Positions 1-64,000 of a stretch of 64,000 nt of DNA are shown in pieces (within the stretch, counting starts at the first letter, position 1; each line of letters opens with the position of its first letter). A program made the translations under genes and the position numbers. The notes under the pieces are model-generated. The model did not search any database and was not told the DNA's origin. It saw only the letters and a list, made by a program, of their open reading frames with translations. The stretch lies in contig NZ_JAAGWD010000001.1 of NCBI RefSeq assembly GCF_010686685.1, forward strand, positions 124,001-188,000, read 5' to 3'. The stretch is from Pontibacter burrus (GTDB lineage Bacteria > Bacteroidota > Bacteroidia > Cytophagales > Hymenobacteraceae).

Positions 1-408
1 ATACCATTATATGACTTTGAAGCAGCGGCGGGTTTAACAAAGCTTTTTAGTAATGCTGAAAATATCCTGGATTTCATAAGAGTACCTAACCTGCCCAAGT
101 GCGATGGGGCGGTACATATTAGTGGCGATTCCATGTACCCGCTTTTAAAGAGTGGTGACATTGTGATGTACAAGCAAGTGCAGGACATACGCAACAGCAT
201 CCTATGGGGCGAAATGTATCTACTATCAGCTGAGATAGGCGGGGACCTGCTAACGCTGGTTAAGTACATCCAACGCTCAGATGAAGGCAATGACTATGTG
301 AAACTGGTAAGCCAGAACCAATACCACTCCCCTATTGATATTCCCTTAAAGAACATCCGGGCCCTGGCTTATATCAAGGCTAGTATTCGCATTAACAGTA
401 TGGCTTAA
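1..408 (+). CDS. S24-family peptidase / phage-type repressor, C-terminal part
   Basis: The frame is open from the first base of the window, so the N-terminus (where an XRE-type DNA-binding domain would be expected) lies outside. What remains is a LexA/CI-like S24 domain. The catalytic serine sits in G-D-S-M-Y-P (Ser codon 130-132), followed by L-K-S-G-D-I-V, and the expected general-base lysine is in T-L-V-K-Y (codon 262-264). Proteins of this family bind operator DNA and cleave themselves when RecA is activated. With the recombinase at 1812 it suggests the regulatory end of a prophage or integrative element. An internal ATG at 133 follows the catalytic serine, so it cannot be the true start. 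Confidence 0.8.
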   Translation: MPLYDFEAAAGLTKLFSNAENILDFIRVPNLPKCDGAVHISGDSMYPLLKSGDIVMYKQVQDIRNSILWGEMYLLSAEIGGDLLTLVKYIQRSDEGNDYVKLVSQNQYHSPIDIPLKNIRALAYIKASIRINSMA

Positions 409-426
409 CGATACCACAATATAAAT

Positions 427-621
427 ATGAAAACCATCTATACCTTTTTTATCGCACTATGTACTATAGCGTTGTTCGCCTGTGATGACTCCAGCTCCGA
501 TAAATGCACAGACTATTCAGGGCCTGCTCTAAAGAAGGGGGTAAATGGCGGCTGTTACTACGAAGACAATGGAGCAACGGTAACACTAACCGATCCTGAA
601 GCCTGCAAGTGTGCCAAATAA
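427..621 (+). CDS. small lipoprotein, unknown function
   Basis: 64 residues. A short charged start, a hydrophobic stretch and a lipobox L-F-A-C followed by D-D-S-S-S indicate a lipid-anchored protein; the Asp residues after the Cys are common in Bacteroidota lipoproteins. The mature part is only about 45 residues, with four further cysteines (C-T-D-Y, G-C-Y-Y, A-C-K-C) that could form disulphides. It starts 18 bases after the S24 gene and may be cotranscribed with it. I do not recognise a family. Confidence 0.6.
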   Translation: MKTIYTFFIALCTIALFACDDSSSDKCTDYSGPALKKGVNGGCYYEDNGATVTLTDPEACKCAK

Positions 622-655
622 AGCAGACGGCAGTACCTTAGAATAACAATAAAAA

Positions 656-676
656 GCCCCTGTTGCGAGCAGGGGC
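656..676 (-). terminator. rho-independent terminator for the minus-strand gene at 758-1426
   Basis: A perfect 7-bp stem GCCCCTG/CAGGGGC with a 7-base loop. Read on the minus strand the stem is followed by GGC-TTTTT, so it faces the membrane-protein gene. On the plus strand no T-run follows. Confidence 0.6.
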
Positions 677-757
677 CTAAATCAAATGATATGAGCAAAG
701 ATAAAGAAGGAAGCAGCAAACCAAGGCCGGCAAGTCCACCGACCAAAGAGTGGAGCT

Positions 758-1426
758 CTAAAAGTTCACAAGGCCCGAGAGAAAGACCAACAGGAAAGCC
801 AACAAAGGAGCGATAGGAATAAACATCATACAAAAGAGTGCCAGCCTTATGTTTTCCACTCTCGTTGAGTTGATCTCTTCATTTGTAAGTATGCGATCCT
901 GGTAGCTCCCCAGCTGGTTAAGCACCAGATTATAATACTTCTCATCTGTTGTTAGGTCATTATCAAAGTTCCTTGCCGTTGCAATGTTTTGAGGTGATTC
1001 TCCTGGAACGGTAATTCTATAGGGACGAAAATTGCGTTGGATAAAATAAAGGGAAGCACACACAGGTATGATACAAAATAGAGCAGCTAAGCCTAGCGCA
1101 TCCTTGTCGAAGGCGGTTGCATCTCGGCTCAATATAAAACCAATCAACACCGTTAGAAAGGGAATTAATATGGAAATAATAATCTCTGCTTTCTTAGACA
1201 TGCTATCCGAAGCTGTTACAGTTTCTGTCAGCCGCTGCTCTGCCAGATGCAGCATGAGCGCAGCAGAATCCTTACCGATGATGTCCCATTTCTCGATAGT
1301 ACACTGCCAGGCATCAGGTTCGACTAGCAGTGTAGGCTTGGGAGTATATACTGTTTTAAGCAGCCCCTTCCCCTTAACAAAGAACTTTTGCAACAGTGTG
1401 CCGGATGGTTTTACTTCTTGCTTCAT
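758..1426 (-). CDS. membrane protein of unknown function
   Basis: 222 residues from the ATG at 1424-1426 (M-K-Q-E-V). The frame stays open further upstream, but that part overlaps the promoter region and the HTH gene on the other strand and is not protein-like. The first about 95 residues are soluble. Then follow three hydrophobic segments: I-I-I-S-I-L-I-P-F near residue 105, an Ala/Leu-rich one near 130, and one at the C-terminus. About 60 residues between the second and third segments are polar. No catalytic motif or family is recognised. It is divergent from the HTH-recombinase pair, so it is probably cargo of the same mobile element. Confidence 0.55.
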   Translation of the reverse strand: MKQEVKPSGTLLQKFFVKGKGLLKTVYTPKPTLLVEPDAWQCTIEKWDIIGKDSAALMLHLAEQRLTETVTASDSMSKKAEIIISILIPFLTVLIGFILSRDATAFDKDALGLAALFCIIPVCASLYFIQRNFRPYRITVPGESPQNIATARNFDNDLTTDEKYYNLVLNQLGSYQDRILTNEEINSTRVENIRLALFCMMFIPIAPLLAFLLVFLSGLVNF

Positions 1427-1492
1427 ACACAGGCTTATATGAAGTAAAGATAAGAAAATTAGCACAATAATATATTCGCTAACATAATTAGT

Positions 1493-1831
1493 ATGTACGA
1501 CAACCACGCCATCCGCGGGCGCTTTCTCGATGAAGTAGAGCGCCTGGTCTCCTCGGGCATCTGCCGCTCCTATGCGCAGGTGGCCGAGGGCTGCGGCCTG
1601 AAAAGCTACCACCTGTCCGATATCCGCAACGTCCGCTCCGAGCTGAGCCTGCCGGTGCTGGTGGACTTTGTTTCGGCTTACCGGGAGCATGGTGTCAGCT
1701 ATGCTTATATCCTGGATGGCGTGCGGACAGAGCCGCTGGTGGTATCACAAGCGTATCAAAAATTACAGCAGGCCCAGGAAGCCTTAAAAGAGATCAGAGA
1801 GCTGTTGAACCATGGCACACCCAACCTTTAA
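1493..1831 (+). CDS. small helix-turn-helix protein next to the recombinase
   Basis: 112 residues. Residues 8-75 look like an XRE-type HTH: F-L-D-E-V-E-R-L-V, then Y-A-Q-V-A-E-G-C-G-L, then Y-H-L-S-D-I-R-N-V-R as recognition helix, and a D-F-V-S-A-Y segment. The C-terminal 30 residues, rich in Gln, Glu and Leu, may form a short coiled coil. It overlaps the start of the tyrosine recombinase by 20 bases, so the two are translationally linked; it probably regulates recombinase expression or acts as a directionality factor. Function is inferred from position only. Confidence 0.65.
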   Translation: MYDNHAIRGRFLDEVERLVSSGICRSYAQVAEGCGLKSYHLSDIRNVRSELSLPVLVDFVSAYREHGVSYAYILDGVRTEPLVVSQAYQKLQQAQEALKEIRELLNHGTPNL

Positions 1832-3119
1832 AGCAGACTTAAAAGAAACCAAGCGCAGTGACGGCACCCGCTCGGTGCGCATCCGCATTACCAAAGACCG
1901 GGTGCACGCCTACTACAAGCTGGGTATTTACCTGAAAGGGGAACCCAAAAAGAAGGATGCCCGCAAAGGGGACTGGAACCCCGATGGCGATTTTTTAAAA
2001 GCTAACTGGGTACGCTCGTCCAACCACGAGCACGCCCTCTACAACGAGCGCATTCACAAAACCATCAAGGAACTGGATAAATACGCGGCCGATCACCCCA
2101 CCTATAGCGCCGCTGAGATCAAGCAGGGCTATAGCGATGAAAAGGCAGGCAAGCATAAACCCGCTGAAGCAGCGCAGAAAGGGTTCCTGGCTTTCTTTCA
2201 GGAATGGATCCGGCGCAAGGATGCCATGACGCAGCACGGGACCAGTACCGTCTACGAGAGCACGCTGTATTACCTGAAGCAGTTTTGGGGAGACAGGCCC
2301 GATACGCCGGAGGCACTGAACCCGGCCACGATCAGTGCCTTTATCCACCACCTTCATACGGTACAGGTCAATAAGACACAGGTCGGCTACAAGGCTTCGA
2401 CAATCAACACCGCTTTCCGCACCTACCGCACCGTGTTCAAGAACGCTGTGCTGGAAGGCTGGCTGCCTCCGATGCCCAATCCCTTTGATGTGCCCTTGCT
2501 GCCGGAAGAAGATAAAAACGTGAGCTACCCCTCAGTTGACCAGCTGCTGTCGCTGATGCACCTGGACGGCCTGACGGAAGTGCAACGTAACGCCCGCAAC
2601 GTCCTGCTGATGCAGTACTTTTTGAACGGCGCCCGCGTCTCGGAGGTCTTAACCCTGCGCTGGGTCGACCTGCAGGTGGAGCGGGTGGACTACCAGCCTA
2701 AAAAACGCAGCAAGCGGCGTAAGTCCATTGCCCGGCATGCTGGTGTGGAGTGGGTGCTGGCGCAGTACGAACCCACTGGGAAATACGTTTTCCCTTACCT
2801 GACAGAGGAAGACGACAAACTCTCTGGGAAGGAGCGGGTACGTCTCTTGCAAAATACCGTATCCCCGATCAATAAAGCCCTGGCGCGCGTTGCTAAGAAG
2901 GCCGGTATCACAGCCAAGTTAACCACGCATGCCCAACGCCACGCCTTTGCCGAGCAACTCTGGCAGCTGACCAAGGATGTGCGCGTGGTACAGGAGATGG
3001 TCGGGCACGGCTCGGTGCAATCCACGCAGCATTACCTGGCCCGGCTGCAGCTTACGCAGAAAGACAGCCTGAACGACAGCCTGTATGGCAGCATCGGGGA
3101 AACAATAGGGAAACAATAG
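1812..3119 (+). CDS. tyrosine-type site-specific recombinase (phage-type integrase)
   Basis: 435 residues. An N-terminal arm-binding region (about 1-115, many Lys/Arg) is followed by a SAM-like core-binding domain (about 120-220) and a catalytic domain. The catalytic set is visible: Arg275 in G-A-R-V-S-E-V-L, His373 and Arg376 in H-A-Q-R-H, His399 in G-H-G-S-V and the nucleophile Tyr408 in H-Y-L. It cuts and rejoins DNA at att sites through a 3'-phosphotyrosine. With all residues present it looks functional. It sits at the right edge of the S24/HTH region and its 3' end runs into an 11-bp tandem repeat, so an attachment site may lie just downstream. Confidence 0.9.
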   Translation: MAHPTFKADLKETKRSDGTRSVRIRITKDRVHAYYKLGIYLKGEPKKKDARKGDWNPDGDFLKANWVRSSNHEHALYNERIHKTIKELDKYAADHPTYSAAEIKQGYSDEKAGKHKPAEAAQKGFLAFFQEWIRRKDAMTQHGTSTVYESTLYYLKQFWGDRPDTPEALNPATISAFIHHLHTVQVNKTQVGYKASTINTAFRTYRTVFKNAVLEGWLPPMPNPFDVPLLPEEDKNVSYPSVDQLLSLMHLDGLTEVQRNARNVLLMQYFLNGARVSEVLTLRWVDLQVERVDYQPKKRSKRRKSIARHAGVEWVLAQYEPTGKYVFPYLTEEDDKLSGKERVRLLQNTVSPINKALARVAKKAGITAKLTTHAQRHAFAEQLWQLTKDVRVVQEMVGHGSVQSTQHYLARLQLTQKDSLNDSLYGSIGETIGKQ

Positions 3120-3130
3120 GGAAACATTGT
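3101..3130. repeat. 11-bp tandem repeat at the integrase stop codon
   Basis: The unit AAACAATAGGG occurs at 3101-3111 and 3112-3122, followed by a partial AAACATTG at 3123-3130. It encodes the last residues and stop of the recombinase and continues beyond. Short direct repeats at an integrase 3' end can be arm-type binding sites; this is inference. Confidence 0.5.
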
Positions 3131-3242
3131 CTGCAAAAACGTGCATTTCAGGGGTGCAAATGGCGTAGGGGAAAAGGGTTTTGCCGTTCGGAGTGGCAGA
3201 CTTAGGTAAATAACCACATATTACGGTATTTGGATTCCAAAC

Positions 3243-3272
3243 TTGGTAAAATACGCGGTAAATATAACTTTG
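3243..3272 (+). promoter_or_regulatory. Bacteroidota-type promoter for the ABC permease
   Basis: A TTG at 3243-3245 is followed after 19 bases by TAACTTTG at 3265-3272, which fits the TTG / TAnnTTTG sigma-A consensus of Bacteroidota. Transcription would start near 3278 and give a leader of about 120 bases. Confidence 0.45.
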
Positions 3273-3396
3273 TATTGCCTGTAGGGGTTAGGCTTGTAAC
3301 CTGGCAATTAGCAAAAAAACGAGCCGCAAATTTACTCAATTTGCCCGAATTATTCTTACTTTTAAGGAAATATACTTTAACCACACCCAAAACCTG

Positions 3397-4644
3397 ATGA
3401 TCTACCTCCGGCTTTTAGCAGAAAGCATCCGTTTTGCCTGGCAGGCCCTGCGCGCAAACATGCTGCGCACACTGCTTTCGTTGCTGGGCGTAACAATCGG
3501 CATTTTTGCTATCATCTCGGTTTTTACACTGGTAGATTCGCTGGAGCGTAACGTGCGCGATAGCATGAGCTTTATTGGCGATAAGGTGTTGTATGTAGAG
3601 AAGTGGCCCTGGAGCTTTGGTGGCAGCTACCCCTGGTGGAAGTATTTTCAGCGCCCGGAGCCTACAGCACGCGAGTACCGCTTGCTGGACCGTAACCTGA
3701 CCAACGATGCCGGCGTGGCAATTTTTGCCCGCAAAGGGGGCAGCACGTACAAGTATCGTAACAACAGCTTCTCGGATGGCATGCTGATGGGCGTAACCTA
3801 CGACTATAGTAAAGTGAGCGAAATTCCGATTGAGGAAGGCCGCTATTTTATACCGCAGGAAATAGATGCCTCCCGCAATGTGATCGTGATCGGTAAAGAG
3901 ATTGCCGAAACCCTGTTCCCTTACAGCAGCGCTGTAGGGCAGGAACTGAAAGTGGGTGGCCAGCGGTTCCGGGTGATTGGGGTGGTAGAGAAGCAGGGCG
4001 AGAACATGTTCGGTGCCCCGAACTTCGACCAGATGGGCGTTATCCCGTTCGGAGCTTTCAGTAAAATGTATGATACCGGCCCTAATGGCATAGGCACAAC
4101 GATAGCTGTAAAAGGCCGTGAAGACGATGAGGGGCTGCAGGAGCTGGAGTATGAAGTGCGCGGCATGATGCGCAACATACGTGGCCAGCGCCCACGTGAC
4201 GATGATAGTTTTGCCATAAATCGCCCAGAGATGGCTACACAGGCTGTTACCGGCTTTTTTGATGTTATTGGAATAGCTGGCTGGGTTATTGGCGGCTTTG
4301 CTATACTGGTAGGTGGTTTTGGTATTGCCAACATCATGTTCGTATCTGTAAAAGAGCGTACAAACATTATCGGTATCCAAAAATCTTTAGGAGCTAAAAA
4401 CTATTTCATCCTTTTCCAGTTTCTGTTCGAGTCGGTGTTCCTGAGTGTGTTAGGCGGCGCCATTGGTATCTTCCTGGTATTTCTCATTACCATTATCCCA
4501 CAGGACATGATGAAGATCAGCCTGTCGATGGGTAACATTGTGCTGGGACTTGGCGTATCTGCCGTGATTGGTATGCTTTCAGGTATAATTCCGGCCGTGC
4601 TGGCATCAAATCTTGATCCGGTTATTGCAATCCGCTCTAAATAA
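3397..4644 (+). CDS. ABC transporter permease, MacB/FtsX type
   Basis: 415 residues. A first membrane helix (about 25-48, after L-R-A-N-M-L-R-T-L-L-S) is followed by a periplasmic MacB-type core domain (about 50-285) and three C-terminal helices (about 288-310, 340-365, 378-405) ending in L-D-P-V-I-A-I-R. The motif G-I-Q-K-S-L-G-A lies between helices 2 and 3, where such permeases contact their ATPase. No ATPase or MacA-like adaptor lies beside it, so it must pair with a partner encoded elsewhere. The substrate is unknown; lipid, peptide or lipoprotein export are usual for the family. Confidence 0.85.
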   Translation: MIYLRLLAESIRFAWQALRANMLRTLLSLLGVTIGIFAIISVFTLVDSLERNVRDSMSFIGDKVLYVEKWPWSFGGSYPWWKYFQRPEPTAREYRLLDRNLTNDAGVAIFARKGGSTYKYRNNSFSDGMLMGVTYDYSKVSEIPIEEGRYFIPQEIDASRNVIVIGKEIAETLFPYSSAVGQELKVGGQRFRVIGVVEKQGENMFGAPNFDQMGVIPFGAFSKMYDTGPNGIGTTIAVKGREDDEGLQELEYEVRGMMRNIRGQRPRDDDSFAINRPEMATQAVTGFFDVIGIAGWVIGGFAILVGGFGIANIMFVSVKERTNIIGIQKSLGAKNYFILFQFLFESVFLSVLGGAIGIFLVFLITIIPQDMMKISLSMGNIVLGLGVSAVIGMLSGIIPAVLASNLDPVIAIRSK

Positions 4645-4785
4645 AGTAATTTACACCCCGCGCTATAGCAGTGCTCCCTCACTGCCTGCTTTTTCGCGGC
4701 CTTTAAATTTTTATATGATGAATGGCGCAGACAAATAAGCGCCGCAGGGTAAAGTGCCCTGCACTGAAGATGACTAATTATTATT

Positions 4786-5649
4786 ATGACAAAGCTTAGA
4801 AAAACGAGCAAAACCAAGCTGCACGACGAATCGCTGAACACAGGCAGCGGACAAACTATTCTGAATCCTGATGCTAACGAAAACAAAGTAAGATCGGTAA
4901 CTGATCTGCGCGAAAGCGGACAGGTAACAGCAGCGCCTGCCTCTGAAGAAGATATCCGTATACGCAAAGCATTTGTAGATAAAGACTGGAACGAAATTAA
5001 GATTGCTGACTCCTGGCAGATATTTAAAGTAATGGCTGAGTTTGTGGATGGCTTCGAGAAGCTGGCCAAGATCGGCCCTTGCGTTTCGATATTCGGGTCG
5101 GCCAGAACCAAAGCCGACAACAAATACTACATTATGGCCGAGGAGATCGCTGCCAAGCTGGTGCGCCACGGTTATGGTGTAATTACAGGTGGTGGCCCGG
5201 GCATTATGGAAGCCGGTAACAAAGGTGCTCACTCTGAAGGTGGTAAATCGGTAGGCCTTAACATTCACCTGCCATTCGAGCAGTTCAACAACATTTACAT
5301 CGACTCTGACAAGCTCATTAACTTTGACTACTTTTTTGTACGCAAGGTAATGTTTGTGAAATATGCGCAGGGCTTTGTAGTGTTGCCTGGCGGTTTCGGA
5401 ACGCTGGACGAACTTTTTGAAGCGATCACACTGATCCAAACAAAGAAGATCGGTGCCTTCCCGATTGTACTGGTAGGCCGTGAATACTGGGGCGGTTTAA
5501 TGCAGTGGGTAGAGGACGTAATGCTTAAAATGGAACGCAACATCAGCGCAGAAGACCTGGATCTGGTACACATTGTAGACGATCCATCGGAAGCCGTGGA
5601 AATTATTGACGCGTTTTACAGCAAATACCTGCTTTCTCCAAACTTCTAA
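4786..5649 (+). CDS. LOG-family protein (nucleoside-5'-monophosphate phosphoribohydrolase-like)
   Basis: 287 residues. A Rossmann-like lysine-decarboxylase/LOG fold: G-G-G-P-G-I-M-E-A-G-N-K-G-A in the middle and the signature P-G-G-F-G-T-L-D-E at about residues 201-209. LOG proteins release the base from nucleoside monophosphates (cytokinin-type or AMP-like). About 95 extra residues precede the core, with a basic, Thr/Ser-rich start. The ATG at 4786 is the first in frame. The old name lysine decarboxylase for this family is not supported. It is monocistronic with a strong terminator. Confidence 0.85.
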   Translation: MTKLRKTSKTKLHDESLNTGSGQTILNPDANENKVRSVTDLRESGQVTAAPASEEDIRIRKAFVDKDWNEIKIADSWQIFKVMAEFVDGFEKLAKIGPCVSIFGSARTKADNKYYIMAEEIAAKLVRHGYGVITGGGPGIMEAGNKGAHSEGGKSVGLNIHLPFEQFNNIYIDSDKLINFDYFFVRKVMFVKYAQGFVVLPGGFGTLDELFEAITLIQTKKIGAFPIVLVGREYWGGLMQWVEDVMLKMERNISAEDLDLVHIVDDPSEAVEIIDAFYSKYLLSPNF

Positions 5650-5674
5650 GAAAAGTAACTATAGTTTATGCAAA

Positions 5675-5704
5675 AGCCCGCTGCCAACACAGCGGGCTTT
5701 TTTT
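5675..5704 (+). terminator. rho-independent terminator after the LOG gene
   Basis: A 9-bp stem AGCCCGCTG/CAGCGGGCT (5675-5683 with 5690-5698) is followed by a run of T residues. A copy of AACTATAGTT lies just before it at about 5658. Confidence 0.85.
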
Positions 5705-5799
5705 GTGTTACTTTTTGTAAATATCATACTATAGCTATACACATTGCATTCTAAAAATCCTATATTTACATAACACTGGATATCTATAGTTTGTGTAAT

Positions 5800-6222
5800 A
5801 TGGCTTGTGGCGTTAAGCTTTCGTTTGTTGGCAAAGCAGTTGTGCTTATAGTTTGCTATTTGGTTGCAGGTATTTTCTCAGAAGCGCTGGCTCAAATCAA
5901 TAAGCAATCTAATATCTGGTATTTTGGCAGCAAAGCCGGCTTAGACTTTAATAGCGGCACCCCTACTGTACTTACTGATGGGGCTATGGAAGCTTTCGAA
6001 GGAACAGCAAGTATAGCCGATGCCGATGGCAGACTTCTGTTCTATTCGGATGGTACCACGGTCTGGAACAAGCAGCATCAGGTAATGGCCAATGGCTCAG
6101 GTTTACTAGGTAGCGCCAACAGTGCCCAATCGTGTATTATAGTTCCTAAGCCTGGTAGTCAGACAATTTATTACCTGTTTACTACCGATGCTGCAGGCAA
6201 AGCAAATGGCTTACGCTACTAA
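5800..6222 (+). CDS. N-terminal fragment of a T9SS-exported PKD/Ig-repeat protein, cut by an in-frame TAA
   Basis: 140 residues from the ATG at 5800. A TTG nine bases upstream is also open but less likely. A signal peptide (hydrophobic core V-V-L-I-V-C-Y-L-V, ending A-L-A-Q) precedes the blade-like start of a Bacteroidota surface protein: N-I-W-Y-F-G-S-K-A-G-L-D-F, then G-T-A-S-I-A-D, L-F-Y-S-D-G-T-T-V-W-N. The frame ends at TAA 6220-6222, right after G-L-R-Y. The same frame continues at once with T-I-D-M-G-V-N, which is what should follow, so this is one gene split by a nonsense codon. The stop touches a CTATAG palindrome. Confidence 0.7.
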   Translation: MACGVKLSFVGKAVVLIVCYLVAGIFSEALAQINKQSNIWYFGSKAGLDFNSGTPTVLTDGAMEAFEGTASIADADGRLLFYSDGTTVWNKQHQVMANGSGLLGSANSAQSCIIVPKPGSQTIYYLFTTDAAGKANGLRY

Positions 6223-6231
6223 ACTATAGAC

Positions 6232-8553
6232 ATGGGAGTAAACAGTGGGTTGGGTGCTGTTATCGAAAAAAATATACTGCTCTACACCCCTACTTCTGAG
6301 AAACTGACTGCTGTAAAGCATGAAAATAAAGTAGATATCTGGGTTGTATCGCACGAGTTTGGTACAAGAAGTTTTAAAAGCTTTCTGGTTACAGAAGAAG
6401 GAGTTGCAAGAAAAAATCTTGGTTCAATAACAACGCTCCTTGACTCACAATTTCCTGCAGTAACGGACCCTACAAATGCGATTGGCACTATGAAAGCTTC
6501 GCCGGATGGTTCTAAAATAGCAGTTACTCACCGCGTTACAAATTCAGTCCGGATTTTTAGTTTCACCGACCGTGGCACAGTCATGAACTTCCCGTTATGG
6601 TACGAGGCTACTGTGTTGCCAGCCTCCGATCACCCCTATGGGCTGGAATTCTCTCCTGATAACACTAAGCTCTATGTAAGCACAGATGCAGGCACTAAAA
6701 TTTATCAGTTTGATCTTAGCTCTGAGGATGCTGCAACTATAATCGCCTCAAAAACACTAATCGGACAAGCATACCTAGACCCAACGAACCCGCCCACGAA
6801 CTTTGTAGGTGGCAGTTTACAACTTGCTCCGGATGGCAAGATTTACTTTGCCCGGCCAGCCAGTTCTCACCTAGGCGTAATTAACAACCCAAATGCTTCA
6901 GGTGCTGCAAGCAACTACGTAGATAAAGCTGTTTACCTGGAAGGGAATAAAAGTATGATGGGTTTACCAGCCTTTATCCAGAGTAACTTTGACTATACCT
7001 ACGACATCAGTTTTGATATTAAATGTTTTGGCCAGGCAAGCACCTTCGCTTTCGATGCTCCTGCATCAGAACAGCCTACCTTTATGGAATGGGACTTCGG
7101 AGACCCGGCTTCCGGCACGAACAACATTGTCAGCACCTTAAATGCCAGCCACAATTTCAGTGCCCCGGGTGAGTATACTGTTACATTTACCCGCCACATC
7201 AACAACAAACAGGAAACCTATACCATAACTGTAAAGGTAGATGCGCCGCCTGTAGTTAACCTGGGTCCCGACCGCAGTGTTTGCCCTGGCACCGAAGTAA
7301 CACTAGATGCAACTACACCCAATGCTACTTATAAATGGAGTAACGGAAGTACCTCGGCAAGTATAACCACTACCACCCCTGGCACCTACTGGGTTGAAGT
7401 AACTATAGGAATCTGCATCACCCGCGACGAAGTAAAGATCTCAAACTATAGTTTGCCAACCGTAAACCTGGGTCCGGACCGCGAACTGTGCGAAGGGGAA
7501 ACGATAGAACTGAATGCTTTTAACCAAGGAGCTACCTATTTGTGGCGGGATGGCTCTACCAACCCAACTTTTACGGTTACCAAAGCAGGCACTTACCGCG
7601 TAGAGGTTACCAGTAAAAATGGCTGTAAGAAAACAGACGAGGTAACTATAGTTTACAATGCGCTGCCTGTTGTTAACCTGGGGCCTGACCGGGACGTTTG
7701 TGCCAACACGACTACTATGCTGGATGCTACCCAGCCTGGTGTAACTTATAAATGGAGTACAGGAGCCACCACACCAACTATAACTGTAGCAACTGCAGGT
7801 GAGTATTGGTTAACTATAACCAACAGCAAAGGCTGCAGCACCACCGATGCCATCCGCATTAACCATCTGCCGCTGCCTGTCGTTAACCTGGGACCGGATG
7901 TTACCCTTTGCTCCGGAGATACCAAGTTACTGGATGCTACTTATCCTAACTCCACTTACCTATGGCAGGATGGCTCTACTAACCCTACTTTTCTGGTAAA
8001 AGAGCCCGGGAAATACTGGGTAGATGTTACCAACGAATTAGGCTGCGTGGTGCGCGACGAGATCTGGGTACCTTACCTGACCCGGCCAGCTATAGCGCTG
8101 GGCAATGACACCACCCTTTGCTATGGCGACACACTGGTTATAGGCAGAGAATTACCGGGCAACATCCGATACCTGTGGCAGGATGGCAGCACAGAGCCTC
8201 TTTATAAAGTAACCAAACCGGGCACTTACAAACTCACCGCTTTTAATGAGCACTGCGAAGCCAGCGACGAGATAACCATTCGCTTCAGAGACTGCATTGG
8301 CGGGCTTTTTATCCCAAATGTTATTACTCCTAACGGCGATGGCAAAAACGATGTGTTCTTTATACATGGCCTGGAAGAAGATGACTGGGAACTGGCACTT
8401 TACAACCGTACAGGCACAGAAGTTTTCCGGACCCAAAACTATAAAAATGACTGGGCACCCCAGCCGGGTAACACAACAGGCATATTCTATTACCTGCTCC
8501 GGCACCCAGCTACAGGCCGCACCTACAAAGGCTGGGTAGAAGTGCTGCAGTAA
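6232..8553 (+). CDS. C-terminal fragment of the same T9SS protein: PKD domain, five Ig-like repeats, gliding-motility C-terminal domain
   Basis: 773 residues, same reading frame as the preceding fragment. Order: the rest of a beta-propeller-like region (about 1-255), a PKD-like domain (about 260-340, W-D-F-G-D-P), five Ig-like repeats of about 70-80 residues each opening with a V-N-L-G-P-D-R-type motif (the last is I-A-L-G-N-D-T), and a type B T9SS sorting domain starting F-I-P-N-V-I-T-P-N-G-D-G-K-N-D. Such proteins are exported across the outer membrane and fixed to the surface or to gliding adhesins. Without the upstream signal peptide this fragment could not be exported, so the gene is probably broken, unless the stop is read through or is a sequencing error. 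Confidence 0.8.
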   Translation: MGVNSGLGAVIEKNILLYTPTSEKLTAVKHENKVDIWVVSHEFGTRSFKSFLVTEEGVARKNLGSITTLLDSQFPAVTDPTNAIGTMKASPDGSKIAVTHRVTNSVRIFSFTDRGTVMNFPLWYEATVLPASDHPYGLEFSPDNTKLYVSTDAGTKIYQFDLSSEDAATIIASKTLIGQAYLDPTNPPTNFVGGSLQLAPDGKIYFARPASSHLGVINNPNASGAASNYVDKAVYLEGNKSMMGLPAFIQSNFDYTYDISFDIKCFGQASTFAFDAPASEQPTFMEWDFGDPASGTNNIVSTLNASHNFSAPGEYTVTFTRHINNKQETYTITVKVDAPPVVNLGPDRSVCPGTEVTLDATTPNATYKWSNGSTSASITTTTPGTYWVEVTIGICITRDEVKISNYSLPTVNLGPDRELCEGETIELNAFNQGATYLWRDGSTNPTFTVTKAGTYRVEVTSKNGCKKTDEVTIVYNALPVVNLGPDRDVCANTTTMLDATQPGVTYKWSTGATTPTITVATAGEYWLTITNSKGCSTTDAIRINHLPLPVVNLGPDVTLCSGDTKLLDATYPNSTYLWQDGSTNPTFLVKEPGKYWVDVTNELGCVVRDEIWVPYLTRPAIALGNDTTLCYGDTLVIGRELPGNIRYLWQDGSTEPLYKVTKPGTYKLTAFNEHCEASDEITIRFRDCIGGLFIPNVITPNGDGKNDVFFIHGLEEDDWELALYNRTGTEVFRTQNYKNDWAPQPGNTTGIFYYLLRHPATGRTYKGWVEVLQ

Positions 8554-8593
8554 GCTACTATAACCTTTAGGGCTGCTACCGTATACCTCCTGT

Positions 8594-9013
8594 ATGAACT
8601 GGAGAAGTATACTTAGCCGCAATGAGCGTAAAAAACTTAAAAAGGAGCTAAAGGTACAGGACAAACTGAACCTGGAAGTACGCGACAGCCTGGCTATGCA
8701 GCGCACAAGAATGGCAAACGAACGTACGCTTCTGGCTTATATGCGCACCGCCACAGCCATGATTCTGGCCGGCCTCACGTTTATTAAACTGTTTGATGAC
8801 CTGTTTTACATTGGTGTAGGGCTGATATCTATACCGATGGGTGTGGTTGTTGCCTATTTTGGCTACAGGCGCTATAGTAAGCAAAAGCTGGAAATAGCAC
8901 AAAATACAACCTTATACGCCCCCACCAGCCCCATACTGGCTGAAGTAACCAAACAGGAAAAAGACGAACCCGGCACTGATACGACCTCAACTACCACCTC
9001 ACCCCAACTATAA
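8594..9013 (+). CDS. DUF202 small membrane protein (first of a pair)
   Basis: 139 residues. The DUF202 signature is clear: R-D-S-L-A-M-Q-R-T-R-M-A-N-E-R-T-L-L-A-Y-M-R-T, followed by two membrane helices (about 52-70 and 76-93). The N-terminus is strongly basic and the tail after residue 105 is Thr/Pro-rich and probably disordered. The molecular role of the family is unknown; it resembles VTC-complex subunits in yeast. It lies 9 bases before a paralog, so the two likely form one transcript. Confidence 0.8.
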   Translation: MNWRSILSRNERKKLKKELKVQDKLNLEVRDSLAMQRTRMANERTLLAYMRTATAMILAGLTFIKLFDDLFYIGVGLISIPMGVVVAYFGYRRYSKQKLEIAQNTTLYAPTSPILAEVTKQEKDEPGTDTTSTTTSPQL

Positions 9014-9022
9014 GTTGTTGCT

Positions 9023-9409
9023 ATGCTACCAGACCCAGAACAGGAAGAAATAAAGCGCCTGAAGAAGAAGCTGAAAGCGCAGGAGAAAAAGAATATTGAG
9101 ATCCGGGACCAGATGGCGGTGCAACGTACCATATTTGCCAATGAGCGCACCCTAATGGCTTACCTCCGAACTGCCATTGCCCTGCTGGCCGGTGGTATAG
9201 CAGCCATCAAATTATCACAGCACAAATATATGGGCATAATCGGCTTTTTGCTGCTGGCTTTAGGTGGCAGCCTGATCATCTATAGTTTTTACCGGTACTT
9301 CAAGAAACAGCGCCTCATCAGAAAACAACAGAAAGAATTTGTGCAAACCAGCCACCATCACGCCAAGATCCACGAAAAAGAAGCATCCGGATATGGCAAT
9401 GTCGATTAA
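9023..9409 (+). CDS. DUF202 small membrane protein (second of a pair)
   Basis: 128 residues, paralogous to the gene just upstream: R-D-Q-M-A-V-Q-R-T-I-F-A-N-E-R-T-L-M-A-Y-L-R-T-A, two membrane helices (about 48-62 and 70-88) and a His-rich tail (S-H-H-H-A-K-I-H). The pair probably arose by tandem duplication and may work as a heteromer. Its TAA stop (9407-9409) overlaps a CTATAG palindrome (9411-9416) that also supplies the stop of the convergent gene. Confidence 0.8.
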   Translation: MLPDPEQEEIKRLKKKLKAQEKKNIEIRDQMAVQRTIFANERTLMAYLRTAIALLAGGIAAIKLSQHKYMGIIGFLLLALGGSLIIYSFYRYFKKQRLIRKQQKEFVQTSHHHAKIHEKEASGYGNVD

Positions 9410-9410
9410 A

Positions 9411-10559
9411 CTATAGCTTTACCTGCTTCGCTCTTTTAGTGAGCAGCTCTTTTATCCCTATTGCCCCTAGCAGAAAAACAAATGGCAGCAAAGGCAAAAA
9501 AAAGCGATTATCCCAGTCTACAGCGCTTACAACTACCATAGCGGAAAGCTGAAGCATCAGAAAAACGATAAAGCCAGTAACTCTTGCCTCTACCATTCTG
9601 GCTAATAAGGCTTTTATGCCCAGCAAATAAAGCGGATAAATGAGCGCAACTATAGCTACGTTATGCCAGAGCGAATAATACGGCCGTACCTGTCCCCAGT
9701 AGTATAAGAGTCGCAAAAGAGATTGCTTTAAAAAGAACCAGGGCTCACTCAGAACTATAGCTACAGTTTGCTGCAGCGGCGACCCTTGTGGTTGTGCTAT
9801 AGTTATGCCCTCTAAGCGAAGCGGCTCATATCCCTGAATAACCTCTCCCGACACCAGGAATTTTGTAAAAGAGTGATCGCTGGATATATCCTGCAGAAAA
9901 AGATGCGCCACTATAAGTACAACTATAGATGCTAAGCTCAACAATAAAGTAGCTGCCTTCCAGAGGTTATATTCTCTTTGCTTGCAAAAACCAATGCCCC
10001 AGTAAACGAATACTGCTACGGCTACCATAAAACCATTTGGCCGCAGAAACAGCACTACCAGCAACAACAGCGATAAATGCAGATAATGACTTTTTTTGTT
10101 TGCTGTTACCAGTCGCCAGAAAACAAGGCAGGTTACGCTCACAAACAACGATTCGGTGTGGATGTACAGGTTCCAGAACTGAAAATCGGGCCACAGGATG
10201 AGCAGAAAAGTAGTTAGGGCAGCTACCAGCTCACTACCTGTTAACTTGCAAGCCGCCTTATACATAGCTACCATCGCCAGACCCGAAACTATAGTTTGCA
10301 GCAATACGATCCAGCCCAGGCCCCCTAGCCAATTTGAGAGAGCAAGAAGCGTCGTATATACAATGTAGCTTATCTTTAAAGAACTATAGTCTCCTGTTGC
10401 AAACATGCCGGCTTGCGCAAGGTAGCGTTTACTATCAAAAACCACCTTAATTCCGTGTTTGCTATAGAGCAGAAACTGCACTAAAACCCAGAATGCAGCT
10501 AGCCCCGCATATAAAAGGTAAGCTGCACTACTACGATTAAATGCTTTCAGGTAGGCCAT
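9411..10559 (-). CDS. multi-pass membrane protein, GT-C glycosyltransferase-like
   Basis: 382 residues from the ATG at 10557-10559; a TTG two codons upstream is less likely. About ten hydrophobic segments. After the first helix comes F-D-S-K-R-Y-L-A-Q-A-G, a position where GT-C (PMT/ArnT-like) enzymes carry an acidic residue in the first periplasmic loop, and later W-P-D-F-Q-F-W-N-L-Y-I-H-T-E-S-L. These features and the size suggest a polyprenyl-phosphate-sugar-dependent glycosyltransferase or related protein, but no diagnostic motif proves it. The stop codon TAG is read from within CTATAG on the minus strand. Confidence 0.6.
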   Translation of the reverse strand: MAYLKAFNRSSAAYLLYAGLAAFWVLVQFLLYSKHGIKVVFDSKRYLAQAGMFATGDYSSLKISYIVYTTLLALSNWLGGLGWIVLLQTIVSGLAMVAMYKAACKLTGSELVAALTTFLLILWPDFQFWNLYIHTESLFVSVTCLVFWRLVTANKKSHYLHLSLLLLVVLFLRPNGFMVAVAVFVYWGIGFCKQREYNLWKAATLLLSLASIVVLIVAHLFLQDISSDHSFTKFLVSGEVIQGYEPLRLEGITIAQPQGSPLQQTVAIVLSEPWFFLKQSLLRLLYYWGQVRPYYSLWHNVAIVALIYPLYLLGIKALLARMVEARVTGFIVFLMLQLSAMVVVSAVDWDNRFFLPLLPFVFLLGAIGIKELLTKRAKQVKL

Positions 10560-10719
10560 CTGCAAATCTACCTGTTTTTCTATATTTCGTGCACAGGCGC
10601 CGGCTCAAACTATATAATTCTATCCATCTGAAACAAAGTGAATTCAGCTAAACCAATTGTGCTTGTTTTATGTTAAGATAGGTTAGCGTACTGCAACGGC
10701 AGCACGCTGATTTATTTTA

Positions 10720-10727
10720 TACCTTTG
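10720..10727 (+). promoter_or_regulatory. -7 box (TAnnTTTG) upstream of uvrA
   Basis: TACCTTTG matches the Bacteroidota -7 consensus. It overlaps the alternative TTG start at 10725, so transcription would begin near 10733 and translation at the ATG at 10752. No clear TTG lies 19-21 bases upstream. Confidence 0.4.
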
Positions 10728-10751
10728 CTATTTAAAATCAACGCATCCTGC

Positions 10752-13649
10752 ATGGCTTTAGAACAAAAGCAGACTACCGATACTGGCACCGAAACCGCAG
10801 CCTTCCCGCAAAACGGCGAAGCGCAGCATATTGAAGTTTACGGCGCCCGCGAACACAACCTTAAGAACATATCCATTAAACTACCGCGCTACAAGCTGGT
10901 AGTTTTTACAGGCATATCCGGGTCAGGCAAATCGTCGCTGGCTTTTGATACCATTTATGCCGAAGGGCAGCGCCGCTACATGGAAACGTTCTCTGCCTAC
11001 GCCCGCTCGTTTATGGGTGGCCTGGAGCGCCCGAACGTTGATAAGATCGAGGGCCTGTCGCCGGTAATTTCTATCGAACAGAAAACCACCAGCCGCAACC
11101 CACGCTCTACAGTAGGCACCATCACCGAAATCTACGACTTTATGCGCCTATTATGGGCACGTACGGCCGAAGCTTATAGTTATGTAACCGGCGAGAAAAT
11201 GGTGCGCCAGAGCGACGACCAGATCGTGAACCATATCCTGGAAAACTTTGATGGCAAGCGTATAGTTGTGCTCGCCCCGGTTGTAAAGGGCCGTAAAGGG
11301 CACTACCGCGAGTTGTTCCAGCAGATCCGTAAGATGGGCTTTATACGCGCCCGCGTAGATGGCGAGCTGCTGGAGATCACACCAAAAATGCAGGTAGACC
11401 GCTACAAAATTCACGACATTGAGATCGTGATCGATAAGATTGTGGTGAAGGAAGAAGACCGTTTCCGTTTGTCGAGCTCTATACAGAATGCCCTGACACA
11501 TGGCAAAGGAACTACGCTGATACTGGATGTGGATGCAGACAAGACGCACTTCTTCTCACGTCACCTCATGGACCCGGCCACCGGTATTGCCTACGACGAC
11601 CCGGCTCCGAACTCCTTCTCGTTCAACTCCCCTTACGGCGCCTGCCCGGTTTGTAATGGCCTGGGCGAGATACAGGAGATCACCGAAGAGTCGGTTATAC
11701 CGGACAGAGACCTGAGCATACGCCGTGGTGGTATTGCGCCGCTGGGCGAGTACCGCGATATCTGGATATTTAAGCAGATCGAAGCACTGTTCAAGCACTT
11801 TAAGGTTTCGGTATCTACCCCGATAAAAGACCTGCCTGCTGATGTGGTAAAGGTACTGATGTACGGTTTGGATGAGGACCTGGAAGTGAATACCAAGAAA
11901 GGCAACTATGTGGTAGAGTTTGAGGGAATCATCAACTTCCTGAAAAACCAGATGGAGTCTGATTCTGACAACATACGCAGCTGGGTAGAAGATTTTGCAC
12001 AGAACACCACCTGCCCCGAGTGTAACGGTTACCGATTAAAAAAGGAATCGCTGCACTTTAAGCTGGCCGGTAATAATATTGGTGAACTATCGGTTTTAGA
12101 CATAAATAAACTGGCTGCCTGGTTCGAGGGGCTGGAAGACCGCCTGAGCGAGCGCCAGAATGTAATTGCCCGCGAACTGCTGAAAGAGATCCGTAAGCGC
12201 ATTGGCTTTTTGCTGGATGTTGGCCTGGATTACCTGAGCCTGCACCGCCCGGTTAAAACCTTATCTGGTGGCGAGAGTCAGCGTATCAGGTTGGCAACAC
12301 AAATAGGTACGCAGCTGGTAGGGGTGCTCTATATTATGGATGAGCCAAGTATAGGGCTACACCAGCGCGATAACGAGCGCCTGATAAACGCACTGAAAGA
12401 CCTGCGCGACCTGGGCAACACGATTATAGTTGTGGAGCACGACAAAGACATGATCCTGCACTCCGACTATGTAGTGGATATTGGTCCGGGAGCAGGCATA
12501 CATGGCGGACAAGTGGTTACAGCCGGCACTCCGGAAGAAATGATGAAGGCCGGTACAAAAACAGCTGATTTCCTAAGCAACCGTCGTGGTATAGAAGTGC
12601 CCCGCGTAAAGCGGCCAGGCAATGGCGAAAAGCTTGTATTGAAAGGTGCTACCGGCAACAACCTGAAAAACGTGACGCTAGAGCTACCATTAGGTAAGAT
12701 GATCTGTGTAACAGGTGTTTCAGGCTCAGGCAAATCATCGCTGATACACGATACGCTGTACCCGATCCTGAACACGCACTTCTTTAGAGCGAAGCGTGAG
12801 CCGTTGCCTTATAAAACAATTGAAGGCTTGGATAAAGTAGATAAAGTAATTGAGGTGGACCAGTCGCCGATTGGCCGTACGCCACGCTCTAACCCGGCTA
12901 CGTATACAGGCGTGTTTACCGATATCCGTAGCTTGTTTGCACAGCTGCCCGAAGCTAAGATCAGGGGGTATACGCCGGGGCGTTTCTCGTTTAACGTAAA
13001 AGGTGGCCGCTGCGAAGCTTGTGAAGGTGCGGGTATGCGAACCATTGAAATGAATTTCCTGCCGGATGTGTACGTGCCATGCGAAGTATGCAAAGGCAAA
13101 CGCTACAACCGCGAAACCCTGGAAGTGCGCTTTAAAGGCAAAAGCATTACCGATGTGCTGGATATGACCGTGGAGCAAGCCGTTGAGTTTTTCGAAAGCC
13201 AGCCGCGCATCCTTCGAAAGATACAAACGCTGAACGAAGTTGGGTTGGGTTATATTACATTAGGCCAGCAGGCAACTACCTTATCGGGTGGTGAGGCGCA
13301 GCGCGTGAAACTGGCTACAGAACTCTCTAAAAAAGATACCGGCCAAACGCTGTATATCCTGGATGAGCCAACTACAGGCCTGCACTTCCAGGACATTGAG
13401 CACCTGACCGAAGTACTGCACAAGCTAACCGATAAAGGCAATACAGTGCTTATCATTGAACACAACCTGGACCTGATAAAAGTTGCCGACTGGATAATTG
13501 ATATCGGGCCGGAAGGTGGCGAAGGTGGCGGAACTATAGTTGCCCAAGGCACACCCGAAGAAGTGGCTAAAGTAAAGAAAGGTTATACTGCGCGTTTCCT
13601 GAGGGATGAACTGAAAAACAGCCATTACCGCGAAAATGGCCAGGAGTAA
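10752..13649 (+). CDS. uvrA: excinuclease ABC subunit A
   Basis: 965 residues from the ATG at 10752 (M-A-L-E-Q-K-Q), chosen because the upstream TTG lies inside the likely promoter. Two ABC ATPase halves: Walker A G-I-S-G-S-G-K-S-S at about 54-62 and G-V-S-G-S-G-K-S-S in the second half, with signatures L-S-G-G-E-S-Q-R and L-S-G-G-E-A-Q-R. Zinc-finger cysteines occur as C-P-V-C, C-P-E-C, C-E-A-C and C-E-V-C. UvrA scans DNA for bulky lesions and loads UvrB in nucleotide excision repair. Length and motifs are typical. It ends before a shared terminator facing the DUF4142 genes. Confidence 0.97.
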   Translation: MALEQKQTTDTGTETAAFPQNGEAQHIEVYGAREHNLKNISIKLPRYKLVVFTGISGSGKSSLAFDTIYAEGQRRYMETFSAYARSFMGGLERPNVDKIEGLSPVISIEQKTTSRNPRSTVGTITEIYDFMRLLWARTAEAYSYVTGEKMVRQSDDQIVNHILENFDGKRIVVLAPVVKGRKGHYRELFQQIRKMGFIRARVDGELLEITPKMQVDRYKIHDIEIVIDKIVVKEEDRFRLSSSIQNALTHGKGTTLILDVDADKTHFFSRHLMDPATGIAYDDPAPNSFSFNSPYGACPVCNGLGEIQEITEESVIPDRDLSIRRGGIAPLGEYRDIWIFKQIEALFKHFKVSVSTPIKDLPADVVKVLMYGLDEDLEVNTKKGNYVVEFEGIINFLKNQMESDSDNIRSWVEDFAQNTTCPECNGYRLKKESLHFKLAGNNIGELSVLDINKLAAWFEGLEDRLSERQNVIARELLKEIRKRIGFLLDVGLDYLSLHRPVKTLSGGESQRIRLATQIGTQLVGVLYIMDEPSIGLHQRDNERLINALKDLRDLGNTIIVVEHDKDMILHSDYVVDIGPGAGIHGGQVVTAGTPEEMMKAGTKTADFLSNRRGIEVPRVKRPGNGEKLVLKGATGNNLKNVTLELPLGKMICVTGVSGSGKSSLIHDTLYPILNTHFFRAKREPLPYKTIEGLDKVDKVIEVDQSPIGRTPRSNPATYTGVFTDIRSLFAQLPEAKIRGYTPGRFSFNVKGGRCEACEGAGMRTIEMNFLPDVYVPCEVCKGKRYNRETLEVRFKGKSITDVLDMTVEQAVEFFESQPRILRKIQTLNEVGLGYITLGQQATTLSGGEAQRVKLATELSKKDTGQTLYILDEPTTGLHFQDIEHLTEVLHKLTDKGNTVLIIEHNLDLIKVADWIIDIGPEGGEGGGTIVAQGTPEEVAKVKKGYTARFLRDELKNSHYRENGQE

Positions 13650-13702
13650 GAAACTATAGTTAGCTCACACTCGCGGGTCACGAATAAGGGCTTGAAAATT
13701 AT

Positions 13703-13735
13703 AAAGCCGCAGCTATAGTTTATAGTTGCGGCTTT
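13703..13735. terminator. bidirectional terminator containing the iterated palindrome
   Basis: A 15-bp stem (13703-13717 with 13721-13735; one G-T pair) with a 3-base loop lies between convergent uvrA and the DUF4142 gene. The upper stem is built from a CTATAG copy and an adjacent TATAGTT half-site; the lower stem is AAAGCCGC/GCGGCTTT. Confidence 0.75.
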
Positions 13736-13740
13736 TGTTT

Positions 13741-14307
13741 TTATTTTATCTTTTTCTCCAGGGCCTCGGCGTGCTCCAGGTGCTGCCTGATGAGTGGCAG
13801 CTGTTTTGAGGCATATTGCTTCACTTCCATCGATACGCCATGTTCAGCCATGTCTTCATAACTGTCCAGAAGCTTATCGTGCAGGTAACGGATTTCGCGA
13901 ATGTAAGCCAGGTCAAAAGCAATACCTTCTTTAGACGAAACTTCTTCCAGCACATCTTTGTGGGCATTGCCTAAGGTTTGGGGGAGCACAAAATTGGCAT
14001 TAGCGCCCAGTTCCTGCAGTTCGGTCAGCATCTGTTCATGTACATCCTCCATCTCCTGTGCTATGGCTTTTACCTCGGGACTTACACCACGCGCTATAGC
14101 CTCCTGGCTTAGTTGCAGTTGCAGCATGTTGGCACTGGCGGCATCTGCTACAAACAAGGCGTCGTTTTCCATGTTTTTCTGACCGGCTTTTTCGAACTGG
14201 GCTATGCTTTGTTCTGCGGCAGCCTTTATGCTATCATTAGAGTTACAGCTGGCCAGCATGCCAACCGTTAATGCCACCAGCAATACAGTAGATAAATATC
14301 GTTTCAT
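13741..14307 (-). CDS. DUF4142 lipoprotein
   Basis: 188 residues from the ATG at 14305-14307 (M-K-R-Y-L-S). A signal peptide ends in the lipobox L-A-S-C. The mature part is a four-helix DUF4142 domain of the ferritin-like type: A-D-A-A-S-A-N-M-L-Q-L, then A-Q-E-M-E-D-V-H-E-Q, then Y-L-H-D-K-L-L-D-S and a C-terminal L-P-L-I-R-Q-H-L-E-H-A. The role is unknown; some relatives are linked to stress. It follows a paralog at 14405 in the same direction, with 97 bases between. Confidence 0.85.
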   Translation of the reverse strand: MKRYLSTVLLVALTVGMLASCNSNDSIKAAAEQSIAQFEKAGQKNMENDALFVADAASANMLQLQLSQEAIARGVSPEVKAIAQEMEDVHEQMLTELQELGANANFVLPQTLGNAHKDVLEEVSSKEGIAFDLAYIREIRYLHDKLLDSYEDMAEHGVSMEVKQYASKQLPLIRQHLEHAEALEKKIK

Positions 14308-14404
14308 AGTTATAGGGTTATAAACAGAAAGCATCTGTTAAGTATAGTTACTTACAGATGCTTTCATATGTTTTACAAGTTACTGTAAACCTGCGTAGGT
14401 ACTG

Positions 14405-14983
14405 TTATTTCTGTTTATCCAGCATGTCTTTTATTTGTTTGGCGCGCTCGTGGTGCTTCTGTAATACAGGCAAAGTTTTGCTGGCGAAGGCTTTTGCGTC
14501 AGCATCATGCAGGTCACGGGCTGCCTCTTCAAATTCATCTATGTCATCTTTATGATCATCTACCATCAGGTTCATGTAGGCTTTGTCGAAATCAGCACCA
14601 GTTTTATCACGCAAATTTCTTACATGATCCATGTGATCGCTTCCCATGCTATCGGGCAACATAATACCTTTGGCAGCGGCCAATGCTTTCAGCTCATCGT
14701 TTGCTTTGGTATGGTCAGTTACCATCATTTGTCCAAAGTTTTTCACATCGGCATGCTGTCCTTTTTGCTGCGCCAGTTTACCCAGTTCTACTTCCATCAT
14801 GCCTCCGCTGGCTGCTTTAGTCATAAATTCTGAAAGGTCATCCTTAGTTTCTTCCTGTGGAGTATCTTCAAAAGCCCGCTCGTTTGCTTCCTGGGCTTCT
14901 TCAACTGGCTCTTTTTTCTGATTACAGCTAAAGCCAAATAATAGTGCTAAGGCTATTAAACCTGTTGATGTGATTTTTTTCAT
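14405..14983 (-). CDS. DUF4142 lipoprotein, paralog
   Basis: 192 residues. Lipobox F-S-C after a short signal peptide, a Glu-rich linker (about 21-50), then a DUF4142 domain: T-K-A-A-S-G-G-M-M-E-V-E-L-G-K-L-A, F-G-Q-M-M-V-T-D-H-T-K-A-N-D-E-L, Y-M-N-L-M-V-D-D-H-K-D-D-I and L-P-V-L-Q-K-H-H-E-R-A. The His/Asp pairs in the helices could bind metal, which is inference. It lies upstream of the other DUF4142 gene and probably forms an operon with it. Its leader (14984-15204) holds two CTATAG copies near 15047 and 15070. Confidence 0.85.
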   Translation of the reverse strand: MKKITSTGLIALALLFGFSCNQKKEPVEEAQEANERAFEDTPQEETKDDLSEFMTKAASGGMMEVELGKLAQQKGQHADVKNFGQMMVTDHTKANDELKALAAAKGIMLPDSMGSDHMDHVRNLRDKTGADFDKAYMNLMVDDHKDDIDEFEEAARDLHDADAKAFASKTLPVLQKHHERAKQIKDMLDKQK

Positions 14984-15204
14984 AGTTGTGTATAATGTTA
15001 TATTTTTTTATTTTTCTATAAAGTATTTAATATACGCCCTGTGTACGCTATAGTTGTGGTTTATAATACTATAGTTCGGAACCTTTTGCTGGTGTATTTC
15101 TTTTGTATTAATTGGGTAAAGGCATCTCCTTCTGCATATAACGCCCTCTGCCGGCACCTTGGATTTTTAGTAAAAGCATTTAAATATTTCGTTATAAACC
15201 TTTT

Positions 15205-15912
15205 ATGAGAACAAGAATTACTTCATGGACGAAGGCGGGGCTACTGGCCTTGTTCTTCTTAGGTGCCGGTGCCGTACAAGCGCAGCAGCAGGACCCGGAT
15301 GCCACCGACATACGGGAAATGGATAAAGACCATGACCGTATCATTAAAATACACCCGCTGCAGCTAGGCGAAGTCTATGTATCAATGGAGAAGCTGCGGA
15401 CAGAGCGTATTTCCAATGAGTATGGTATCGGCTATATTTATAAAAGCTATCTGAAAGGCGAAACGGATGATTGGCAGGACTTTGAGGCAAAAAATGTAAA
15501 GGGCGTAGGCATCCATATGAGCCAGCGACATTATACTTCTAAAACCAAAAGTGCGCCGTTTGGCTTCTTCCACGGACCAGTGTTCGGTTACCGTTTCCTG
15601 GTATTTGAGAAAAACGTTTTTGATTTGCCGGAGCAGGATCCTTCTTCTCCTAATTTCAGGTATGTAGGCCGCTTATACCAGAATTCTCTTGATTTGAGCT
15701 ACCGAATTGGCGGGCAGTTTTTGCTGGGTAACCACTTTACACTGGAAGTAGCCGGTTCGCTTGGCGGCCGCGTAAAGTATGCCAAAGCTACCACTGCCGA
15801 AGAATTGCTGCCTGAACACATTATTGGCTATGAACTGATAAAAGACGAGAGCTCTTACCTGGCAGCTACCCCGCTCGCACAGCTTAAGTTTTCGATAGGA
15901 TACGCCTTCTAA
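15205..15912 (+). CDS. secreted protein, probable outer-membrane beta-barrel
   Basis: 235 residues. A signal peptide ends A-V-Q-A-Q. The mature protein starts with an acidic linker and then shows alternating-hydrophobic strands (I-G-Y-I-Y-K-S-Y, G-V-F-G-Y-R-F-L-V-F, L-D-L-S-Y-R-I-G-G-Q-F, F-T-L-E-V-A-G-S-L-G-G-R-V-K-Y) and ends in S-I-G-Y-A-F, a terminal aromatic residue usual for outer-membrane barrels. It resembles small Bacteroidota porin-fold proteins of the DUF3575 type, but I do not recognise a specific family. Confidence 0.65.
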   Translation: MRTRITSWTKAGLLALFFLGAGAVQAQQQDPDATDIREMDKDHDRIIKIHPLQLGEVYVSMEKLRTERISNEYGIGYIYKSYLKGETDDWQDFEAKNVKGVGIHMSQRHYTSKTKSAPFGFFHGPVFGYRFLVFEKNVFDLPEQDPSSPNFRYVGRLYQNSLDLSYRIGGQFLLGNHFTLEVAGSLGGRVKYAKATTAEELLPEHIIGYELIKDESSYLAATPLAQLKFSIGYAF

Positions 15913-15922
15913 ATTTAACTAT

Positions 15923-15963
15923 AAAAAAGAAGCCCGTTTTTACAGATAGCAGGCTTCTTTTTT
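15923..15963. terminator. bidirectional terminator
   Basis: A 12-bp stem (15923-15934 with 15952-15963), GAAGCC/GGCTTC extended by A/T pairs, lies between convergent genes; A and T runs at both ends allow use in both directions. Confidence 0.75.
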
Positions 15964-15978
15964 ATAGCTGATGCTTAC

Positions 15979-16707
15979 CTACTTTACCATCTTGTTTAGC
16001 ACACTATACGAAAGGAGTTTGCCATTCCGGTAACTCTCTGACCGTACGATGCCCACACCCGGCACAAAATATTCTATAGTCTGGATGCGTGTAGCAGGCA
16101 TGTTCATGCCCATAGCTTTGGTACGCATTTCCATATCCTGGTTTATTTTAAAAGCATTATAAGCCCCGGCTGGCACATTTATACTTTCCTGATCGCCAAC
16201 GGTACGCCCGGTTATATTCATTACCATAGACGACATCTGCTGCCCGCTGTCTTTATCCAGCACATCAATGGTTAGGGAGCCGTCTTTTAGTTTCTGCCCT
16301 GCTGCCAGCCCCGATGGATAATCCATCTGGTCGCCCTGCATCTTTACCTCCATGTTCTTATAAGCAGCCAGCATATCGGGGTTTATCATAGAGCGCATGT
16401 CAATTAACATACTACCATCCTGGCAGCTTACCGTGTAATTGCCTTCGGTGGTCAGCTTGCCTTTTTCATCAAAAATCTTGCTATGTATGGTGGCCTCTGT
16501 TTTAGCCGGACTGCTGTTGATGGAGGTTACCTTATATTGTACTCTGCCTGTGAGTTTGTCTTTACGGTCGTAGTTCAAGAGCTCATACTCTGCATCATTG
16601 GTTAGCAGGTAATATCCTGCGCAGTCCTGTGCTGCAGCCTTCGGAGGTCCTGACACCCAGGTTAACATGACTATAGCAAACAAGTAAAGCAGGTTTCTTT
16701 TCTTCAT
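15979..16707 (-). CDS. secreted protein, TapB/DUF3108-like
   Basis: 242 residues from the ATG at 16705-16707 (M-K-K-R-N-L-L). A signal peptide with core L-Y-L-F-A-I-V-M-L-T-W ends near K-A-A-A-Q. The body is beta-rich: Y-K-V-T-S-I-N-S, I-F-D-E-K-G-K, then I-N-V-P-A-G-A-Y-N-A-F-K-I, and near the end I-E-Y-F-V-P-G-V-G-I-V-R-S-E-S-Y-R-N-G-K. The pattern, where a property is scaled to a value obtained from the protein and a final Y-F-V-P-G-V-G-X-V appears, is seen in Bacteroidota DUF3108/TapB-like proteins. The function is unknown. Confidence 0.65.
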   Translation of the reverse strand: MKKRNLLYLFAIVMLTWVSGPPKAAAQDCAGYYLLTNDAEYELLNYDRKDKLTGRVQYKVTSINSSPAKTEATIHSKIFDEKGKLTTEGNYTVSCQDGSMLIDMRSMINPDMLAAYKNMEVKMQGDQMDYPSGLAAGQKLKDGSLTIDVLDKDSGQQMSSMVMNITGRTVGDQESINVPAGAYNAFKINQDMEMRTKAMGMNMPATRIQTIEYFVPGVGIVRSESYRNGKLLSYSVLNKMVK

Positions 16708-16849
16708 AGCACTATACTTATAAGTAAAACAAATAACAGGAAAGTACAAATATAACGTTCTTTATACCTGATATCCAGGCATAAAGACTTTACAAAGTAT
16801 ATGTACTGATTAAAGGTGTGAACATACAAGAATAGGCAGTAAAAGAAAA

Positions 16850-16871
16850 AGCCGGAACGTTGGTTCCGGCT
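16850..16871 (-). terminator. terminator of the enoyl-CoA hydratase gene
   Basis: A 9-bp stem AGCCGGAAC/GTTCCGGCT with a GTTG loop, followed on the minus strand by a T-run. Confidence 0.8.
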
Positions 16872-16898
16872 TGGTATGGGCAAAACTATAGTTTATAG

Positions 16899-17681
16899 TT
16901 ACTCTCCTTTAAACTGCGGTCTGCGCTTTTCATTAAAGGCCGTTACACCTTCTTTATAGTCTGCAGAATTGCCGGCAATTTTCTGGCAGTACGCTTCATA
17001 ATCCAGCATCTCATCCAGCGACGAGTTAAACGACTTGTTCAGCATCTTTTTCATCAGGCCGATGGCTTTAGTTGGCGCTACTGCATAACGGGCAGCAAGT
17101 TCTGCCACAGCTGCATCCAGCTCTTCCGGGGCTACTACTTTGTTAACCATGCCCAGTTGCAATGCTTCTTCTGATGATACTTTTGAACCCAGTGTACTTA
17201 ACTCAAACGCTTTTAAAGAACCCACCACGCGTGGTAAAAAGAACGACGAACCCGAATCCAGTACCAGCCCGACATTAACAAACACCTCTATCATGCTGGC
17301 TGCTGTAGATGCTACTACCAAATCACACGCCAGCGCTAACGAGCAACCTGCACCGGCCGCTACGCCATTCAGTTTGCAGATGATTGGCTTCGGCAAATTG
17401 CGCATGGCACGTATAATCGGGTTATAACGCTTCTCCAGCGACTCCGACAAATCACGTTTGCTGGCACTGGCTATGGCTTTTAAATCCTGACCTGAGCAAA
17501 AGGCTTTTCCAGCACCAGTAAGCACTACCACACGCACGTTGTTATCGCGGGCTACCTGTTTCAGGGCATCCTGCAGGTCGTAGCTTTGCTGGTCGTTAAA
17601 GGCGTTAAATACATCTGGTCGGTTTAGTGTTATAGTTGCCACACCGTCCTGTACCTCATATAGTAAACACTCGTAGGTCAT
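16899..17681 (-). CDS. enoyl-CoA hydratase/isomerase, PaaG-like
   Basis: 260 residues from the ATG at 17679-17681 (M-T-Y-E-C); the frame is open 19 codons further but lacks family similarity there. Crotonase fold: oxyanion-hole segments A-F-C-S-G-Q-D-L and G-V-A-A-G-A-G-C-S-L-A-L-A. The position that is usually a catalytic Glu is replaced by G-L-V-L-D-S-G-S-S, with an Asp as in PaaG (oxepin-CoA-forming isomerase of phenylacetate breakdown). The same arrangement also occurs in other short-chain hydratases, so the substrate is open. No other paa genes are nearby. Confidence 0.8.
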   Translation of the reverse strand: MTYECLLYEVQDGVATITLNRPDVFNAFNDQQSYDLQDALKQVARDNNVRVVVLTGAGKAFCSGQDLKAIASASKRDLSESLEKRYNPIIRAMRNLPKPIICKLNGVAAGAGCSLALACDLVVASTAASMIEVFVNVGLVLDSGSSFFLPRVVGSLKAFELSTLGSKVSSEEALQLGMVNKVVAPEELDAAVAELAARYAVAPTKAIGLMKKMLNKSFNSSLDEMLDYEAYCQKIAGNSADYKEGVTAFNEKRRPQFKGE

Positions 17682-17770
17682 ATTTCTATAGTTTGTTTTG
17701 TTCTTAGCCAAAGGTAATGTATATGGGGTTAAGTGCAAAGTGCTGTTGTTGCTTGTTGATTTATAGGTTA

Positions 17771-18312
17771 GTTGTCATCCTGAGCGCTAGTCGAAGGATC
17801 TTATGTGTCCTATAGTTGACTGTAGTTGCAACTGGACAAAAGCAGTTTCTTTTAAATTTCCTATAACCCTGGGAGCTTTACTTACCTATCGTTTTATAGT
17901 TACTTTGGTGCGCTCACGGCCGCGGGGCCTCGTCTTCGGGCATCGCACGGTGTACCTTTCTTTTGCTCCTATCGTCACAATGCCTTACGGCACCAGAAAT
18001 CTACAAGGCGCTCAACCCAAAGACTGAGATCGCTCGATAGCTAAGCTATAGCTTATTAAGCTGCTATAGTTCTGTCGCTTTTTCGTGCTCATAGTTCCTT
18101 AGGGCAGGCTGCGCCTGCCTGCTCGTGGTCTGGAACTATAGCACTATAGGTGAACTATAGCAATGGCAGAAAGTCCCCTCTTGGGAGGGGTAGGGGTGGG
18201 TTAAAAGAGAAACTGTAGAACTATAACTTAACTATAGTAGTAGCAGAAAACTCCCAGCCTTAGACTACCGAGAACGAGAGTTCGAGGGTAGCAAGCGTAG
18301 CTCTGAGGGGTT
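17771..18312 (-). repeat. composite intergenic repeat, copy A (minus orientation)
   Basis: This fills most of the 726-base gap between two minus-strand genes. It is the reverse complement of copies at 22.4, 48.4 and 51.0 kb. The conserved core (17903-18040) runs from C-T-T-T-G-G-T-G-C-G-C-T-C to the reverse of T-T-T-C-A-G-T-C-T-T-T-G-G-G. A tag TCATCCTGAG/CGAAGGATC, a block with GGCAGGCTGCGCCTGCC, a G-rich hairpin (18171-18203) and at least eight CTATAG copies are also present. Open frames in it (for example ending G-A-Q-P-K-D) are not protein-like. Confidence 0.7.
18171..18203. repeat. G/C-rich intergenic hairpin (family ii)
   Basis: TCCCCTCTTGGGAGGGG is a hairpin, followed by TAGGGGTGGGTTA. 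It is the same family as at 22624, 48600, 51237, 58591 and 63527. Confidence 0.65.
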
Positions 18313-18407
18313 AGGTGTGGTTGGACCTGCACCAACTATGGAGCTATAGCAAGCAACTATAGCAACGACCTAAACCAATAGATCCATTAAACCCCAGTCC
18401 AAACAAA

Positions 18408-19028
18408 CTATAGCGCAACTATACCTGCAGTAATTGCTAGTAACAGGCCTGTACCAAATCCTGTGTAAACTTCAGATGGGGTATGTGCGTGTAAGGCTAA
18501 TCTTGCAGATAAAATCGCTCCGGATAAAACTATGGCTAGCGATATAGGTAGCAGCATTGGCGCATCAGGCACCAGTTTACTCAGGATCAGCAGTAGTCCC
18601 AAAGCACCGCCCATACCCACACTATGAGCACTCACTTTCCAAACCAGCGATAGGCCATACGTTAGCACAACTGAGGCGGCAATAATACCCATAATAAAAT
18701 AGAAGATCTCATCAAAAGCGGGCTCGCGGTAAAGCAGGTAGGTGGTAATGGCATAACACACGCTGGTGAACAGCAACGGCAGGCGGCGTTGTTCGCGGCG
18801 CTCCATCTCCATAGAATCCAGGTAACCGGTGCGCACCATGGCGTAAGCTCCTAAACCGGGTATAATAAAGGTGGTAAAAAAGATCATGCCCAGTACGATC
18901 CAGCGGCTTTGCATCGGCAACGAAAGTGTTGGCGCTGGCAGGTAATAAAGCACAAAAGCAAACAGGTACGTTGGCAGCAACAGCGGATGTAAAACTACAG
19001 AAAGGGCTTTCGCGAGCGAACGGTTCAC
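18408..19028 (-). CDS. PAP2-fold membrane protein
   Basis: 206 residues with about seven hydrophobic segments and a GTG start at 19026-19028. Near the end are K-V-S-A-H-S-V-G-M-G-G and S-A-R-L-A-L-H-A-H-T-P-S-E-V-Y-T-G, which correspond to the second and third conserved blocks of PAP2 phosphatases (S-G-H and S-R-x5-H-x3-D). Here the last acidic residue is Glu and the first Arg-containing block is poorly conserved, so activity on lipid or prenyl phosphates is uncertain. The stop codon TAG comes from a CTATAG copy (18408-18413). Confidence 0.65.
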   Translation of the reverse strand: MNRSLAKALSVVLHPLLLPTYLFAFVLYYLPAPTLSLPMQSRWIVLGMIFFTTFIIPGLGAYAMVRTGYLDSMEMERREQRRLPLLFTSVCYAITTYLLYREPAFDEIFYFIMGIIAASVVLTYGLSLVWKVSAHSVGMGGALGLLLILSKLVPDAPMLLPISLAIVLSGAILSARLALHAHTPSEVYTGFGTGLLLAITAGIVAL

Positions 19029-19156
19029 GTTGATTAATTATGAATTAAGAATTATGAATGATGAATTGATCTTTAGATCTATAGGTGTTGCTATACTTAT
19101 GGGTTTATACTTTGCTGTAATTCACAATTTATAATTCAGCATTCATAATTCTATAG

Positions 19157-20611
19157 TTATAGTTCTTTGCGCAGGCGGGCTACCGGTATATTAAGCTGCT
19201 CGCGGTATTTAGCTACGGTACGGCGGGCTATGTTGTAACCCTTCTCGTTCAGTATCTGCTCTATTTTCTCATCCGACAGCGGCTTACGCTTGTTCTCGCC
19301 GTCAATAATCTCTTTCAGGATATGCTTTACCTCACGGCTGCTGGCATCTTCGCCGGAGTCGGTGGCGATACCTTCGGAGAAGAAATATTTGAGCGGGTAA
19401 ATACCGAACTCAGTCTGCACGGCTTTGCTGTTTGCCACGCGGCTTACGGTACTGATGTCCATGCCAATTTCTTCGGCAATATCTTTCAGGATCATCGGGC
19501 GCAGTAAGCTTTCGTCACCTTCCAGAAAGAAATCATGCTGGTATTTGATAATAGCTTCCATGGTGCGCAGCAGGGTATTCTGGCGTTGGCGAATGGCATC
19601 TATAAACCACTTAGCCGCATCCAGTTTCTGCTTCACAAAGGTTACCGTCTCCTTCAGCTTTTTGTCCTTCTTATCCGACTTGTCATAGGCATCAAACATA
19701 TCGGCATACGAGCGGCTGATGCGCAGGTCAGGGGCGTTGCGCGAGTTAAGCGACAGCTCCAGCTGGCCGTTGTTGTTGTTGGTCAGGATAAAATCCGGGA
19801 TGATGTATTGGATGCGCGTTGAGCCAGCGCCTGAACCACCTGGTTTCGGGTTCAGTTTCGTGATCAGGTCAATAGCCTTTTTCAGTGCATCTTCGGTTAC
19901 TCCAAACTTGCTCTGTATTTTCTGGTAATGCTTTTTGGTGAACTCATCAAAAGCGTCCTCCAGAATGCGCTCGGCCAGTATGGTGGTTTCGTCCTGGTCG
20001 CGGCGGTGCAATTGCAGCAGCAAACATTCGGGCAGGTCGCGGGCAGCAATCCCAGCCGGGTCGAAGGTCTGGATCATGTGCAGCACGTCTTCGATCTCTT
20101 CTTCGCAGGCATCCACATTCTGCGAAAAAGCCAGGTCGTTGGAGATGGAGCTCAATTCACGACGAATATAGCCATCGCTGTCGATACTGCCAATCAGCTG
20201 CATGCCAATGGTATGCTGTTTGTCGTCCAGGTCAAGGAAGCCGAGCTGGTCCAATAACTGATCGGTTAGCGTAGACGTCATCGCGATCGGCATTTCGCGG
20301 TCTTCTTCGTCATCGCCGCCACGGTCGCCCTGCATTTTGTAGCCGCTTATCTCATCGTCGTTCAGATAGTCGTTAATGTCTACGTCATCTTTGCCGTAAT
20401 CGTCGTCGCTGTCGCCGTAGTCGTCATCCGAGTCGCCGTACAGGTCATCCATGGGCTCGTCGCTGCCTTCTTCCAGGGCCGGGTTTACTTCCAGTTCTTC
20501 CTTTATGCGCATCTCGAGCTCGGCCGTAGGTATCTGCAACAGCTTGATAAATTGTATCTGCTGCGGCGATAGCTTCTGCTGTAAAAGTTGTCTGAGGTCG
20601 AGGCGCTGCAT
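19157..20611 (-). CDS. rpoN: RNA polymerase sigma-54 factor
   Basis: 484 residues. Region I is Leu/Gln-rich (L-L-Q-Q-K-L-S-P-Q-Q-I-Q-F-I-K-L-L-Q). An acidic region II holds Asp-rich repeats at about 60-95. The core- and DNA-binding parts follow, with the HTH region near 385 (L-K-D-I-A-E-E-I-G-M-D-I-S-T-V-S-R), and the canonical RpoN box A-R-R-T-V-A-K-Y-R-E at about 462-471. Sigma-54 directs RNA polymerase to -24/-12 promoters and needs an AAA+ activator. No such activator is in the window. The gene contains no CTATAG copy. Confidence 0.95.
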   Translation of the reverse strand: MQRLDLRQLLQQKLSPQQIQFIKLLQIPTAELEMRIKEELEVNPALEEGSDEPMDDLYGDSDDDYGDSDDDYGKDDVDINDYLNDDEISGYKMQGDRGGDDEEDREMPIAMTSTLTDQLLDQLGFLDLDDKQHTIGMQLIGSIDSDGYIRRELSSISNDLAFSQNVDACEEEIEDVLHMIQTFDPAGIAARDLPECLLLQLHRRDQDETTILAERILEDAFDEFTKKHYQKIQSKFGVTEDALKKAIDLITKLNPKPGGSGAGSTRIQYIIPDFILTNNNNGQLELSLNSRNAPDLRISRSYADMFDAYDKSDKKDKKLKETVTFVKQKLDAAKWFIDAIRQRQNTLLRTMEAIIKYQHDFFLEGDESLLRPMILKDIAEEIGMDISTVSRVANSKAVQTEFGIYPLKYFFSEGIATDSGEDASSREVKHILKEIIDGENKRKPLSDEKIEQILNEKGYNIARRTVAKYREQLNIPVARLRKEL

Positions 20612-20647
20612 GGTGTAAAGTCTGTTCTGTAACGGTTACCCGTATTT

Positions 20648-20679
20648 CAAATTTAGAATAATTTTACTCGCAATATCAA
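20648..20679 (-). promoter_or_regulatory. Bacteroidota-type promoter for rpoN
   Basis: On the minus strand TTG (20677-20679) is followed after 21 bases by TAAATTTG (20655-20648), a match to TAnnTTTG. Transcription would start near 20641, about 30 bases before the ATG. Confidence 0.4.
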
Positions 20680-20770
20680 CAAAAGGTTGAAATTTCGTGT
20701 GTTTAGCACATTTTTTGTTAGTAACAGTCATCCACGCCGCCAGGTTTATCGCTTTTTATAGTTTCTGCTG

Positions 20771-20778
20771 TACCTTTG
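20771..20778 (+). promoter_or_regulatory. -7 box (TAnnTTTG) upstream of asnS
   Basis: TACCTTTG at 20771-20778 fits the consensus. The leader to the ATG at 20882 would be about 97 bases and includes a CTATAG copy at about 20798. No clear -33 TTG was found at the right distance. Confidence 0.35.
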
Positions 20779-20881
20779 CAGACTTTCAACTATAAACTAT
20801 AGTTTGTAGGCCACTACATTTCCGGTCTTTCTTTCTACCTTTATAGTTGGCTACATTTAAATTTTATAAACGCAACGTTAC

Positions 20882-22321
20882 ATGCAACGCACAAAAGTTA
20901 AAGACCTGTTATCAGGCGCCGCAGCAGGCCAGGATGTCCTGCTGAAAGGCTGGGTGCGCACCAAGCGCGGAAATAAGTACGTGAACTTTATTGCCGTTAA
21001 CGACGGCTCTACTATAAATAATATCCAGGTTGTAGCCGATGCCAATAATTTCAGCGAAGAGCAACTGAAGGACGTAACGACGGGCGCCGCTGTTTCTATC
21101 TCTGGTGAGTTGATAGCATCGCAGGGCAAAGGCCAGGCGTTTGAAGTGCAGGCTAAAACTATAGAAGTACTGGGCAAAGCTGACCCTGAAACATACCCGC
21201 TGCAGAAGAAGGCACACTCGCTGGAGTTTTTGCGTGAGATCGCACACCTGCGTTTCCGTACCAACACCTTTGGCGCTGTGTTCAGAGTGCGTAACACGCT
21301 TGCTTTTGCGGTACACAAGTTTTTTAACGAGAAAGGCTTTGTATACATGCACACGCCGATCATCACAGCGTCGGATGCCGAAGGTGCTGGCGAGATGTTC
21401 CGCGTAACGACGCTTGACCCGGTTAACCCTCCGCGCACTGAGAATGGCGAAGTTAACTATGAAGAGGATTTCTTCGGCAAGGCTACGAACCTGACGGTAT
21501 CTGGTCAACTGGAAGGTGAACTAGCGGCTATGGCGTTCAGCGATATTTATACCTTCGGCCCTACTTTCAGAGCTGAAAACTCGAACACTACGCGCCACCT
21601 GGCGGAGTTCTGGATGATTGAGCCAGAAATGGCTTTCTACGATCTGAAAATGAACGCTGACCTGGCTGAGGAGTTTATCAAATACATCATCCGTTACGCC
21701 TTGGAGAACAACCGCGAGGACATCGAGTTCCTGGGCCAGCGCTTAACAGAAGAAGACAAAGCCAAGCCACAGAACGAGCGTCAGGAAATGACTTTGCTCG
21801 AGAAGCTAGAGTTTGTGGTGAACAACGACTTTGAGCGCGTTACTTACACAGAGGCAATCGACATCCTGCTGAACTCGAACCACTACAAGAAGAAGAAATT
21901 CCAGTACGAAGTTAGCTGGGGCATCGACCTGCAGAGCGAGCACGAGCGCTATCTGGTAGAGAAGCACTTCAAGAAGCCGGTTATCGTAACGGATTATCCG
22001 AAAGACATTAAAGCCTTCTATATGCGCCTGAATGATGATGGCAAAACCGTGGCGGCTATGGATATTCTGGCTCCGGGCATCGGCGAGATTGTAGGTGGCT
22101 CGCAGCGTGAAGAACGTATCGATATTCTGGTGGAGCGCATGAAAGGCGTAGGCATACACGAAGAAGATCTGTGGTGGTACCTGGATACCCGCCGTTTCGG
22201 TGGCTGTCCGCACGCTGGTTTCGGACTTGGCTTCGAGCGTATGGTGCAATTCGTTACCGGTATGGGCAACATCCGGGACGTAATTCCTTTCCCAAGAACA
22301 CCGCAGAACGCAGAGTTTTAA
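20882..22321 (+). CDS. asnS: asparaginyl-tRNA synthetase
   Basis: 479 residues, class IIb. An N-terminal OB fold (about 1-115: [12 protein letters not shown]) binds the anticodon. The catalytic core has motif 2 [16 protein letters not shown] and motif 3 [10 protein letters not shown]. It charges tRNA-Asn with asparagine. The sequence is full length. It is divergent from rpoN, with about 270 bases between them. Confidence 0.96.
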
Positions 22322-22343
22322 GCTTAAACTATAGGTTTAATAG

Positions 22344-22371
22344 AGCCCGATCAGGAATGGTCGGGCTTTTT
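22344..22371 (+). terminator. terminator of asnS
   Basis: Stem AGCCCGA/TCGGGCT (22344-22350 with 22361-22367) followed by a T-run. Confidence 0.75.
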
Positions 22372-22550
22372 GTTTTTGTCAGAATCAGGATTTGCAGGAT
22401 TGGGGTTTTGCTGTAGTTAGGCTTATAGCTCTATAGCTGGAGTTGGTCTAACCACTCCTGACCCATCAGAGCTAGGCTCGAACTCTCGTTCTCGGTAGTC
22501 TAAGGCGGGGAGCTCTGAGCCTATGCTATAGTTGGAGCTACAGTTTTATC

Positions 22551-22580
22551 ATCCCCCTACCCCCTTCCAAGGGGGACTTT
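22551..22580. repeat. G/C-rich intergenic hairpin (family i)
   Basis: ATCCCCCTACCCCCTT followed by CCAAGGGGGACTTTC; CCCCCTT pairs with AAGGGGG. The same family occurs at 51173 and 58548. Confidence 0.6.
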
Positions 22581-22623
22581 CTGTCTTTTCTATAGTTATC
22601 GATATCGTTCTATAGTTCGTATC

Positions 22624-22658
22624 TTAACCCACCCCTACCCCTCCCAAAAGGGGAATTC
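22624..22658. repeat. G/C-rich intergenic hairpin (family ii)
   Basis: TTAACCCACCCCTACCCCTC followed by CCAAAAGGGGAATTC; CCCCT pairs with AGGGG. Confidence 0.6.
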
Positions 22659-23261
22659 TGCTGTTGCTATAGTTACTCTATCATTCTATAGTTCCAGACC
22701 ACGAACAGGCGGGCGCAGCCTGCCCTTACGAAATACTACCACGGAAAGGCGATGTAACTATTGTCATTCAACAAACTATAGTGGTAGCTATCGAGTGGTT
22801 TCAGTCTTTGGGTTGAGCGCCTTGTAGATTTCTGGTGCCGTCAGGCATTGCGAGGAACGAGCAAAAGAAAGGTACACCGCGCGATGCCCGAAGACGCGGC
22901 CGTGAGCGCACCAAAGCTAGATATGAAACTGTAGGTTAGTAGAGCTCCCAGGACCAGTAGTTGCTATGAAAGAAACTACTTGTTCCCAGTTGCAACGATG
23001 GTTAGCTATGGAAGGATAGCTTCAACTATAGTTGGCGATAGATTTCTAGCTTAAGCTCGAAATGACAATAGTGAAAGTATAGGATATATAAGATCCCTCG
23101 GCTTACGCTCGTGATGACAAGTAAAAAGTTGACTATACTCCAGACACTCACAAGAGCTGCGCACACTGTGAGGTCTTAAAAAGGAAACAAAATTTATCTT
23201 AAAAAGCTATCAATCTGGCTGGAAATTTGCTTGTTATAACTTGTAATTCGTAACTTAAACT

Positions 23262-24791
23262 ATGCATAGATTCATCCTAACCTTACTCATGTTCCTGGGC
23301 TTTGCACAGATGGCCAGTGCCCAGCGTGAGTTTGCTAACCTGGAGTTACCACTACGCCGGCCTGAGGACCTTGTAACTGTGGCCGACGATAACGGAAATG
23401 TATGTTTATACTTCTTCCAGAACAACAAACTGCATTTCACACTTCTCTCTCCTGCTGGCGCAGTTATAGCGCAGCACGAAATACCTTACCGCTGGAACCG
23501 CGATCCGCAGGTGCTGGGCACACGTGTAACCGCTACCGATTTTATTTTCTACAGCCGCTACGAAAATGGCCGCCGCGATTATGTGCGTCCGTTTGCCATT
23601 GACCGTAAATCTGGTGCTTTCCGAAGCATGCAGGACGTAGAGTTGCAGAAAGAGCGAAACACTTACTTTGTGGGTGGTTTTGGTGATGATGACCATTTCT
23701 ATATGCTTTATACCGACCGTAAAGACCGCCTGCACCTGTACCGCAGCAACGACTCACCGGAGGGACTAGCAAAAATGGATCTGCAGATCTTTGAGCCTAA
23801 AATGCCTGACTCACGTACCCGTGATTCGCGTCTGGCTGACCTGATGTATGTTCATCCGGACATGGAGCGGACCGTGATTGCCGGCTACCATCGCAGCAAA
23901 ATCTATAGTCGGGATGGCGCTATTTATATGATCTTTGACGGTCACGCTTTAAAGGGTGCTAAAAGAGAAGCGACCACCGAAATTCTGCGACTGGACTGGG
24001 AAACAGGAGAAACCAGCTACCGCACACTTCCAGCCATTACTCAGCGTAATTCGCCGGTCTTCAACTCATTCCTGTTCCGCGACACCCTGTTCCGACTGCA
24101 GCTCGAAGACGATAAGCTGAACCTGACTGCCTATAATTTCAACGACCTGCAGCCAATTAAAACCTATACTTTTAAAGGCGATGAGGAGATCACCATCAAA
24201 TCTACTCCGGTTTACCAGCGGGGTGTGCGTGGCCTTTTTAAATCGGATGTGGATACTGTAAAGCAAACAAACAGGATCATGCGCAAGCTGGCTGATGGGT
24301 TGCCTGCTATTACTGTAGATGCCTTTACCGACAGCACGCTTCAGCTCACGATCGGTTCTTACGAGCCACCAACTGTACGCGATCCATCGTCTGATATGAC
24401 ACGCATGGTACGAACTCCAGACCGTTATTACCGCACCTCGCGCGGTCTGATGATGATACCGGGCCGCTGGACGCCGGCTTATAACATTCCGAGCTATTAC
24501 CTGAACTCGCCTTACTATAGCCGCTACTTCTACGACCCGAACGGGCAACGCTATAGTCAGCCATCGGGACCGGGTGTGAGTACGTACTTCAGAGCTGTGC
24601 TGGACAGCAACACGCTAACCAAAGCCAGCGATACCAGCGAACTGGTGCAGGACAAGCTGGATAAGTTTGAGCAGGAGCTGAAGTCGGAGCCGGATTATAA
24701 AACTGTTTACCGTTATGGCAATAAGCTGCACTATGGGTACTACGACCGCAAATCCAAGACCTTTAAGATAATGGAGTTTGCTGCCAAATAA
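23262..24791 (+). CDS. secreted protein of unknown function
   Basis: 509 residues. The signal peptide ends A-S-A-Q. The mature part is beta-rich with repeated blade-like segments (N-V-C-L-Y-F-F-Q-N-N-K-L-H-F-T-L-L-S, D-D-H-F-Y-M-L-Y-T-D-R-K-D-R-L-H-L-Y, G-A-I-Y-M-I-F-D-G-H), suggesting a beta-propeller in the first about 330 residues. A Tyr/Pro-rich region (about 380-440) follows, then Y-R-Y-G-N-K-L-H-Y-G-Y-Y-D. I do not recognise a family. It is monocistronic and follows the composite repeat. Confidence 0.7.
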   Translation: MHRFILTLLMFLGFAQMASAQREFANLELPLRRPEDLVTVADDNGNVCLYFFQNNKLHFTLLSPAGAVIAQHEIPYRWNRDPQVLGTRVTATDFIFYSRYENGRRDYVRPFAIDRKSGAFRSMQDVELQKERNTYFVGGFGDDDHFYMLYTDRKDRLHLYRSNDSPEGLAKMDLQIFEPKMPDSRTRDSRLADLMYVHPDMERTVIAGYHRSKIYSRDGAIYMIFDGHALKGAKREATTEILRLDWETGETSYRTLPAITQRNSPVFNSFLFRDTLFRLQLEDDKLNLTAYNFNDLQPIKTYTFKGDEEITIKSTPVYQRGVRGLFKSDVDTVKQTNRIMRKLADGLPAITVDAFTDSTLQLTIGSYEPPTVRDPSSDMTRMVRTPDRYYRTSRGLMMIPGRWTPAYNIPSYYLNSPYYSRYFYDPNGQRYSQPSGPGVSTYFRAVLDSNTLTKASDTSELVQDKLDKFEQELKSEPDYKTVYRYGNKLHYGYYDRKSKTFKIMEFAAK

Positions 24792-24812
24792 TCAAGCTTT
24801 AGAGTAATACAG

Positions 24813-24848
24813 AAAAAGGCGCTGCCCGATGTGGGTCAGCGCCTTTTT
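24813..24848. terminator. terminator between convergent genes
   Basis: Stem AAAAAGGCGCTG/CAGCGCCTTTTT (24813-24824 with 24837-24848), symmetric enough to serve both the 509-residue gene and the DUF4168 gene. Confidence 0.8.
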
Positions 24849-24867
24849 TGTGAGCTATAGTTTATAG

Positions 24868-25371
24868 TTACTGCTTTTGCTCCATCAGCTTCTGCACTCT
24901 AGCCTGCAAGGCCGGGTCCTGCTGTAGGGCTATCATAATCTGCTCGTACTTTTCTACTGTCATACCATCTTTTACTATAGCGGCCTGCATGTTTTGCTCC
25001 ATGGCAGGCTGCATTTCCATCATGCGTTGCGCCGAACGGTTAAAAGCGGCATGCTCTTCAGGGGTAGCCTTTACTTCGTTTATTTTCTGCTCCTGGTGCG
25101 CCTTCGCCATTTCACTGAATTTCTCTACGCTCAGTTTTTCTTCGGTAAGGATAGCCAGCATTGCTTTTTCGCCTTCCTGCTGTATCACCATCAAACGATT
25201 GTTGGCATCTGCAAACTGCTTTATTTCAGCATCAGTAAAGGCTGCAGGTTTAGTTTGCTGCGTTTTAGGCTGTACAGGCTGCTGCGCAAACGCTGCATTT
25301 GTAACTGCTGTAGCACCCACTAAAAGTATGGCAACAGCAAGCCCTTTCAGTTTTTTATGTAATGTGTTCAT
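24868..25371 (-). CDS. DUF4168 secreted protein
   Basis: 167 residues. Signal peptide with core A-V-A-I-L-L-V-G-A and cleavage near A-F-A-Q-Q. A Gln/Pro/Thr linker precedes a helical DUF4168-like domain: F-T-D-A-E-I-K-Q-F-A-D-A, I-Q-Q-E-G-E-K-A-M-L-A-I-L, and at the end Y-E-Q-I-M-I-A-L-Q-Q-D-P-A-L-Q-A-R-V. The family is found in cyanobacteria and Bacteroidota and has no known function. Confidence 0.75.
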   Translation of the reverse strand: MNTLHKKLKGLAVAILLVGATAVTNAAFAQQPVQPKTQQTKPAAFTDAEIKQFADANNRLMVIQQEGEKAMLAILTEEKLSVEKFSEMAKAHQEQKINEVKATPEEHAAFNRSAQRMMEMQPAMEQNMQAAIVKDGMTVEKYEQIMIALQQDPALQARVQKLMEQKQ

Positions 25372-25687
25372 AAGGTTCAGGATTTGATTTTTTAAGATGT
25401 GAAATCGGTTTAGCGAGCCGCAAAAAGCAACGGCCAGAACAACTTATACTTTCTTTTAAAAGGTTTTGTTGTTTTCAGGCAGAGGCTGCTCGCAGCTTAA
25501 TCTATAGTTGGGACAGCAAACTGCATGTTAAATAATGGAAGGCGCCAGTCGTTTCGCACAGTGAGAAATTACTATCAGCTATCGCTGGATAAAGCAAATA
25601 CAGCTTTATCAACATCTATAGTTTACTATATTTTAATCTTAAAATGTTTTAATTAGCTTTATGCATAAATGTTGATAAACTATAGTT
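25372..25687. other. 316-base divergent intergenic region
   Basis: I see no gene here. It lies between the DUF4168 gene and the first 424-residue paralog. It is AT-rich towards the right. Three CTATAG copies are present (25502, about 25615 and 25680-25685); the last ends three bases before the ATG at 25688. A weak -7 match TAGCTTTA lies at 25654-25661. Confidence 0.5.
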
Positions 25688-26962
25688 ATGAAACAAACTT
25701 TACTTTTAGCCCTATTTGTTTTCTCCCTACTTGCCTACCTGCCTGAGGCCCACGCACAAGCTTATCGCCCTGGCTTTATTGTAAAAGCCGAAGGTGATAC
25801 AATCAGGGGGTTAGTGAAATACCAGGAAGGCAAAAGCCGCTACACATCCTGCACCTTTAAAACAGACGAGAACGCAGCGGCACAAAAATTCAAGCCAGAG
25901 GATATTACGGCTTACAGCATTCTGAACGAGGGACTTTTTGAAAGCAAACAAATTACTAACCACGAAAACATCCAGCTCAAAACGTTTGTAGAAGTGCTGA
26001 CGCATGGCAAACTAAGCCTGTATGAGTACCGGAACATGCTTTACCTGGCAAAAGAGAATGGCGGCCTGCAGCGGGTAGCCGCCAGATCCAATGAGCCGGG
26101 CACTACTGGTACACCTGGCGAACAGCAGGTTAAAACTACATCTACAGGACACCTGATCCTGATTAACACGCTTACCTACGACTGCCCTGTGCCGGAAGAG
26201 CTGCTCACAAAAGTGCTCAGGAAAATATCAGCCCCTAACATGCTGGCTATAGTTAATGCCTACAATAACTGCCAGGCTCCGAACAGCAGCAAAACTTATA
26301 AGCAGGAAAAACCATGGCTCGCGATCGAAAAAGGTGTTTTAGTTGGTGCCCATAGCACAAAAATTGGCTTTACTGCAGGACCATATGCCATCAAAGACGT
26401 TGATTTTGCAGCAAAGACAAACCTTATAGTTGGTGGGCACCTTAACTTCTTGTCGCCAAAAAGAAGTGAAAGGATTTCTATTCAGCTGGATGCTTTCTTT
26501 AGTAAGGAGAGTTACGAGGGTTACCTGGAGCAACCTGAACCGCTTATTTTTAAGCGTAACTATTATACTATAGATTTCTCAAGGGTATCGGCAGTGGCAA
26601 TGGCCCGTTACACAATAGCCAACCATAAAAGATTAAGCCCTTATGTTGCAGCCGGTGTATCGGGCAACTTCATTATCAGCGAGAATGCCGGTATAGTGCA
26701 GCGAAAAGAAACCACCATTAACGATGTGAAATACGAAAGCACCGAAACCTCTGACGCTTACCTGGATATGACCTATTATGCAGGCTTAACGGCAGCGCTC
26801 GGTACAAGCTACACACTTAGCAGCAAGCAAATGCTCCTTGTGCAGGTTAGGGCAGAACAGGGTGTGGGCACTAAATCCAGCGCTTACGCAGAGACGCGAC
26901 TTTCGCTATATCCTGAGCAGAACCCGAGCTTTTATCTGTCGGTGGCTTATGTATTTAAGTAA
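25688..26962 (+). CDS. secreted outer-membrane-type protein (first of a tandem pair)
   Basis: 424 residues. The signal peptide ends A-H-A-Q. Residues 25-200 contain Y-R-P-G-F-I-V-K-A-E-G-D-T-I-R-G-L-V-K-Y, H-L-I-L-I-N-T-L-T-Y-D-C-P-V-P-E-E-L-L and Y-N-N-C. The second half has alternating strands (L-I-V-G-G-H-L-N-F-L-S-P-K-R-S-E-R, V-A-A-G-V-S-G-N-F-I-I, A-G-L-T-A-A-L-G-T-S-Y) and ends S-V-A-Y-V-F-K, as in beta-barrels. It is clearly paralogous to the next gene. Function unknown. ATG three bases after a CTATAG copy. Confidence 0.7.
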   Translation: MKQTLLLALFVFSLLAYLPEAHAQAYRPGFIVKAEGDTIRGLVKYQEGKSRYTSCTFKTDENAAAQKFKPEDITAYSILNEGLFESKQITNHENIQLKTFVEVLTHGKLSLYEYRNMLYLAKENGGLQRVAARSNEPGTTGTPGEQQVKTTSTGHLILINTLTYDCPVPEELLTKVLRKISAPNMLAIVNAYNNCQAPNSSKTYKQEKPWLAIEKGVLVGAHSTKIGFTAGPYAIKDVDFAAKTNLIVGGHLNFLSPKRSERISIQLDAFFSKESYEGYLEQPEPLIFKRNYYTIDFSRVSAVAMARYTIANHKRLSPYVAAGVSGNFIISENAGIVQRKETTINDVKYESTETSDAYLDMTYYAGLTAALGTSYTLSSKQMLLVQVRAEQGVGTKSSAYAETRLSLYPEQNPSFYLSVAYVFK

Positions 26963-27056
26963 TATTGCAGAGCTGCACAAATCGTAATCTGGCTCCTTAT
27001 CACTTTATCAGGTTATCACTTTATCAGGATATCTATCTAACGTTATTACATTTATC

Positions 27057-28331
27057 ATGAGGCATTCTTATCTATTTGTTTTAACCGCTATTTGCCTGCT
27101 GGCCTTCCTGCCCGATGCAACAGCACAAACTTACCGCCCAGGGTTTATTGTAAGAGCCGAAGGCGATACGCTCAGGGGCCTTGTAAAGTACAGGGAAGGC
27201 AACGCGCGGTATGCCTCGTGCATTTTTAAGGCCAATGAAAGGGCCGCTTCGCAGGAGTATGGAATTGATGATATCGTAGCTTATGGTATTACCAACGACG
27301 CAATGTTTGAGGTTAAAACCATCACCAATCTGAAGCAAAAGCAGATAAAGACCTTTGTTGAAGTGCTGAACCACGGAAAGCTGAGCCTTTACGGGTACCG
27401 GAATATGTTTTTCCTGCAAAAGGAAAACGAGGACCTGCACCTGATAAGCACGAAATCAAATACTTCGGCTGTAGGCGGTACGGTTGGCCAGCAAATGGTT
27501 TCCACCAGCACTACAGGTCACCTGATTCTTCTTAACACGCTTACCTACGACTGCCCTGTGCCGGAAGAGTTGCTCACAAAAGTGTTGAGAAAAGTAAAGG
27601 GTCCGGACATACAGGCTATAGTAGTGGCTTACAACAACTGTGCTTCCCCTAACAACAACATTACCTATAAACAGGACAAGCCGTGGGTAAAAATAGAGAA
27701 AGGCATTCTGATAGGCAGCCATGCTGCAAGCTTGAACATGACCACCGCATATTATTCCGACCAGAAGGCCGAGTTCCCGTTAACTTCTAACCTGATAGTG
27801 GGCGGCCACTTTAACCTGATGTCGCCGAGGAGAAGTGAGAAGTTCTCTGTAATTGTAGACGCTTACTTTAGCTCAGAGAAATACGAGGGCTACCACGGGA
27901 ACATGAGGCCCAACCTTAAGCACCGCAGCGATTACAGTGTGGAAATGAAACGCCTGGCTGCGGTAACAATGGCCCGCTTTAACCTTGGCACTTACCAGAA
28001 GTTTAACCCATACTATGGTATTGGTGTGGCGCACAACTATGTTATTGATAGCAAGGCCACCAGGAGACAGGAAACAGAAATACTTGTGTTAGGGGTAAGG
28101 CATGTTGAGACCGACATTACAGAAACTGATCTTAATTTCAGCTATCATGCAGGTTTAACGGCAGCGCTGGGTACAACTTACCAGTTTAACCCAAAGCATA
28201 AGGTTGCCTTCCAGTTCAGAGCCGAGCGCAGCGTATTTTTATCGCGCAGGGCATTTGAGAACAAGGATCACTCCTTTAACCTGAAAAACTCAATGACTTA
28301 CTACCTGACAGCCGCTTACATCCTGAAGTAA
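27057..28331 (+). CDS. secreted outer-membrane-type protein (second of a tandem pair)
   Basis: 424 residues, the same length as its upstream paralog and alignable throughout: Y-R-P-G-F-I-V-R-A-E-G-D-T-L-R-G-L-V-K-Y, then H-L-I-L-L-N-T-L-T-Y-D-C-P-V-P-E-E-L-L, and the barrel-like C-terminal half ending T-A-A-Y-I-L-K. The nucleotide run around A-C-G-A-C-T-G-C-C-C-T-G-T-G is nearly identical in both genes. This is a tandem duplication that has diverged. Function unknown. It is followed after 22 bases by a small lipoprotein gene, probably in the same transcript. Confidence 0.7.
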   Translation: MRHSYLFVLTAICLLAFLPDATAQTYRPGFIVRAEGDTLRGLVKYREGNARYASCIFKANERAASQEYGIDDIVAYGITNDAMFEVKTITNLKQKQIKTFVEVLNHGKLSLYGYRNMFFLQKENEDLHLISTKSNTSAVGGTVGQQMVSTSTTGHLILLNTLTYDCPVPEELLTKVLRKVKGPDIQAIVVAYNNCASPNNNITYKQDKPWVKIEKGILIGSHAASLNMTTAYYSDQKAEFPLTSNLIVGGHFNLMSPRRSEKFSVIVDAYFSSEKYEGYHGNMRPNLKHRSDYSVEMKRLAAVTMARFNLGTYQKFNPYYGIGVAHNYVIDSKATRRQETEILVLGVRHVETDITETDLNFSYHAGLTAALGTTYQFNPKHKVAFQFRAERSVFLSRRAFENKDHSFNLKNSMTYYLTAAYILK

Positions 28332-28353
28332 TGACAACTATAGTTTATTTATC

Positions 28354-28764
28354 ATGAGATACTACACCAGCCATATTATTGTATTAGTATTGCTTTTTAC
28401 GGCACTGCTTACTTCCTGCTCCGACGATAGCCCAAGCCCCGCAAGAGATTATCACCAGCTGAAAAACCATGCTGTTACAAATACTGCTGCTACAAGGGCA
28501 ACGTTCAGCGCCAGTATTATCCATACAGGCCCGGAGCCGATTCTGGAACACGGCTTTACATGGGGCAAAACAAAGCCCTTTGCTGATCAGAAAGTTTTCG
28601 GATTGGTAGAGCTCGGGAGCCGCTCGAATGACACCGGCACTTTTACAGCAACCGTAGATGATTATCAGTTCGAGAAGAAGGCGACATACTACGTAAGGCC
28701 TTTTGTAAGAACAGCCAACACTATGGTATATGGAGACATGGTCACATTTATCCCGCACCGCTAG
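28354..28764 (+). CDS. small lipoprotein with a fibronectin-like domain
   Basis: 136 residues. Lipobox L-T-S-C followed by S-D-D-S. The mature part has the pattern A-T-R-A-T-F-S-A-S-I-I, then L-E-H-G-F-T-W-G, and near the end A-T-Y-Y-V-R-P-F-V-R-T-A-N-T-M-V-Y-G, which is the fibronectin III-like arrangement seen in many Bacteroidota lipoproteins. It lies 22 bases after the paralog pair. Role unknown; it is probably at the cell surface. Confidence 0.7.
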   Translation: MRYYTSHIIVLVLLFTALLTSCSDDSPSPARDYHQLKNHAVTNTAATRATFSASIIHTGPEPILEHGFTWGKTKPFADQKVFGLVELGSRSNDTGTFTATVDDYQFEKKATYYVRPFVRTANTMVYGDMVTFIPHR

Positions 28765-28790
28765 GCATACCCATGTAAAGCAACCAGGAT

Positions 28791-28827
28791 ATCCTGCTTC
28801 CGCTATGCGCGGGGGCAGGATTTTTTA
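28791..28827 (+). terminator. terminator after the lipoprotein gene
   Basis: Outer stem ATCCTGC/GCAGGAT (28791-28797 with 28815-28821), inner CCGC/GCGG, followed by a T-run. Confidence 0.75.
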
Positions 28828-28966
28828 TTCACTGACCTTACCGGTACAGCATAAATCTGCAGGCGTGCTATAGTTGTACCGGTTTAAATTTTAGAGCCTT
28901 TTAGACGGATGCATCTTTGAGACGTAGCTTAAGGGCTACGACAGAGACCTGCACCAGATAACTAAA

Positions 28967-30061
28967 CTATTCCGCTAAACTGGATGCTGATTTTATACTT
29001 GGCCTTTTCACAAACTGTTCCTTTTTCAGGTTCAGCCACTCCAGGGCAGTGCCGCTCAGCATACGTTCTATAGTTGCCAGGTCATAAGGCATGGATTCTA
29101 TGAGTTTACCGGGCTCCAGTTCACCTAACGGGAAAGGGTAATCCGTACCTAACGCAATTTTATCCGCACCAACCAGGTTTACCAGATACTCCAGCATCAT
29201 AGGGTCGTGCACCAGCGAATCGAAGTAGAACTTGCCCAGGTACTCGCGTGGGTTTACGTTATTATCGATAGCGCAAAGGTCTGGCCGCACTTCAAAACCA
29301 TGAGCAATACGACCTATAGTTGACGGGAAAGAACCGCCGCCATGCGCGAACGCGACACGCAGTTTTGGCAAACGCTCAAATATACCACCAAATATCATCG
29401 AGCAGATAGCTACGGTAGTTTCGGCTGGCATGCCAACCAGCCAGGGCATCCAGTATTTGCTGGTTCGGTCTTTGCCCAGCATATCCCAGGGATGCACAAA
29501 AATAGCAGCGCCTAAATCCTGGGCAGCTTCAAAAATCGGGAACAACTTCGGCTCATCCAGGTTGCAGCCATTTACGTTAGTGCCGATCTGTATACCGGGC
29601 ATCCCCAGTTCTTTCACGCAGCGCTCCAGCTCTTTTATCGCCAGGTCGGTGTCCTGCATCGGCACGGTTCCCAAGCCAATAAAACGGTCCGGGTAATCAG
29701 CGACTACGCCGGCAATGTGGTCATTCAGGAGTTTGCTCAGGTCGTAGGTATGTTCAGGCTTTGCCCAGTAGTTGAACATAACCGGAACCGTACTCAGCAC
29801 CTGTACCCCCACCTTATGCTGACTGCACTCATGCATGCGCACAACCGGGTCCCAGCAGTTATCCTGAATCTCGCGGAAGAACTTGTTATCCATCATCATG
29901 CGGGCGCAGCAGGGCTTGTGGTGCTCCAGGCGTACAAAACCACCATAACCGTAGCGCTCGCGCAGGTCGGGCCAGGTAGCAGGCAAAATGTGCGTGTGTA
30001 TGTCGATCTTCAGCAGACCGGCATCGGTAAGTACAAGTTCAGCAGGGGTTTGTTTGTGCAT
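28967..30061 (-). CDS. 2-amino-3-carboxymuconate-6-semialdehyde decarboxylase (ACMSD)
   Basis: 364 residues, amidohydrolase fold. Metal ligands: His22 and His24 in D-I-H-T-H-I-L, a His in F-V-H-P-W-D-M, and Asp in G-T-D-Y-P-F-P-L-G-E; F-A-H-G-G-G-S-F is also conserved. ACMSD removes the carboxyl group from ACMS made by 3-hydroxyanthranilate dioxygenase and steers the kynurenine pathway away from quinolinate towards 2-aminomuconate. The bacterial name is nbaD. It is divergent from kynU; the 252 bases between carry at least three CTATAG copies. Confidence 0.9.
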   Translation of the reverse strand: MHKQTPAELVLTDAGLLKIDIHTHILPATWPDLRERYGYGGFVRLEHHKPCCARMMMDNKFFREIQDNCWDPVVRMHECSQHKVGVQVLSTVPVMFNYWAKPEHTYDLSKLLNDHIAGVVADYPDRFIGLGTVPMQDTDLAIKELERCVKELGMPGIQIGTNVNGCNLDEPKLFPIFEAAQDLGAAIFVHPWDMLGKDRTSKYWMPWLVGMPAETTVAICSMIFGGIFERLPKLRVAFAHGGGSFPSTIGRIAHGFEVRPDLCAIDNNVNPREYLGKFYFDSLVHDPMMLEYLVNLVGADKIALGTDYPFPLGELEPGKLIESMPYDLATIERMLSGTALEWLNLKKEQFVKRPSIKSASSLAE

Positions 30062-30313
30062 AGTTTAAAAGGGTGAGAATGCTGTATTCAGGGGTACGGC
30101 ACTGTCGGGCAATCCAACAATATACAAATTCTATACATTACATACGAACTATAAACGCAAAAGCTTCCTGCGCAAACAGAACTATAGTGATATCTTACTT
30201 GATAATTTAAACAATGTAAACCAACTATAGCAAAAGCAAAACACACCAAATGCGTATATTCGCAGACCTTTACAAACTATAGCCAAACTTTTAGGCGCTA
30301 ACCACAAGCTTAC

Positions 30314-31585
30314 ATGACCTATCAGAACACACTTGCCTTTGCGCAGGAGCAGGATAAACAGGATACTTTACATCACTTCAGAGATAAGTTTTACTTTCCG
30401 CAGGTAAACGGCCAGGATGCCATCTATTTCTGTGGCAACTCGCTGGGGCTGCAGCCAAAATCGGCGCAGATGTATATCGATAACGAGATGTATAAATGGG
30501 CAAACCTGGCTGTAGAGGGGCATTTTAAAGGCGAAGAGCCTTGGTTTAATTACCATGAGCTGTTAGCTGCCGGTGCTGCCCGTGTGGTTGGTGCTAAAGA
30601 AAGCGAAGTGGTGATCATGAACCAGCTCACCGTGAACCTGCACCTGATGCTGGTATCGTTCTACAGACCAGAAGGCAAGCGTTTCAAGATCATTACCGAA
30701 GCCGGCGCATTCCCATCAGACCAATACGCCCTGGAAACGCAGACCAGGTTCCATGGCTATAACCCCGACGAAGCTATAGTTGAACTGTACCCGCGCGAAG
30801 GCGAGCACACACTGCGCACCGAAGACATTCTGCAAGCCATAAAAGACAATGCCGAAGAACTGGCACTGGTGATGATGGGAGGCATAAACTACTATACCGG
30901 CCAGGTGTTCGACATAGAAGCCATTACCAAAGCGGGCCACGAAGTCGGCGCTATAGTTGGGTTCGACCTGGCACATGCTGCCGGCAACGTACCGGTTAAG
31001 CTGCACGACTGGGGTGTGGATTTTGCCGTGTGGTGTACTTATAAATACCTGAACTCAGGCCCGGGTGGTACGTCTGGTGTTTTTGTGCACGAGCGCCACG
31101 CCAACAACCCCGACCTGCCGCGTTTTGCCGGCTGGTGGGGCCACGATGCCAGCGTGCGTTTCCAGATGAAGAAAGGCTTTATACCAATGCAGGGAGCTGC
31201 AGGCTGGCAGTTGAGCAACGCACAGATTCTACCGTTGGCCGTACACCGCGCTTCTTTGGAGCTGTTTGACGAAGCTGGCATGGACAACCTGCGCGCTAAA
31301 AGCGAAAGACTGACCGGCTACCTGGAGTACCTGATCAACGATGTGCATGTAGGCAAAGATGTACTGGAAATGATAACCCCAGCCGACCCGAAAGCCCGCG
31401 GCTGCCAGATCTCGCTGCTTGTTAAAAGGGATGCCCGTGTGCTGTTTAACAAATTAATGGAAGCCGGCATTATAGTGGATTACCGCGAACCAAACGTAAT
31501 ACGCGTAGCCCCTACCCCGCTTTACAACAGCTTCGAGGAAGTGTATCGCTTCTCTGAAATACTACACCAGTGCCTTGAGAATTAA
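30314..31585 (+). CDS. kynU: kynureninase
   Basis: 423 residues, fold-type I PLP enzyme. The PLP lysine is Lys244 in W-C-T-Y-K-Y-L-N-S-G-P-G-G. Other family marks: F-C-G-N-S-L-G-L-Q-P near the start, F-P-S-D-Q-Y-A, G-F-D-L-A-H-A-A-G-N and R-F-A-G-W-W-G-H. It cleaves (3-hydroxy)kynurenine to (3-hydroxy)anthranilate plus alanine. Length is typical. The TAA stop (31583-31585) sits inside TTAACTATAGTTA, so the gene ends on the iterated palindrome. Confidence 0.95.
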   Translation: MTYQNTLAFAQEQDKQDTLHHFRDKFYFPQVNGQDAIYFCGNSLGLQPKSAQMYIDNEMYKWANLAVEGHFKGEEPWFNYHELLAAGAARVVGAKESEVVIMNQLTVNLHLMLVSFYRPEGKRFKIITEAGAFPSDQYALETQTRFHGYNPDEAIVELYPREGEHTLRTEDILQAIKDNAEELALVMMGGINYYTGQVFDIEAITKAGHEVGAIVGFDLAHAAGNVPVKLHDWGVDFAVWCTYKYLNSGPGGTSGVFVHERHANNPDLPRFAGWWGHDASVRFQMKKGFIPMQGAAGWQLSNAQILPLAVHRASLELFDEAGMDNLRAKSERLTGYLEYLINDVHVGKDVLEMITPADPKARGCQISLLVKRDARVLFNKLMEAGIIVDYREPNVIRVAPTPLYNSFEEVYRFSEILHQCLEN

Positions 31586-31654
31586 CTATAGTTACCAAAA
31601 CTATAGCTTCTATAGCTTCAGCAGTAAAACAGAGCTTTATTGTTTCTAGTATTG

Positions 31655-31778
31655 CGCCCTTGCTCGCCTCTGGCGAGTGTGAGCTACTTTAGTGGTGTCC
31701 CGCCACTTGTGCCTCAGGCACAGTTAAAGCGGCCAGAGTCCGAAGGAAACTCACACTCGCCAGAGGCGAGCGAGGGCG
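31655..31778. repeat. long inverted repeat / composite hairpin
   Basis: The 29-base arms 31655-31683 and 31750-31778 are reverse complements with one mismatch (a G-T pair). Each arm itself contains CTCGCC-TCT-GGCGAG. The 66-base middle has two more hairpins: AGTGG/CCACT (31691-31707) and TGTGCCT-C-AGGCACA (31708-31722). No T-run follows. This is part of the 539-base gap after kynU. Confidence 0.75.
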
Positions 31779-31837
31779 TTATGTTAGTAGTACATTCTTG
31801 AAGTAGAAGTGATCCATTCTGTAATTCAAGCTTACAA

Positions 31838-31941
31838 TGGCGCGAGCGTCATCGCTCATGTCGAACTATAGCTGGGCCTCCGGCCCAGTTGGATTACAAA
31901 TCCAACACTATAAATAAGTCACGGATCACAGATCCGCGCCA
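31838..31941. repeat. multi-hairpin cassette, copy 1
   Basis: TGGCGCG (31838-31844) can pair with CGCGCCA (31935-31941). Inside are GAGCG/CGCTC, CTGGGCC-TCC-GGCCCAG (31872-31888), TTGGATT-ACA-AATCCAA (31889-31905) and CGGATC-ACA-GATCCG (31922-31936). A CTATAG copy sits between hairpins 1 and 2. Copy 2 is at 35755. The rest of the gap to 32124 is AT-rich with one CTATAG copy (about 31993) and no gene; an open frame at 31889-32098 runs through the hairpins. Confidence 0.75.
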
Positions 31942-32124
31942 GCAGAAGGAGGACATTTACTCAGCCTTCTATACAGTCCTGCTTTACCTTTTCTATAGTT
32001 TAACATCCCATTTCTTTTCTCATTTTCATCAGTCAGCAGCCACTTTTTTTCGATTAATAGCTACCCGGAGCAAAACATTGAGTCGGATTTCAGTATAAAG
32101 AGCAACTACTGTTAAGAATGTTGC

Positions 32125-33594
32125 ATGAGTTTCCCGATCGAAAACATTTTATTAGGTATCTCTATACTGCTGCTGATCAGTATAGTACTTAGTAAAAGTT
32201 TGGGTAAATACGGCATTCCGGCGCTGATACTTTTTATAGGGGTGGGCATGCTGGCTGGCTCAGAAGGCATCGGCAACATCCACTTCAACGATCCTGGGCT
32301 GGCACAGTCGATGGGCACTGTGGCACTTACAATCATTCTCTTCTCTGGCGGCCTCGATACGCGCTGGGAAACAACCAAACCTATCCTCTGGCGGGGCGTC
32401 ATGCTCTCAACTATAGGCGTTTTTATAACGGCTCTGCTGATGGGCCTGTTTGTCTGGTATATTACCGATTTTACTTTATTCGAAGCGCTTTTACTGGGCT
32501 CCATCGTTTCCTCTACCGATGCAGCAGCGGTATTTTCCATACTCCGTTCTAAAAGCATCGGCTTGAAACACAACCTGCGCCCCACCCTGGAGTTTGAGTC
32601 TGGCAGCAACGACCCGATGGCTTATTTCCTGACCGTGAGCTTTACTTACCTGGTGCTGCACGAAGGCCAGGCAAGCTTATGGAACCTGATACCCATGTTT
32701 TTCCTGCAGATGAGCATTGGTGCCGTCATGGGAGTTGTGATGGGCCGGGTTATGGTTTGGGTGATCAACCGTATTTCGTTGCAGCAGGATGGCCTGTACC
32801 CGGCGCTAACCCTGGGTATGGTCATATTTACGTTTGCTTTTACCACGGTTATTAAAGGCAACGGGTTTCTGGCCATTTACATTGCCGGTGTAATACTGGG
32901 CAACCGCAACTTTATTCACCGGGGAAGCCTTATCCGGTTTTACGATGGCCTCGCTTGGCTCATGCAGATTATGATATTCCTGACGCTGGGTTTGCTTGTA
33001 TTCCCCTCGCAGATGATACCAGTACTAGGGACCGGGGTGCTTATATCGGTTTTCCTGATGCTGGTTGCCCGCCCGCTGAGCGTTTTTTTAAGCCTGATCC
33101 CATTCCGCAGCACCCTCCGCGACAAAGTGTATATTTCGTGGGTGGGGTTACGGGGCGCTGTGCCCATTGTGTTTGCCACCTACCCCATGTTGGCCGGTGT
33201 AGAGAAGTCCACCATGATCTTCAATATCGTTTTCTTTATAGTACTCACCTCGGTTATGCTGCAGGGCACTACGCTAACACAGGTGGCAGGGTGGCTGCGC
33301 CTCTCGCGCCGCGACAGGGCTTTAAAGCGGCTGCAGTTGGGCGATGAAATGGGGTATGACATGAAGAATGCACTCGTAGAGATAGAGCTTACCCCAGACA
33401 GCCTGGCAAACGGAAAGTCCATAGTTGAGCTGCAGTTTCCTAAGTCATCGCTGATCGTACTTATAAACCGCGGTGGCAAATACGTAACTCCAAACGGCGC
33501 CACCGTGCTTGAACCCAACGACAAGCTGCTGGTCATGATCGACAACGACAGCGAGTTGGAGAAAGTAAACACAGCGCTGGGAATAACCGTCTAA
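32125..33594 (+). CDS. CPA1-family K+ or Na+/H+ antiporter with C-terminal TrkA-C domain
   Basis: 489 residues. About 12-13 membrane segments form a CPA1 exchanger core: G-I-P-A-L-I-L-F-I-G-V-G-M-L-A-G-S-E-G-I, S-G-G-L-D-T, the ion-site S-S-T-D-A-A-A-V-F and F-E-S-G-S-N-D-P-M. After about 400 residues comes a soluble TrkA-C-like (RCK-C) domain with I-E-L-T-P-D-S-L-A-N-G-K-S-I-V-E-L. This layout matches the NhaP2/CvrA group. It exchanges monovalent cations for protons. It is encoded within the kynurenine locus, but no functional link is evident. Confidence 0.88.
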   Translation: MSFPIENILLGISILLLISIVLSKSLGKYGIPALILFIGVGMLAGSEGIGNIHFNDPGLAQSMGTVALTIILFSGGLDTRWETTKPILWRGVMLSTIGVFITALLMGLFVWYITDFTLFEALLLGSIVSSTDAAAVFSILRSKSIGLKHNLRPTLEFESGSNDPMAYFLTVSFTYLVLHEGQASLWNLIPMFFLQMSIGAVMGVVMGRVMVWVINRISLQQDGLYPALTLGMVIFTFAFTTVIKGNGFLAIYIAGVILGNRNFIHRGSLIRFYDGLAWLMQIMIFLTLGLLVFPSQMIPVLGTGVLISVFLMLVARPLSVFLSLIPFRSTLRDKVYISWVGLRGAVPIVFATYPMLAGVEKSTMIFNIVFFIVLTSVMLQGTTLTQVAGWLRLSRRDRALKRLQLGDEMGYDMKNALVEIELTPDSLANGKSIVELQFPKSSLIVLINRGGKYVTPNGATVLEPNDKLLVMIDNDSELEKVNTALGITV

Positions 33595-33611
33595 ACAACA
33601 AACTATAGTTT

Positions 33612-34202
33612 ATGCACCCTCTCCTCCGGAAATTACCCTTGCCCGATGCCGACGTATGGTATGCCCCCAACTTTTTTAGTGCTGCGGAAAGTGACCTGTA
33701 CTTTACCCAACTACAGCAACAGGTAACCTGGAAGCAGGAAAAGATAAGAATGTTTGGCAAAGAGATGCCGCTGCCCCGCCTCACTGCCTGGTATGGCGAT
33801 AAAGCTTACACATATTCTGGTCTTAAAAATGAGCCGCAACCCTGGCTGCCTGTGCTGCAGCAGTTAAAAACGCAGGTAGAACAAGCCACCAACTATAGCT
33901 ACAACAGCGTGCTGCTGAACCTGTACCCGCACGGGCAAAGCAGCATGGGCTGGCACTCCGACGATGAGCCTGAACTGGGGCCGGAACCAACTATAGCCTC
34001 GGTCAGTTTTGGGGCCGAGCGCAGGTTTGGGTTTAAGCACCGGCACAACAAAGCACAGCAAAACCTGTATTTTACCTTGGTGCACGGCAGTTTACTACTT
34101 ATGCAGGGCCCTACGCAGCGTAACTGGCTTCACAGCATTACCAAAACTACACGCGCTACAGGCCACCGCATCAACCTTACTTTTCGAAACATTCTAAGCT
34201 AA
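33612..34202 (+). CDS. alkB: alpha-ketoglutarate-dependent dioxygenase, AlkB-like
   Basis: 196 residues. Iron ligands H-x-D at His115/Asp117 (G-W-H-S-D-D-E-P) and His174 (N-W-L-H-S-I), and the 2OG-binding R-I-N-L-T-F-R at the C-terminus. The segment L-N-L-Y-P-H-G-Q-S-S-M-G and the size are those of the ALKBH2/3-like bacterial proteins that repair 1-methyladenine and 3-methylcytosine in DNA. ATG at 33612, three bases after an AACTATAGTT copy, 17 bases after the antiporter gene, so probably cotranscribed. The gene encodes several N-Y-S or T-I-A stretches through CTATAG. Confidence 0.88.
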   Translation: MHPLLRKLPLPDADVWYAPNFFSAAESDLYFTQLQQQVTWKQEKIRMFGKEMPLPRLTAWYGDKAYTYSGLKNEPQPWLPVLQQLKTQVEQATNYSYNSVLLNLYPHGQSSMGWHSDDEPELGPEPTIASVSFGAERRFGFKHRHNKAQQNLYFTLVHGSLLLMQGPTQRNWLHSITKTTRATGHRINLTFRNILS

Positions 34203-34278
34203 GCAGCCTATAGATTGTGAAAAATGGAAGGAAAATATTACTTTACAGCAACAGAAGTATAGCCTTATACTTTACCCT

Positions 34279-35676
34279 ATGACGGAAAAAAAGAACATCG
34301 CCATTATGGGAGCCGGATTGGTTGGCTCGCTGCTTTCGTTGTACCTGGCCAAACGCGGCCATAAAATAGACCTTTACGAGCGCAGACCCGATATGCGGGT
34401 GACCACCCTGGATGGCGGCCGTTCGATAAACCTTGCGCTGAGCGACCGTGGCTGGCGCACTTTACGGGGCATCGGCATAGAAGAGGAAGTACGCAAGGTG
34501 GCCATCCCAATGTACGGCCGCATGATGCATAGCGAGAGCGGCGAACTCACATTTCAGCCGTACGGCAAAGAGGGGCAAGCGATTTATTCTGTATCCAGGG
34601 CCGGGCTGAATATGGCGCTGATGAACGTATCGGAGCCTAACGATGACATTACCTATCACTTTAGCCGCCAGGTGCAGGACGTGAACCTTAAAACCGGCGA
34701 GGTATACCTGCGCAACAACGATACTGAATCTACCGAAACTATAAAACCTGACCTCATTTTTGGGGCGGATGGCGCTTTCTCGATGGTGCGGGGTGCCCTG
34801 CAGAAAACCGAGCGCTTCAACTATCAGCAAAGCTACCTGGAGTACGGCTACAAAGAACTGACCATACCGGCTACACCAGATGGCGGCTGGGCGCTGGAGA
34901 AAAATGCGCTGCACATCTGGCCACGTGGCAACTACATGATGATCGCGCTGCCAAACACCGATGGTAGTTTTACCTGTACGTTGTTCTTCCCGTACGAGGG
35001 CGAGCGTTCCTTTGCATCCATCAAAACCGACACCGACCTGCTTAACTTTTTCCTGGAGGTGTTTCCGGATGCAGTGCCGCTAATGCCAGACCTGGCTCAG
35101 GATTATTTCTGCAACCCAACCGGTACGCTGGTAACTATAAAATGTTTCCCGTGGAGTTACGAGGATAAAGTGCTGCTTATTGGCGATGCCAGCCATGCTG
35201 TAGTACCGTTTTACGGACAGGGCATGAATGCCGGCTTCGAAGACATAACAGTGCTGGACCAGATGCTGGAAACCTTTGATGGCGACTGGAAGGGTTTATT
35301 TAAAGCTTTTGAGCAGAGCCGCAAACCCAACGCCGACGCCATTGCCGACCTGGCCGTAATGAACTTTATTGAAATGCGCGATAAGGTGGCTGATCCACGG
35401 TTCCTGCTTCGCAAAAAGATAGAAGGCAAAATAAACGAGCAGTACCCGGATAAGTGGATACCACTCTACTCCATGGTTACGTTCACGGATATGCCTTACT
35501 CTCATGCTCTTGAAACCGGACGCCAGCAGGACAAGATCATGAAAAAGGTAATGAAGCACATCCAGACGATAGAAGACTATAACAAACCGGAAGTGCAGCA
35601 GCTGATTGAAGAGGAGATCATCCACAAAGAGAAACTGAAAGCCTATCAGCAGTCTTCAGTTAGTAGTGATAAGTAA
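34279..35676 (+). CDS. kmo: kynurenine 3-monooxygenase
   Basis: 465 residues, class A flavoprotein monooxygenase. FAD-binding G-A-G-L-V-G-S-L at the N-terminus, G-R-S-I-N-L-A-L-S-D-R-G typical of KMO, D-L-I-F-G-A-D-G-A-F-S and G-D-A-S-H-A-V-V-P-F-Y-G-Q-G-M-N-A-G-F-E-D. The C-terminal part after about 400 residues is the KMO helix region; no obvious membrane anchor is seen. It hydroxylates kynurenine to 3-hydroxykynurenine with NADPH and O2, the step before kynureninase. Confidence 0.93.
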   Translation: MTEKKNIAIMGAGLVGSLLSLYLAKRGHKIDLYERRPDMRVTTLDGGRSINLALSDRGWRTLRGIGIEEEVRKVAIPMYGRMMHSESGELTFQPYGKEGQAIYSVSRAGLNMALMNVSEPNDDITYHFSRQVQDVNLKTGEVYLRNNDTESTETIKPDLIFGADGAFSMVRGALQKTERFNYQQSYLEYGYKELTIPATPDGGWALEKNALHIWPRGNYMMIALPNTDGSFTCTLFFPYEGERSFASIKTDTDLLNFFLEVFPDAVPLMPDLAQDYFCNPTGTLVTIKCFPWSYEDKVLLIGDASHAVVPFYGQGMNAGFEDITVLDQMLETFDGDWKGLFKAFEQSRKPNADAIADLAVMNFIEMRDKVADPRFLLRKKIEGKINEQYPDKWIPLYSMVTFTDMPYSHALETGRQQDKIMKKVMKHIQTIEDYNKPEVQQLIEEEIIHKEKLKAYQQSSVSSDK

Positions 35677-35754
35677 ACAGTAATCAACCTACTCTTTCCC
35701 GCAACTATAGCAGTAGCGGGTAGTATCTCATCATTCTGATTCACCAGATTACTA

Positions 35755-35858
35755 TGGCGCGAGCGTCTTCGCTCGTGTCGAACTATAGCTTGGCCTCCGC
35801 CCCAGTTGGATTGCAAATCCAACACTATAAGTTAGTCACGGACCGCAGATCCGCGCCA
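35755..35858. repeat. multi-hairpin cassette, copy 2
   Basis: TGGCGCG (35755-35761) can pair with CGCGCCA (35852-35858). The same four hairpins follow in the same order and spacing as copy 1: GAGCG/CGCTC with TCTT loop, a degenerate TGGCC-type hairpin, TTGGATT-GCA-AATCCAA (35806-35822) and CGGACC-GCA-GATCCG with one mismatch. A CTATAG copy is again between the first two. Confidence 0.75.
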
Positions 35859-35953
35859 GCAAAAATATCAGACAGCCCCCGAAGTATAAAATCCGCATCA
35901 GATGGCTGGATCAGGCGCAACTGCAAACGCTTGATTGTTAGCCCAGGCATCTG

Positions 35954-36493
35954 CTATCTAGCGGCTTCGGCGGGTTTTGCAGGTGGTTGCAGCACTTCGC
36001 CACATTTGCTGCAGGTGCGCTTCTGCTCATCGTCCCAGAAATTGCCCATAATAACCGGCAGCTGTTTTACAATATCGGTTACTTCGGTAAAGTCTTCGTG
36101 CAGTTTGTTGCCGCAGTTCTCGCAAAACCACATAAATCCGTCTCGCTCCCCTTCTCTGCGGTAACGCTCTATTACCAACCCAACCGTGTTAGCCGGGCGC
36201 TGCGGCGAGTGTGGTACACGCGGTGGCAGCAGGAAAATCTCTCCTTCTTTTATCGGGATGTCTACCGGCTTACCGTCTTCTATAATTTTGAGCACAATGT
36301 CGCCTTCTACCTGGTAAAAGAACTCCTCGCTCTCATCGTAATGATAATCTTTGCGGGCATTGGGGCCACCAACTACCATCACAATAAAATCGTCGTTGCC
36401 TTTATATACCTGCTGGTTGCCTACTGGTGGCTTTAACAGATGGCGGTGTTCGTCTATCCACTGCTTAAAATTGAAAGGTCGTTGTATGGCCAT
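35954..36493 (-). CDS. nbaC: 3-hydroxyanthranilate 3,4-dioxygenase
   Basis: 179 residues from the ATG at 36491-36493 (M-A-I-Q-R-P-F); the 28 codons upstream in frame are not family-like. Cupin fold with iron ligands His51, Glu57 and His95 and the substrate Arg47 and Arg99, the positions known for the Cupriavidus enzyme. A second, rubredoxin-like iron site is formed by Cys124, Cys127, Cys161 and Cys164. It opens the ring of 3-hydroxyanthranilate to ACMS, the substrate of the ACMSD at 28967. It is encoded on the opposite strand to kmo. Confidence 0.93.
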   Translation of the reverse strand: MAIQRPFNFKQWIDEHRHLLKPPVGNQQVYKGNDDFIVMVVGGPNARKDYHYDESEEFFYQVEGDIVLKIIEDGKPVDIPIKEGEIFLLPPRVPHSPQRPANTVGLVIERYRREGERDGFMWFCENCGNKLHEDFTEVTDIVKQLPVIMGNFWDDEQKRTCSKCGEVLQPPAKPAEAAR

Positions 36494-36603
36494 AGTTTTA
36501 ATTTTGTGTTTGCTGTTTGAAAGTACGGAAATTCCGGCAAACATGGTAGCGCCAACCTGCGGATAACTGCACTTCATACTATAGATTTTTGTACATTTAA
36601 CCT

Positions 36604-37392
36604 ATGGATTTAAACCTGAAAGATAAACGCGCCCTTGTATGCGGCAGCACGCAGGGCATCGGCAAGGCCATAGCCGTAGAACTGGCCCAGTTAGGTGCGC
36701 ATGTAACGCTGGTGGCCCGCAACGAAGAAAAACTACAGGCCGCCTTGCACGATCTGGACAACAGCCAGGGGCAGCAGCACGATTTTATAGTTGCAGATTT
36801 CTCGGATCCGTATAACCTGAACATACAAGTACAGGCTTACTTGGAGCAACAGCCAACTATACACATACTGGTGAATAACACCGGCGGCCCGGCAGGCGGA
36901 CCAATTACAGAAGCGGTGTCAGATGAGTTTGTGAATGCGTTTAACCAGCACCTGATCGCGAACCACCTGTTGGCAAAGGCCGTGATCCCGGGTATGAAAG
37001 CAGCCAACTATGGCCGCATCATCAACATTATCAGTACATCGGTAAAGCAGCCTTTGCATGGTTTGGGCGTATCTAATACTATACGCGGAGCCGTAGCCAG
37101 CTGGGCCAAAACCATGGCGAATGAGCTGGGACAATTCGGGATAACGGTTAATAACGTGTTGCCAGGCGCCACCCGCACCGGCCGCCTGGAATCCATCATC
37201 GAAAATAAGGCCAAGAAAACCGCTACCGAAGTAGATGCCGTGGAAGAAGAGATGATGAAAGAGATACCAGCCCGCCGCTTCGCTGAACCCGAAGAAGTTG
37301 CCGCCGCTGCTGCGTTTCTGGCCACACCAGCCGCTGCTTATATCAATGGGATTAATGTGCCGGTAGATGGTGGTAGAACGGGGTGTTTATAG
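36604..37392 (+). CDS. SDR-family oxidoreductase with an altered active site
   Basis: 262 residues. Rossmann-fold G-S-T-Q-G-I-G near residue 14, N-N-T-G-G-P-A-G-G near 98, I-I-S-T-S-V-K near 146 and the C-terminal I-N-V-P-V-D-G-G. Where the usual catalytic Y-x-x-x-K is expected the protein has G-V-S-N-T-I-R-G-A-V: Tyr is lost and Lys is Arg. This variant is known from a subgroup of SDRs near 3-oxoacyl-ACP reductases whose reactions are unclear. It is divergent from the dioxygenase (110 bases between), so a role in tryptophan breakdown is possible but not shown. Confidence 0.82.
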   Translation: MDLNLKDKRALVCGSTQGIGKAIAVELAQLGAHVTLVARNEEKLQAALHDLDNSQGQQHDFIVADFSDPYNLNIQVQAYLEQQPTIHILVNNTGGPAGGPITEAVSDEFVNAFNQHLIANHLLAKAVIPGMKAANYGRIINIISTSVKQPLHGLGVSNTIRGAVASWAKTMANELGQFGITVNNVLPGATRTGRLESIIENKAKKTATEVDAVEEEMMKEIPARRFAEPEEVAAAAAFLATPAAAYINGINVPVDGGRTGCL

Positions 37393-37427
37393 TTGTTAGT
37401 TAGCCAGTGTAGTAAATGCAAAACCAC

Positions 37428-38036
37428 ATGAAACTATTACACTACTTACCTCTACTTCTTATTACCCTTTCATGTAGCTCGGGGGATTCTTCTAGAGAAA
37501 AGAGCAGGCTCAACGAGTCAGCTATAAAAGTCAGAGTTTTAGATTTAAGATCAGAACAGATTTACAAGCAGAGCCAGCAGCTGATCAAAGGGAAAAACTC
37601 TGCTGAGTTAGTTGAATCCATTAAGCCTTTTTTGCAGTTCGATGACAGCTTACAATTAATCAAAAACGAGCTCATAACTATAGCGGGCGGATATACAGAA
37701 GAAGCATTTTACTACAATGTGCCTGCCTTCAACTACGTTGAAGACTATTTTTATGGTGAAACAGCATTCAGAAACAACAGCCACGATTTTTTCTTTGCCA
37801 CATTAGAGAGACTGAACCAGGAGATAAACCGGCTATCGCTAAACACTAGATTTTCGGTAACCCTAGAGGAAAGATTCACCATTTTGCAAGAGCGTTACGG
37901 AGTAGAGGACAGGAAGTATTTGTTCAAGAATTTATCTATCAGTGAAGCAGTAGAGTTGATAGAAGCTATAAGAAGACAAGCCGCAATAGGCCATCAGGAA
38001 CATGTGATTAATGAACTCATAAAGTCTAACGGCTGA
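37428..38036 (+). CDS. lipoprotein of unknown function
   Basis: 202 residues from the ATG at 37428 (M-K-L-L-H-Y); an ATG at 37416 is four codons upstream. Signal peptide L-P-L-L-L-I-T-L-S-C with lipobox L-S-C, then S-S-G-D-S-S. The mature part is helical and charged (I-K-V-R-V-L-D-L-R, T-L-E-R-L-N-Q-E-I-N-R-L, S-I-S-E-A-V-E-L-I-E-A-I). It is more AT-rich than its neighbours. I do not recognise a family. It lies between the SDR and the dehydrogenase in the same direction. Confidence 0.65.
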   Translation: MKLLHYLPLLLITLSCSSGDSSREKSRLNESAIKVRVLDLRSEQIYKQSQQLIKGKNSAELVESIKPFLQFDDSLQLIKNELITIAGGYTEEAFYYNVPAFNYVEDYFYGETAFRNNSHDFFFATLERLNQEINRLSLNTRFSVTLEERFTILQERYGVEDRKYLFKNLSISEAVELIEAIRRQAAIGHQEHVINELIKSNG

Positions 38037-38119
38037 CACCATCACACAACAGCACACTAATCGTCAAACCTATAGCATTCCAAACCCATTCATAATTTCT
38101 AATTTATAATTACCCGAAG

Positions 38120-39565
38120 GTGCAGCACATACATAACTATATAAACGGTCAGTTGGTAATGCCTGTGGCGGGGCAGTACATCGACAACTATAACCCGGCT
38201 ACTGGCGAAGTGTATTCTCTTATTCCGGATTCGGATGAGCAGGATGTGGAGCAAGCTGTGCAGGCGGCGCAGGCAGCTTTTCCGGCATGGGCTAAAACGC
38301 CAGCCGAAAAGCGTGGGCAGCTAATGATGCGCATTGCCGACCTGATAGATCAGAACCTGGACCGCCTGGCTGAAGCCGAATCTATAGACAATGGCAAGCC
38401 GCTAAAACTGGCTAAGTCTGTAGATATACCGCGCGCCAGTAGCAACATGCGCTTTTATGGTACTGCCATCCAGCACTTTGCTTCCGAAGCGCATTACATG
38501 GAAGGCACTGATGCCATCAACTATACAGTTCGTCATCCGCACGGGGTAGTGGGCTGTATCTCGCCCTGGAACCTGCCGTTGTACCTGTTTACCTGGAAAA
38601 TTGCGCCTGCCCTAGCTGCCGGTAATTGTGTAGTTGCCAAACCATCGGAAGTTACACCTATGACGGCCTACTTACTCTCGGAGATCTGTATAGAAGCGGG
38701 CTTGCCTGCCGGTGTGCTGAACATTGTGCATGGTTACGGGCACAAAGTGGGTGCTGCCATGACGGCTCACCCGAAAGTTCCGGTTATCTCCTTTACAGGC
38801 GGCACTGCTACCGGACGAACTATAGCTGCCACGGCGGCTCCTATGTTCAAGAAGCTGTCACTCGAATTGGGTGGCAAAAACCCGAACATCATCTTTGCGG
38901 ACTGTGACTTCAATAACGCACTGCACACCACTATCCACTCTTCGTTTGCCAACCAGGGCCAGATTTGCTTGTGTGGCTCACGCATTTTTATAGAACGGCC
39001 GCTGTACGAGAAGTTCCGGGATGCTTTTGTAGAGAAGGTAAAAGCCATGAAAGTGGGCGATCCCATGGAAGAAGGCACGAAATTGGGCGCAGTAGTATCG
39101 GAGCAGCACATGCAGAAGGTACTGTCTTACATTGAACTGGCCAAGCAGGAAGGTGGAACTATACTTACCGGCGGGGAGCGCGTAGCGGTAGATGGTCGCT
39201 GCGAAAACGGCTGGTTTATAGCGCCGACTATAGTTGAAGGCCTGCCTTACAACTGCCGCACTAACACCGAAGAGATCTTCGGCCCTGTGGTTACGCTCAC
39301 CCCTTTCGATACCGAAGAAGAAGTGATCCAATACGCCAACTGCACCGACTATGGCCTGTCCGCTACCATCTGGACGAACAATTTGCAACGGGCACACCGT
39401 GTGGCACACCAGGTACATTCCGGCATTATCTGGATCAATACCTGGCTCCTACGCGACCTGCGCACTCCGTTCGGCGGCATGAAAAACTCCGGCGTTGGCC
39501 GTGAGGGTGGTTTTGAAGCGCTGCGTTTCTTTACCGAACCACAGAATGTGTGTGTGAAGCTATAG
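38120..39565 (+). CDS. 2-hydroxymuconate / 2-aminomuconate semialdehyde dehydrogenase
   Basis: 481 residues from a GTG at 38120; an upstream in-frame stop at 38093 and no ATG force this start. ALDH fold: W-N-L-P-L-Y-L-F near residue 153, catalytic Glu in L-E-L-G-G-K-N-P, catalytic Cys in N-Q-G-Q-I-C-L-C-G-S, and E-E-I-F-G-P-V. Closest in layout to the NbaE/AmnC/DmpC group which oxidises the semialdehyde made after ACMSD. Context supports 2-aminomuconate semialdehyde. The stop TAG is the last three bases of CTATAG (39560-39565). Confidence 0.88.
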   Translation: MQHIHNYINGQLVMPVAGQYIDNYNPATGEVYSLIPDSDEQDVEQAVQAAQAAFPAWAKTPAEKRGQLMMRIADLIDQNLDRLAEAESIDNGKPLKLAKSVDIPRASSNMRFYGTAIQHFASEAHYMEGTDAINYTVRHPHGVVGCISPWNLPLYLFTWKIAPALAAGNCVVAKPSEVTPMTAYLLSEICIEAGLPAGVLNIVHGYGHKVGAAMTAHPKVPVISFTGGTATGRTIAATAAPMFKKLSLELGGKNPNIIFADCDFNNALHTTIHSSFANQGQICLCGSRIFIERPLYEKFRDAFVEKVKAMKVGDPMEEGTKLGAVVSEQHMQKVLSYIELAKQEGGTILTGGERVAVDGRCENGWFIAPTIVEGLPYNCRTNTEEIFGPVVTLTPFDTEEEVIQYANCTDYGLSATIWTNNLQRAHRVAHQVHSGIIWINTWLLRDLRTPFGGMKNSGVGREGGFEALRFFTEPQNVCVKL

Positions 39566-39646
39566 TTGTAAAGATTGCGTTAAACTCTGTGATGCCTTTA
39601 ATCTTTATAAGCGTATTGTATAAAAACAGTAGGCTCATAAAGCATT

Positions 39647-40480
39647 ATGGCAAAGGCAGCAACTATAGCTATGCGGGCAACTATACTTTCACAATTAAGA
39701 GAGAGTGAAGAAAGCCTGCATGCCCAAGGCCTGGACGCTGATATATTGGTTGCTGTTTATAATGATTACCTTTCCAGGAAGCAGGAACTGAAAACTATAG
39801 CCGGCTTTGTGGCTGAGATGCTGCTACGCTGCAGGGAAGTGCACGCAGTGCGGTATCGCTTAAAAGACCCGCTGCACCTGCTCCAAAAGATCATCCGGAA
39901 GAAGAAAGAATACCCGCACCGCAATATAAACCGCCATAATTACCTGCACTACATCAACGATCTGGCGGGTGTTCGTGTATTGTACCTCTATAAAGAAGAC
40001 TGGGAGCAGATCGGGAGACATATCAGGCAACTATGGGAACTGAAACGGCCACCATACGCTTACATCCGGCACAGCGGAGAGCTTCAGCTTTTTATAAACA
40101 AGGGCTGTAACGTATTTGTGCACCCAAGAGGCTACAGCGCCATCCATTTTGTAATAACTACAAGTCCCGACAGGCAGCGCTATTTTATTGAGATTCAACT
40201 CAGGACATTGCTCGAAGAAACCTGGAGTGAATTAGACCATAGCATCCGTTATCCTAACTATAGCCCTCACCCCCTGCTTGATGAGCTGTTGCTTATACTC
40301 GGCAGACTTACAAGCTATGCTAACGAAACAATTACTCAAATTAAAGTACTAGCTGATGCCTTAAACAGTACTGCACCTATCCCTGAGCGCAGTAATCAGT
40401 TACGGGAGTATATCCGCACCCTGCCTATACCGGAAGCCGAAAAGCAGCAACTATACTCCCGGATAAACAGGTTGCTATAG
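39647..40480 (+). CDS. RelA/SpoT-domain protein, probable (p)ppGpp synthetase without HD domain
   Basis: 277 residues. The synthetase domain covers about 75-225: V-R-Y-R-L-K-D-P, D-L-A-G-V-R-V-L, G-Y-S-A-I-H-F-V-I and E-I-Q-L-R-T-L-L-E-E-T-W-S-E-L-D-H-S-I-R-Y. Those match the nucleotide-binding G-Y-R-S-L-H and the E-V-Q-I-R-T...W-x-x-L-x-H motifs of RelA. No HD hydrolase domain or TGS/ACT region is present, so it belongs with small alarmone synthetases, though it is longer than most. The C-terminal 50 residues are Pro/Arg-rich. The stop TAG is part of CTATAG (40475-40480). Confidence 0.8.
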   Translation: MAKAATIAMRATILSQLRESEESLHAQGLDADILVAVYNDYLSRKQELKTIAGFVAEMLLRCREVHAVRYRLKDPLHLLQKIIRKKKEYPHRNINRHNYLHYINDLAGVRVLYLYKEDWEQIGRHIRQLWELKRPPYAYIRHSGELQLFINKGCNVFVHPRGYSAIHFVITTSPDRQRYFIEIQLRTLLEETWSELDHSIRYPNYSPHPLLDELLLILGRLTSYANETITQIKVLADALNSTAPIPERSNQLREYIRTLPIPEAEKQQLYSRINRLL

Positions 40481-40481
40481 T

Positions 40482-41285
40482 TTACCTGCGGTCGGGCACC
40501 AGGTTATGCGCTACCAGTTTCCATTCGTCACCCAGCACTTTCCATACTTTCAGGTAGTGGCCACTGTTGTTGCCTTGCTGGTAGCTACCGTAGGTATAGG
40601 CCATGTCGGAGGCAGGTGAGATATCGTGGCCGAGGTTTGTATAAATTACATCTGACGCTTGCGCTATAGTTAAGTCTTTATACCTTGTCGGGTACTCGCC
40701 GTGGCGGTAGATCAATGTTTCTTCTACATAAGGCTGTAGCGGCTGCACATCTTTCTCCAGCAGATCTGTGGCTTTGCCTTTACCAGTTTTAACTTCCGGT
40801 GCAGGCTTGTAAGTTTCTTTCCTGATCAGATCCGGCGAGAACGAATTACCCATGTCTATCACTACTTTCCATTGCCCGTCCGGCTGCTTCTTCCAGACAG
40901 ATAAATAGAATCCGGCTCCTGCTGGTTTTGCATCTTCAGGGTTGGCTTTAAATTCATAAGGCCCAGTGGTATAGCCCCAGTCCAGAGAGCCGGAGATATC
41001 AGCATTCATTGGATACCAGCTAAGTATGGCCTTGCTTTCGGGAGCTTCGGCATGTAGCTTTCTGCCATTGGTTGGTTTAGGTGTAAACACAATTCCATCT
41101 TCGGCCAGGTGCTCTACAAATGCCTGATGAAATCCTTTTTTTACAGAGGTAGCGGCAAAGGCGCGTTCGGCATTGGCAAGGCTTTCCAACTCCTTTTCTC
41201 GGGTAGTTCTGGTGGCCTGAAAGGCGCACAGCAGCAGCACTGGCAGCATCAGCACTGGCAGCATCAGCAAGAGAGATAATTTCAT
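40482..41285 (-). CDS. secreted protein with two SnoaL/DUF4440-like domains
   Basis: 267 residues from the ATG at 41283-41285 (M-K-L-S-L-L-L). A signal peptide is followed by two similar NTF2-like folds. The first: L-A-N-A-E-R-A-F-A-A-T-S-V-K-K-G and F-V-E-H-L-A-E-D-G-I-V-F, with W-G-Y-T-T-G-P-Y-E-F and W-K-K-Q-P-D-G-Q-W-K-V-V-I-D. The second repeats the pattern (A-Y-T-Y-G-S-Y, V-W-K-V-L-G-D-E-W-K-L-V). DUF4440 proteins are ligand-binding or ketosteroid-isomerase-like; the role is unknown. It is convergent with the RelA-type gene with one base between. Confidence 0.75.
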   Translation of the reverse strand: MKLSLLLMLPVLMLPVLLLCAFQATRTTREKELESLANAERAFAATSVKKGFHQAFVEHLAEDGIVFTPKPTNGRKLHAEAPESKAILSWYPMNADISGSLDWGYTTGPYEFKANPEDAKPAGAGFYLSVWKKQPDGQWKVVIDMGNSFSPDLIRKETYKPAPEVKTGKGKATDLLEKDVQPLQPYVEETLIYRHGEYPTRYKDLTIAQASDVIYTNLGHDISPASDMAYTYGSYQQGNNSGHYLKVWKVLGDEWKLVAHNLVPDRR

Positions 41286-41437
41286 AGTTTTCAGAGGTGA
41301 TATGTGCAGCAAAAAGTAAGGTCAAATATAAATGAAATACAGGCGCTTAACGCTTCATTAGCTTTAAATTTAAGCAGTTACACGTAAAGCCTGCAGCACA
41401 CAACTATAGCTATGCGCATACCTATAGTTAAAACAAA

Positions 41438-41461
41438 AGGCCCACCGTTTCCAGCAGGCCT
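41438..41461 (-). terminator. terminator of the DPP-IV gene
   Basis: An imperfect hairpin based on AGGCC/GGCCT with T-rich sequence following on the minus strand. Confidence 0.5.
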
Positions 41462-41485
41462 CTATAATTAAGTTTTACCTTGTAC

Positions 41486-43720
41486 TTACTGGTTTTTTTC
41501 GCCTGATGCGTTGATCAGTTTGCGCTCCAGGAAATCGGTCATCATGATGAAGCGGTGCAGCGAAGTGATGCCGCCACCCACACCGTGGTTACGGTTCGGG
41601 TAATAGAAGCTTTCGAACTGCTTATTAGCACTGATCAGGGCATCCTGCATGGCCACAGCATTCTGGAAATGCACGTTATCGTCGCCGGTACCGTGAATCA
41701 GCAGTAGCTCGCCCTGCATTTTATCTGCGAAGAACAGCGGAGAGTTATCATCATAACCAGAAGCATTCTCTTGTGGTGTTTTCAGGAAACGCTCGGTGTA
41801 AATGGTATCGTAGTATCTCCAGTTTGTTACAGGCGCTACCGAAATACCGGCAGCAAATACGCCATTGCCTTTGGTTAAGCCCAGCAACGTCATATATCCA
41901 CCATAGCTATGCCCCCAGATACCGATGCGGTTCTTATCTACATAGCTCTGGTTGCCCAGCCACTTGGCTGCTTCAATCTGGTCTTCTATCTCGTACTTAC
42001 CTAAGTTAGCGTAAGTCACTTTCTTAAATTCAGCACCACGGGCACCTGTGCCACGGTTATCTACGCTTACTACCACCATGCCTTTGTTAGCCAGCACCTG
42101 GTACCATAGGTAGTTGGTACCACCCCAGCTATTAGTCACTGTCTGCGAGCCCGGGCCACCGTACACGAACATCAGCACAGGGTACTTCTTGTTCGGATCA
42201 AAGTTCGTTGGCTTGATCATCCAACCGTTCAGTTGTGTGCCGTCTGCAGTTTTCATGGTAAAGAACTCCTGCTTGGCAATGTTAAACTGGTCCAGCGTAT
42301 TTTTAAGCTTGGTGTTATCTTCCAGCATCTTTATCTGCTTGCCATCTTTGGCTGTGTGCAGTGCCACAGTAGGTACCTCGTTAGCAGCAGAACTATAGTC
42401 CAGGAAATACTTAAAGTCGTTGCTCATGTTTACGCGGTGCGTACCGGCAGTAGTGGTCAGGCGCTGTTTCTTTTTGCCTTTGCTACTGATGCTGTACAGG
42501 TGGCGCTCCAGCGGCGATACTTCCGCAGACATATAGTACAGGCGGTCGTTCTTCTCATCAAAGCCAACATAGCTGCTCACTTCCCAGTTGCCGTTCGTGA
42601 TCTGGCGCACCAGTTTACCCTGCATATTATACAGGTACAGGTGGTTGTAGCCTTTTACTTCTGAGGAATGGATAAAGTGCTTGCCGTCTTTCAGGTAAGT
42701 CAGGTCATCTGTTACGTCTATGTAAGCTTTGTCGGTTTCCTTCAGTACCACATCAGCTTTACCTGTAGTTGCATTAGCGTGCAAAATTTCCAGCGTGTTC
42801 TGCAGACGGTTCATGCGCTGAATAGAAAGTAGGTTCGGGTTGTTGGTCCACTTGATGCGCGGGATATAGATATCAGTCTCCTTACCAGTATCCATTTTCA
42901 CGGTTTTACCGCTAGCCACATCATACACCGATACGGTAACTATAGAGTTCGCCTCGCCTGGCTTAGGATACTTGAACTTATAGTCCTGTGGGTATAGTTC
43001 GCCCCACATCTGCATGTTAAACTCCGGTACGTTGGTCTCATCAAAAGTATAGAAAGCGATCTTCTTGCCATCCGGCGACCAGTGGAAGCCTTGTGCAAAA
43101 GAGAACTCTTCTTCGTAAACCCAGTCAGCATATCCGTTGATGATGGAGTTATACTTGCCGTCAGTAGTGATCTGAGTTTCCTTCATGTTGCTCAGGTCCA
43201 CTACAAACATGTTGCCTTCGCGGGCAAAAGCCACTCGCTGCGCATCCGGCGAGAAGGTAGCATACATTTGCTTGCCGCCGTTGCTAAGCTTAGTCAGTTT
43301 TTTAGAGGCGATGTCGTAGATGTAGAAATCAGCCTTGGAAGAGCGACGGTAGATCTGCTCACGGCCTGTAGAGAAAAGCACTTTTTTCTCGTCCGATGAA
43401 AAGGTATAACCATCGTAGCTGATCGGGGTGTTGCTGCCCTGTGGCTTCAGGTCTTCCCCCTCTATAATCGTGCTAACAGGCTGGCCTGTAGTTACATTAT
43501 ATTTTACGATGTCTTGTACCTTGTTCTTCTCGTCAGCCACCTGCGAGCTATAGTACTGGCCATCGTTCATCCAGTTTACCCCATATACCGACTGGCTGCG
43601 GAAAGTGCCTTTGCGGTAGATATCTTCCAGGGTTATGTTTTTTTTCTGCTGCGCCTGCGCCACAAAGGCAAAGCAAAGCATTACAGCAACCAGAAGGTTA
43701 GTTCTTAACTTACTATGCAT
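41486..43720 (-). CDS. dipeptidyl peptidase IV family serine peptidase
   Basis: 744 residues. Signal peptide ending A-Q-A-Q. The N-terminal eight-bladed propeller (about 30-490) contains W-V-Y-E-E-E-F with the double Glu that anchors the substrate N-terminus. The alpha/beta-hydrolase domain has the triad Ser605 in G-H-S-Y-G-G-Y, Asp680 in G-T-G-D-D-N-V-H and His712 in N-R-N-H-G. It removes X-Pro or X-Ala dipeptides from peptides in the periplasm. Full length and intact. Confidence 0.93.
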   Translation of the reverse strand: MHSKLRTNLLVAVMLCFAFVAQAQQKKNITLEDIYRKGTFRSQSVYGVNWMNDGQYYSSQVADEKNKVQDIVKYNVTTGQPVSTIIEGEDLKPQGSNTPISYDGYTFSSDEKKVLFSTGREQIYRRSSKADFYIYDIASKKLTKLSNGGKQMYATFSPDAQRVAFAREGNMFVVDLSNMKETQITTDGKYNSIINGYADWVYEEEFSFAQGFHWSPDGKKIAFYTFDETNVPEFNMQMWGELYPQDYKFKYPKPGEANSIVTVSVYDVASGKTVKMDTGKETDIYIPRIKWTNNPNLLSIQRMNRLQNTLEILHANATTGKADVVLKETDKAYIDVTDDLTYLKDGKHFIHSSEVKGYNHLYLYNMQGKLVRQITNGNWEVSSYVGFDEKNDRLYYMSAEVSPLERHLYSISSKGKKKQRLTTTAGTHRVNMSNDFKYFLDYSSAANEVPTVALHTAKDGKQIKMLEDNTKLKNTLDQFNIAKQEFFTMKTADGTQLNGWMIKPTNFDPNKKYPVLMFVYGGPGSQTVTNSWGGTNYLWYQVLANKGMVVVSVDNRGTGARGAEFKKVTYANLGKYEIEDQIEAAKWLGNQSYVDKNRIGIWGHSYGGYMTLLGLTKGNGVFAAGISVAPVTNWRYYDTIYTERFLKTPQENASGYDDNSPLFFADKMQGELLLIHGTGDDNVHFQNAVAMQDALISANKQFESFYYPNRNHGVGGGITSLHRFIMMTDFLERKLINASGEKNQ

Positions 43721-43833
43721 GCGATTGGTTTAGTTATAGTTTAGTCCCCCTAATTTAGGACAATATTGTTGTTAAGCCATACTATTGATGCTAAAAGCAT
43801 ATTTAGGAAGTTAAAGCCTGGTGCATTTAAAGC

Positions 43834-43866
43834 AAAAAGCGCCTGACCAGAGGCCCTGCGCTTTTT
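43834..43866 (-). terminator. terminator of the FadL-like gene
   Basis: Stem AAAAAGCGC/GCGCTTTTT (43834-43842 with 43858-43866) just after the minus-strand gene; symmetric. Confidence 0.8.
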
Positions 43867-43889
43867 AAACTGGAAGTATAAGTTAATTA

Positions 43890-45410
43890 TTAAAAATTAA
43901 AGCCTACTGTAAACATTACATTGCTCTGCTTCTGGTCTATATCCACTACCGGGTTCTGTGTTGGATCATCAAAAGTGTATGGTGCGTACAGGCTGTTGCC
44001 ATTCGATCTCGAGAAGGCTACGTCAGCATAGTAATTTTGCAGACGCACACCCGCACCAAGTGTAAATGTATTTACTGCGGCATCAAAGGCACTGTTCTTA
44101 TACGGGCTCTCTGATATGGCATAACCGGCACGCAACCTGAACACCTCGTAGCGTCCTTCAGCTCCAATTCTATAGTTCATTGCCGACTTGTAGGTATCTT
44201 TTATGCGGCTGTTTATACCACTGAAGTAAGTGCTGAAACCGCTGCCATCATCATCTTCAGAAAAGCGCATGTTGCTATAGTCTACGTATTCGGCATCCGC
44301 TGTGATGAAGCCATACTTGCCTATAAATACCGCCACACCACCGTTCGCACGGAATGGCGTAGTTAAACTATAGGAAAACTCGCCTGGCAGTTCAGATGCG
44401 CTATAGTTCTCCAGTCCGGCAGTACCTTCAAAAGTGGTGTACAACGAGCGGTTATACCTTTCGGTAAAACTGAAGGCGGTTGGCGTTTGTATACTTACAC
44501 CAAAGCGCAGCGCATCAATAGGTCTGACTATAACACCTAACTTCAGGTTAACACCTGCTCCCTCTGTCGTAAACTCATCGCGCAGTTCCAGGTTCGCGAA
44601 ATCGGTACTCTGGTCTGACTCGTTTTCGCGGTAAATGCGCTCCTGTGTAAATTTAGAAGTTACGATGCCAAGCGATGCACCCAGGTAGATCTTATCGCGG
44701 AAGCTGGTACCAAAAGCGAAATCGATCTGGTTCAGGGAACCACGACGCTCCAGTTCTTCCCGCAGATTCAGGGCTCCGAAGCGTTCTGTTGGCAAGTAAT
44801 ATTCGCCCTGATCATCTTCCAGCACATCAAGCAGATAGGTACCATAAGCCAGGCCTGCCAGCGAAGTATACCCCTGCCTGTATTCATCATCCAGGTCGTC
44901 AACTGTACGGCCTTCTGCCAATGCGCGCTCATAAATGTATTCGGCAAGTCCGGGAGCTGTTGCAGAAGTAGCGCCGTTATAGGTGAAGCGGTTATTAAAG
45001 TTGTTTAACCGGGATAAACTGAACCCGAAAGAGGTACCACGCCAGTCGCTGCCATCGTTATCATCTCTACGGTTGCTGAACACTACGCCGGCGTGTGGTA
45101 TGTTCAGAGTAGTGCGTTCGTCGGGTATGCTGTTATTCCCAAACAAAGAGTTGGTGCTGTTATTTGTAAACCCGATGCTTACATTGGCTTCGGATCTGCG
45201 AAACATGCCAAGCCCGGCCGGGTTGGTAGCCATAGTTGATATATCAGCGCCAAGTGCTGTTTGTGCACCGCCAATACCTTGTATACGTGCCGAACCTTGC
45301 AGCCCAAGCCGGGTGTAGCGCAGGGCATCTTCCTCGTTCTGAGCAAAAGCGGTTCCGCTCCAGCCCAGCAGTATCGCCAGGCTGGCAGAAATTAGCTTAT
45401 TCATTTTCAT
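43890..45410 (-). CDS. outer-membrane transport protein, OmpP1/FadL family
   Basis: 506 residues. Signal peptide ending A-F-A-Q. The N-terminal plug region shows the family features L-Q-G-S-A-R-I-Q-G-I-G-G-A-Q-T-A-L-G-A-D-I and N-P-A-G-L-G, followed by a long series of beta-strands and a terminal F-T-V-G-F-N-F. FadL-type channels take up hydrophobic molecules through a lateral opening; related Bacteroidota proteins also include PorV-like shuttles, but this one is longer. It starts 28 bases after the Tyr-rich lipoprotein gene, so the two likely form an operon. Confidence 0.85.
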   Translation of the reverse strand: MKMNKLISASLAILLGWSGTAFAQNEEDALRYTRLGLQGSARIQGIGGAQTALGADISTMATNPAGLGMFRRSEANVSIGFTNNSTNSLFGNNSIPDERTTLNIPHAGVVFSNRRDDNDGSDWRGTSFGFSLSRLNNFNNRFTYNGATSATAPGLAEYIYERALAEGRTVDDLDDEYRQGYTSLAGLAYGTYLLDVLEDDQGEYYLPTERFGALNLREELERRGSLNQIDFAFGTSFRDKIYLGASLGIVTSKFTQERIYRENESDQSTDFANLELRDEFTTEGAGVNLKLGVIVRPIDALRFGVSIQTPTAFSFTERYNRSLYTTFEGTAGLENYSASELPGEFSYSLTTPFRANGGVAVFIGKYGFITADAEYVDYSNMRFSEDDDGSGFSTYFSGINSRIKDTYKSAMNYRIGAEGRYEVFRLRAGYAISESPYKNSAFDAAVNTFTLGAGVRLQNYYADVAFSRSNGNSLYAPYTFDDPTQNPVVDIDQKQSNVMFTVGFNF

Positions 45411-45438
45411 GTGGTTCTGTTACTTAATCGATAGGTTT

Positions 45439-46611
45439 TTAATTACCCCGTGGTGGCCGGCCACTGCCGCCGCCGCTGCTGCTTCCGCTACTACCACTGC
45501 TACGCGCCGGCTCTGATCTGCGGGTCTCGCGTTGCTCATAAGTGCGCGTTGGTGCAGGTCTTGATTCGGTGCTGCGTTGCTCCTGACGGTATTCACGGCG
45601 TTGTGGTGTGCTTGTGCTCTCGCGGGTAGTTCGGCGCTGCTCCTGCTGGCGGGCAGGCTGCACACGCTGCTCCTGTTGACGGGCCGGTTGTGTGCGCTGT
45701 TCCTGCGGTTGGCTGGAACGCTCTACACGCTGGCGGGTAGTTCCTGTATCACGCGGACGGCTCGCATCACGACCTGGTCTCGTAGTGATCACTTCTTTAC
45801 CTTCCTCGGTAGTTGATCTGTTAACACGTTCTGTTGCTCTGCTTGGGCGGCCATACACGGCGCGCTGCTCTCGGCTCTCGTTCAGGTTACCACGCTCGGT
45901 ACGTGTGCGTTCTGTTACTGTACCACCACGGCTGTCGCGCGGGCCATACTGTACTTTGCGCAACGGTGCGTAGCCAGGGTAATCATACACATACTGTCGG
46001 CCATAGTAGCCACCGTAGTAACCACCATAGTACGGCGACCATGGGTTATAATAACGGCCATAGCCATAGTATGGGTTCCAGCGGTTGTAATAGCCTCCCC
46101 AACCATAATTATAGCTGATAGATATGCTTAAACCACTTCCCCAGTAAGGCCTGTATCCATAAGGATCATAAAAGAAAGGATCGTAATAAAACGGATCGTA
46201 GAATGGGTCAGCGTATCGGTAGCGGTAGCTTCTTGGGTGGTGGTAATAACTGCTTGTATATACATCTTGCCCCCAGTACGGATCTACAAAAGAATAATTC
46301 GGGCGGTACCAGTTATCACGCGGGTTGTATTCACGGCCATCATAATAGTCGTAATCCTCGTCGGCGTAATAATTACTGGTAATATCGCTACTGCGCGCTG
46401 CATATTCCTGGCTCTGAACAGCTTCCTGCTCTGCTCCCTGGTTTTGCTGCGCTGCGTATGTTTCATCGGCTGGCTGCACATACTCCGTTCTGTCGGCAGA
46501 GCTATAGTACATATCATCGTACTCCGAAGACTGCATTGAACCTGGGCCGCTACAACCCACCGCCAACAGAGACAATGCCGGAATTATCGTATAAATGGAA
46601 AACTTTTTCAT
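45439..46611 (-). CDS. Tyr-rich, low-complexity lipoprotein
   Basis: 390 residues from the ATG at 46609-46611 (M-K-K-F-S-I-Y); the frame extends 18 codons further without signal-peptide character. Lipobox A-V-G-C followed by S-G. The mature part has four sections: an acidic/Gln-rich stretch; a Tyr-Pro-Asp-rich repeat region (about 125-245) with units such as Y-D-P-F-Y-Y-D-P-F-F-Y-D-P-Y; a Gly-Tyr stretch; and a C-terminal region of about 140 residues rich in Arg, Gln, Thr and Ser, ending S-S-G-S-S-S-G-G-G-S. It is probably disordered. Similar proteins occur in Hymenobacteraceae; function unknown. Confidence 0.75.
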   Translation of the reverse strand: MKKFSIYTIIPALSLLAVGCSGPGSMQSSEYDDMYYSSADRTEYVQPADETYAAQQNQGAEQEAVQSQEYAARSSDITSNYYADEDYDYYDGREYNPRDNWYRPNYSFVDPYWGQDVYTSSYYHHPRSYRYRYADPFYDPFYYDPFFYDPYGYRPYWGSGLSISISYNYGWGGYYNRWNPYYGYGRYYNPWSPYYGGYYGGYYGRQYVYDYPGYAPLRKVQYGPRDSRGGTVTERTRTERGNLNESREQRAVYGRPSRATERVNRSTTEEGKEVITTRPGRDASRPRDTGTTRQRVERSSQPQEQRTQPARQQEQRVQPARQQEQRRTTRESTSTPQRREYRQEQRSTESRPAPTRTYEQRETRRSEPARSSGSSGSSSGGGSGRPPRGN

Positions 46612-46640
46612 GGCCTTCTGGTGTAAAACTTCTTCTATAT

Positions 46641-46648
46641 CAAAGATA
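46641..46648 (-). promoter_or_regulatory. -7 box of the lipoprotein-FadL operon
   Basis: TATCTTTG on the minus strand fits TAnnTTTG and gives a transcription start near 46636, about 25 bases before the ATG. No correctly spaced -33 TTG was identified. Confidence 0.4.
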
Positions 46649-46795
46649 TAAACACAATGGCGCAAAACCTTATCAATAGTATAATATATTAACGTAATTT
46701 TGAGCTGTATTGATGTCTAAACTGTATTTGAATCAATAGCAATTATTATTCCAAAAACATCTTTAATTAAGAATATACAATAAATAATTAAAAAA

Positions 46796-48274
46796 ATGAG
46801 CAAAGGGCTACCAAAAAGAAGCGAAGATTATTCCTTATGGTATAACGAACTGGTGAAGAAAGCAGGCCTTGCTGAAAACTCCGCCGTGCGTGGTTGTATG
46901 GTTATCAAACCATACGGTTACGCCATCTGGGAGAAGATGCAACGCCAGCTGGACGATATGTTTAAGGCTACCGGCCACGAAAATGCATACTTCCCGCTGT
47001 TTGTGCCCAAAAGCCTGTTCGAGGCCGAAGAGCAGAATGCCGAAGGCTTTGCCAAAGAGTGTGCTGTTGTAACACACTACCGCCTGCAGAACGACCCGGA
47101 CAAACCAGGAAAACTTCGTGTAGACCCTAATGCTAAACTGGAAGAAGAGCTGATTGTTCGACCTACTTCTGAAGCCGTTATCTGGAACACGTACAAAAAC
47201 TGGATACAGAGCTACCGCGACCTGCCTATATTGGTAAACCAGTGGGCTAACGTGGTGCGCTGGGAAATGCGTACGCGCCTGTTCTTAAGAACTGCCGAGT
47301 TCTTATGGCAGGAAGGCCACACTGCACACGCCACTGATAAAGAGGCAATTGCAGAAGCTGAACAGATGCTGGAAGTGTACGCCACTTTTGCAGAGCAATA
47401 CATTGCGCTTCCGGTTGTAAGAGGTGTTAAAACACCAAGCGAGCGTTTTGCCGGCGCCCTCGACACGTATTGCATTGAAGGTTTGATGCAGGATGGAAAA
47501 GCGCTTCAGGCGGGTACATCGCACTTCCTGGGCCAGAATTTTGCCAAGGCTTTCGATGTGAAATTTGCAACGAAAGACGGTGGCCTGGAACACGTTTGGG
47601 GAACATCGTGGGGCGTAAGTACACGTCTGATGGGTGCGCTGGTAATGGCTCACTCGGATGATGAAGGACTTGTGCTGCCTCCAAAGCTGGCTCCAATCCA
47701 GGTGGTTATAGTTCCGATCTATAAAGGTGATGAACAGCTGGCGCAGATCACGGAGAAAGTGAACCAACTGAAGCGCGAGCTAATGGCCAAGGGCATCAGC
47801 GTGAAGTTTGACGACCGCGACACCGAACGCCCAGGCTTTAAGTTTGCAGAGTGGGAACTGAAAGGTGTGCCGGTACGCATCGCCATCGGAGCCCGCGACC
47901 TGGAAAACGGAACTGCCGAAGTTGCCCGTCGCGATACGAAAGAGAAAAGCACACAGCAGTTCGATAACCTGGCAAACTATATCCCGGCGTTGTTAGACGA
48001 GATTCAGGAGAATATCTACAACAAGGCGCTGGCGTTCCGTGAAGAACACACTACTTCGGTAGATTCTTATGAGGAGTTTAAAGAAGTACTGGAAACCAAA
48101 GGAGGCTTTGTACTGGCGCACTGGGACGGCACCGCTGAAACAGAAGAGCGCATAAAAGAAGAAACCAAAGCTACTATACGTTGCATTGCCCTGGCCACCC
48201 CGGAAGAAGAAGGTGTAGACATGATTACCGGCAAGCCTAGCAAGAAACGCGTGTATTTTGCCAAAGCGTATTAA
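46796..48274 (+). CDS. proS: prolyl-tRNA synthetase (eukaryote/archaeal type)
   Basis: 492 residues, class IIa. It starts [16 protein letters not shown], and has R-P-T-S-E-A-V-I-W, motif 2 [26 protein letters not shown], and [10 protein letters not shown]. It lacks the INS editing domain of the bacterial type and ends in K-A-Y with the aromatic C-terminus usual for the type-3 enzymes. It charges tRNA-Pro. Upstream AT-rich sequence holds a TAATTTTG at 46695-46702 that could be the -7 box. Confidence 0.95.
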
Positions 48275-48321
48275 TTGTTAATAGTTTATTGCTGATTGTT
48301 AGATCGGCAATCTATATTTTC

Positions 48322-48361
48322 AAACCGCCACTTCCCTGACTGGAGAGTGGCGGTTTTTGTT
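48322..48361 (+). terminator. terminator of proS
   Basis: An 11-bp stem AAACCGCCACT/AGTGGCGGTTT (48322-48332 with 48346-48356) followed by T-runs. Confidence 0.85.
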
Positions 48362-48378
48362 TTTAAACTCTACTTTTT

Positions 48379-49032
48379 GTCTGAATCAGAATTTACAGGA
48401 TTAATGGGTTTTCAGGATTTCTGACGATTGCTATAGTTGGAGATATGGGTCTATAGTTAACGTGGTCCACTTCAGGCCTCTGCTCGCTACCTCTGAAATC
48501 GCTTCTCGGTAGTCAATGATTACCTCAACCCTCTCCTGTTCTTAGGAGAGGGAGATTTTAGTCGTTGCTATAGTTTGGGCTTCAGTTTTATAGTTAGCAT
48601 TAACCCACCCCTACCCCTCCCGAGAGAGGAATTGCTGCCACAGCTACAGCTTGTGATATAGTTCAATAGTTACAGATCACGAACAGGCAGGCGCAACCTG
48701 ACACAAGAAACTATAACCACGAAAAGGCTACAGCACTATAGCTATTGAAATAAACTATAGCTTAACTATCGAGCGATTTCAGTCTTTGGGTTGAGCGCCT
48801 CGAGAGGTTCCGGTGCCGATAGGCATGGCGAGGGACGAGCAAAAGAAAGGTACACCGCGCGATGCCCGAAGACGGGGCCTCGCGGCCGGGAGCGCACCAA
48901 AGTAACTATAGCACAATTGGTAAGTAAAGCTCCCAGGATCAGTAGTGGCTATGAAAGAAGCTGCTTGTGTCATGTAGTAACTATAGTTAGCTATAAGACG
49001 CATAAGATGTCTCGACTAACGCTCTACATGAC
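48379..49032 (+). repeat. composite intergenic repeat, copy C
   Basis: This occupies most of the 965 bases between proS and the NfeD-like gene. Order as in copy B: GTCTGAATCAGAATTTAC tag (48379), a CCCTCTCCT/AGGAGAGGG hairpin (about 48528-48552), G/C-rich hairpin (48600), GATCACGAACAGGCAGGCGC block (about 48667), ACCACGAAAAGGCTACAG, core (48766-48902), CTCCCAGGATCAGTAG and the end block GATGTCTCGACTAACGCTC. The rest (49033-49239) is AT-rich with no gene seen. At least eight CTATAG copies. Confidence 0.75.
48600..48633. repeat. G/C-rich intergenic hairpin (family ii)
   Basis: TTAACCCACCCCTACCCCTC then CCGAGAGAGGAATT; the same family as at 22624, with a weaker stem. Confidence 0.55.
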
Positions 49033-49239
49033 AAAAGAGAAGCTATAGCCTTAAAATCCAGCAGAGAAGTAGTTCTATCAGATATACAACAACAAAAATC
49101 AGCCTTAATCTCATAGAAACACCTACCTGATTAACCATAACCTATTTCAGAAATCCGTAAAATAACATAAGCTATTTAGCTGAGGCATTGCAGAGTTTCA
49201 TCTAAAAAATGCTATATTTACCTAATAAGCCATTTGCGT

Positions 49240-49713
49240 ATGATGCTAGAGTGGGTAACCGTAATATTGCTGATCGTGATCGGGCTCGTCCTGATTATTG
49301 TTGAACTGGTGTTTATACCGGGTACTACCCTTATTGGTATCCTTGGATTTGTGCTGGCAGGTATTGGCATCTGGTTCGGCTACGCCACGCTTGGCACCCC
49401 CATCGGCCATATCATACTTGGGCTAACTGTACTGGTATCTGGAGTAGCTTTTTTCTATAGTTTCCGGGGAGACTCCTGGAACAGGTTTGCCCTGAAAGAA
49501 AGCATCGACAGCCGCGTAAATGAAGAATACCAGCATAATCTGCAACTGGGAGAAACAGGCATAACCGTATCAGCGCTTCGTCCTCAAGGCATGGCCATGT
49601 TTAATGAACAGCGCCACGAGGTACAGAGCAAAGGTGAATTTATCTCTTCCAACACGACAGTACGCATCATTAAGTTAAATCAACATAAAATAATAGTAGA
49701 AGCAGTAACCTAA
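49240..49713 (+). CDS. NfeD-like membrane protein
   Basis: 157 residues from the ATG at 49240; a TTG at 49234 is two codons upstream and an ATG at 49243 follows. Two or three membrane helices fill the first about 85 residues ([27 protein letters not shown]). The C-terminal part is an OB-fold-like NfeD domain ([19 protein letters not shown], then [14 protein letters not shown]). NfeD-type proteins accompany flotillins, and the flotillin gene follows after 5 bases. Confidence 0.85.
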
Positions 49714-49718
49714 GCCAA

Positions 49719-50711
49719 ATGGAAAACCTATCCGTTCTTTTTCTGATAGCAGGAGCCCTTATCCTGCTCATGATCTTTTTATACTTTGTACCGATCAGCC
49801 TCTGGATCACAGCACAATTCTCTAACGTACGCGTAGGTTTGCTGGAACTGGTGTTTATGCGTATCCGTAAGGTGCCGCCAAGCCTGATCGTAAACTCGAT
49901 GATCAACGCCACCAAAGCGGGCATAGCTGTTACTACTTCTGAGCTCGAAACACACTACCTGGCAGGCGGTAATGTGCCCAATGTTATCAAAGCCCTCATC
50001 TCTGCCGACAAAGCCAACATTCCGCTATCGTTTAAACAGGCAACAGCTATCGACCTGGCAGGCCGCGATGTGTTTGAGGCCGTTACAACATCAGTTAACC
50101 CGAAAGTAATTAACACACCTAACGTAGCCGCTGTAGCGCAGGACGGTATTCAGCTGATAGCCAAAGCACGTGTTACCGTGCGCGCCAACATTATGCAGTT
50201 GGTGGGTGGTGCCGGTGAAGAAACAATTCTTGCTCGTGTTGGCGAAGGTATCGTAACCTCTATCGGTTCTTCTGCATCGCACAAAGGCGTACTCGAGAAC
50301 CCGGATATGATCTCGAAACTGGTACTGCAGAAAGGCCTTGATGCCGGAACCGCCTACGAGATCTTATCGATCGACATTGCCGACGTGGACGTAGGAGAAA
50401 ACATTGGTGCCAAGCTACAGATAGACCAAGCCAATGCTGACCTGAAAGTAGCCGAAGCCCGCGCTGAAGAACGCCGTGCCATGGCCGTTGCCGAAGAGCA
50501 GGAAATGAAAGCCAGAGCGCAGGCTGCCCGTGCCAACGTTATCCAGGCTGAAGTAGAAATACCACAGGCTATTGCAGCAGCTTTCCGTGGCGGCAACCTG
50601 GGCATAATGGATTACTATAAGATGCAGAACATCCAGTCTGATACGGATATGCGCAACTCTATTGCCAACCCTAATCAGGGCAGCACCAACCCTAATAAAC
50701 CAAAAGAGTAA
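49719..50711 (+). CDS. floA: flotillin-like protein FloA
   Basis: 330 residues. A membrane hairpin-like helix (about 8-30) is followed by the conserved FloA body: [37 protein letters not shown], the band-7/SPFH domain with [18 protein letters not shown], and a C-terminal coiled coil rich in Ala, Glu and Arg (about 240-290). FloA organises functional membrane microdomains with NfeD. The two genes form a compact operon. Confidence 0.93.
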
Positions 50712-50736
50712 CTTTATAGTTATCCTATAGTTTCAG

Positions 50737-50768
50737 AAGCCGGAGCATGTTATGTTCCGGCTTTTTTT
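50737..50768 (+). terminator. terminator of the NfeD-FloA operon
   Basis: Stem AAGCCGGA/TCCGGCTT (50737-50744 with 50756-50763) and a T-run; a CTATAG copy precedes it. Confidence 0.8.
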
Positions 50769-51172
50769 ATTTGCACGGGGACCAGTGATTTGGGGATTTT
50801 TCAGATTCATAAGATTAAGTTGTTGCTATAGTTTCAACCCTTCCCCTTTTGTCGAGAGTCCCCCCAAACAGGGAAAGGAGGTTCTGCTGTAGTTCTATAG
50901 TTGCCGCAGTAATTCATTTCGCTGCCGCGGGTTTATAACTTGCGTCAAACGATAGGGTTAAGTTTGTAACGCAACTGGACCAGAAAGGACAGGAATTTGT
51001 CTGAATCAGGATTTGGGATGTTGCTATAGTTGCAATTATGGTTCTATAGCTACTGTCGCAACACCCCTGTGAGCTACGCTCGCAAGCTTCGAACTCCCAT
51101 TCTCACTTGTCCTCAAGGGGCAGTTTCTGTCGATGCTATAGTTTAGGCTATCTTTCTATAGCTAGCGCTTGT

Positions 51173-51202
51173 GACCCCCTACCCCCTTCGAAGGGGGACT
51201 TT
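51173..51202. repeat. G/C-rich intergenic hairpin (family i)
   Basis: GACCCCCTACCCCCTTCG then AAGGGGGACTTT; CCCCCTT pairs with AAGGGGG. Confidence 0.65.
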
Positions 51203-51236
51203 GAGCTGTTGCTATAGTTAGTACTATAGTTGGCAA

Positions 51237-51270
51237 TTAACCCACCCCTGCCCCCTCCCGAGAGGGGAAT
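51237..51270. repeat. G/C-rich intergenic hairpin (family ii)
   Basis: TTAACCCACCCCTGCCCCCT then CCCGAGAGGGGAAT; CCCCT pairs with AGGGG. Confidence 0.65.
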
Positions 51271-51670
51271 AGTTGCCTTTGCTTTAGTTGCAGCTATAGT
51301 TCTATAGTTACAGACCATGAGCAGGGCAGGTTTACCTGTCCATAAGGAACTACTACCACGAAAAGGCTACAGAACTATAGCCATAGATCAAACTATAGCT
51401 GTAGCTATCGAAAGATTTCAGTCTTTGGGTTGAGCGCCTTGTAGATTTCTGGTGCCGAAAGGCATTGTGACGTAGGAACAAAAGAAATGTACACCGCGCG
51501 ATGCCCGAAGACAGGGCCCCGCGGCCGTGAGCGCACCAAAGCAACTATAAAACGGTAGGCTTGTAGAGCTCCCAGGATAAGTGGTAACTATAGCATAAAC
51601 TACTTGTGGCAAGTAGCAACTATAGTTAACTATAGGCCAAATAAGATGTCTCGACTGCGATTAACTAAAA

Positions 51671-51710
51671 ATAAGAAAGCCGGTACTTGTAACAGCACCG
51701 GCTTTCTTAT
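51671..51710. terminator. bidirectional terminator before the minus-strand lipoprotein gene
   Basis: A perfect 12-bp stem AAGAAAGCCGGT/ACCGGCTTTCTT (51673-51684 with 51697-51708), extended by ATA-/-TAT at its ends. Confidence 0.8.
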
Positions 51711-51731
51711 TTATGTTAAAGACTGTAAATC

Positions 51732-52565
51732 TTAACTTTCTTTCAGCGTAATCTTACGCTCAACTGTGTTATATGGGCCAGGTACTACACTGCCATTGTT
51801 ATCCAGTAACTCCAGCTTTATAGTTGACTCACCCATTGGCAGGCCTTCAATAATGTATGGTAACCAGCGATCCAGCATAAACTCAGTTCCGTTTATAGTC
51901 GCACGTACCTTGTTACCAGTAGTGCTCAGCTCAGTGTTCACCAGGTAAAAATCAAGCATGATCTTCTCGGTATCCTTACCAACATACTCACCTTTAGGGC
52001 GGCTGTAGAACATGTGTGGTGCTTTCAGGTCGAAGTTCATGCGCTCTGCTGGCTTACCGGCTGTAACAATGCGCAGGTCGTAAGCGCCTTTGTGCTTCAG
52101 GCTCTCGTGGTAAGAGCGAGACAGGAACGAAAGGATAACGTGATCGCCTTCAGATAATTCTTTTGTGAACGTAGTCTCATAATGCGCCGTATATGGCTCA
52201 TTATCAACTATGTTGTGAATGTGCTGACCCTCATGCGAGTTAGCCATGTGCTCTGCGTTAGAGTGCGGCGTCATGCGGGTAAGCTGGTAGTTCGACAGGC
52301 TGTAGTTAAACTCTACCGGACCAGGCTCTACAAGGCCACCTGCAGGTGGTGTGTTCAGGCGCAAAGCCGATTCAGGGTATTGCTGTGAATCGTCGAAAGC
52401 ATAAACGCGCAATCCGTCTTTGCTCATTACTGCTCCGGCGGGTGTAGGGCCAGTTGAGGTGGTAGTAACTACAGGAGTTTCGTTATCCTGCGTTTGTCTG
52501 GCGGTATCGCACGCCGAGAAGCCCAGCAAAAGGGCGGCTGCCAGGCCTAAGTAGGTTTTTTTCAT
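51732..52565 (-). CDS. lipoprotein of unknown function
   Basis: 277 residues. Lipobox F-S-A-C followed by D-T-A. A Thr/Pro-rich linker (about 30-50) precedes a beta-rich body with V-Y-A-F-D-D-S, P-G-P-V-E-F-N-Y-S-L-S-N-Y-Q-L and a conserved-looking H-S-N-A-E-H-M-A-N-S-H-E-G-Q-H-I-H-N-I, rich in His. The C-terminal part (D-R-W-L-P-Y-I-I-E-G-L-P-M-G, I-K-L-E-L-L-D) resembles an Ig-like domain. The His-rich segment could bind metal. Family not recognised with confidence. Confidence 0.7.
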   Translation of the reverse strand: MKKTYLGLAAALLLGFSACDTARQTQDNETPVVTTTSTGPTPAGAVMSKDGLRVYAFDDSQQYPESALRLNTPPAGGLVEPGPVEFNYSLSNYQLTRMTPHSNAEHMANSHEGQHIHNIVDNEPYTAHYETTFTKELSEGDHVILSFLSRSYHESLKHKGAYDLRIVTAGKPAERMNFDLKAPHMFYSRPKGEYVGKDTEKIMLDFYLVNTELSTTGNKVRATINGTEFMLDRWLPYIIEGLPMGESTIKLELLDNNGSVVPGPYNTVERKITLKES

Positions 52566-52667
52566 CTGTTAGATATTAGGTTAGCAATCCAGCTAAGTTA
52601 GTGAATTTATTTTTTTCGTATATTGCGAACTACGTGATTAACACAAAAAAGTATACAGCAAAATAAT

Positions 52668-53651
52668 ATGAGTGAAATTTTGTTCGACGAAATTCCGTCT
52701 TTGGACTTAGCGGATTTTACGTCAGGTGACGCTGAAAGAAGGGCTCGATTTGTGAAACAGTTGGGTGAAGCGTACCAGAATATTGGATTTATTGCCCTCC
52801 GTAACCACGGCCTGAGCGATGAGCTGACTGAGAGGCTGTATGCTGCTACCAAAAAGTTTTTTGCCTTACCTGATGAAGTTAAGCAGAAATATGAAGAGCC
52901 GGAACTAGCCGGACAGCGTGGCTATGTTGGTAAGTTTAAAGAGAAAGCAAAAGGCTTTAACACCGGCGACTTAAAAGAGTTTTACCACGTTGGCCAGGAA
53001 CTAAGCGATATTCCGGACAGCGACCCAATCAAAGCAGAATATCCGGAAAACATCTTCCCAACGGAGGTACCAGAATTTAAAGAAGTAACCTTAGAAGCTT
53101 ACCGTAAACTGGAAGCGGCCGGCAAAGAAGTACTGCGCGCTATTGCTATACACCTTGGGCTGGAAGAAAACTACTTCGATGAGAAGGTAAAATTCGGCAA
53201 CAGCATTCTGCGCCCTATTCACTACTTCCCGATCGAGAACCCGGACAGCGTACCAGCCGATGCTGTACGTGCAGCTGAACACGGTGATATTAACCTGATC
53301 ACGTTGCTGATGGGAGCTAGTGCCGACGGTTTGCAGGTACTTCGCCGCGATGGCCATTGGATTCCGATTACAGCGTTGCCGGAGCAGGTAGTAGTAAACG
53401 TGGGCGATATGATGGCACGCTTAACCAACAACAAGCTGAAGTCTACGATTCACCGTGTGGTTAACCCGCCGCGCGAGCTCATGAACACATCCCGTTTCTC
53501 TATTCCGTTCTTTATGCACCCACGCTCCGAAATGGACCTGACCTGCCTGGAGAGCTGCATAGATGAGCAGAACCCGAAAGCTTACCCGGATGCAACAGCA
53601 GGCGAATACCTGAATGAGCGTTTGATAGAACTTGGCCTTAAAAAAGCTTAA
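52668..53651 (+). CDS. isopenicillin N synthase-like 2OG-Fe(II) oxygenase
   Basis: 327 residues. The N-terminal DIOX_N region (about 5-115: I-P-S-L-D-L-A-D-F, G-F-I-A-L-R-N-H-G-L) is followed by the jelly-roll domain. Iron ligands are in A-E-H-G-D-I-N-L-I-T (His and Asp) and S-T-I-H-R-V-V (His); the 2OG-binding R-F-S-I-P-F-F follows. This group acts on small hydrophobic or amino-acid-derived compounds; the substrate is unknown. No tailoring or peptide-synthetase genes lie beside it. Confidence 0.88.
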   Translation: MSEILFDEIPSLDLADFTSGDAERRARFVKQLGEAYQNIGFIALRNHGLSDELTERLYAATKKFFALPDEVKQKYEEPELAGQRGYVGKFKEKAKGFNTGDLKEFYHVGQELSDIPDSDPIKAEYPENIFPTEVPEFKEVTLEAYRKLEAAGKEVLRAIAIHLGLEENYFDEKVKFGNSILRPIHYFPIENPDSVPADAVRAAEHGDINLITLLMGASADGLQVLRRDGHWIPITALPEQVVVNVGDMMARLTNNKLKSTIHRVVNPPRELMNTSRFSIPFFMHPRSEMDLTCLESCIDEQNPKAYPDATAGEYLNERLIELGLKKA

Positions 53652-53673
53652 GTATTAATATTTTAAAATATTT

Positions 53674-53707
53674 AAAAGAGAGATAGGTAGAAGCTGTCTC
53701 TCTTTTT
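53674..53707 (+). terminator. terminator of the oxygenase gene
   Basis: Stem AAAAGAGAGA/TCTCTCTTTT (53674-53683 with 53697-53706) followed by T residues. Confidence 0.75.
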
Positions 53708-53722
53708 TTATTTTTACCCGTT

Positions 53723-54892
53723 ATGAGCTTGCGCTACTACATCTTTCTGAAAGACGTGTTGCTTCTTGCCCTTACCGCATTTGGGGGGCCGCAGGCACAT
53801 ATCGCTATGATGTTTAAGCTGCTGGTAGAAAAGCGCCGCTACCTCACCGATCAGGAGCTCATCGAGCTTAACGCGCTTTGCCAGATTTTGCCTGGCCCTA
53901 CATCCACCCAAACTATAACTGCTATTGGTTTCCGAATTGGCGGCCCAAACCTGGCTTATCTAACACTGCTTGTCTGGATAACACCTGCGGCTACTATTAT
54001 GGCACTGGCAGGTTTTGTGATATCGTACCTGCAGGAGAACAACATTTCACTTCATTTTCTACGGATCATACTGCCCATGGCGGTTGGGTTTGTAGCCTAT
54101 GCTGCCTGGAAGATCAGTGTAAAAGTAGTGAACACGAAGGTAGCTATCGGGCTTATGGTGGTTTCGGCGGTACTGTCGTACTTTTTCCGGTCGCCGTGGG
54201 TTTACCCGCTGTTGCTGGTTGCCGGTGGTGCCGTTACGGCTTTGCGCTTTAAACAACACCCACGCGAGTTGGATAAGCGCCTGCATATACAATGGGCTAA
54301 CTTCTTACTGTATGTAGGGGTGTTTGTGCTGGCGGCTGCTTTGGGTGGGGCCACTTCGTCGTTGCCGGTCAGGTTATTCGAGAACTTTTACCGTAACGGC
54401 AGCATGGTATTTGGTGGCGGGCAGGTGTTGGTACCGCTAATGTATACCGAGTTTGTGCAGTTTAAAGGCTACCTCACCGGCGAGGAGTTTCTGTCTGGTT
54501 ACGCCATAGCACAAGCCTTGCCAGGTCCGACTTTTTCTTTTACATCCTTTGTAGGGAACTTGGCAATGCGCGAGTATGGTGTTGCAGGGCAGTTTTTAGG
54601 ATCATTTGTGGCTACGGTGGGTATCTTTTTGCCGGGCACCTTTCTTATCTTCTTCGTTATCCGCTTCTGGGACCAGCTTAAGAAGTACCGCGTAGTGCGG
54701 GCATCTTTAGAAGGCATCAGCGCTGTAAGCTCCGGCATGGTAGTAGCCGCCGCCATCATGCTCTACCACCCCATTGATAACACGCTGCTTAACTTCGGTA
54801 TAGTAGTAGCCACGTTTGGGCTGCTGATGTTCACGCGCATTCCTGCTCCGGTACTTATCTTAACTGGCTTGTTGTTGGGATTTGTGTTGTAG
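53723..54892 (+). CDS. chrA: chromate transporter, CHR family
   Basis: 389 residues with two homologous halves, as in long-chain ChrA. The first half has A-F-G-G-P-Q-A-H-I and L-P-G-P-T-S-T-Q; the second has V-F-G-G-G-Q-V-L-V-P-L and L-P-G-P-T-F-S-F. About 12 membrane segments. CHR proteins export chromate coupled to protons; some take sulfate. It starts 15 bases after a terminator and ends next to the AT-rich Mrr region. No chrB-type regulator is seen. Confidence 0.92.
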   Translation: MSLRYYIFLKDVLLLALTAFGGPQAHIAMMFKLLVEKRRYLTDQELIELNALCQILPGPTSTQTITAIGFRIGGPNLAYLTLLVWITPAATIMALAGFVISYLQENNISLHFLRIILPMAVGFVAYAAWKISVKVVNTKVAIGLMVVSAVLSYFFRSPWVYPLLLVAGGAVTALRFKQHPRELDKRLHIQWANFLLYVGVFVLAAALGGATSSLPVRLFENFYRNGSMVFGGGQVLVPLMYTEFVQFKGYLTGEEFLSGYAIAQALPGPTFSFTSFVGNLAMREYGVAGQFLGSFVATVGIFLPGTFLIFFVIRFWDQLKKYRVVRASLEGISAVSSGMVVAAAIMLYHPIDNTLLNFGIVVATFGLLMFTRIPAPVLILTGLLLGFVL

Positions 54893-54896
54893 GGAA

Positions 54897-55787
54897 TTAT
54901 TGCTCAACAAAGAAGTCTTCATCTAAGTGCTTAACTTCATAAGTTGCCTTAACCTGCACACCAACATTGTACTCGTGCATTAAATCAACGAGCTTATTGC
55001 CGTCAATCAATATAATTTTATGATGGGCATTTTTAGCTTTCTCTACAGCGCCTTTATCAAATAGTGAAGTGGTAACAAATACACCTTTATTTGTGTCTCC
55101 ACTCATTGCTCCGATAAAGTTTCTGATATCCTTTTCTCTAACTTTATTTTCAGTAAATCTTTTTGCTTGTATGTAGATTTTATCGAGCCCAAGCTTATCT
55201 TCATTTATAATACCATCTATTCCTCCATCAGAAGACTTTGCTGTTTCTATAAAATCTCCATATCCCATCTTTTTCAGAAGTATCAAGATAACTTTCTCAA
55301 AATAATAAGGATCAATGACTTTCAACTTCTCGAGAAGGTCATTCTTAATTTCTATTTCTATTTTATTAAAACCTTCATCTATAAGATCTTGTGGAGATGC
55401 ATTGGAAATCTTCTTTATTTCTGTTGGCTTTTTATCATTTTCAGTTTGATAGAAGTCTAACATAGAAGTTTCTTCCTCTAAATGCCTTAAACTTAACTTA
55501 GACTTTTGAGACAGGCCTTTATCAGTTATTTGAACATTGCCACGTGAAGGATAATGGATAAATCCACCTTTCTTTAAGTAAGATTTCCCCCAAGCAATTC
55601 TGTTATTTATTAAGATCTCCCCCGATTTAGTCTTTTCTTCAAGAAGTTCTTTTGACAGATGTGAGTAATATTTATCAATTACTCTCTTTTGCATTTCGCG
55701 AGTATGTATAACCTCGCGATTAGATAAAACTTCTAAAATTGGATTGAAAGTTTCGTAAAACTTAGGGATTTCTTGACTTTGACTCAT
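54897..55787 (-). CDS. Mrr-type restriction endonuclease
   Basis: 296 residues. An N-terminal winged-helix Mrr domain (about 10-95, with E-I-L-I-N-N-R-I-A-W-G-K-S-Y-L-K-K-G-G) is followed by an acidic linker and a PD-(D/E)xK catalytic domain: S-S-D-G-G-I-D-G-I-I with Asp191 and I-Y-I-Q-A-K-R with Gln207/Lys209. Mrr enzymes cut modified DNA and belong to type IV restriction. The base composition is clearly more AT-rich than in neighbouring genes, and no CTATAG copy lies in it, so recent transfer is likely. No methyltransferase is nearby, as expected for type IV. Confidence 0.88.
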   Translation of the reverse strand: MSQSQEIPKFYETFNPILEVLSNREVIHTREMQKRVIDKYYSHLSKELLEEKTKSGEILINNRIAWGKSYLKKGGFIHYPSRGNVQITDKGLSQKSKLSLRHLEEETSMLDFYQTENDKKPTEIKKISNASPQDLIDEGFNKIEIEIKNDLLEKLKVIDPYYFEKVILILLKKMGYGDFIETAKSSDGGIDGIINEDKLGLDKIYIQAKRFTENKVREKDIRNFIGAMSGDTNKGVFVTTSLFDKGAVEKAKNAHHKIILIDGNKLVDLMHEYNVGVQVKATYEVKHLDEDFFVEQ

Positions 55788-56049
55788 TTATTTTGACAGC
55801 CTCTTTACTGATTTGGATATGTAGTATTCATCTTAAAGAACAACTAACATTCTGCGCTACACCAAATATAGTATTTAGAAAATATTAAATATAGTTTAGT
55901 ACTAAGATAGGGATAAACTCATTACTTTGCTCTACCGCCGTCTGTACTTATCCTTCAAAGATCTTGTCGATGTTTATGTAATAAAATGGCTTCTGAACTA
56001 TAGTTGTTTGTGGAGAAGTACTTATAACTATGCGAGCGGTTAACTGATT

Positions 56050-56763
56050 TTACACTTGCTCAAATTCGCATAATAATGGCAAATGATCACTGATCTTTAA
56101 CCATTGCTCTGAATTGCCAATTTCAATTTTTGTTAAGGTATTTTCGAACTCCCTGCTGCCAAACACATAGTCAATGTGATATGGCCTTTCGGACTTTCTA
56201 TTTAAAAAGAATGTAGGTATGGATTCTTTTCCATGATCCTCCTTAAAATGCTTATGATACAAGCTGTTTATTCCCAGCTCCTGTAGTTCCCTTACTACAT
56301 CCGAATGATTCCACCATCTATCCCACTGGTCCCAGATTGTATTGCTGTTAAAATCTCCTGCAATGATTACCTTCCCGAAGTTCTGCTTATTTACCTGCAG
56401 ATACTTCCATAACTGGCCGATATACCCGAAGTTAGGAGAGTTGTTCTGGTGTGCCCACACTGCAAGCAGCTGAAAGCTATCATTTACTAAGCAGGGCAGA
56501 AAATACTTAACAGTGTGGTCAGTATAAAGATTGCTCCATTTAAGAAGCTCTAACTTGATGTGTTCAGCAGCGAATATGCCAAGCCCTTTGTTCTTGCTAT
56601 CCCCGATCCAGTGATGGTTTTTAGCCCACTCAGCGTATCCCTCATGATGCACTTGTTCTGGACTTTCACATTCCTGGATTATGTAGATGTCAGCTTCAAA
56701 TTCCAGTAGATGCTGAAATTTATTTCTTAAAGCGCCATTACAATTCCAGGTTACGATTTTCAT
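56050..56763 (-). CDS. endonuclease/exonuclease/phosphatase family protein
   Basis: 237 residues. EEP fold: W-N-C-N-G-A at the start, I-Q-E-C-E near residue 30 with the metal-binding Glu31, A-G-D-F-N-S-N in the middle, H-I-D-Y-V-F near 195 and S-D-H-L-P-L near the C-terminus, which together give the metal and catalytic His-Asp residues. It may act on DNA or on a phosphodiester. It is AT-rich like the adjacent Mrr gene, and the two may be a small horizontally acquired block. Confidence 0.85.
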   Translation of the reverse strand: MKIVTWNCNGALRNKFQHLLEFEADIYIIQECESPEQVHHEGYAEWAKNHHWIGDSKNKGLGIFAAEHIKLELLKWSNLYTDHTVKYFLPCLVNDSFQLLAVWAHQNNSPNFGYIGQLWKYLQVNKQNFGKVIIAGDFNSNTIWDQWDRWWNHSDVVRELQELGINSLYHKHFKEDHGKESIPTFFLNRKSERPYHIDYVFGSREFENTLTKIEIGNSEQWLKISDHLPLLCEFEQV

Positions 56764-56874
56764 CTATCGGGTGCAGTCACATAAGTATGTATTCTACTAA
56801 ACATATAGAATTATAGATATATCAATGCAGTTAGCCTGCCAGGTTAGCACTAAATTTACTTCTGAACCCGAACT

Positions 56875-57609
56875 CTACTCCACCGGCAAGTAAAGCTTAA
56901 CCGTTCCCGGATGAAGGTGCAGATTGTCGAGGTGGCCCATTTGCTTTTTGTCTTTGGTGATAAGGTGCATGTGCAGGAACGTGTCGTGGTGCGTAAAAAC
57001 AGCTTTGTGCTCTGTCGAGAAGAAGCCAACAATCTCTACCTCCTGGTTCTCCAAACTATAGTTTGTCATCCCCTGGTGGGCTTCGTCGGGCGAGCTGACC
57101 TGGGTACCTTTGGGCAGGTTTACGATGTGTATCTGGGCACTATCGACAGTAGCCTCCAACCTGAAAGCAAACGGCCTTCTTGCCTGTTTCGTGGCCTGAT
57201 CCAGGAAAGCTTCCAGTTGGCTCATAGTTCGGATACTGTCGGGCAGTGGCTGTTCTCTCCAATCGGGCACGTTGGCATATACAAAGAAAGGCGCTTTTAC
57301 ATCAAAGGTCTCTTCCACACGCATCTCCGCCTCCGACACGACAGTGGATTTGTAGGATTTGCCATTTACAATCAGAAGCTCACCGGAAAGGTACTCCACT
57401 GGCCCTAGTCCGTACAAATGCTCCTTGTCTTCGATAGTGTCTAATGCTATAGTTCCCTGCAACTCTCCTTTCCACATCACATTGCGCATAGCCCCTACTA
57501 CCTGCACAGTTGTATCGGGCTGGTTCTTTTCTATAGTTGTAGCACAGCCAACAGACAGTACAACTATAGTATAGGCAGCGATTGCAGTGATAAGGTGGCG
57601 GAAGTTCAT
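56875..57609 (-). CDS. acetolactate decarboxylase-like lipoprotein
   Basis: 244 residues. Signal peptide with lipobox S-V-G-C. The body resembles alpha-acetolactate decarboxylases: V-Q-V-V-G-A-M-R-N-V, G-L-G-P-V-E-Y-L-S-G-E-L-L-I-V-N-G, and zinc ligands in H-M-H-L-I-T and G-H-L-D-N-L near the C-terminus (H-x-H...H). The cytosolic enzyme makes acetoin. A lipid-anchored, exported form is unusual, and its substrate may differ. It lies 16 bases after rfbA in the same direction. Confidence 0.72.
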   Translation of the reverse strand: MNFRHLITAIAAYTIVVLSVGCATTIEKNQPDTTVQVVGAMRNVMWKGELQGTIALDTIEDKEHLYGLGPVEYLSGELLIVNGKSYKSTVVSEAEMRVEETFDVKAPFFVYANVPDWREQPLPDSIRTMSQLEAFLDQATKQARRPFAFRLEATVDSAQIHIVNLPKGTQVSSPDEAHQGMTNYSLENQEVEIVGFFSTEHKAVFTHHDTFLHMHLITKDKKQMGHLDNLHLHPGTVKLYLPVE

Positions 57610-57625
57610 GGGGCGTTTCTATAGT

Positions 57626-58495
57626 TTAGCGTTTCTCTTTCAGCATTCTCAGCAGGTACTCACCATAGCCGCTTTTGCGGAGCGGTTCTGCCACAGCTTT
57701 CAGTTCTTCATCGGAGATAAAGCCCATACGCCAGGCTACTTCTTCAATGCAGCCGATCTTCAGGCCTTGCCGCTCTTCTATTACTTGCACAAAGGTAGCC
57801 GCCTGCATCAGCGACTGAATGGTACCGGTATCCAGCCAGGCTGTGCCACGGTTTAGGATGCCTACTTTAAGCTTGCCACGGCGCAGATACTCTTTGTTCA
57901 CGTCCGTAATTTCGTACTCGCCACGTGCGCTTGGCTCCAGGCTCTTGGCTATACTTACTACATCGTTATCATAAAAGTAAAGACCTGGCACGGCATAGTT
58001 AGATTTCGGATTTGCGGGCTTTTCTTCAATAGAAACCGCCTTGTTATTGGCATCAAACTCCACCACCCCATAGCGCTCCGGGTCGTGCACGTGGTAGGCA
58101 TATACCACACCGCCATCAGGGTTGTTATTGGCCTGCAGCAGCTTGCTCATACCCGAACCATAGAAGATGTTATCGCCCAGTACCAGTGCTACTTTATCCT
58201 TGCCAATAAACTCCTCGCCTATTACAAAGGCCTGCGCCAGTCCGTTGGGCACTTCCTGCACCTTGTAACTGAACCTGCATCCAATCTGTGAGCCATCACC
58301 CAGCAGGCGCTCAAACATCGGCAGATCGTGCGGTGTGGAGATGATCAGAATCTCACGAATACCGGCCAACATCAGTGTTGAGAGCGGGTAATAAATCATC
58401 GGCTTGTCGTACACCGGCATCAGCTGCTTGCTAACAGCCAGTGTAAGCGGGTGAAGTCTGGTTCCGGAGCCCCCGGCAAGTATGATTCCTTTCAT
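57626..58495 (-). CDS. rfbA: glucose-1-phosphate thymidylyltransferase
   Basis: 289 residues. Nucleotidyltransferase signature [11 protein letters not shown] at residues 8-18, then [28 protein letters not shown] and W-L-D-T-G-T. It makes dTDP-glucose from dTTP and glucose-1-phosphate, the first step to dTDP-rhamnose and other deoxysugars. rfbB lies 178 bases upstream, separated by two repeat hairpins. rfbC and rfbD are not in the window. Confidence 0.96.
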
Positions 58496-58547
58496 TTATT
58501 GATGGCTTGATGGTTGAAGGTTAAATGGTTGATTCTGACAGCGATTG

Positions 58548-58578
58548 TCATCCCCCTACCCCCTTCAAAGGGGGACTT
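58548..58578. repeat. G/C-rich intergenic hairpin (family i)
   Basis: TCATCCCCCTACCCCCTT then CAAAGGGGGACTT between rfbB and rfbA; CCCCCTT pairs with AAGGGGG. Confidence 0.65.
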
Positions 58579-58590
58579 GGTAAGAAGTAT

Positions 58591-58625
58591 AATTCCCCTC
58601 CTCGGAGGGGTTAGGGGTGGGTTAA
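58591..58625. repeat. G/C-rich intergenic hairpin (family ii)
   Basis: AATTCCCCTCCTCGGAGG then GGTTAGGGGTGGGTTAA; CCCCTCC pairs with GGAGGGG. A CTATAG copy follows at once. Confidence 0.65.
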
Positions 58626-58673
58626 CTATAGCAAACCAACAATTTAACCTTAAACAATTTAACAATTTACAAC

Positions 58674-59723
58674 CTATCGGTTGGTGTACTGCTCTTCGTA
58701 GTAATGCGTATAGTTGCCGCTGGTCACGTGCTCCAGCCACTCGTTATTTTCCAGATACCAGTCTACAGTTTTGCTCAGGCCTTCTTCAAACGTAACCGAT
58801 GGTTTCCAGCCCAGTTCGTTTACCAGTTTAGATGAATCTATCGCGTAACGCAGGTCGTGGCCGGCACGGTCTTTTACAAACGTAATCAGCTTGCGCGAAT
58901 GTCCTTTTTCCCGACCCAGTTTTTCGTCCATCACATCGCAGAGCAGTTCGATCAGATCCAGGTTCTTCCACTCGTTGATACCGCCAATGTTATAAGTATC
59001 ACCAACCTTGCCATTATGGAAGATCACATCAATGGCGCGGGCATGGTCTAACACATAAAGCCAGTCGCGTACGTTTTCGCCTTTGCCATAAACCGGCACC
59101 GGGCGCTCGTTTTTGATATTGTTGATGGCCAGCGGAATCAGCTTCTCAGGAAAATGGTTCGGGCCATAGTTGTTGGAGCAGTTGGATATCTTTACCGGCA
59201 AGCCATAGGTGTGATACCAGGCACGCACAAAATGATCGGAACTTGCTTTGGAAGCTGAATAAGGCGAGCGCGGGTCGTAAGGCGTTTCTTCGGTAAACAA
59301 GCCATCTTCGCCCAGTGAGCCATATACTTCGTCGGTAGAGATGTGGTAGAACAAATGCTTTTCCAGATCATCAGCCCAGTGCTTTTTAACCGCAAGCAAC
59401 AGGTTTACGGTGCCAATTACGTTAGTTTGCACAAAAGCCAGCGGATCGGCAATAGAGCGGTCCACATGCGACTCGGCAGCCAGGTGAATAACAGCATCAA
59501 ACTTATAGTTGCCAAAAATCTCGTCCAGGTAAGCCGCGTCTGTTATATCACCTTTCAGGAAACTATAGTTCTCCTTGTGCTCAATGTCTGTCAGGTTCTC
59601 CAGGTTACCGGCATAAGTGAGCTTGTCCAGGTTATAGATCTGGTAGTTAGGGTATTTGTTTACAAACAACCGCACCACATGCGAGCCGATAAAGCCTGCT
59701 CCGCCTGTTATTAATATCTTCAT
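58674..59723 (-). CDS. rfbB: dTDP-glucose 4,6-dehydratase
   Basis: 349 residues. Rossmann G-G-A-G-F-I-G-S-H near the N-terminus, [10 protein letters not shown], the catalytic Y-S-A-S-K-A-S and N-C-S-N-N-Y-G-P. It converts dTDP-glucose to dTDP-4-keto-6-deoxyglucose using bound NAD+. It begins one base after galE ends, so the two are translationally coupled. It feeds cell-surface polysaccharide synthesis. Confidence 0.96.
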
Positions 59724-59724
59724 G

Positions 59725-60759
59725 TTATAAGTCTGCTGTAGTGTTTTGTAAATGCAATTGCCAGTCCCAGGCGCTTTTCATGGCCTCTTCCAGGGTGCTG
59801 GTGGTTTTAAAGCCGAGTTCTTCGGTAGCCTTGGTTACGTCAGCATATATTTTAGGCACATCGCCCACGCGGCGCGGACCTATTTTATAGTTCAGTTTTA
59901 CGCCCGTAGCACGCTCAAACGCATGAATGGCTTCCAGTACCGTATTTCCCTCTCCAGTGCCGACGTTAAAAAATTCTATGGCTTCGGTTTTATTTCGCAG
60001 CAATCTTTCAATAGCTACTACATGTGCTTTGGCAAGGTCCACTACATGCACATAGTCGCGGATACAGGTTCCATCTGAGGTATCGTAATCATCTCCGAAA
60101 ACAGTGATCTGCTCACGGATGCCGGCAGCAGTTTGCGTAATGAAAGGCACCAGGTTGTTGGGTACGCCTAAAGGTAATTCGCCAATTTGGGCTGAAGGAT
60201 GCGCCCCGATCGGGTTGAAGTAACGCAGCGCTATGCTCTTGATGTTGCTATTTCCACTGTTAGCCAGGTCAGTCAGGATCTCTTCGCATACTTTTTTGGT
60301 GTTACCATATGGCGAGTTGGCTTTCTGCACCGGCGTTTGCTCGGTTACCGGCAACTGCTCTGGTATACCATACACGGTACACGACGAAGAGAAGACCAGT
60401 TTTTGTACATCAAACTCCTGCATTACCTGCAGCAGCGTTACCAGAGAGCCTACGTTGTTGTGGTAATACATCAACGGCTTCTCCACCGACTCCCCAACTG
60501 CCTTGTAAGCCGCAAAGTGGATAACACCAACTAAAGTCTGCTCCTGCTCGAACACTTGGCGCATGGCATCTGCATCCGTACAGTCGATGCGGTGGCATGT
60601 TACATCGCGCCCAACTATAGCTTTTATGCCTTCCAGCGAGCGCTCTTCGGAATTAGAAAAATTATCAACTATAACCGGCTCATAGCCTGCCTGCAACAAC
60701 TCTACTACTGTGTGTGAGCCAATGTAGCCAGCACCGCCTGTCACTAAAATCTTCTGCAT
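59725..60759 (-). CDS. galE: UDP-glucose 4-epimerase
   Basis: 344 residues. [10 protein letters not shown] at the N-terminus, [19 protein letters not shown] with the catalytic Ser, N-S-P-Y-G-N-T-K-K with the Tyr-Lys pair, and R-Y-F-N-P-I-G-A-H. It interconverts UDP-glucose and UDP-galactose through bound NAD+. First gene of the galE-rfbB-rfbA-decarboxylase cluster on this strand. A weak -7 match (TAACTTTA) lies near 60810. Confidence 0.95.
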
Positions 60760-60831
60760 GTCTATATTCTATCAGCTTTGGAAGCTGGGTTTAGTCTCTT
60801 ATTCTTTGTAAAGTTACAATATTCTGCCTAA

Positions 60832-61686
60832 TCATTTCACTGCCCGCACCATACGGTCTTTGCCAAACAGATCCTGCACCACTTTGGCTTCCGCAAAGCC
60901 AGCCTGCAAGAGTACATCGCAGGTTTCCTGCCCGTAGCGTTCGTTTATTTCAAAATACAGTTTGCCACCAAGCTTCAGTAAACTATAGCCTACTATAGCA
61001 ATGCGTTTGTAAAATTTCAGCGGATCGGTGTCGGGTACGAAAAGGGCCAGGTGCGGTTCGTAGTCCAGCACGTTGGCTCGCATCAATTGCTGCTCTTCTT
61101 CCAGCACATAAGGCGGGTTGCTGGTAATGATATCCAACGAGCCCGGAACTATAGTTTGTACATCGTCGAAAATATCCTGGTGCAGCCAGTTTATAGTTTG
61201 CTTATAGTTTGCAGCATTAGCCTTCGCCACCTCCAAGGCTCCCTCCGATACTTCCAGCCCATAAATTACTTCTGTGTGTGAGTTAGCCGCTAATGCTACA
61301 GGAATGCAACCGCTGCCAGTACATATATCCAGTATCCGTAAGCCTTGCTGATTCCGGTGTTCCTTTATTACTAGGTCTACCAATTCTTCGGTTTCGGGGC
61401 GCGGAATAAGCACACTGGCATTTACCTGCAACTCTAACCCATAAAAATGCGCTATGCCCAGTACATATTGCAATGGTTCATTTTTCAGCAGACGACTAAC
61501 TATAGTTTGTAGCTGCTCCTGTTGGGCTATAGTTATTTCCTGTAGTTGGTTCAGGCTGAGTTGTACGCGGTTTTGTTGCAGCACATGTTCCAGCACCTGC
61601 TGTGCTATGGCACCGGCTTCCGGCTCCGGGTAAATGGCCGTAAGCTGTTGTTTTATAGTTTGCGTTGTCTGCTGTATGGTAGTCAC
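60832..61686 (-). CDS. prmC: protein-(glutamine-N5) methyltransferase, release-factor specific
   Basis: 284 residues from the GTG at 61684-61686, chosen because a -7 box lies at 61719-61726 and the length then matches the family (about 280); the frame is open 31 codons further. Helical N-terminal domain, then the SAM-binding domain with I-L-D-I-C-T-G-S-G-C-I-P-V-A-L-A and the catalytic N-P-P-Y-V. PrmC methylates the Gln of the GGQ motif in RF1 and RF2. Several T-I-V/L stretches are written with CTATAG. Confidence 0.92.
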   Translation of the reverse strand: MTTIQQTTQTIKQQLTAIYPEPEAGAIAQQVLEHVLQQNRVQLSLNQLQEITIAQQEQLQTIVSRLLKNEPLQYVLGIAHFYGLELQVNASVLIPRPETEELVDLVIKEHRNQQGLRILDICTGSGCIPVALAANSHTEVIYGLEVSEGALEVAKANAANYKQTINWLHQDIFDDVQTIVPGSLDIITSNPPYVLEEEQQLMRANVLDYEPHLALFVPDTDPLKFYKRIAIVGYSLLKLGGKLYFEINERYGQETCDVLLQAGFAEAKVVQDLFGKDRMVRAVK

Positions 61687-61718
61687 ACGTATAGTTTGTG
61701 TTGATTTCGGTATCTTTG

Positions 61719-61726
61719 CAAAAGTA
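61719..61726 (-). promoter_or_regulatory. -7 box of prmC
   Basis: TACTTTTG on the minus strand fits TAnnTTTG. A plus-strand TATCTTTG at 61711-61718 overlaps the region and could serve ribD, so the promoters may be divergent and overlapping. No clear -33 TTG was found for either. Confidence 0.35.
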
Positions 61727-61871
61727 CGGTTTAAGATTTGAAAATTTGGAGGTTTGAAGATGTAGAGATGAAATTGCACGTCTAACTCAAGACGCTAAGT
61801 ATTGCGTCTCTACACCTTTAACTTTCTAACTTCCAAACTTTTTAACTTTCTAACTAAGCGAGCTTTCTAAC

Positions 61872-62903
61872 TTGAATAAGGTGTTTTACATGCGGCGTGC
61901 GCTGGAACTTGCCAGATTGGGAAGTGGCTATACGGCCCCTAACCCGATGGTGGGCTGCGTGGTAATGCATAAGGAGCAGGTAATTGGTGAAGGCTGGCAC
62001 CACCAGTACGGTGGCCCGCACGCCGAGATAAATGCCATTGCCAGTGTACACGACAAAAGCCTCTTACCGGAAAGCCGTGTGTATGTAACGTTAGAACCCT
62101 GCTCACACTTCGGTAAAACGCCGCCTTGTGCTGATTTGCTGATAAACAGTGGCGTGCGCGATGTCGTGATCTGTAACCTGGACCCGAACCCGTTGGTAGC
62201 TGGCCGCGGTGTGCAGAAGTTGTTGGATGCAGGCATAAAAGTAGAGACCGGCTTGCTGGAGCAGGAAGGCCAGGAGCTGAACAAGCGCTTTTTTACCAGT
62301 CATCGTTTGAAACGACCTTACATTACACTGAAGTGGGCTGAAACAGCTGATGGATTTATAGCCGGCCCGGGTTGTGAGCAAGTCCAGATAAGTGGCGCAC
62401 TGGCAAAACGCTTTGTGCATAAGCTTCGCGCCGAAGAGCAAGCCATTTTGGTAGGCACCCGCACTGCGCTACACGATAACCCACGTCTGAACACCCGGCA
62501 CTGGAGTGGCAAAAGCCCCATCCGAATCGTTATAGATCGTCAGCTAAGCTTGCCGAAAACTATAAACCTGTTCGATAGAAGACAGCCAACTATAGTTTAC
62601 AACTATAAAAAACAGGAAGAGCAGGAAAATCTGTACTTTGTGCAGCTGCATGAAAACGAACCCTTGCTGCCACAGATTATGACCGATCTGCATAAGCGTA
62701 ATGTCATCTCTGTTTTAGTAGAAGGTGGCACTTACCTGCTTGAAAGCCTGTTGCAAGAAAACCTCTGGAACGAAGCTTTTATTCTTAAAAACACTGCCTT
62801 AACTATAGCTGATGGCATCAAAGCCCCAACTATGAACTATGGCACATTAACAGAGCAGCAAACATTAGGCTCCGACCAGTTGTTGCATTACCGAAATATT
62901 TAA
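61872..62903 (+). CDS. ribD: riboflavin biosynthesis protein RibD (deaminase/reductase)
   Basis: 343 residues from a TTG at 61872; the ATG at 61890 would start at the conserved M-R-R-A-L-E-L-A and is the alternative. The deaminase domain (1-145) has zinc ligands His50/Glu52 in P-H-A-E and Cys77/Cys86 in P-C-S-H-F-G-K-T-P-P-C. The reductase domain follows with K-W-A-E-T-A-D-G and L-V-E-G-G-T. It carries out the second and third steps of riboflavin synthesis. It is divergent from prmC. Confidence 0.93.
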   Translation: MNKVFYMRRALELARLGSGYTAPNPMVGCVVMHKEQVIGEGWHHQYGGPHAEINAIASVHDKSLLPESRVYVTLEPCSHFGKTPPCADLLINSGVRDVVICNLDPNPLVAGRGVQKLLDAGIKVETGLLEQEGQELNKRFFTSHRLKRPYITLKWAETADGFIAGPGCEQVQISGALAKRFVHKLRAEEQAILVGTRTALHDNPRLNTRHWSGKSPIRIVIDRQLSLPKTINLFDRRQPTIVYNYKKQEEQENLYFVQLHENEPLLPQIMTDLHKRNVISVLVEGGTYLLESLLQENLWNEAFILKNTALTIADGIKAPTMNYGTLTEQQTLGSDQLLHYRNI

Positions 62904-62938
62904 CAACAATCAGCAATTAACAATCAACAATTAAATAC

Positions 62939-63421
62939 ATGGCCGAATCGCTTATAGTTGACCAGAACCTTAGTAAAGAAGAAAAATATAAGAGCCTGTT
63001 ACCGCAAATTGAAGCTTTAACAACCGGCGAAACAGATTTGATCGCTAACATCTCAAACCTGGTAGCTGCCCTGAAGCAAGGGTTCGGCTTTTTCTGGGTA
63101 GGCGTTTATTTTAACAAAGAAGGCCAGTTGGTGCTTGGTCCGTTTCAGGGGCCGATTGCCTGCACACGCATTCCTTATCACAAAGGTGTTTGTGGTGCCT
63201 GCTACACCCGCCGCGAAACGATACTGGTTCCTGACGTAGAAGCTTTCCCGGGCCACATTGCCTGCTCCAGCGACTCTAAATCAGAAATTGTAGTGCCGGT
63301 TATAAAAGATGACGAAGTAAAACTGGTATTGGACGTAGACAGCGACAAACTAAACGACTTCGACGAAGTTGACCAGAAATACCTAGAGCAGCTGATGAAG
63401 CTGGTAGAGAGCTGGTATTAG
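62939..63421 (+). CDS. msrC: free methionine-R-sulfoxide reductase (GAF type)
   Basis: 160 residues, GAF domain throughout. F-W-V-G-V-Y-F, G-P-I-A-C-T-R-I-P, G-V-C-G-A-C-Y, V-E-A-F-P-G-H-I-A-C and S-E-I-V-V-P. The three cysteines used by fRMsr are present (Cys75, Cys85 and Cys109); Cys88 is extra. The enzyme reduces free Met-R-sulfoxide with thioredoxin. ATG at 62939, 35 bases after ribD, so the two may be cotranscribed. Confidence 0.93.
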   Translation: MAESLIVDQNLSKEEKYKSLLPQIEALTTGETDLIANISNLVAALKQGFGFFWVGVYFNKEGQLVLGPFQGPIACTRIPYHKGVCGACYTRRETILVPDVEAFPGHIACSSDSKSEIVVPVIKDDEVKLVLDVDSDKLNDFDEVDQKYLEQLMKLVESWY

Positions 63422-63526
63422 TTTCGTTACTCGTTGTTTGTTAATCGTTATTCGAAGACCTCGTAGCGTGCGCAGCTCCTACGAACGTCCTATCAGCCAC
63501 GAACTATAGTTGATCGTTGGGAATAA

Positions 63527-63559
63527 AACCCACCCCTACCCCTCCGAGGAGGGGAATTT
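63527..63559. repeat. G/C-rich intergenic hairpin (family ii)
   Basis: AACCCACCCCTACCCCTCC then GAGGAGGGGAATTT; CCCCTCC pairs with GGAGGGG. A CTATAG copy precedes at about 63503. Confidence 0.65.
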
Positions 63560-63628
63560 CTGGAATCGCGATTACAACATCTTATAAATTCGGCTAATCC
63601 TTAAATCTTCATTAATCCCGGTTCAGAC

Positions 63629-63666
63629 AAAAAGGCCGCTGCAACTATAGTTGCAGCGGCCTTTTT
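63629..63666. terminator. perfect 38-bp palindromic terminator centred on AACTATAGTT
   Basis: Symmetric about 63647.5: AAAAAGGCCGCTGCAACTA pairs with its exact reverse complement. It lies between convergent msrC and psd and so can serve both strands. The centre of the palindrome is one complete copy of AACTATAGTT. Confidence 0.9.
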
Positions 63667-63709
63667 ATGGTCTTTTGTCCTTTGTCTAAAAATCCTTTGT
63701 CAGGTAAGA

Positions 63710-64000
63710 CTACCCAAACAACGTTGGTGGTGGCGTTTTAAGCTGGGCAATTACGGTTTCGCCGCCTTTGGTTTTCTGACCTAGCTGAACCTTAACTTCC
63801 GTATCCAGTGGCACAAATACGTCTACACGCGAGCCGAACTTAATGAAACCAAACTCTTCGCCCTGGCTTACTTCGTCGCCTTCATTTACATACCAAACTA
63901 TACGGCGGGCCATGGCACCGGCAATCTGGCGGAAAAGCACCTCTGGGCCGGCAGTAGATTCTACAACCACCGTAGTGCGCTCGTTCTGCGTGCTTGATTT
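63710..64000 (-). CDS. psd: phosphatidylserine decarboxylase, C-terminal part
   Basis: 97 residues; the gene enters from the right edge, so the start is missing. Visible are [17 protein letters not shown], and the processing site [11 protein letters not shown], where Gly-Ser cleavage makes the pyruvoyl cofactor (the short F-G-S variant). The tail P-P-P-T-L-F-G is after the core. It makes phosphatidylethanolamine in the inner membrane. Confidence 0.88.

Follow-up and report, generated by a model that had tools for sequence, protein, structure and literature searches.

Two hairpin cassettes beside kynurenine genes of Pontibacter burrus as probable mixed-end REPINs of two RAYT types

Our analyses of two hairpin cassettes beside kynU and kmo, in a window of 64,000 nucleotides from the Pontibacter burrus genome (the whole stretch of DNA analysed), place them in a dispersed family of short DNA elements that were probably moved by a transposase. 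We explain the element, with good though not full confidence, as a non-autonomous, heterotypic (mixed-end) REPIN of subclass-2.6-like RAYTs, putatively spread by RAYT activity. An unusual feature of its sequence is that each end matches those of a different transposase gene, the two genes being here called RAYT types A and C. Three hallmarks of a REPIN are present: two inverted REP-type hairpins enclosing a spacer, REPs like those flanking a RAYT gene (here in relatives), and many extragenic copies. The parts of the two copies, listed by position and strand, are as follows.

31838..31944, +, copy 1 with GCA tail, between kynU and a Na+/H+ antiporter gene; 129 bits
31843..31858, +, copy 1 hairpin 1, within the type-C-like end
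31866..31871, +, copy 1 CTATAG, linker of the left end module
31873..31887, +, copy 1 hairpin 2, inner hairpin of the type-C-like end
31888..31906, +, copy 1 hairpin 3, inner hairpin of the right module
31922..31944, +, copy 1 hairpin 4 with CGCCA and GCA tail, type-A-like terminal hairpin
35755..35861, +, copy 2 with GCA tail, between the convergent kmo and a 207-aa ORF, presumably 3-hydroxyanthranilate dioxygenase; 117 bits
35760..35775, +, copy 2 hairpin 1
35783..35788, +, copy 2 CTATAG
35790..35804, +, copy 2 hairpin 2, with two broken pairs
35805..35823, +, copy 2 hairpin 3
35839..35861, +, copy 2 hairpin 4 (one broken pair) with CGCCA and GCA tail

The basic anatomy given in the initial annotation holds. 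Each cassette (31838-31941 and 35755-35858) spans 104 nt, the two agree at 95 of 104 bases, and both have complementary ends, four hairpins and a CTATAG between hairpins 1 and 2, with the loops of hairpins 3 and 4 changing from ACA to GCA between copies.

The left module (hairpin 1, CTATAG and hairpin 2) resembles the termini of type-C RAYT units; at 9 of 12 type-C loci the left half of the element matches both inverted flanks in full. Among the remaining type-C loci, L272 matches partially, L274 on one side and L273 not at all, the last two counting against the mixed-end reading; one side at L265 is shortened. At the right terminus, hairpin 4 with CGCGCCAGC[AG] resembles hairpins found at type-A loci, and this end matches the flanking hairpins in all 21 of those examined. 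Neither half matches the ends of the other type (left against A, right against C). Terminal motifs numbered 49 in 64.6 kb of type-A loci and 30 in 501 kb of KMO loci, and none occurred in 28.7 kb of other RAYT loci (L090-L098). Each type also has its own symmetric unit: C-C elements were found in 9 of 9 fetched pairs, which were chosen because they were listed as inverted (the bounds of four, L294, L295, L296 and L301, were read from the printed sequence), and A-A elements lie, as read by eye, upstream of 13 of 20 type-A genes.

What kind of RAYT would own such ends? A Pfam Y1_Tnp match was obtained for all three RAYTs scanned. TnpA-REP subclass 2.6, equivalent to RAYT group 5, is described in the available portion of PMC6006769 as comprising Bacteroidetes proteins of ~179 aa with NH[LIV]H, WQ and YIH[QN]NP motifs, GT[AG]G being reported absent. 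All three motifs are found in RAYT L031 of our set; L032 carries YIHYNP, most type-A proteins SHVH, and type C SHLH and YIEQNP. Shared with that subclass are the Bacteroidetes host, RAYTs of ~180 aa with HxH, WQ and YI..NP motifs, and flanking hairpins without GT[AG]G that have copies elsewhere in the genome; types A and C, however, each depart from a motif as published, and the same portion of the paper calls the hairpins just atypical and describes neither the ~106-nt unit nor mixed ends nor symmetric C-C elements. A GT[AG]G foot occurred in 3 of 86 scored copies, the other 12 of 98 being unscored as they have no CACG before hairpin 4.

Like the REPINs in the available part of PMC3116915, the element consists of two inverted REP-type hairpins and a spacer, is ~100 nt long, has no coding capacity, is dispersed between genes and has relatives flanking RAYT genes; it differs in that its ends match two RAYT types, its spacer contains a weak TATAG stem enclosing two further hairpins, it has no conserved GTAG foot, and its hosts are Bacteroidetes. 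RAYT genes with long terminal inverted repeats (PMC3733652, seen in part) offer a second parallel, type-C genes being bounded by ~50-nt inverted repeats that also stand alone as short elements, although half of our element matches another RAYT type and ends from two gene types are undescribed in the accessible part of that paper. Heterodimeric REPs, namely the E. coli y-z BIMEs and the GTAG-3 dimers (available parts of PMC8266576, PMC6006769 and PMC3733652), likewise combine unlike inverse hairpins with conserved stem mismatches, which according to the same sources are required for E. coli TnpA-REP; yet the E. coli y/z REPs surround a single TnpA-REP gene, whereas the ends described here match two RAYTs that are ~46% identical.

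The P. burrus genome, which its KMO relatives also place in Pontibacter, contains 32 BLAST matches and 54 model matches to the element, 24 of the latter above 68 bits, and matches were found in 29 of 150 genomes of the family, all Pontibacter. Dispersed copies have unrelated flanks and sharp ends. None of the 23 strong P. burrus copies tested, of 24, lies inside a mechanically called ORF of at least 90 aa. Position -1 is A in 85 of 98 copies, the left flank reading mostly A|TGGCG. No target-site duplication of at least 3 nt accompanies any of the 98 copies, with the ends fixed as described, and a classical MITE moved by a DDE transposase was rejected on this criterion. The mixed-end REPIN reading is favored by differences in site occupancy: the relative Tf4 has no copy in the gap between kynU and the antiporter gene, and carries another copy where P. 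burrus has none. A bias toward replication orientation was too weak to retain (17 of 24 strong copies in G028 and G019 with the fork, p 0.06; orientation hand-counted at hand-chosen cut-offs of 65 and 61 bits, taking dnaA as origin and the terminus as opposite).

We propose that Y1/HuH RAYTs amplify and scatter an element built of two inverted REP-type terminal modules. A RAYT would bind the terminal hairpins in single-stranded DNA, with the conserved mismatch and the tail serving as putative recognition marks, and would then excise the element and re-insert it adjacent to a YYA-like site; the kynU and kmo copies may owe their places to chance. Such a terminal mismatch is found at both ends (G·T in 95 and A·C in 91 of 98 copies), and the same is seen in type-A REPs. 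Still, copies track RAYTs loosely, with some genomes having many copies but lacking type A or type C and others having type A but no copies; P. burrus itself has a broken type-A gene, and for type C it yielded a lone type-C-like end and no gene. Types A and C are also no closer to each other than to the other RAYTs compared, which does not favor a mixed element.

It is conceivable, if doubtful, that one end derives from each of two single-strand transposases and that the two spread the element jointly in a mixed dimer or complex, in which case it would multiply where both are present. Good copies occur in 5 of 6 genomes with traces of both types, versus 1 of 6 in which type C is the sole type (p 0.08) and 22 of 44 among all others (p 0.20). 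As to the loose tracking of single types, which weighs against the mixed-end REPIN reading, good copies occur in 19 of 27 genomes having type-A traces versus 8 of 23 without (p 0.02), and type C shows no association (6 of 12 versus 21 of 38; p 1.0); weak model matches in type-C-only genomes could be symmetric C-C elements. Individual genomes point the same way: G036 and G047 lack copies despite having type A, and type C is absent from G038, G019 and G028, each of them rich in copies. Hairpins 3 and 4 keep matched stems (27 of 98 copies being unusable for this comparison), as if one protein read both. For the atypical hairpins of this Bacteroidetes RAYT subclass, the analysis provides defined units of A-A, C-C and mixed type, which have sharp ends and conserved mismatches and whose copies are recorded across the genus. 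RAYT spreading of REPs is described as still poorly understood in the part of PMC8266576 available, and the mixed element makes it testable whether one RAYT, or a pair, handles two unlike ends.

An unlikely alternative is that the element is not mixed at all, both modules being owned by an unseen RAYT lineage and the matches to A and C reflecting common ancestry of the ends. By eye, the ends share a layout of hairpin, TATAG linker and CACG hairpin CGCGCCA. Hairpin 3 fits neither A nor C ends, an observation that also weighs against the mixed-end reading; its family core and hairpins next to the P. burrus RAYT L032 are the same over 16-17 nt (weak E-values, 0.002-0.007), L032 having doublets with the same inner hairpin. 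Genome G014 is rich in copies and has no type A. However, in a sample of 63 RAYT loci (55 distinct) not one carries both modules, and the matches divide by protein type.

Less probable still is that the element, once spread, acts as an RNA 3'-end element (terminator, mRNA stabiliser or processing site). Copies do lie on the 3' side of genes, with 14 in convergent, 9 in tandem and 0 in divergent gaps in P. burrus (n=23), and 7, 10 and 1, with 1 undetermined, in relatives (n=19); yet REPs, too, are usually placed on the 3' side of genes, and in tandem gaps 8 copies run with the genes and 11 against them (P. burrus and relatives combined). Folding is strong, both cassettes folding better than their own 200 shuffles (RNA z -5.9 and -3.5), the best predicted fold of copy 2 differing from the four-hairpin form. 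Mispairs in the 98 copies lean to G·T over A·C in hairpin 4 (19 versus 6) and in total with the inner stem (149 versus 80), to which one constant G·T pair of that stem contributes 74; outside the inner stem they are near-balanced (72 versus 54, p 0.13), whereas a strand-specific RNA would be expected to show a strong G·U excess. Because these mispairs are near-balanced and orientation to genes is mixed, a strand-specific RNA role is not supported.

The pairing itself was assessed in an alignment of 22 of the 24 strong P. burrus copies (L019 and L254 left out; partial or weak L019, L021 and L023-L030 excluded). Cells changed on both sides numbered 18 against a shuffled mean of 5.8, reached by 0 of 500 shuffles; counted by pair, such changes affected 6 pairs against 3.6, a number that 32 of 500 shuffles also attained. 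Covariation is supported for hairpins 2-4, but not for the closing stem, none of whose 5 pairs changed on both sides. The ends are complementary because both are inverted versions of one kind of hairpin end, and, with the closing stem lacking two-sided change, a selected multi-branch junction is therefore not established. Nor can conservation of structure over sequence be read from the two cassettes: at three of their nine differences a stem pair of copy 2 is lost (twice in hairpin 2 and once in hairpin 4), at another a pair is restored, and compensatory changes are absent. The case for the inner TATAG stem as a conserved pairing is weak, with two-sided change in 0 of 5 pairs in the 22 copies and frequent mispairs or wobbles at 30-75, 33-72 and 34-71 in the 98.

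Regulation of the kynurenine pathway is a very improbable role, suggested by one copy next to kynU and another next to kmo, both within 4 kb. The initial annotation had allowed for such a link, to be given up if copies proved to be scattered, and the genome-wide search located 22 other strong copies elsewhere in P. burrus, which refutes a conserved link while leaving the structured element supported and dispersed genome-wide. There is no conservation at the kyn loci of relatives either: of the 39 KMO loci examined in Pontibacter and neighboring genera, only that of Tf4 gave a model match next to kmo at E up to 0.5, and the sequence there is a different, partly related element. The kynurenine neighborhood looks like coincidence.

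An origin from tRNA-Cys, or a tRNA-like nature, can practically be dismissed. The visual resemblance is to two tRNA features, the acceptor stem (GGCGCG/CGCGCC) and the anticodon arm (GGATTGCAAATCC); ARAGORN found no tRNA in 30 of 30 loci or in the window, Rfam gave no match above the gathering score in the window, and a tRNA-Cys-like probe matched just hairpin cores of 15-19 nt.

Our analysis placed the two four-hairpin cassettes where the initial annotation had located them, each 104 nt long, running from TGGCG to CGCCA and followed by GCA:

Copy 1: 31838-31941, 253 nt past kynU, ahead of an antiporter gene
Copy 2: 35755-35858, 79 nt past kmo, between convergent ORFs

Pfam supports the neighbours as kynureninase, FAD-binding monooxygenase and antiporter. 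The copies agree at 95 of 104 bases, and single-strand folding of both is better than that of all 200 shuffles (z -5.9 for copy 1, -3.5 for copy 2). The top-scoring fold predicted for copy 2 differs from the four-hairpin form. Three stem pairs are broken in copy 2; the suggested conservation of structure over sequence is therefore not visible between these two copies. CTATAG is the commonest hexamer of the whole window (154 times, 24 per 10 kb; fourth-order expectation 112) and occurs at 26 per 10 kb in the kynurenine monooxygenase (KMO) locus of Pontibacter strain Tf4, while three further loci from the genus have only 0.7-2.2 per 10 kb. Given its frequency across the window and the Tf4 locus, its presence in the cassette is not special by itself.

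A link to the kynurenine genes, considered earlier because of the position of both copies, is not supported. The element recurs elsewhere in its own genome, where BLAST gave at least 32 matches (40 of 50 candidates scored) and a covariance model built on 22 aligned own-genome copies gave, from 150 scored candidates out of 4301, at least 54 at E 0.1 or better, of which at least 24 exceed 68 bits; the ends of the copies look sharp and their flanks unrelated. When 81 sources (80 KMO loci and the window) were searched, the model matched to E 0.5 in six (the window, L099, L100, L101, L111 and L113), and among the 80 KMO loci only that of Tf4 (L099) carries a match beside kmo, a different, partly related element in unlike surrounding DNA. 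By KMO, the closest named records belong to Pontibacter, with Tf4 first (94%), in a comparison that may omit the genome's own record. In Tf4, kynU is followed by a gap of about 140 nt that has no copy, compared with about 540 nt in the P. burrus window; Tf4 has a full copy directly after an aldehyde dehydrogenase gene, a place that lacks one in the P. burrus genome. Within the genus, 44 of 50 genomes match at E 0.001, 27 of these better than 1e-10. Across the family, 29 of 150 genomes (6 genera) match at 1e-8, all 29 in Pontibacter, and the 101 unlisted genomes of that search gave no match at 1e-8. Per-genome copy counts are lower bounds, owing to strict filters and candidate limits.

What is the source of the two ends? 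The P. burrus genome has three Y1-transposase (REP-associated transposase, RAYT) genes, of which L031 and L032 are intact and L033 is apparently broken, apparently through insertion of another palindromic repeat. Close relatives of L033 in other genomes of the genus make up type A, whose flanking hairpins read GGCACGAGC-loop-GCTCGCGCCAGC and contain an A·C mismatch; judged by eye, 13 of 20 loci also have an inverted hairpin pair upstream of the gene. In a second type, C, the gene lies between inverted copies of the left half of the element (hairpin 1, CTATAG, hairpin 2), mostly with A before and T after TGGCG...CGCCA. The proteins of types A and C are about 46% identical, A being no closer to C than to L031 or L032. 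The element halves were compared with 63 RAYT loci (55 distinct). All 21 distinct type-A loci (L069-L089) have a match to the right terminus, at 86-96% identity over 25-34 nt for the best in each, and none of the type-C loci does. Conversely, the left half matches no type-A locus; in the type-C set (12 loci at 69% protein identity or more) it is present in full on both sides of nine (L263-L271, all 74% or more; shortened on one side in L265), in part on both sides of L272, on one side of L274 and on neither of L273, and it matches one side of L275, a 56% relative. Among 25 other RAYT entries (21 distinct), the left half has no match, the right half matches once, weakly and far from the gene (L285), and L032 and L288 contain a match to the hairpin 3 core. 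A control count of terminal motifs gave 49 for type-A loci (64.6 kb), 0 for loci L090-L098 (28.7 kb) and 30 for KMO loci (501 kb). A lone type-C-like end occurs in the P. burrus genome (L026).

The type-C end is also found in inverted pairs as short elements. All nine fetched C-C elements, chosen because they were listed as inverted pairs, consist of hairpin 1, linker, hairpin 2 and spacer, then the inverted repeat of that series, with longer spacers in L300 and L301. Because these and the mixed element share the right-half layout (hairpin, TATAG, CACG, hairpin, CGCGCCA or near), the latter looks as if built on the C-type plan, its right side ending in a terminal hairpin and tail of type A. 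Related elements that keep hairpins 3 and 4 and have hairpins 1 and 2 swapped for another, often TGTCCCTGCCGGGCCAG-like module occur at L023, L024, L027, L028, L030 and L099:7498-7618.

The covariation sought for the cassette emerged among the 22 own copies: 92.8% of cells are paired in the named structure, and 18 cells are changed on both sides, compared with 5.8 in shuffles (reached by 0 of 500) and at most 6 for a slid structure. Counted by pairs, both-side change affects 6 versus 3.6 in shuffles, a value reached by 32 of 500. Hairpins 2, 3 and 4 provide this support; in these copies no both-side change is seen in hairpin 1, in the stem that closes the outer ends or in the inner TATAG stem. 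In a set of 98 copies from 20 genomes (the 22 own copies and 76 from the best listed matches, not a random sample), the loop-closing pair of hairpin 2 is reversed in 14, and pair types switch widely in hairpins 3 and 4. Mispairs here are G·T 149 versus A·C 80, with a single constant pair in the inner stem accounting for 74 of the G·T; excluding that stem they are 72 versus 54 (p 0.13), and in hairpin 4 alone 19 versus 6. The stem sequences of hairpins 3 and 4 are matched within genomes (mutual information 0.72 versus 0.31; 0 of 5000 within-genome permutations; 71 of 98 copies usable), to which shared descent of subfamilies can contribute. The two stems change together within genomes, as GGAT- and GAGT- types. 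A mismatch is conserved at the element's two ends, in 95 and 91 of the 98 copies.

The E. coli RAYT, as outlined in PMC8266576, processes single-stranded REP hairpins in one strand orientation and requires a conserved stem mismatch. We propose that a RAYT reads the element's terminal hairpins and would excise and re-insert the unit without target duplication; candidates for the enzyme are A, C, the two together or a different RAYT. Of the genomes with type-A traces, 19 of 27 have good copies, versus 8 of 23 without such traces (p 0.02); for type C the figures are 6 of 12 with and 21 of 38 without (p 1.0). Where both types are present, 5 of 6 genomes have good copies; the proportion is 22 of 44 among all others (p 0.20) and 1 of 6 among those with type C alone (p 0.08). 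A need for both types is counted against by G014, with at least 19 copies at 1e-8 and no type A, by G038, G019 and G028, with at least 26, 12 and 13 copies and no type C, and by G036 and G047, where type A is present and no copies were found.

No target duplication of 3 nt or more was seen in any of the 98 copies. The base preceding TGGCG is A in 85 and lies within YTA or YCA in 59; in 6, a preceding TGC makes both ends symmetric. By eye, many copies show a weak purine-rich consensus (~ARTGGRGAATGAAA) beyond the right end, which may be what is left of a longer tail. Mechanically called ORFs served to locate 23 of the 24 strong own copies. None falls within an ORF of at least 90 aa, and their gaps are 14 convergent, 9 tandem and 0 divergent. 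The 28 gaps of the window, called with ORFs of at least 120 aa, are 4, 15 and 9 (Fisher p 0.001 for the convergent class and 0.003 for the divergent). The relatives' loci (n=19) have 7 convergent, 10 tandem and 1 divergent gaps and 1 left unassigned.

Subclass 2.6 RAYTs of Bacteroidetes, equated with RAYT group 5, are described as flanked by atypical hairpins without GT[AG]G that also have copies elsewhere (PMC6006769); REPINs, pairs of inverted REP-type hairpins, are treated in PMC3116915, and REP dimers and TIR-flanked RAYTs in PMC3733652. Titles and abstract openings in the part of the literature covered hold nothing on Pontibacter REPINs or on elements with ends of two RAYTs.

The window holds further repeats. 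Between kynU and copy 1, at 31655-31778, is a second element with several hairpins, whose ends match inverted flanks found at a further RAYT type (L276, L277, L290; E down to 4e-12). There are many palindromic repeats of the AACCCACCCCTACCCCTCC...GGAGGGG type (22546, 22624, 48600, 51168, 51237, 58545, 63527 and others), and a repeat resembling them appears to interrupt the P. burrus type-A RAYT gene. A larger dispersed family, whose conserved blocks reach 180-255 nt, occupies four places, with both orientations represented (17857-18292, 22408-23009, 48428-49017 and 51021-51656).
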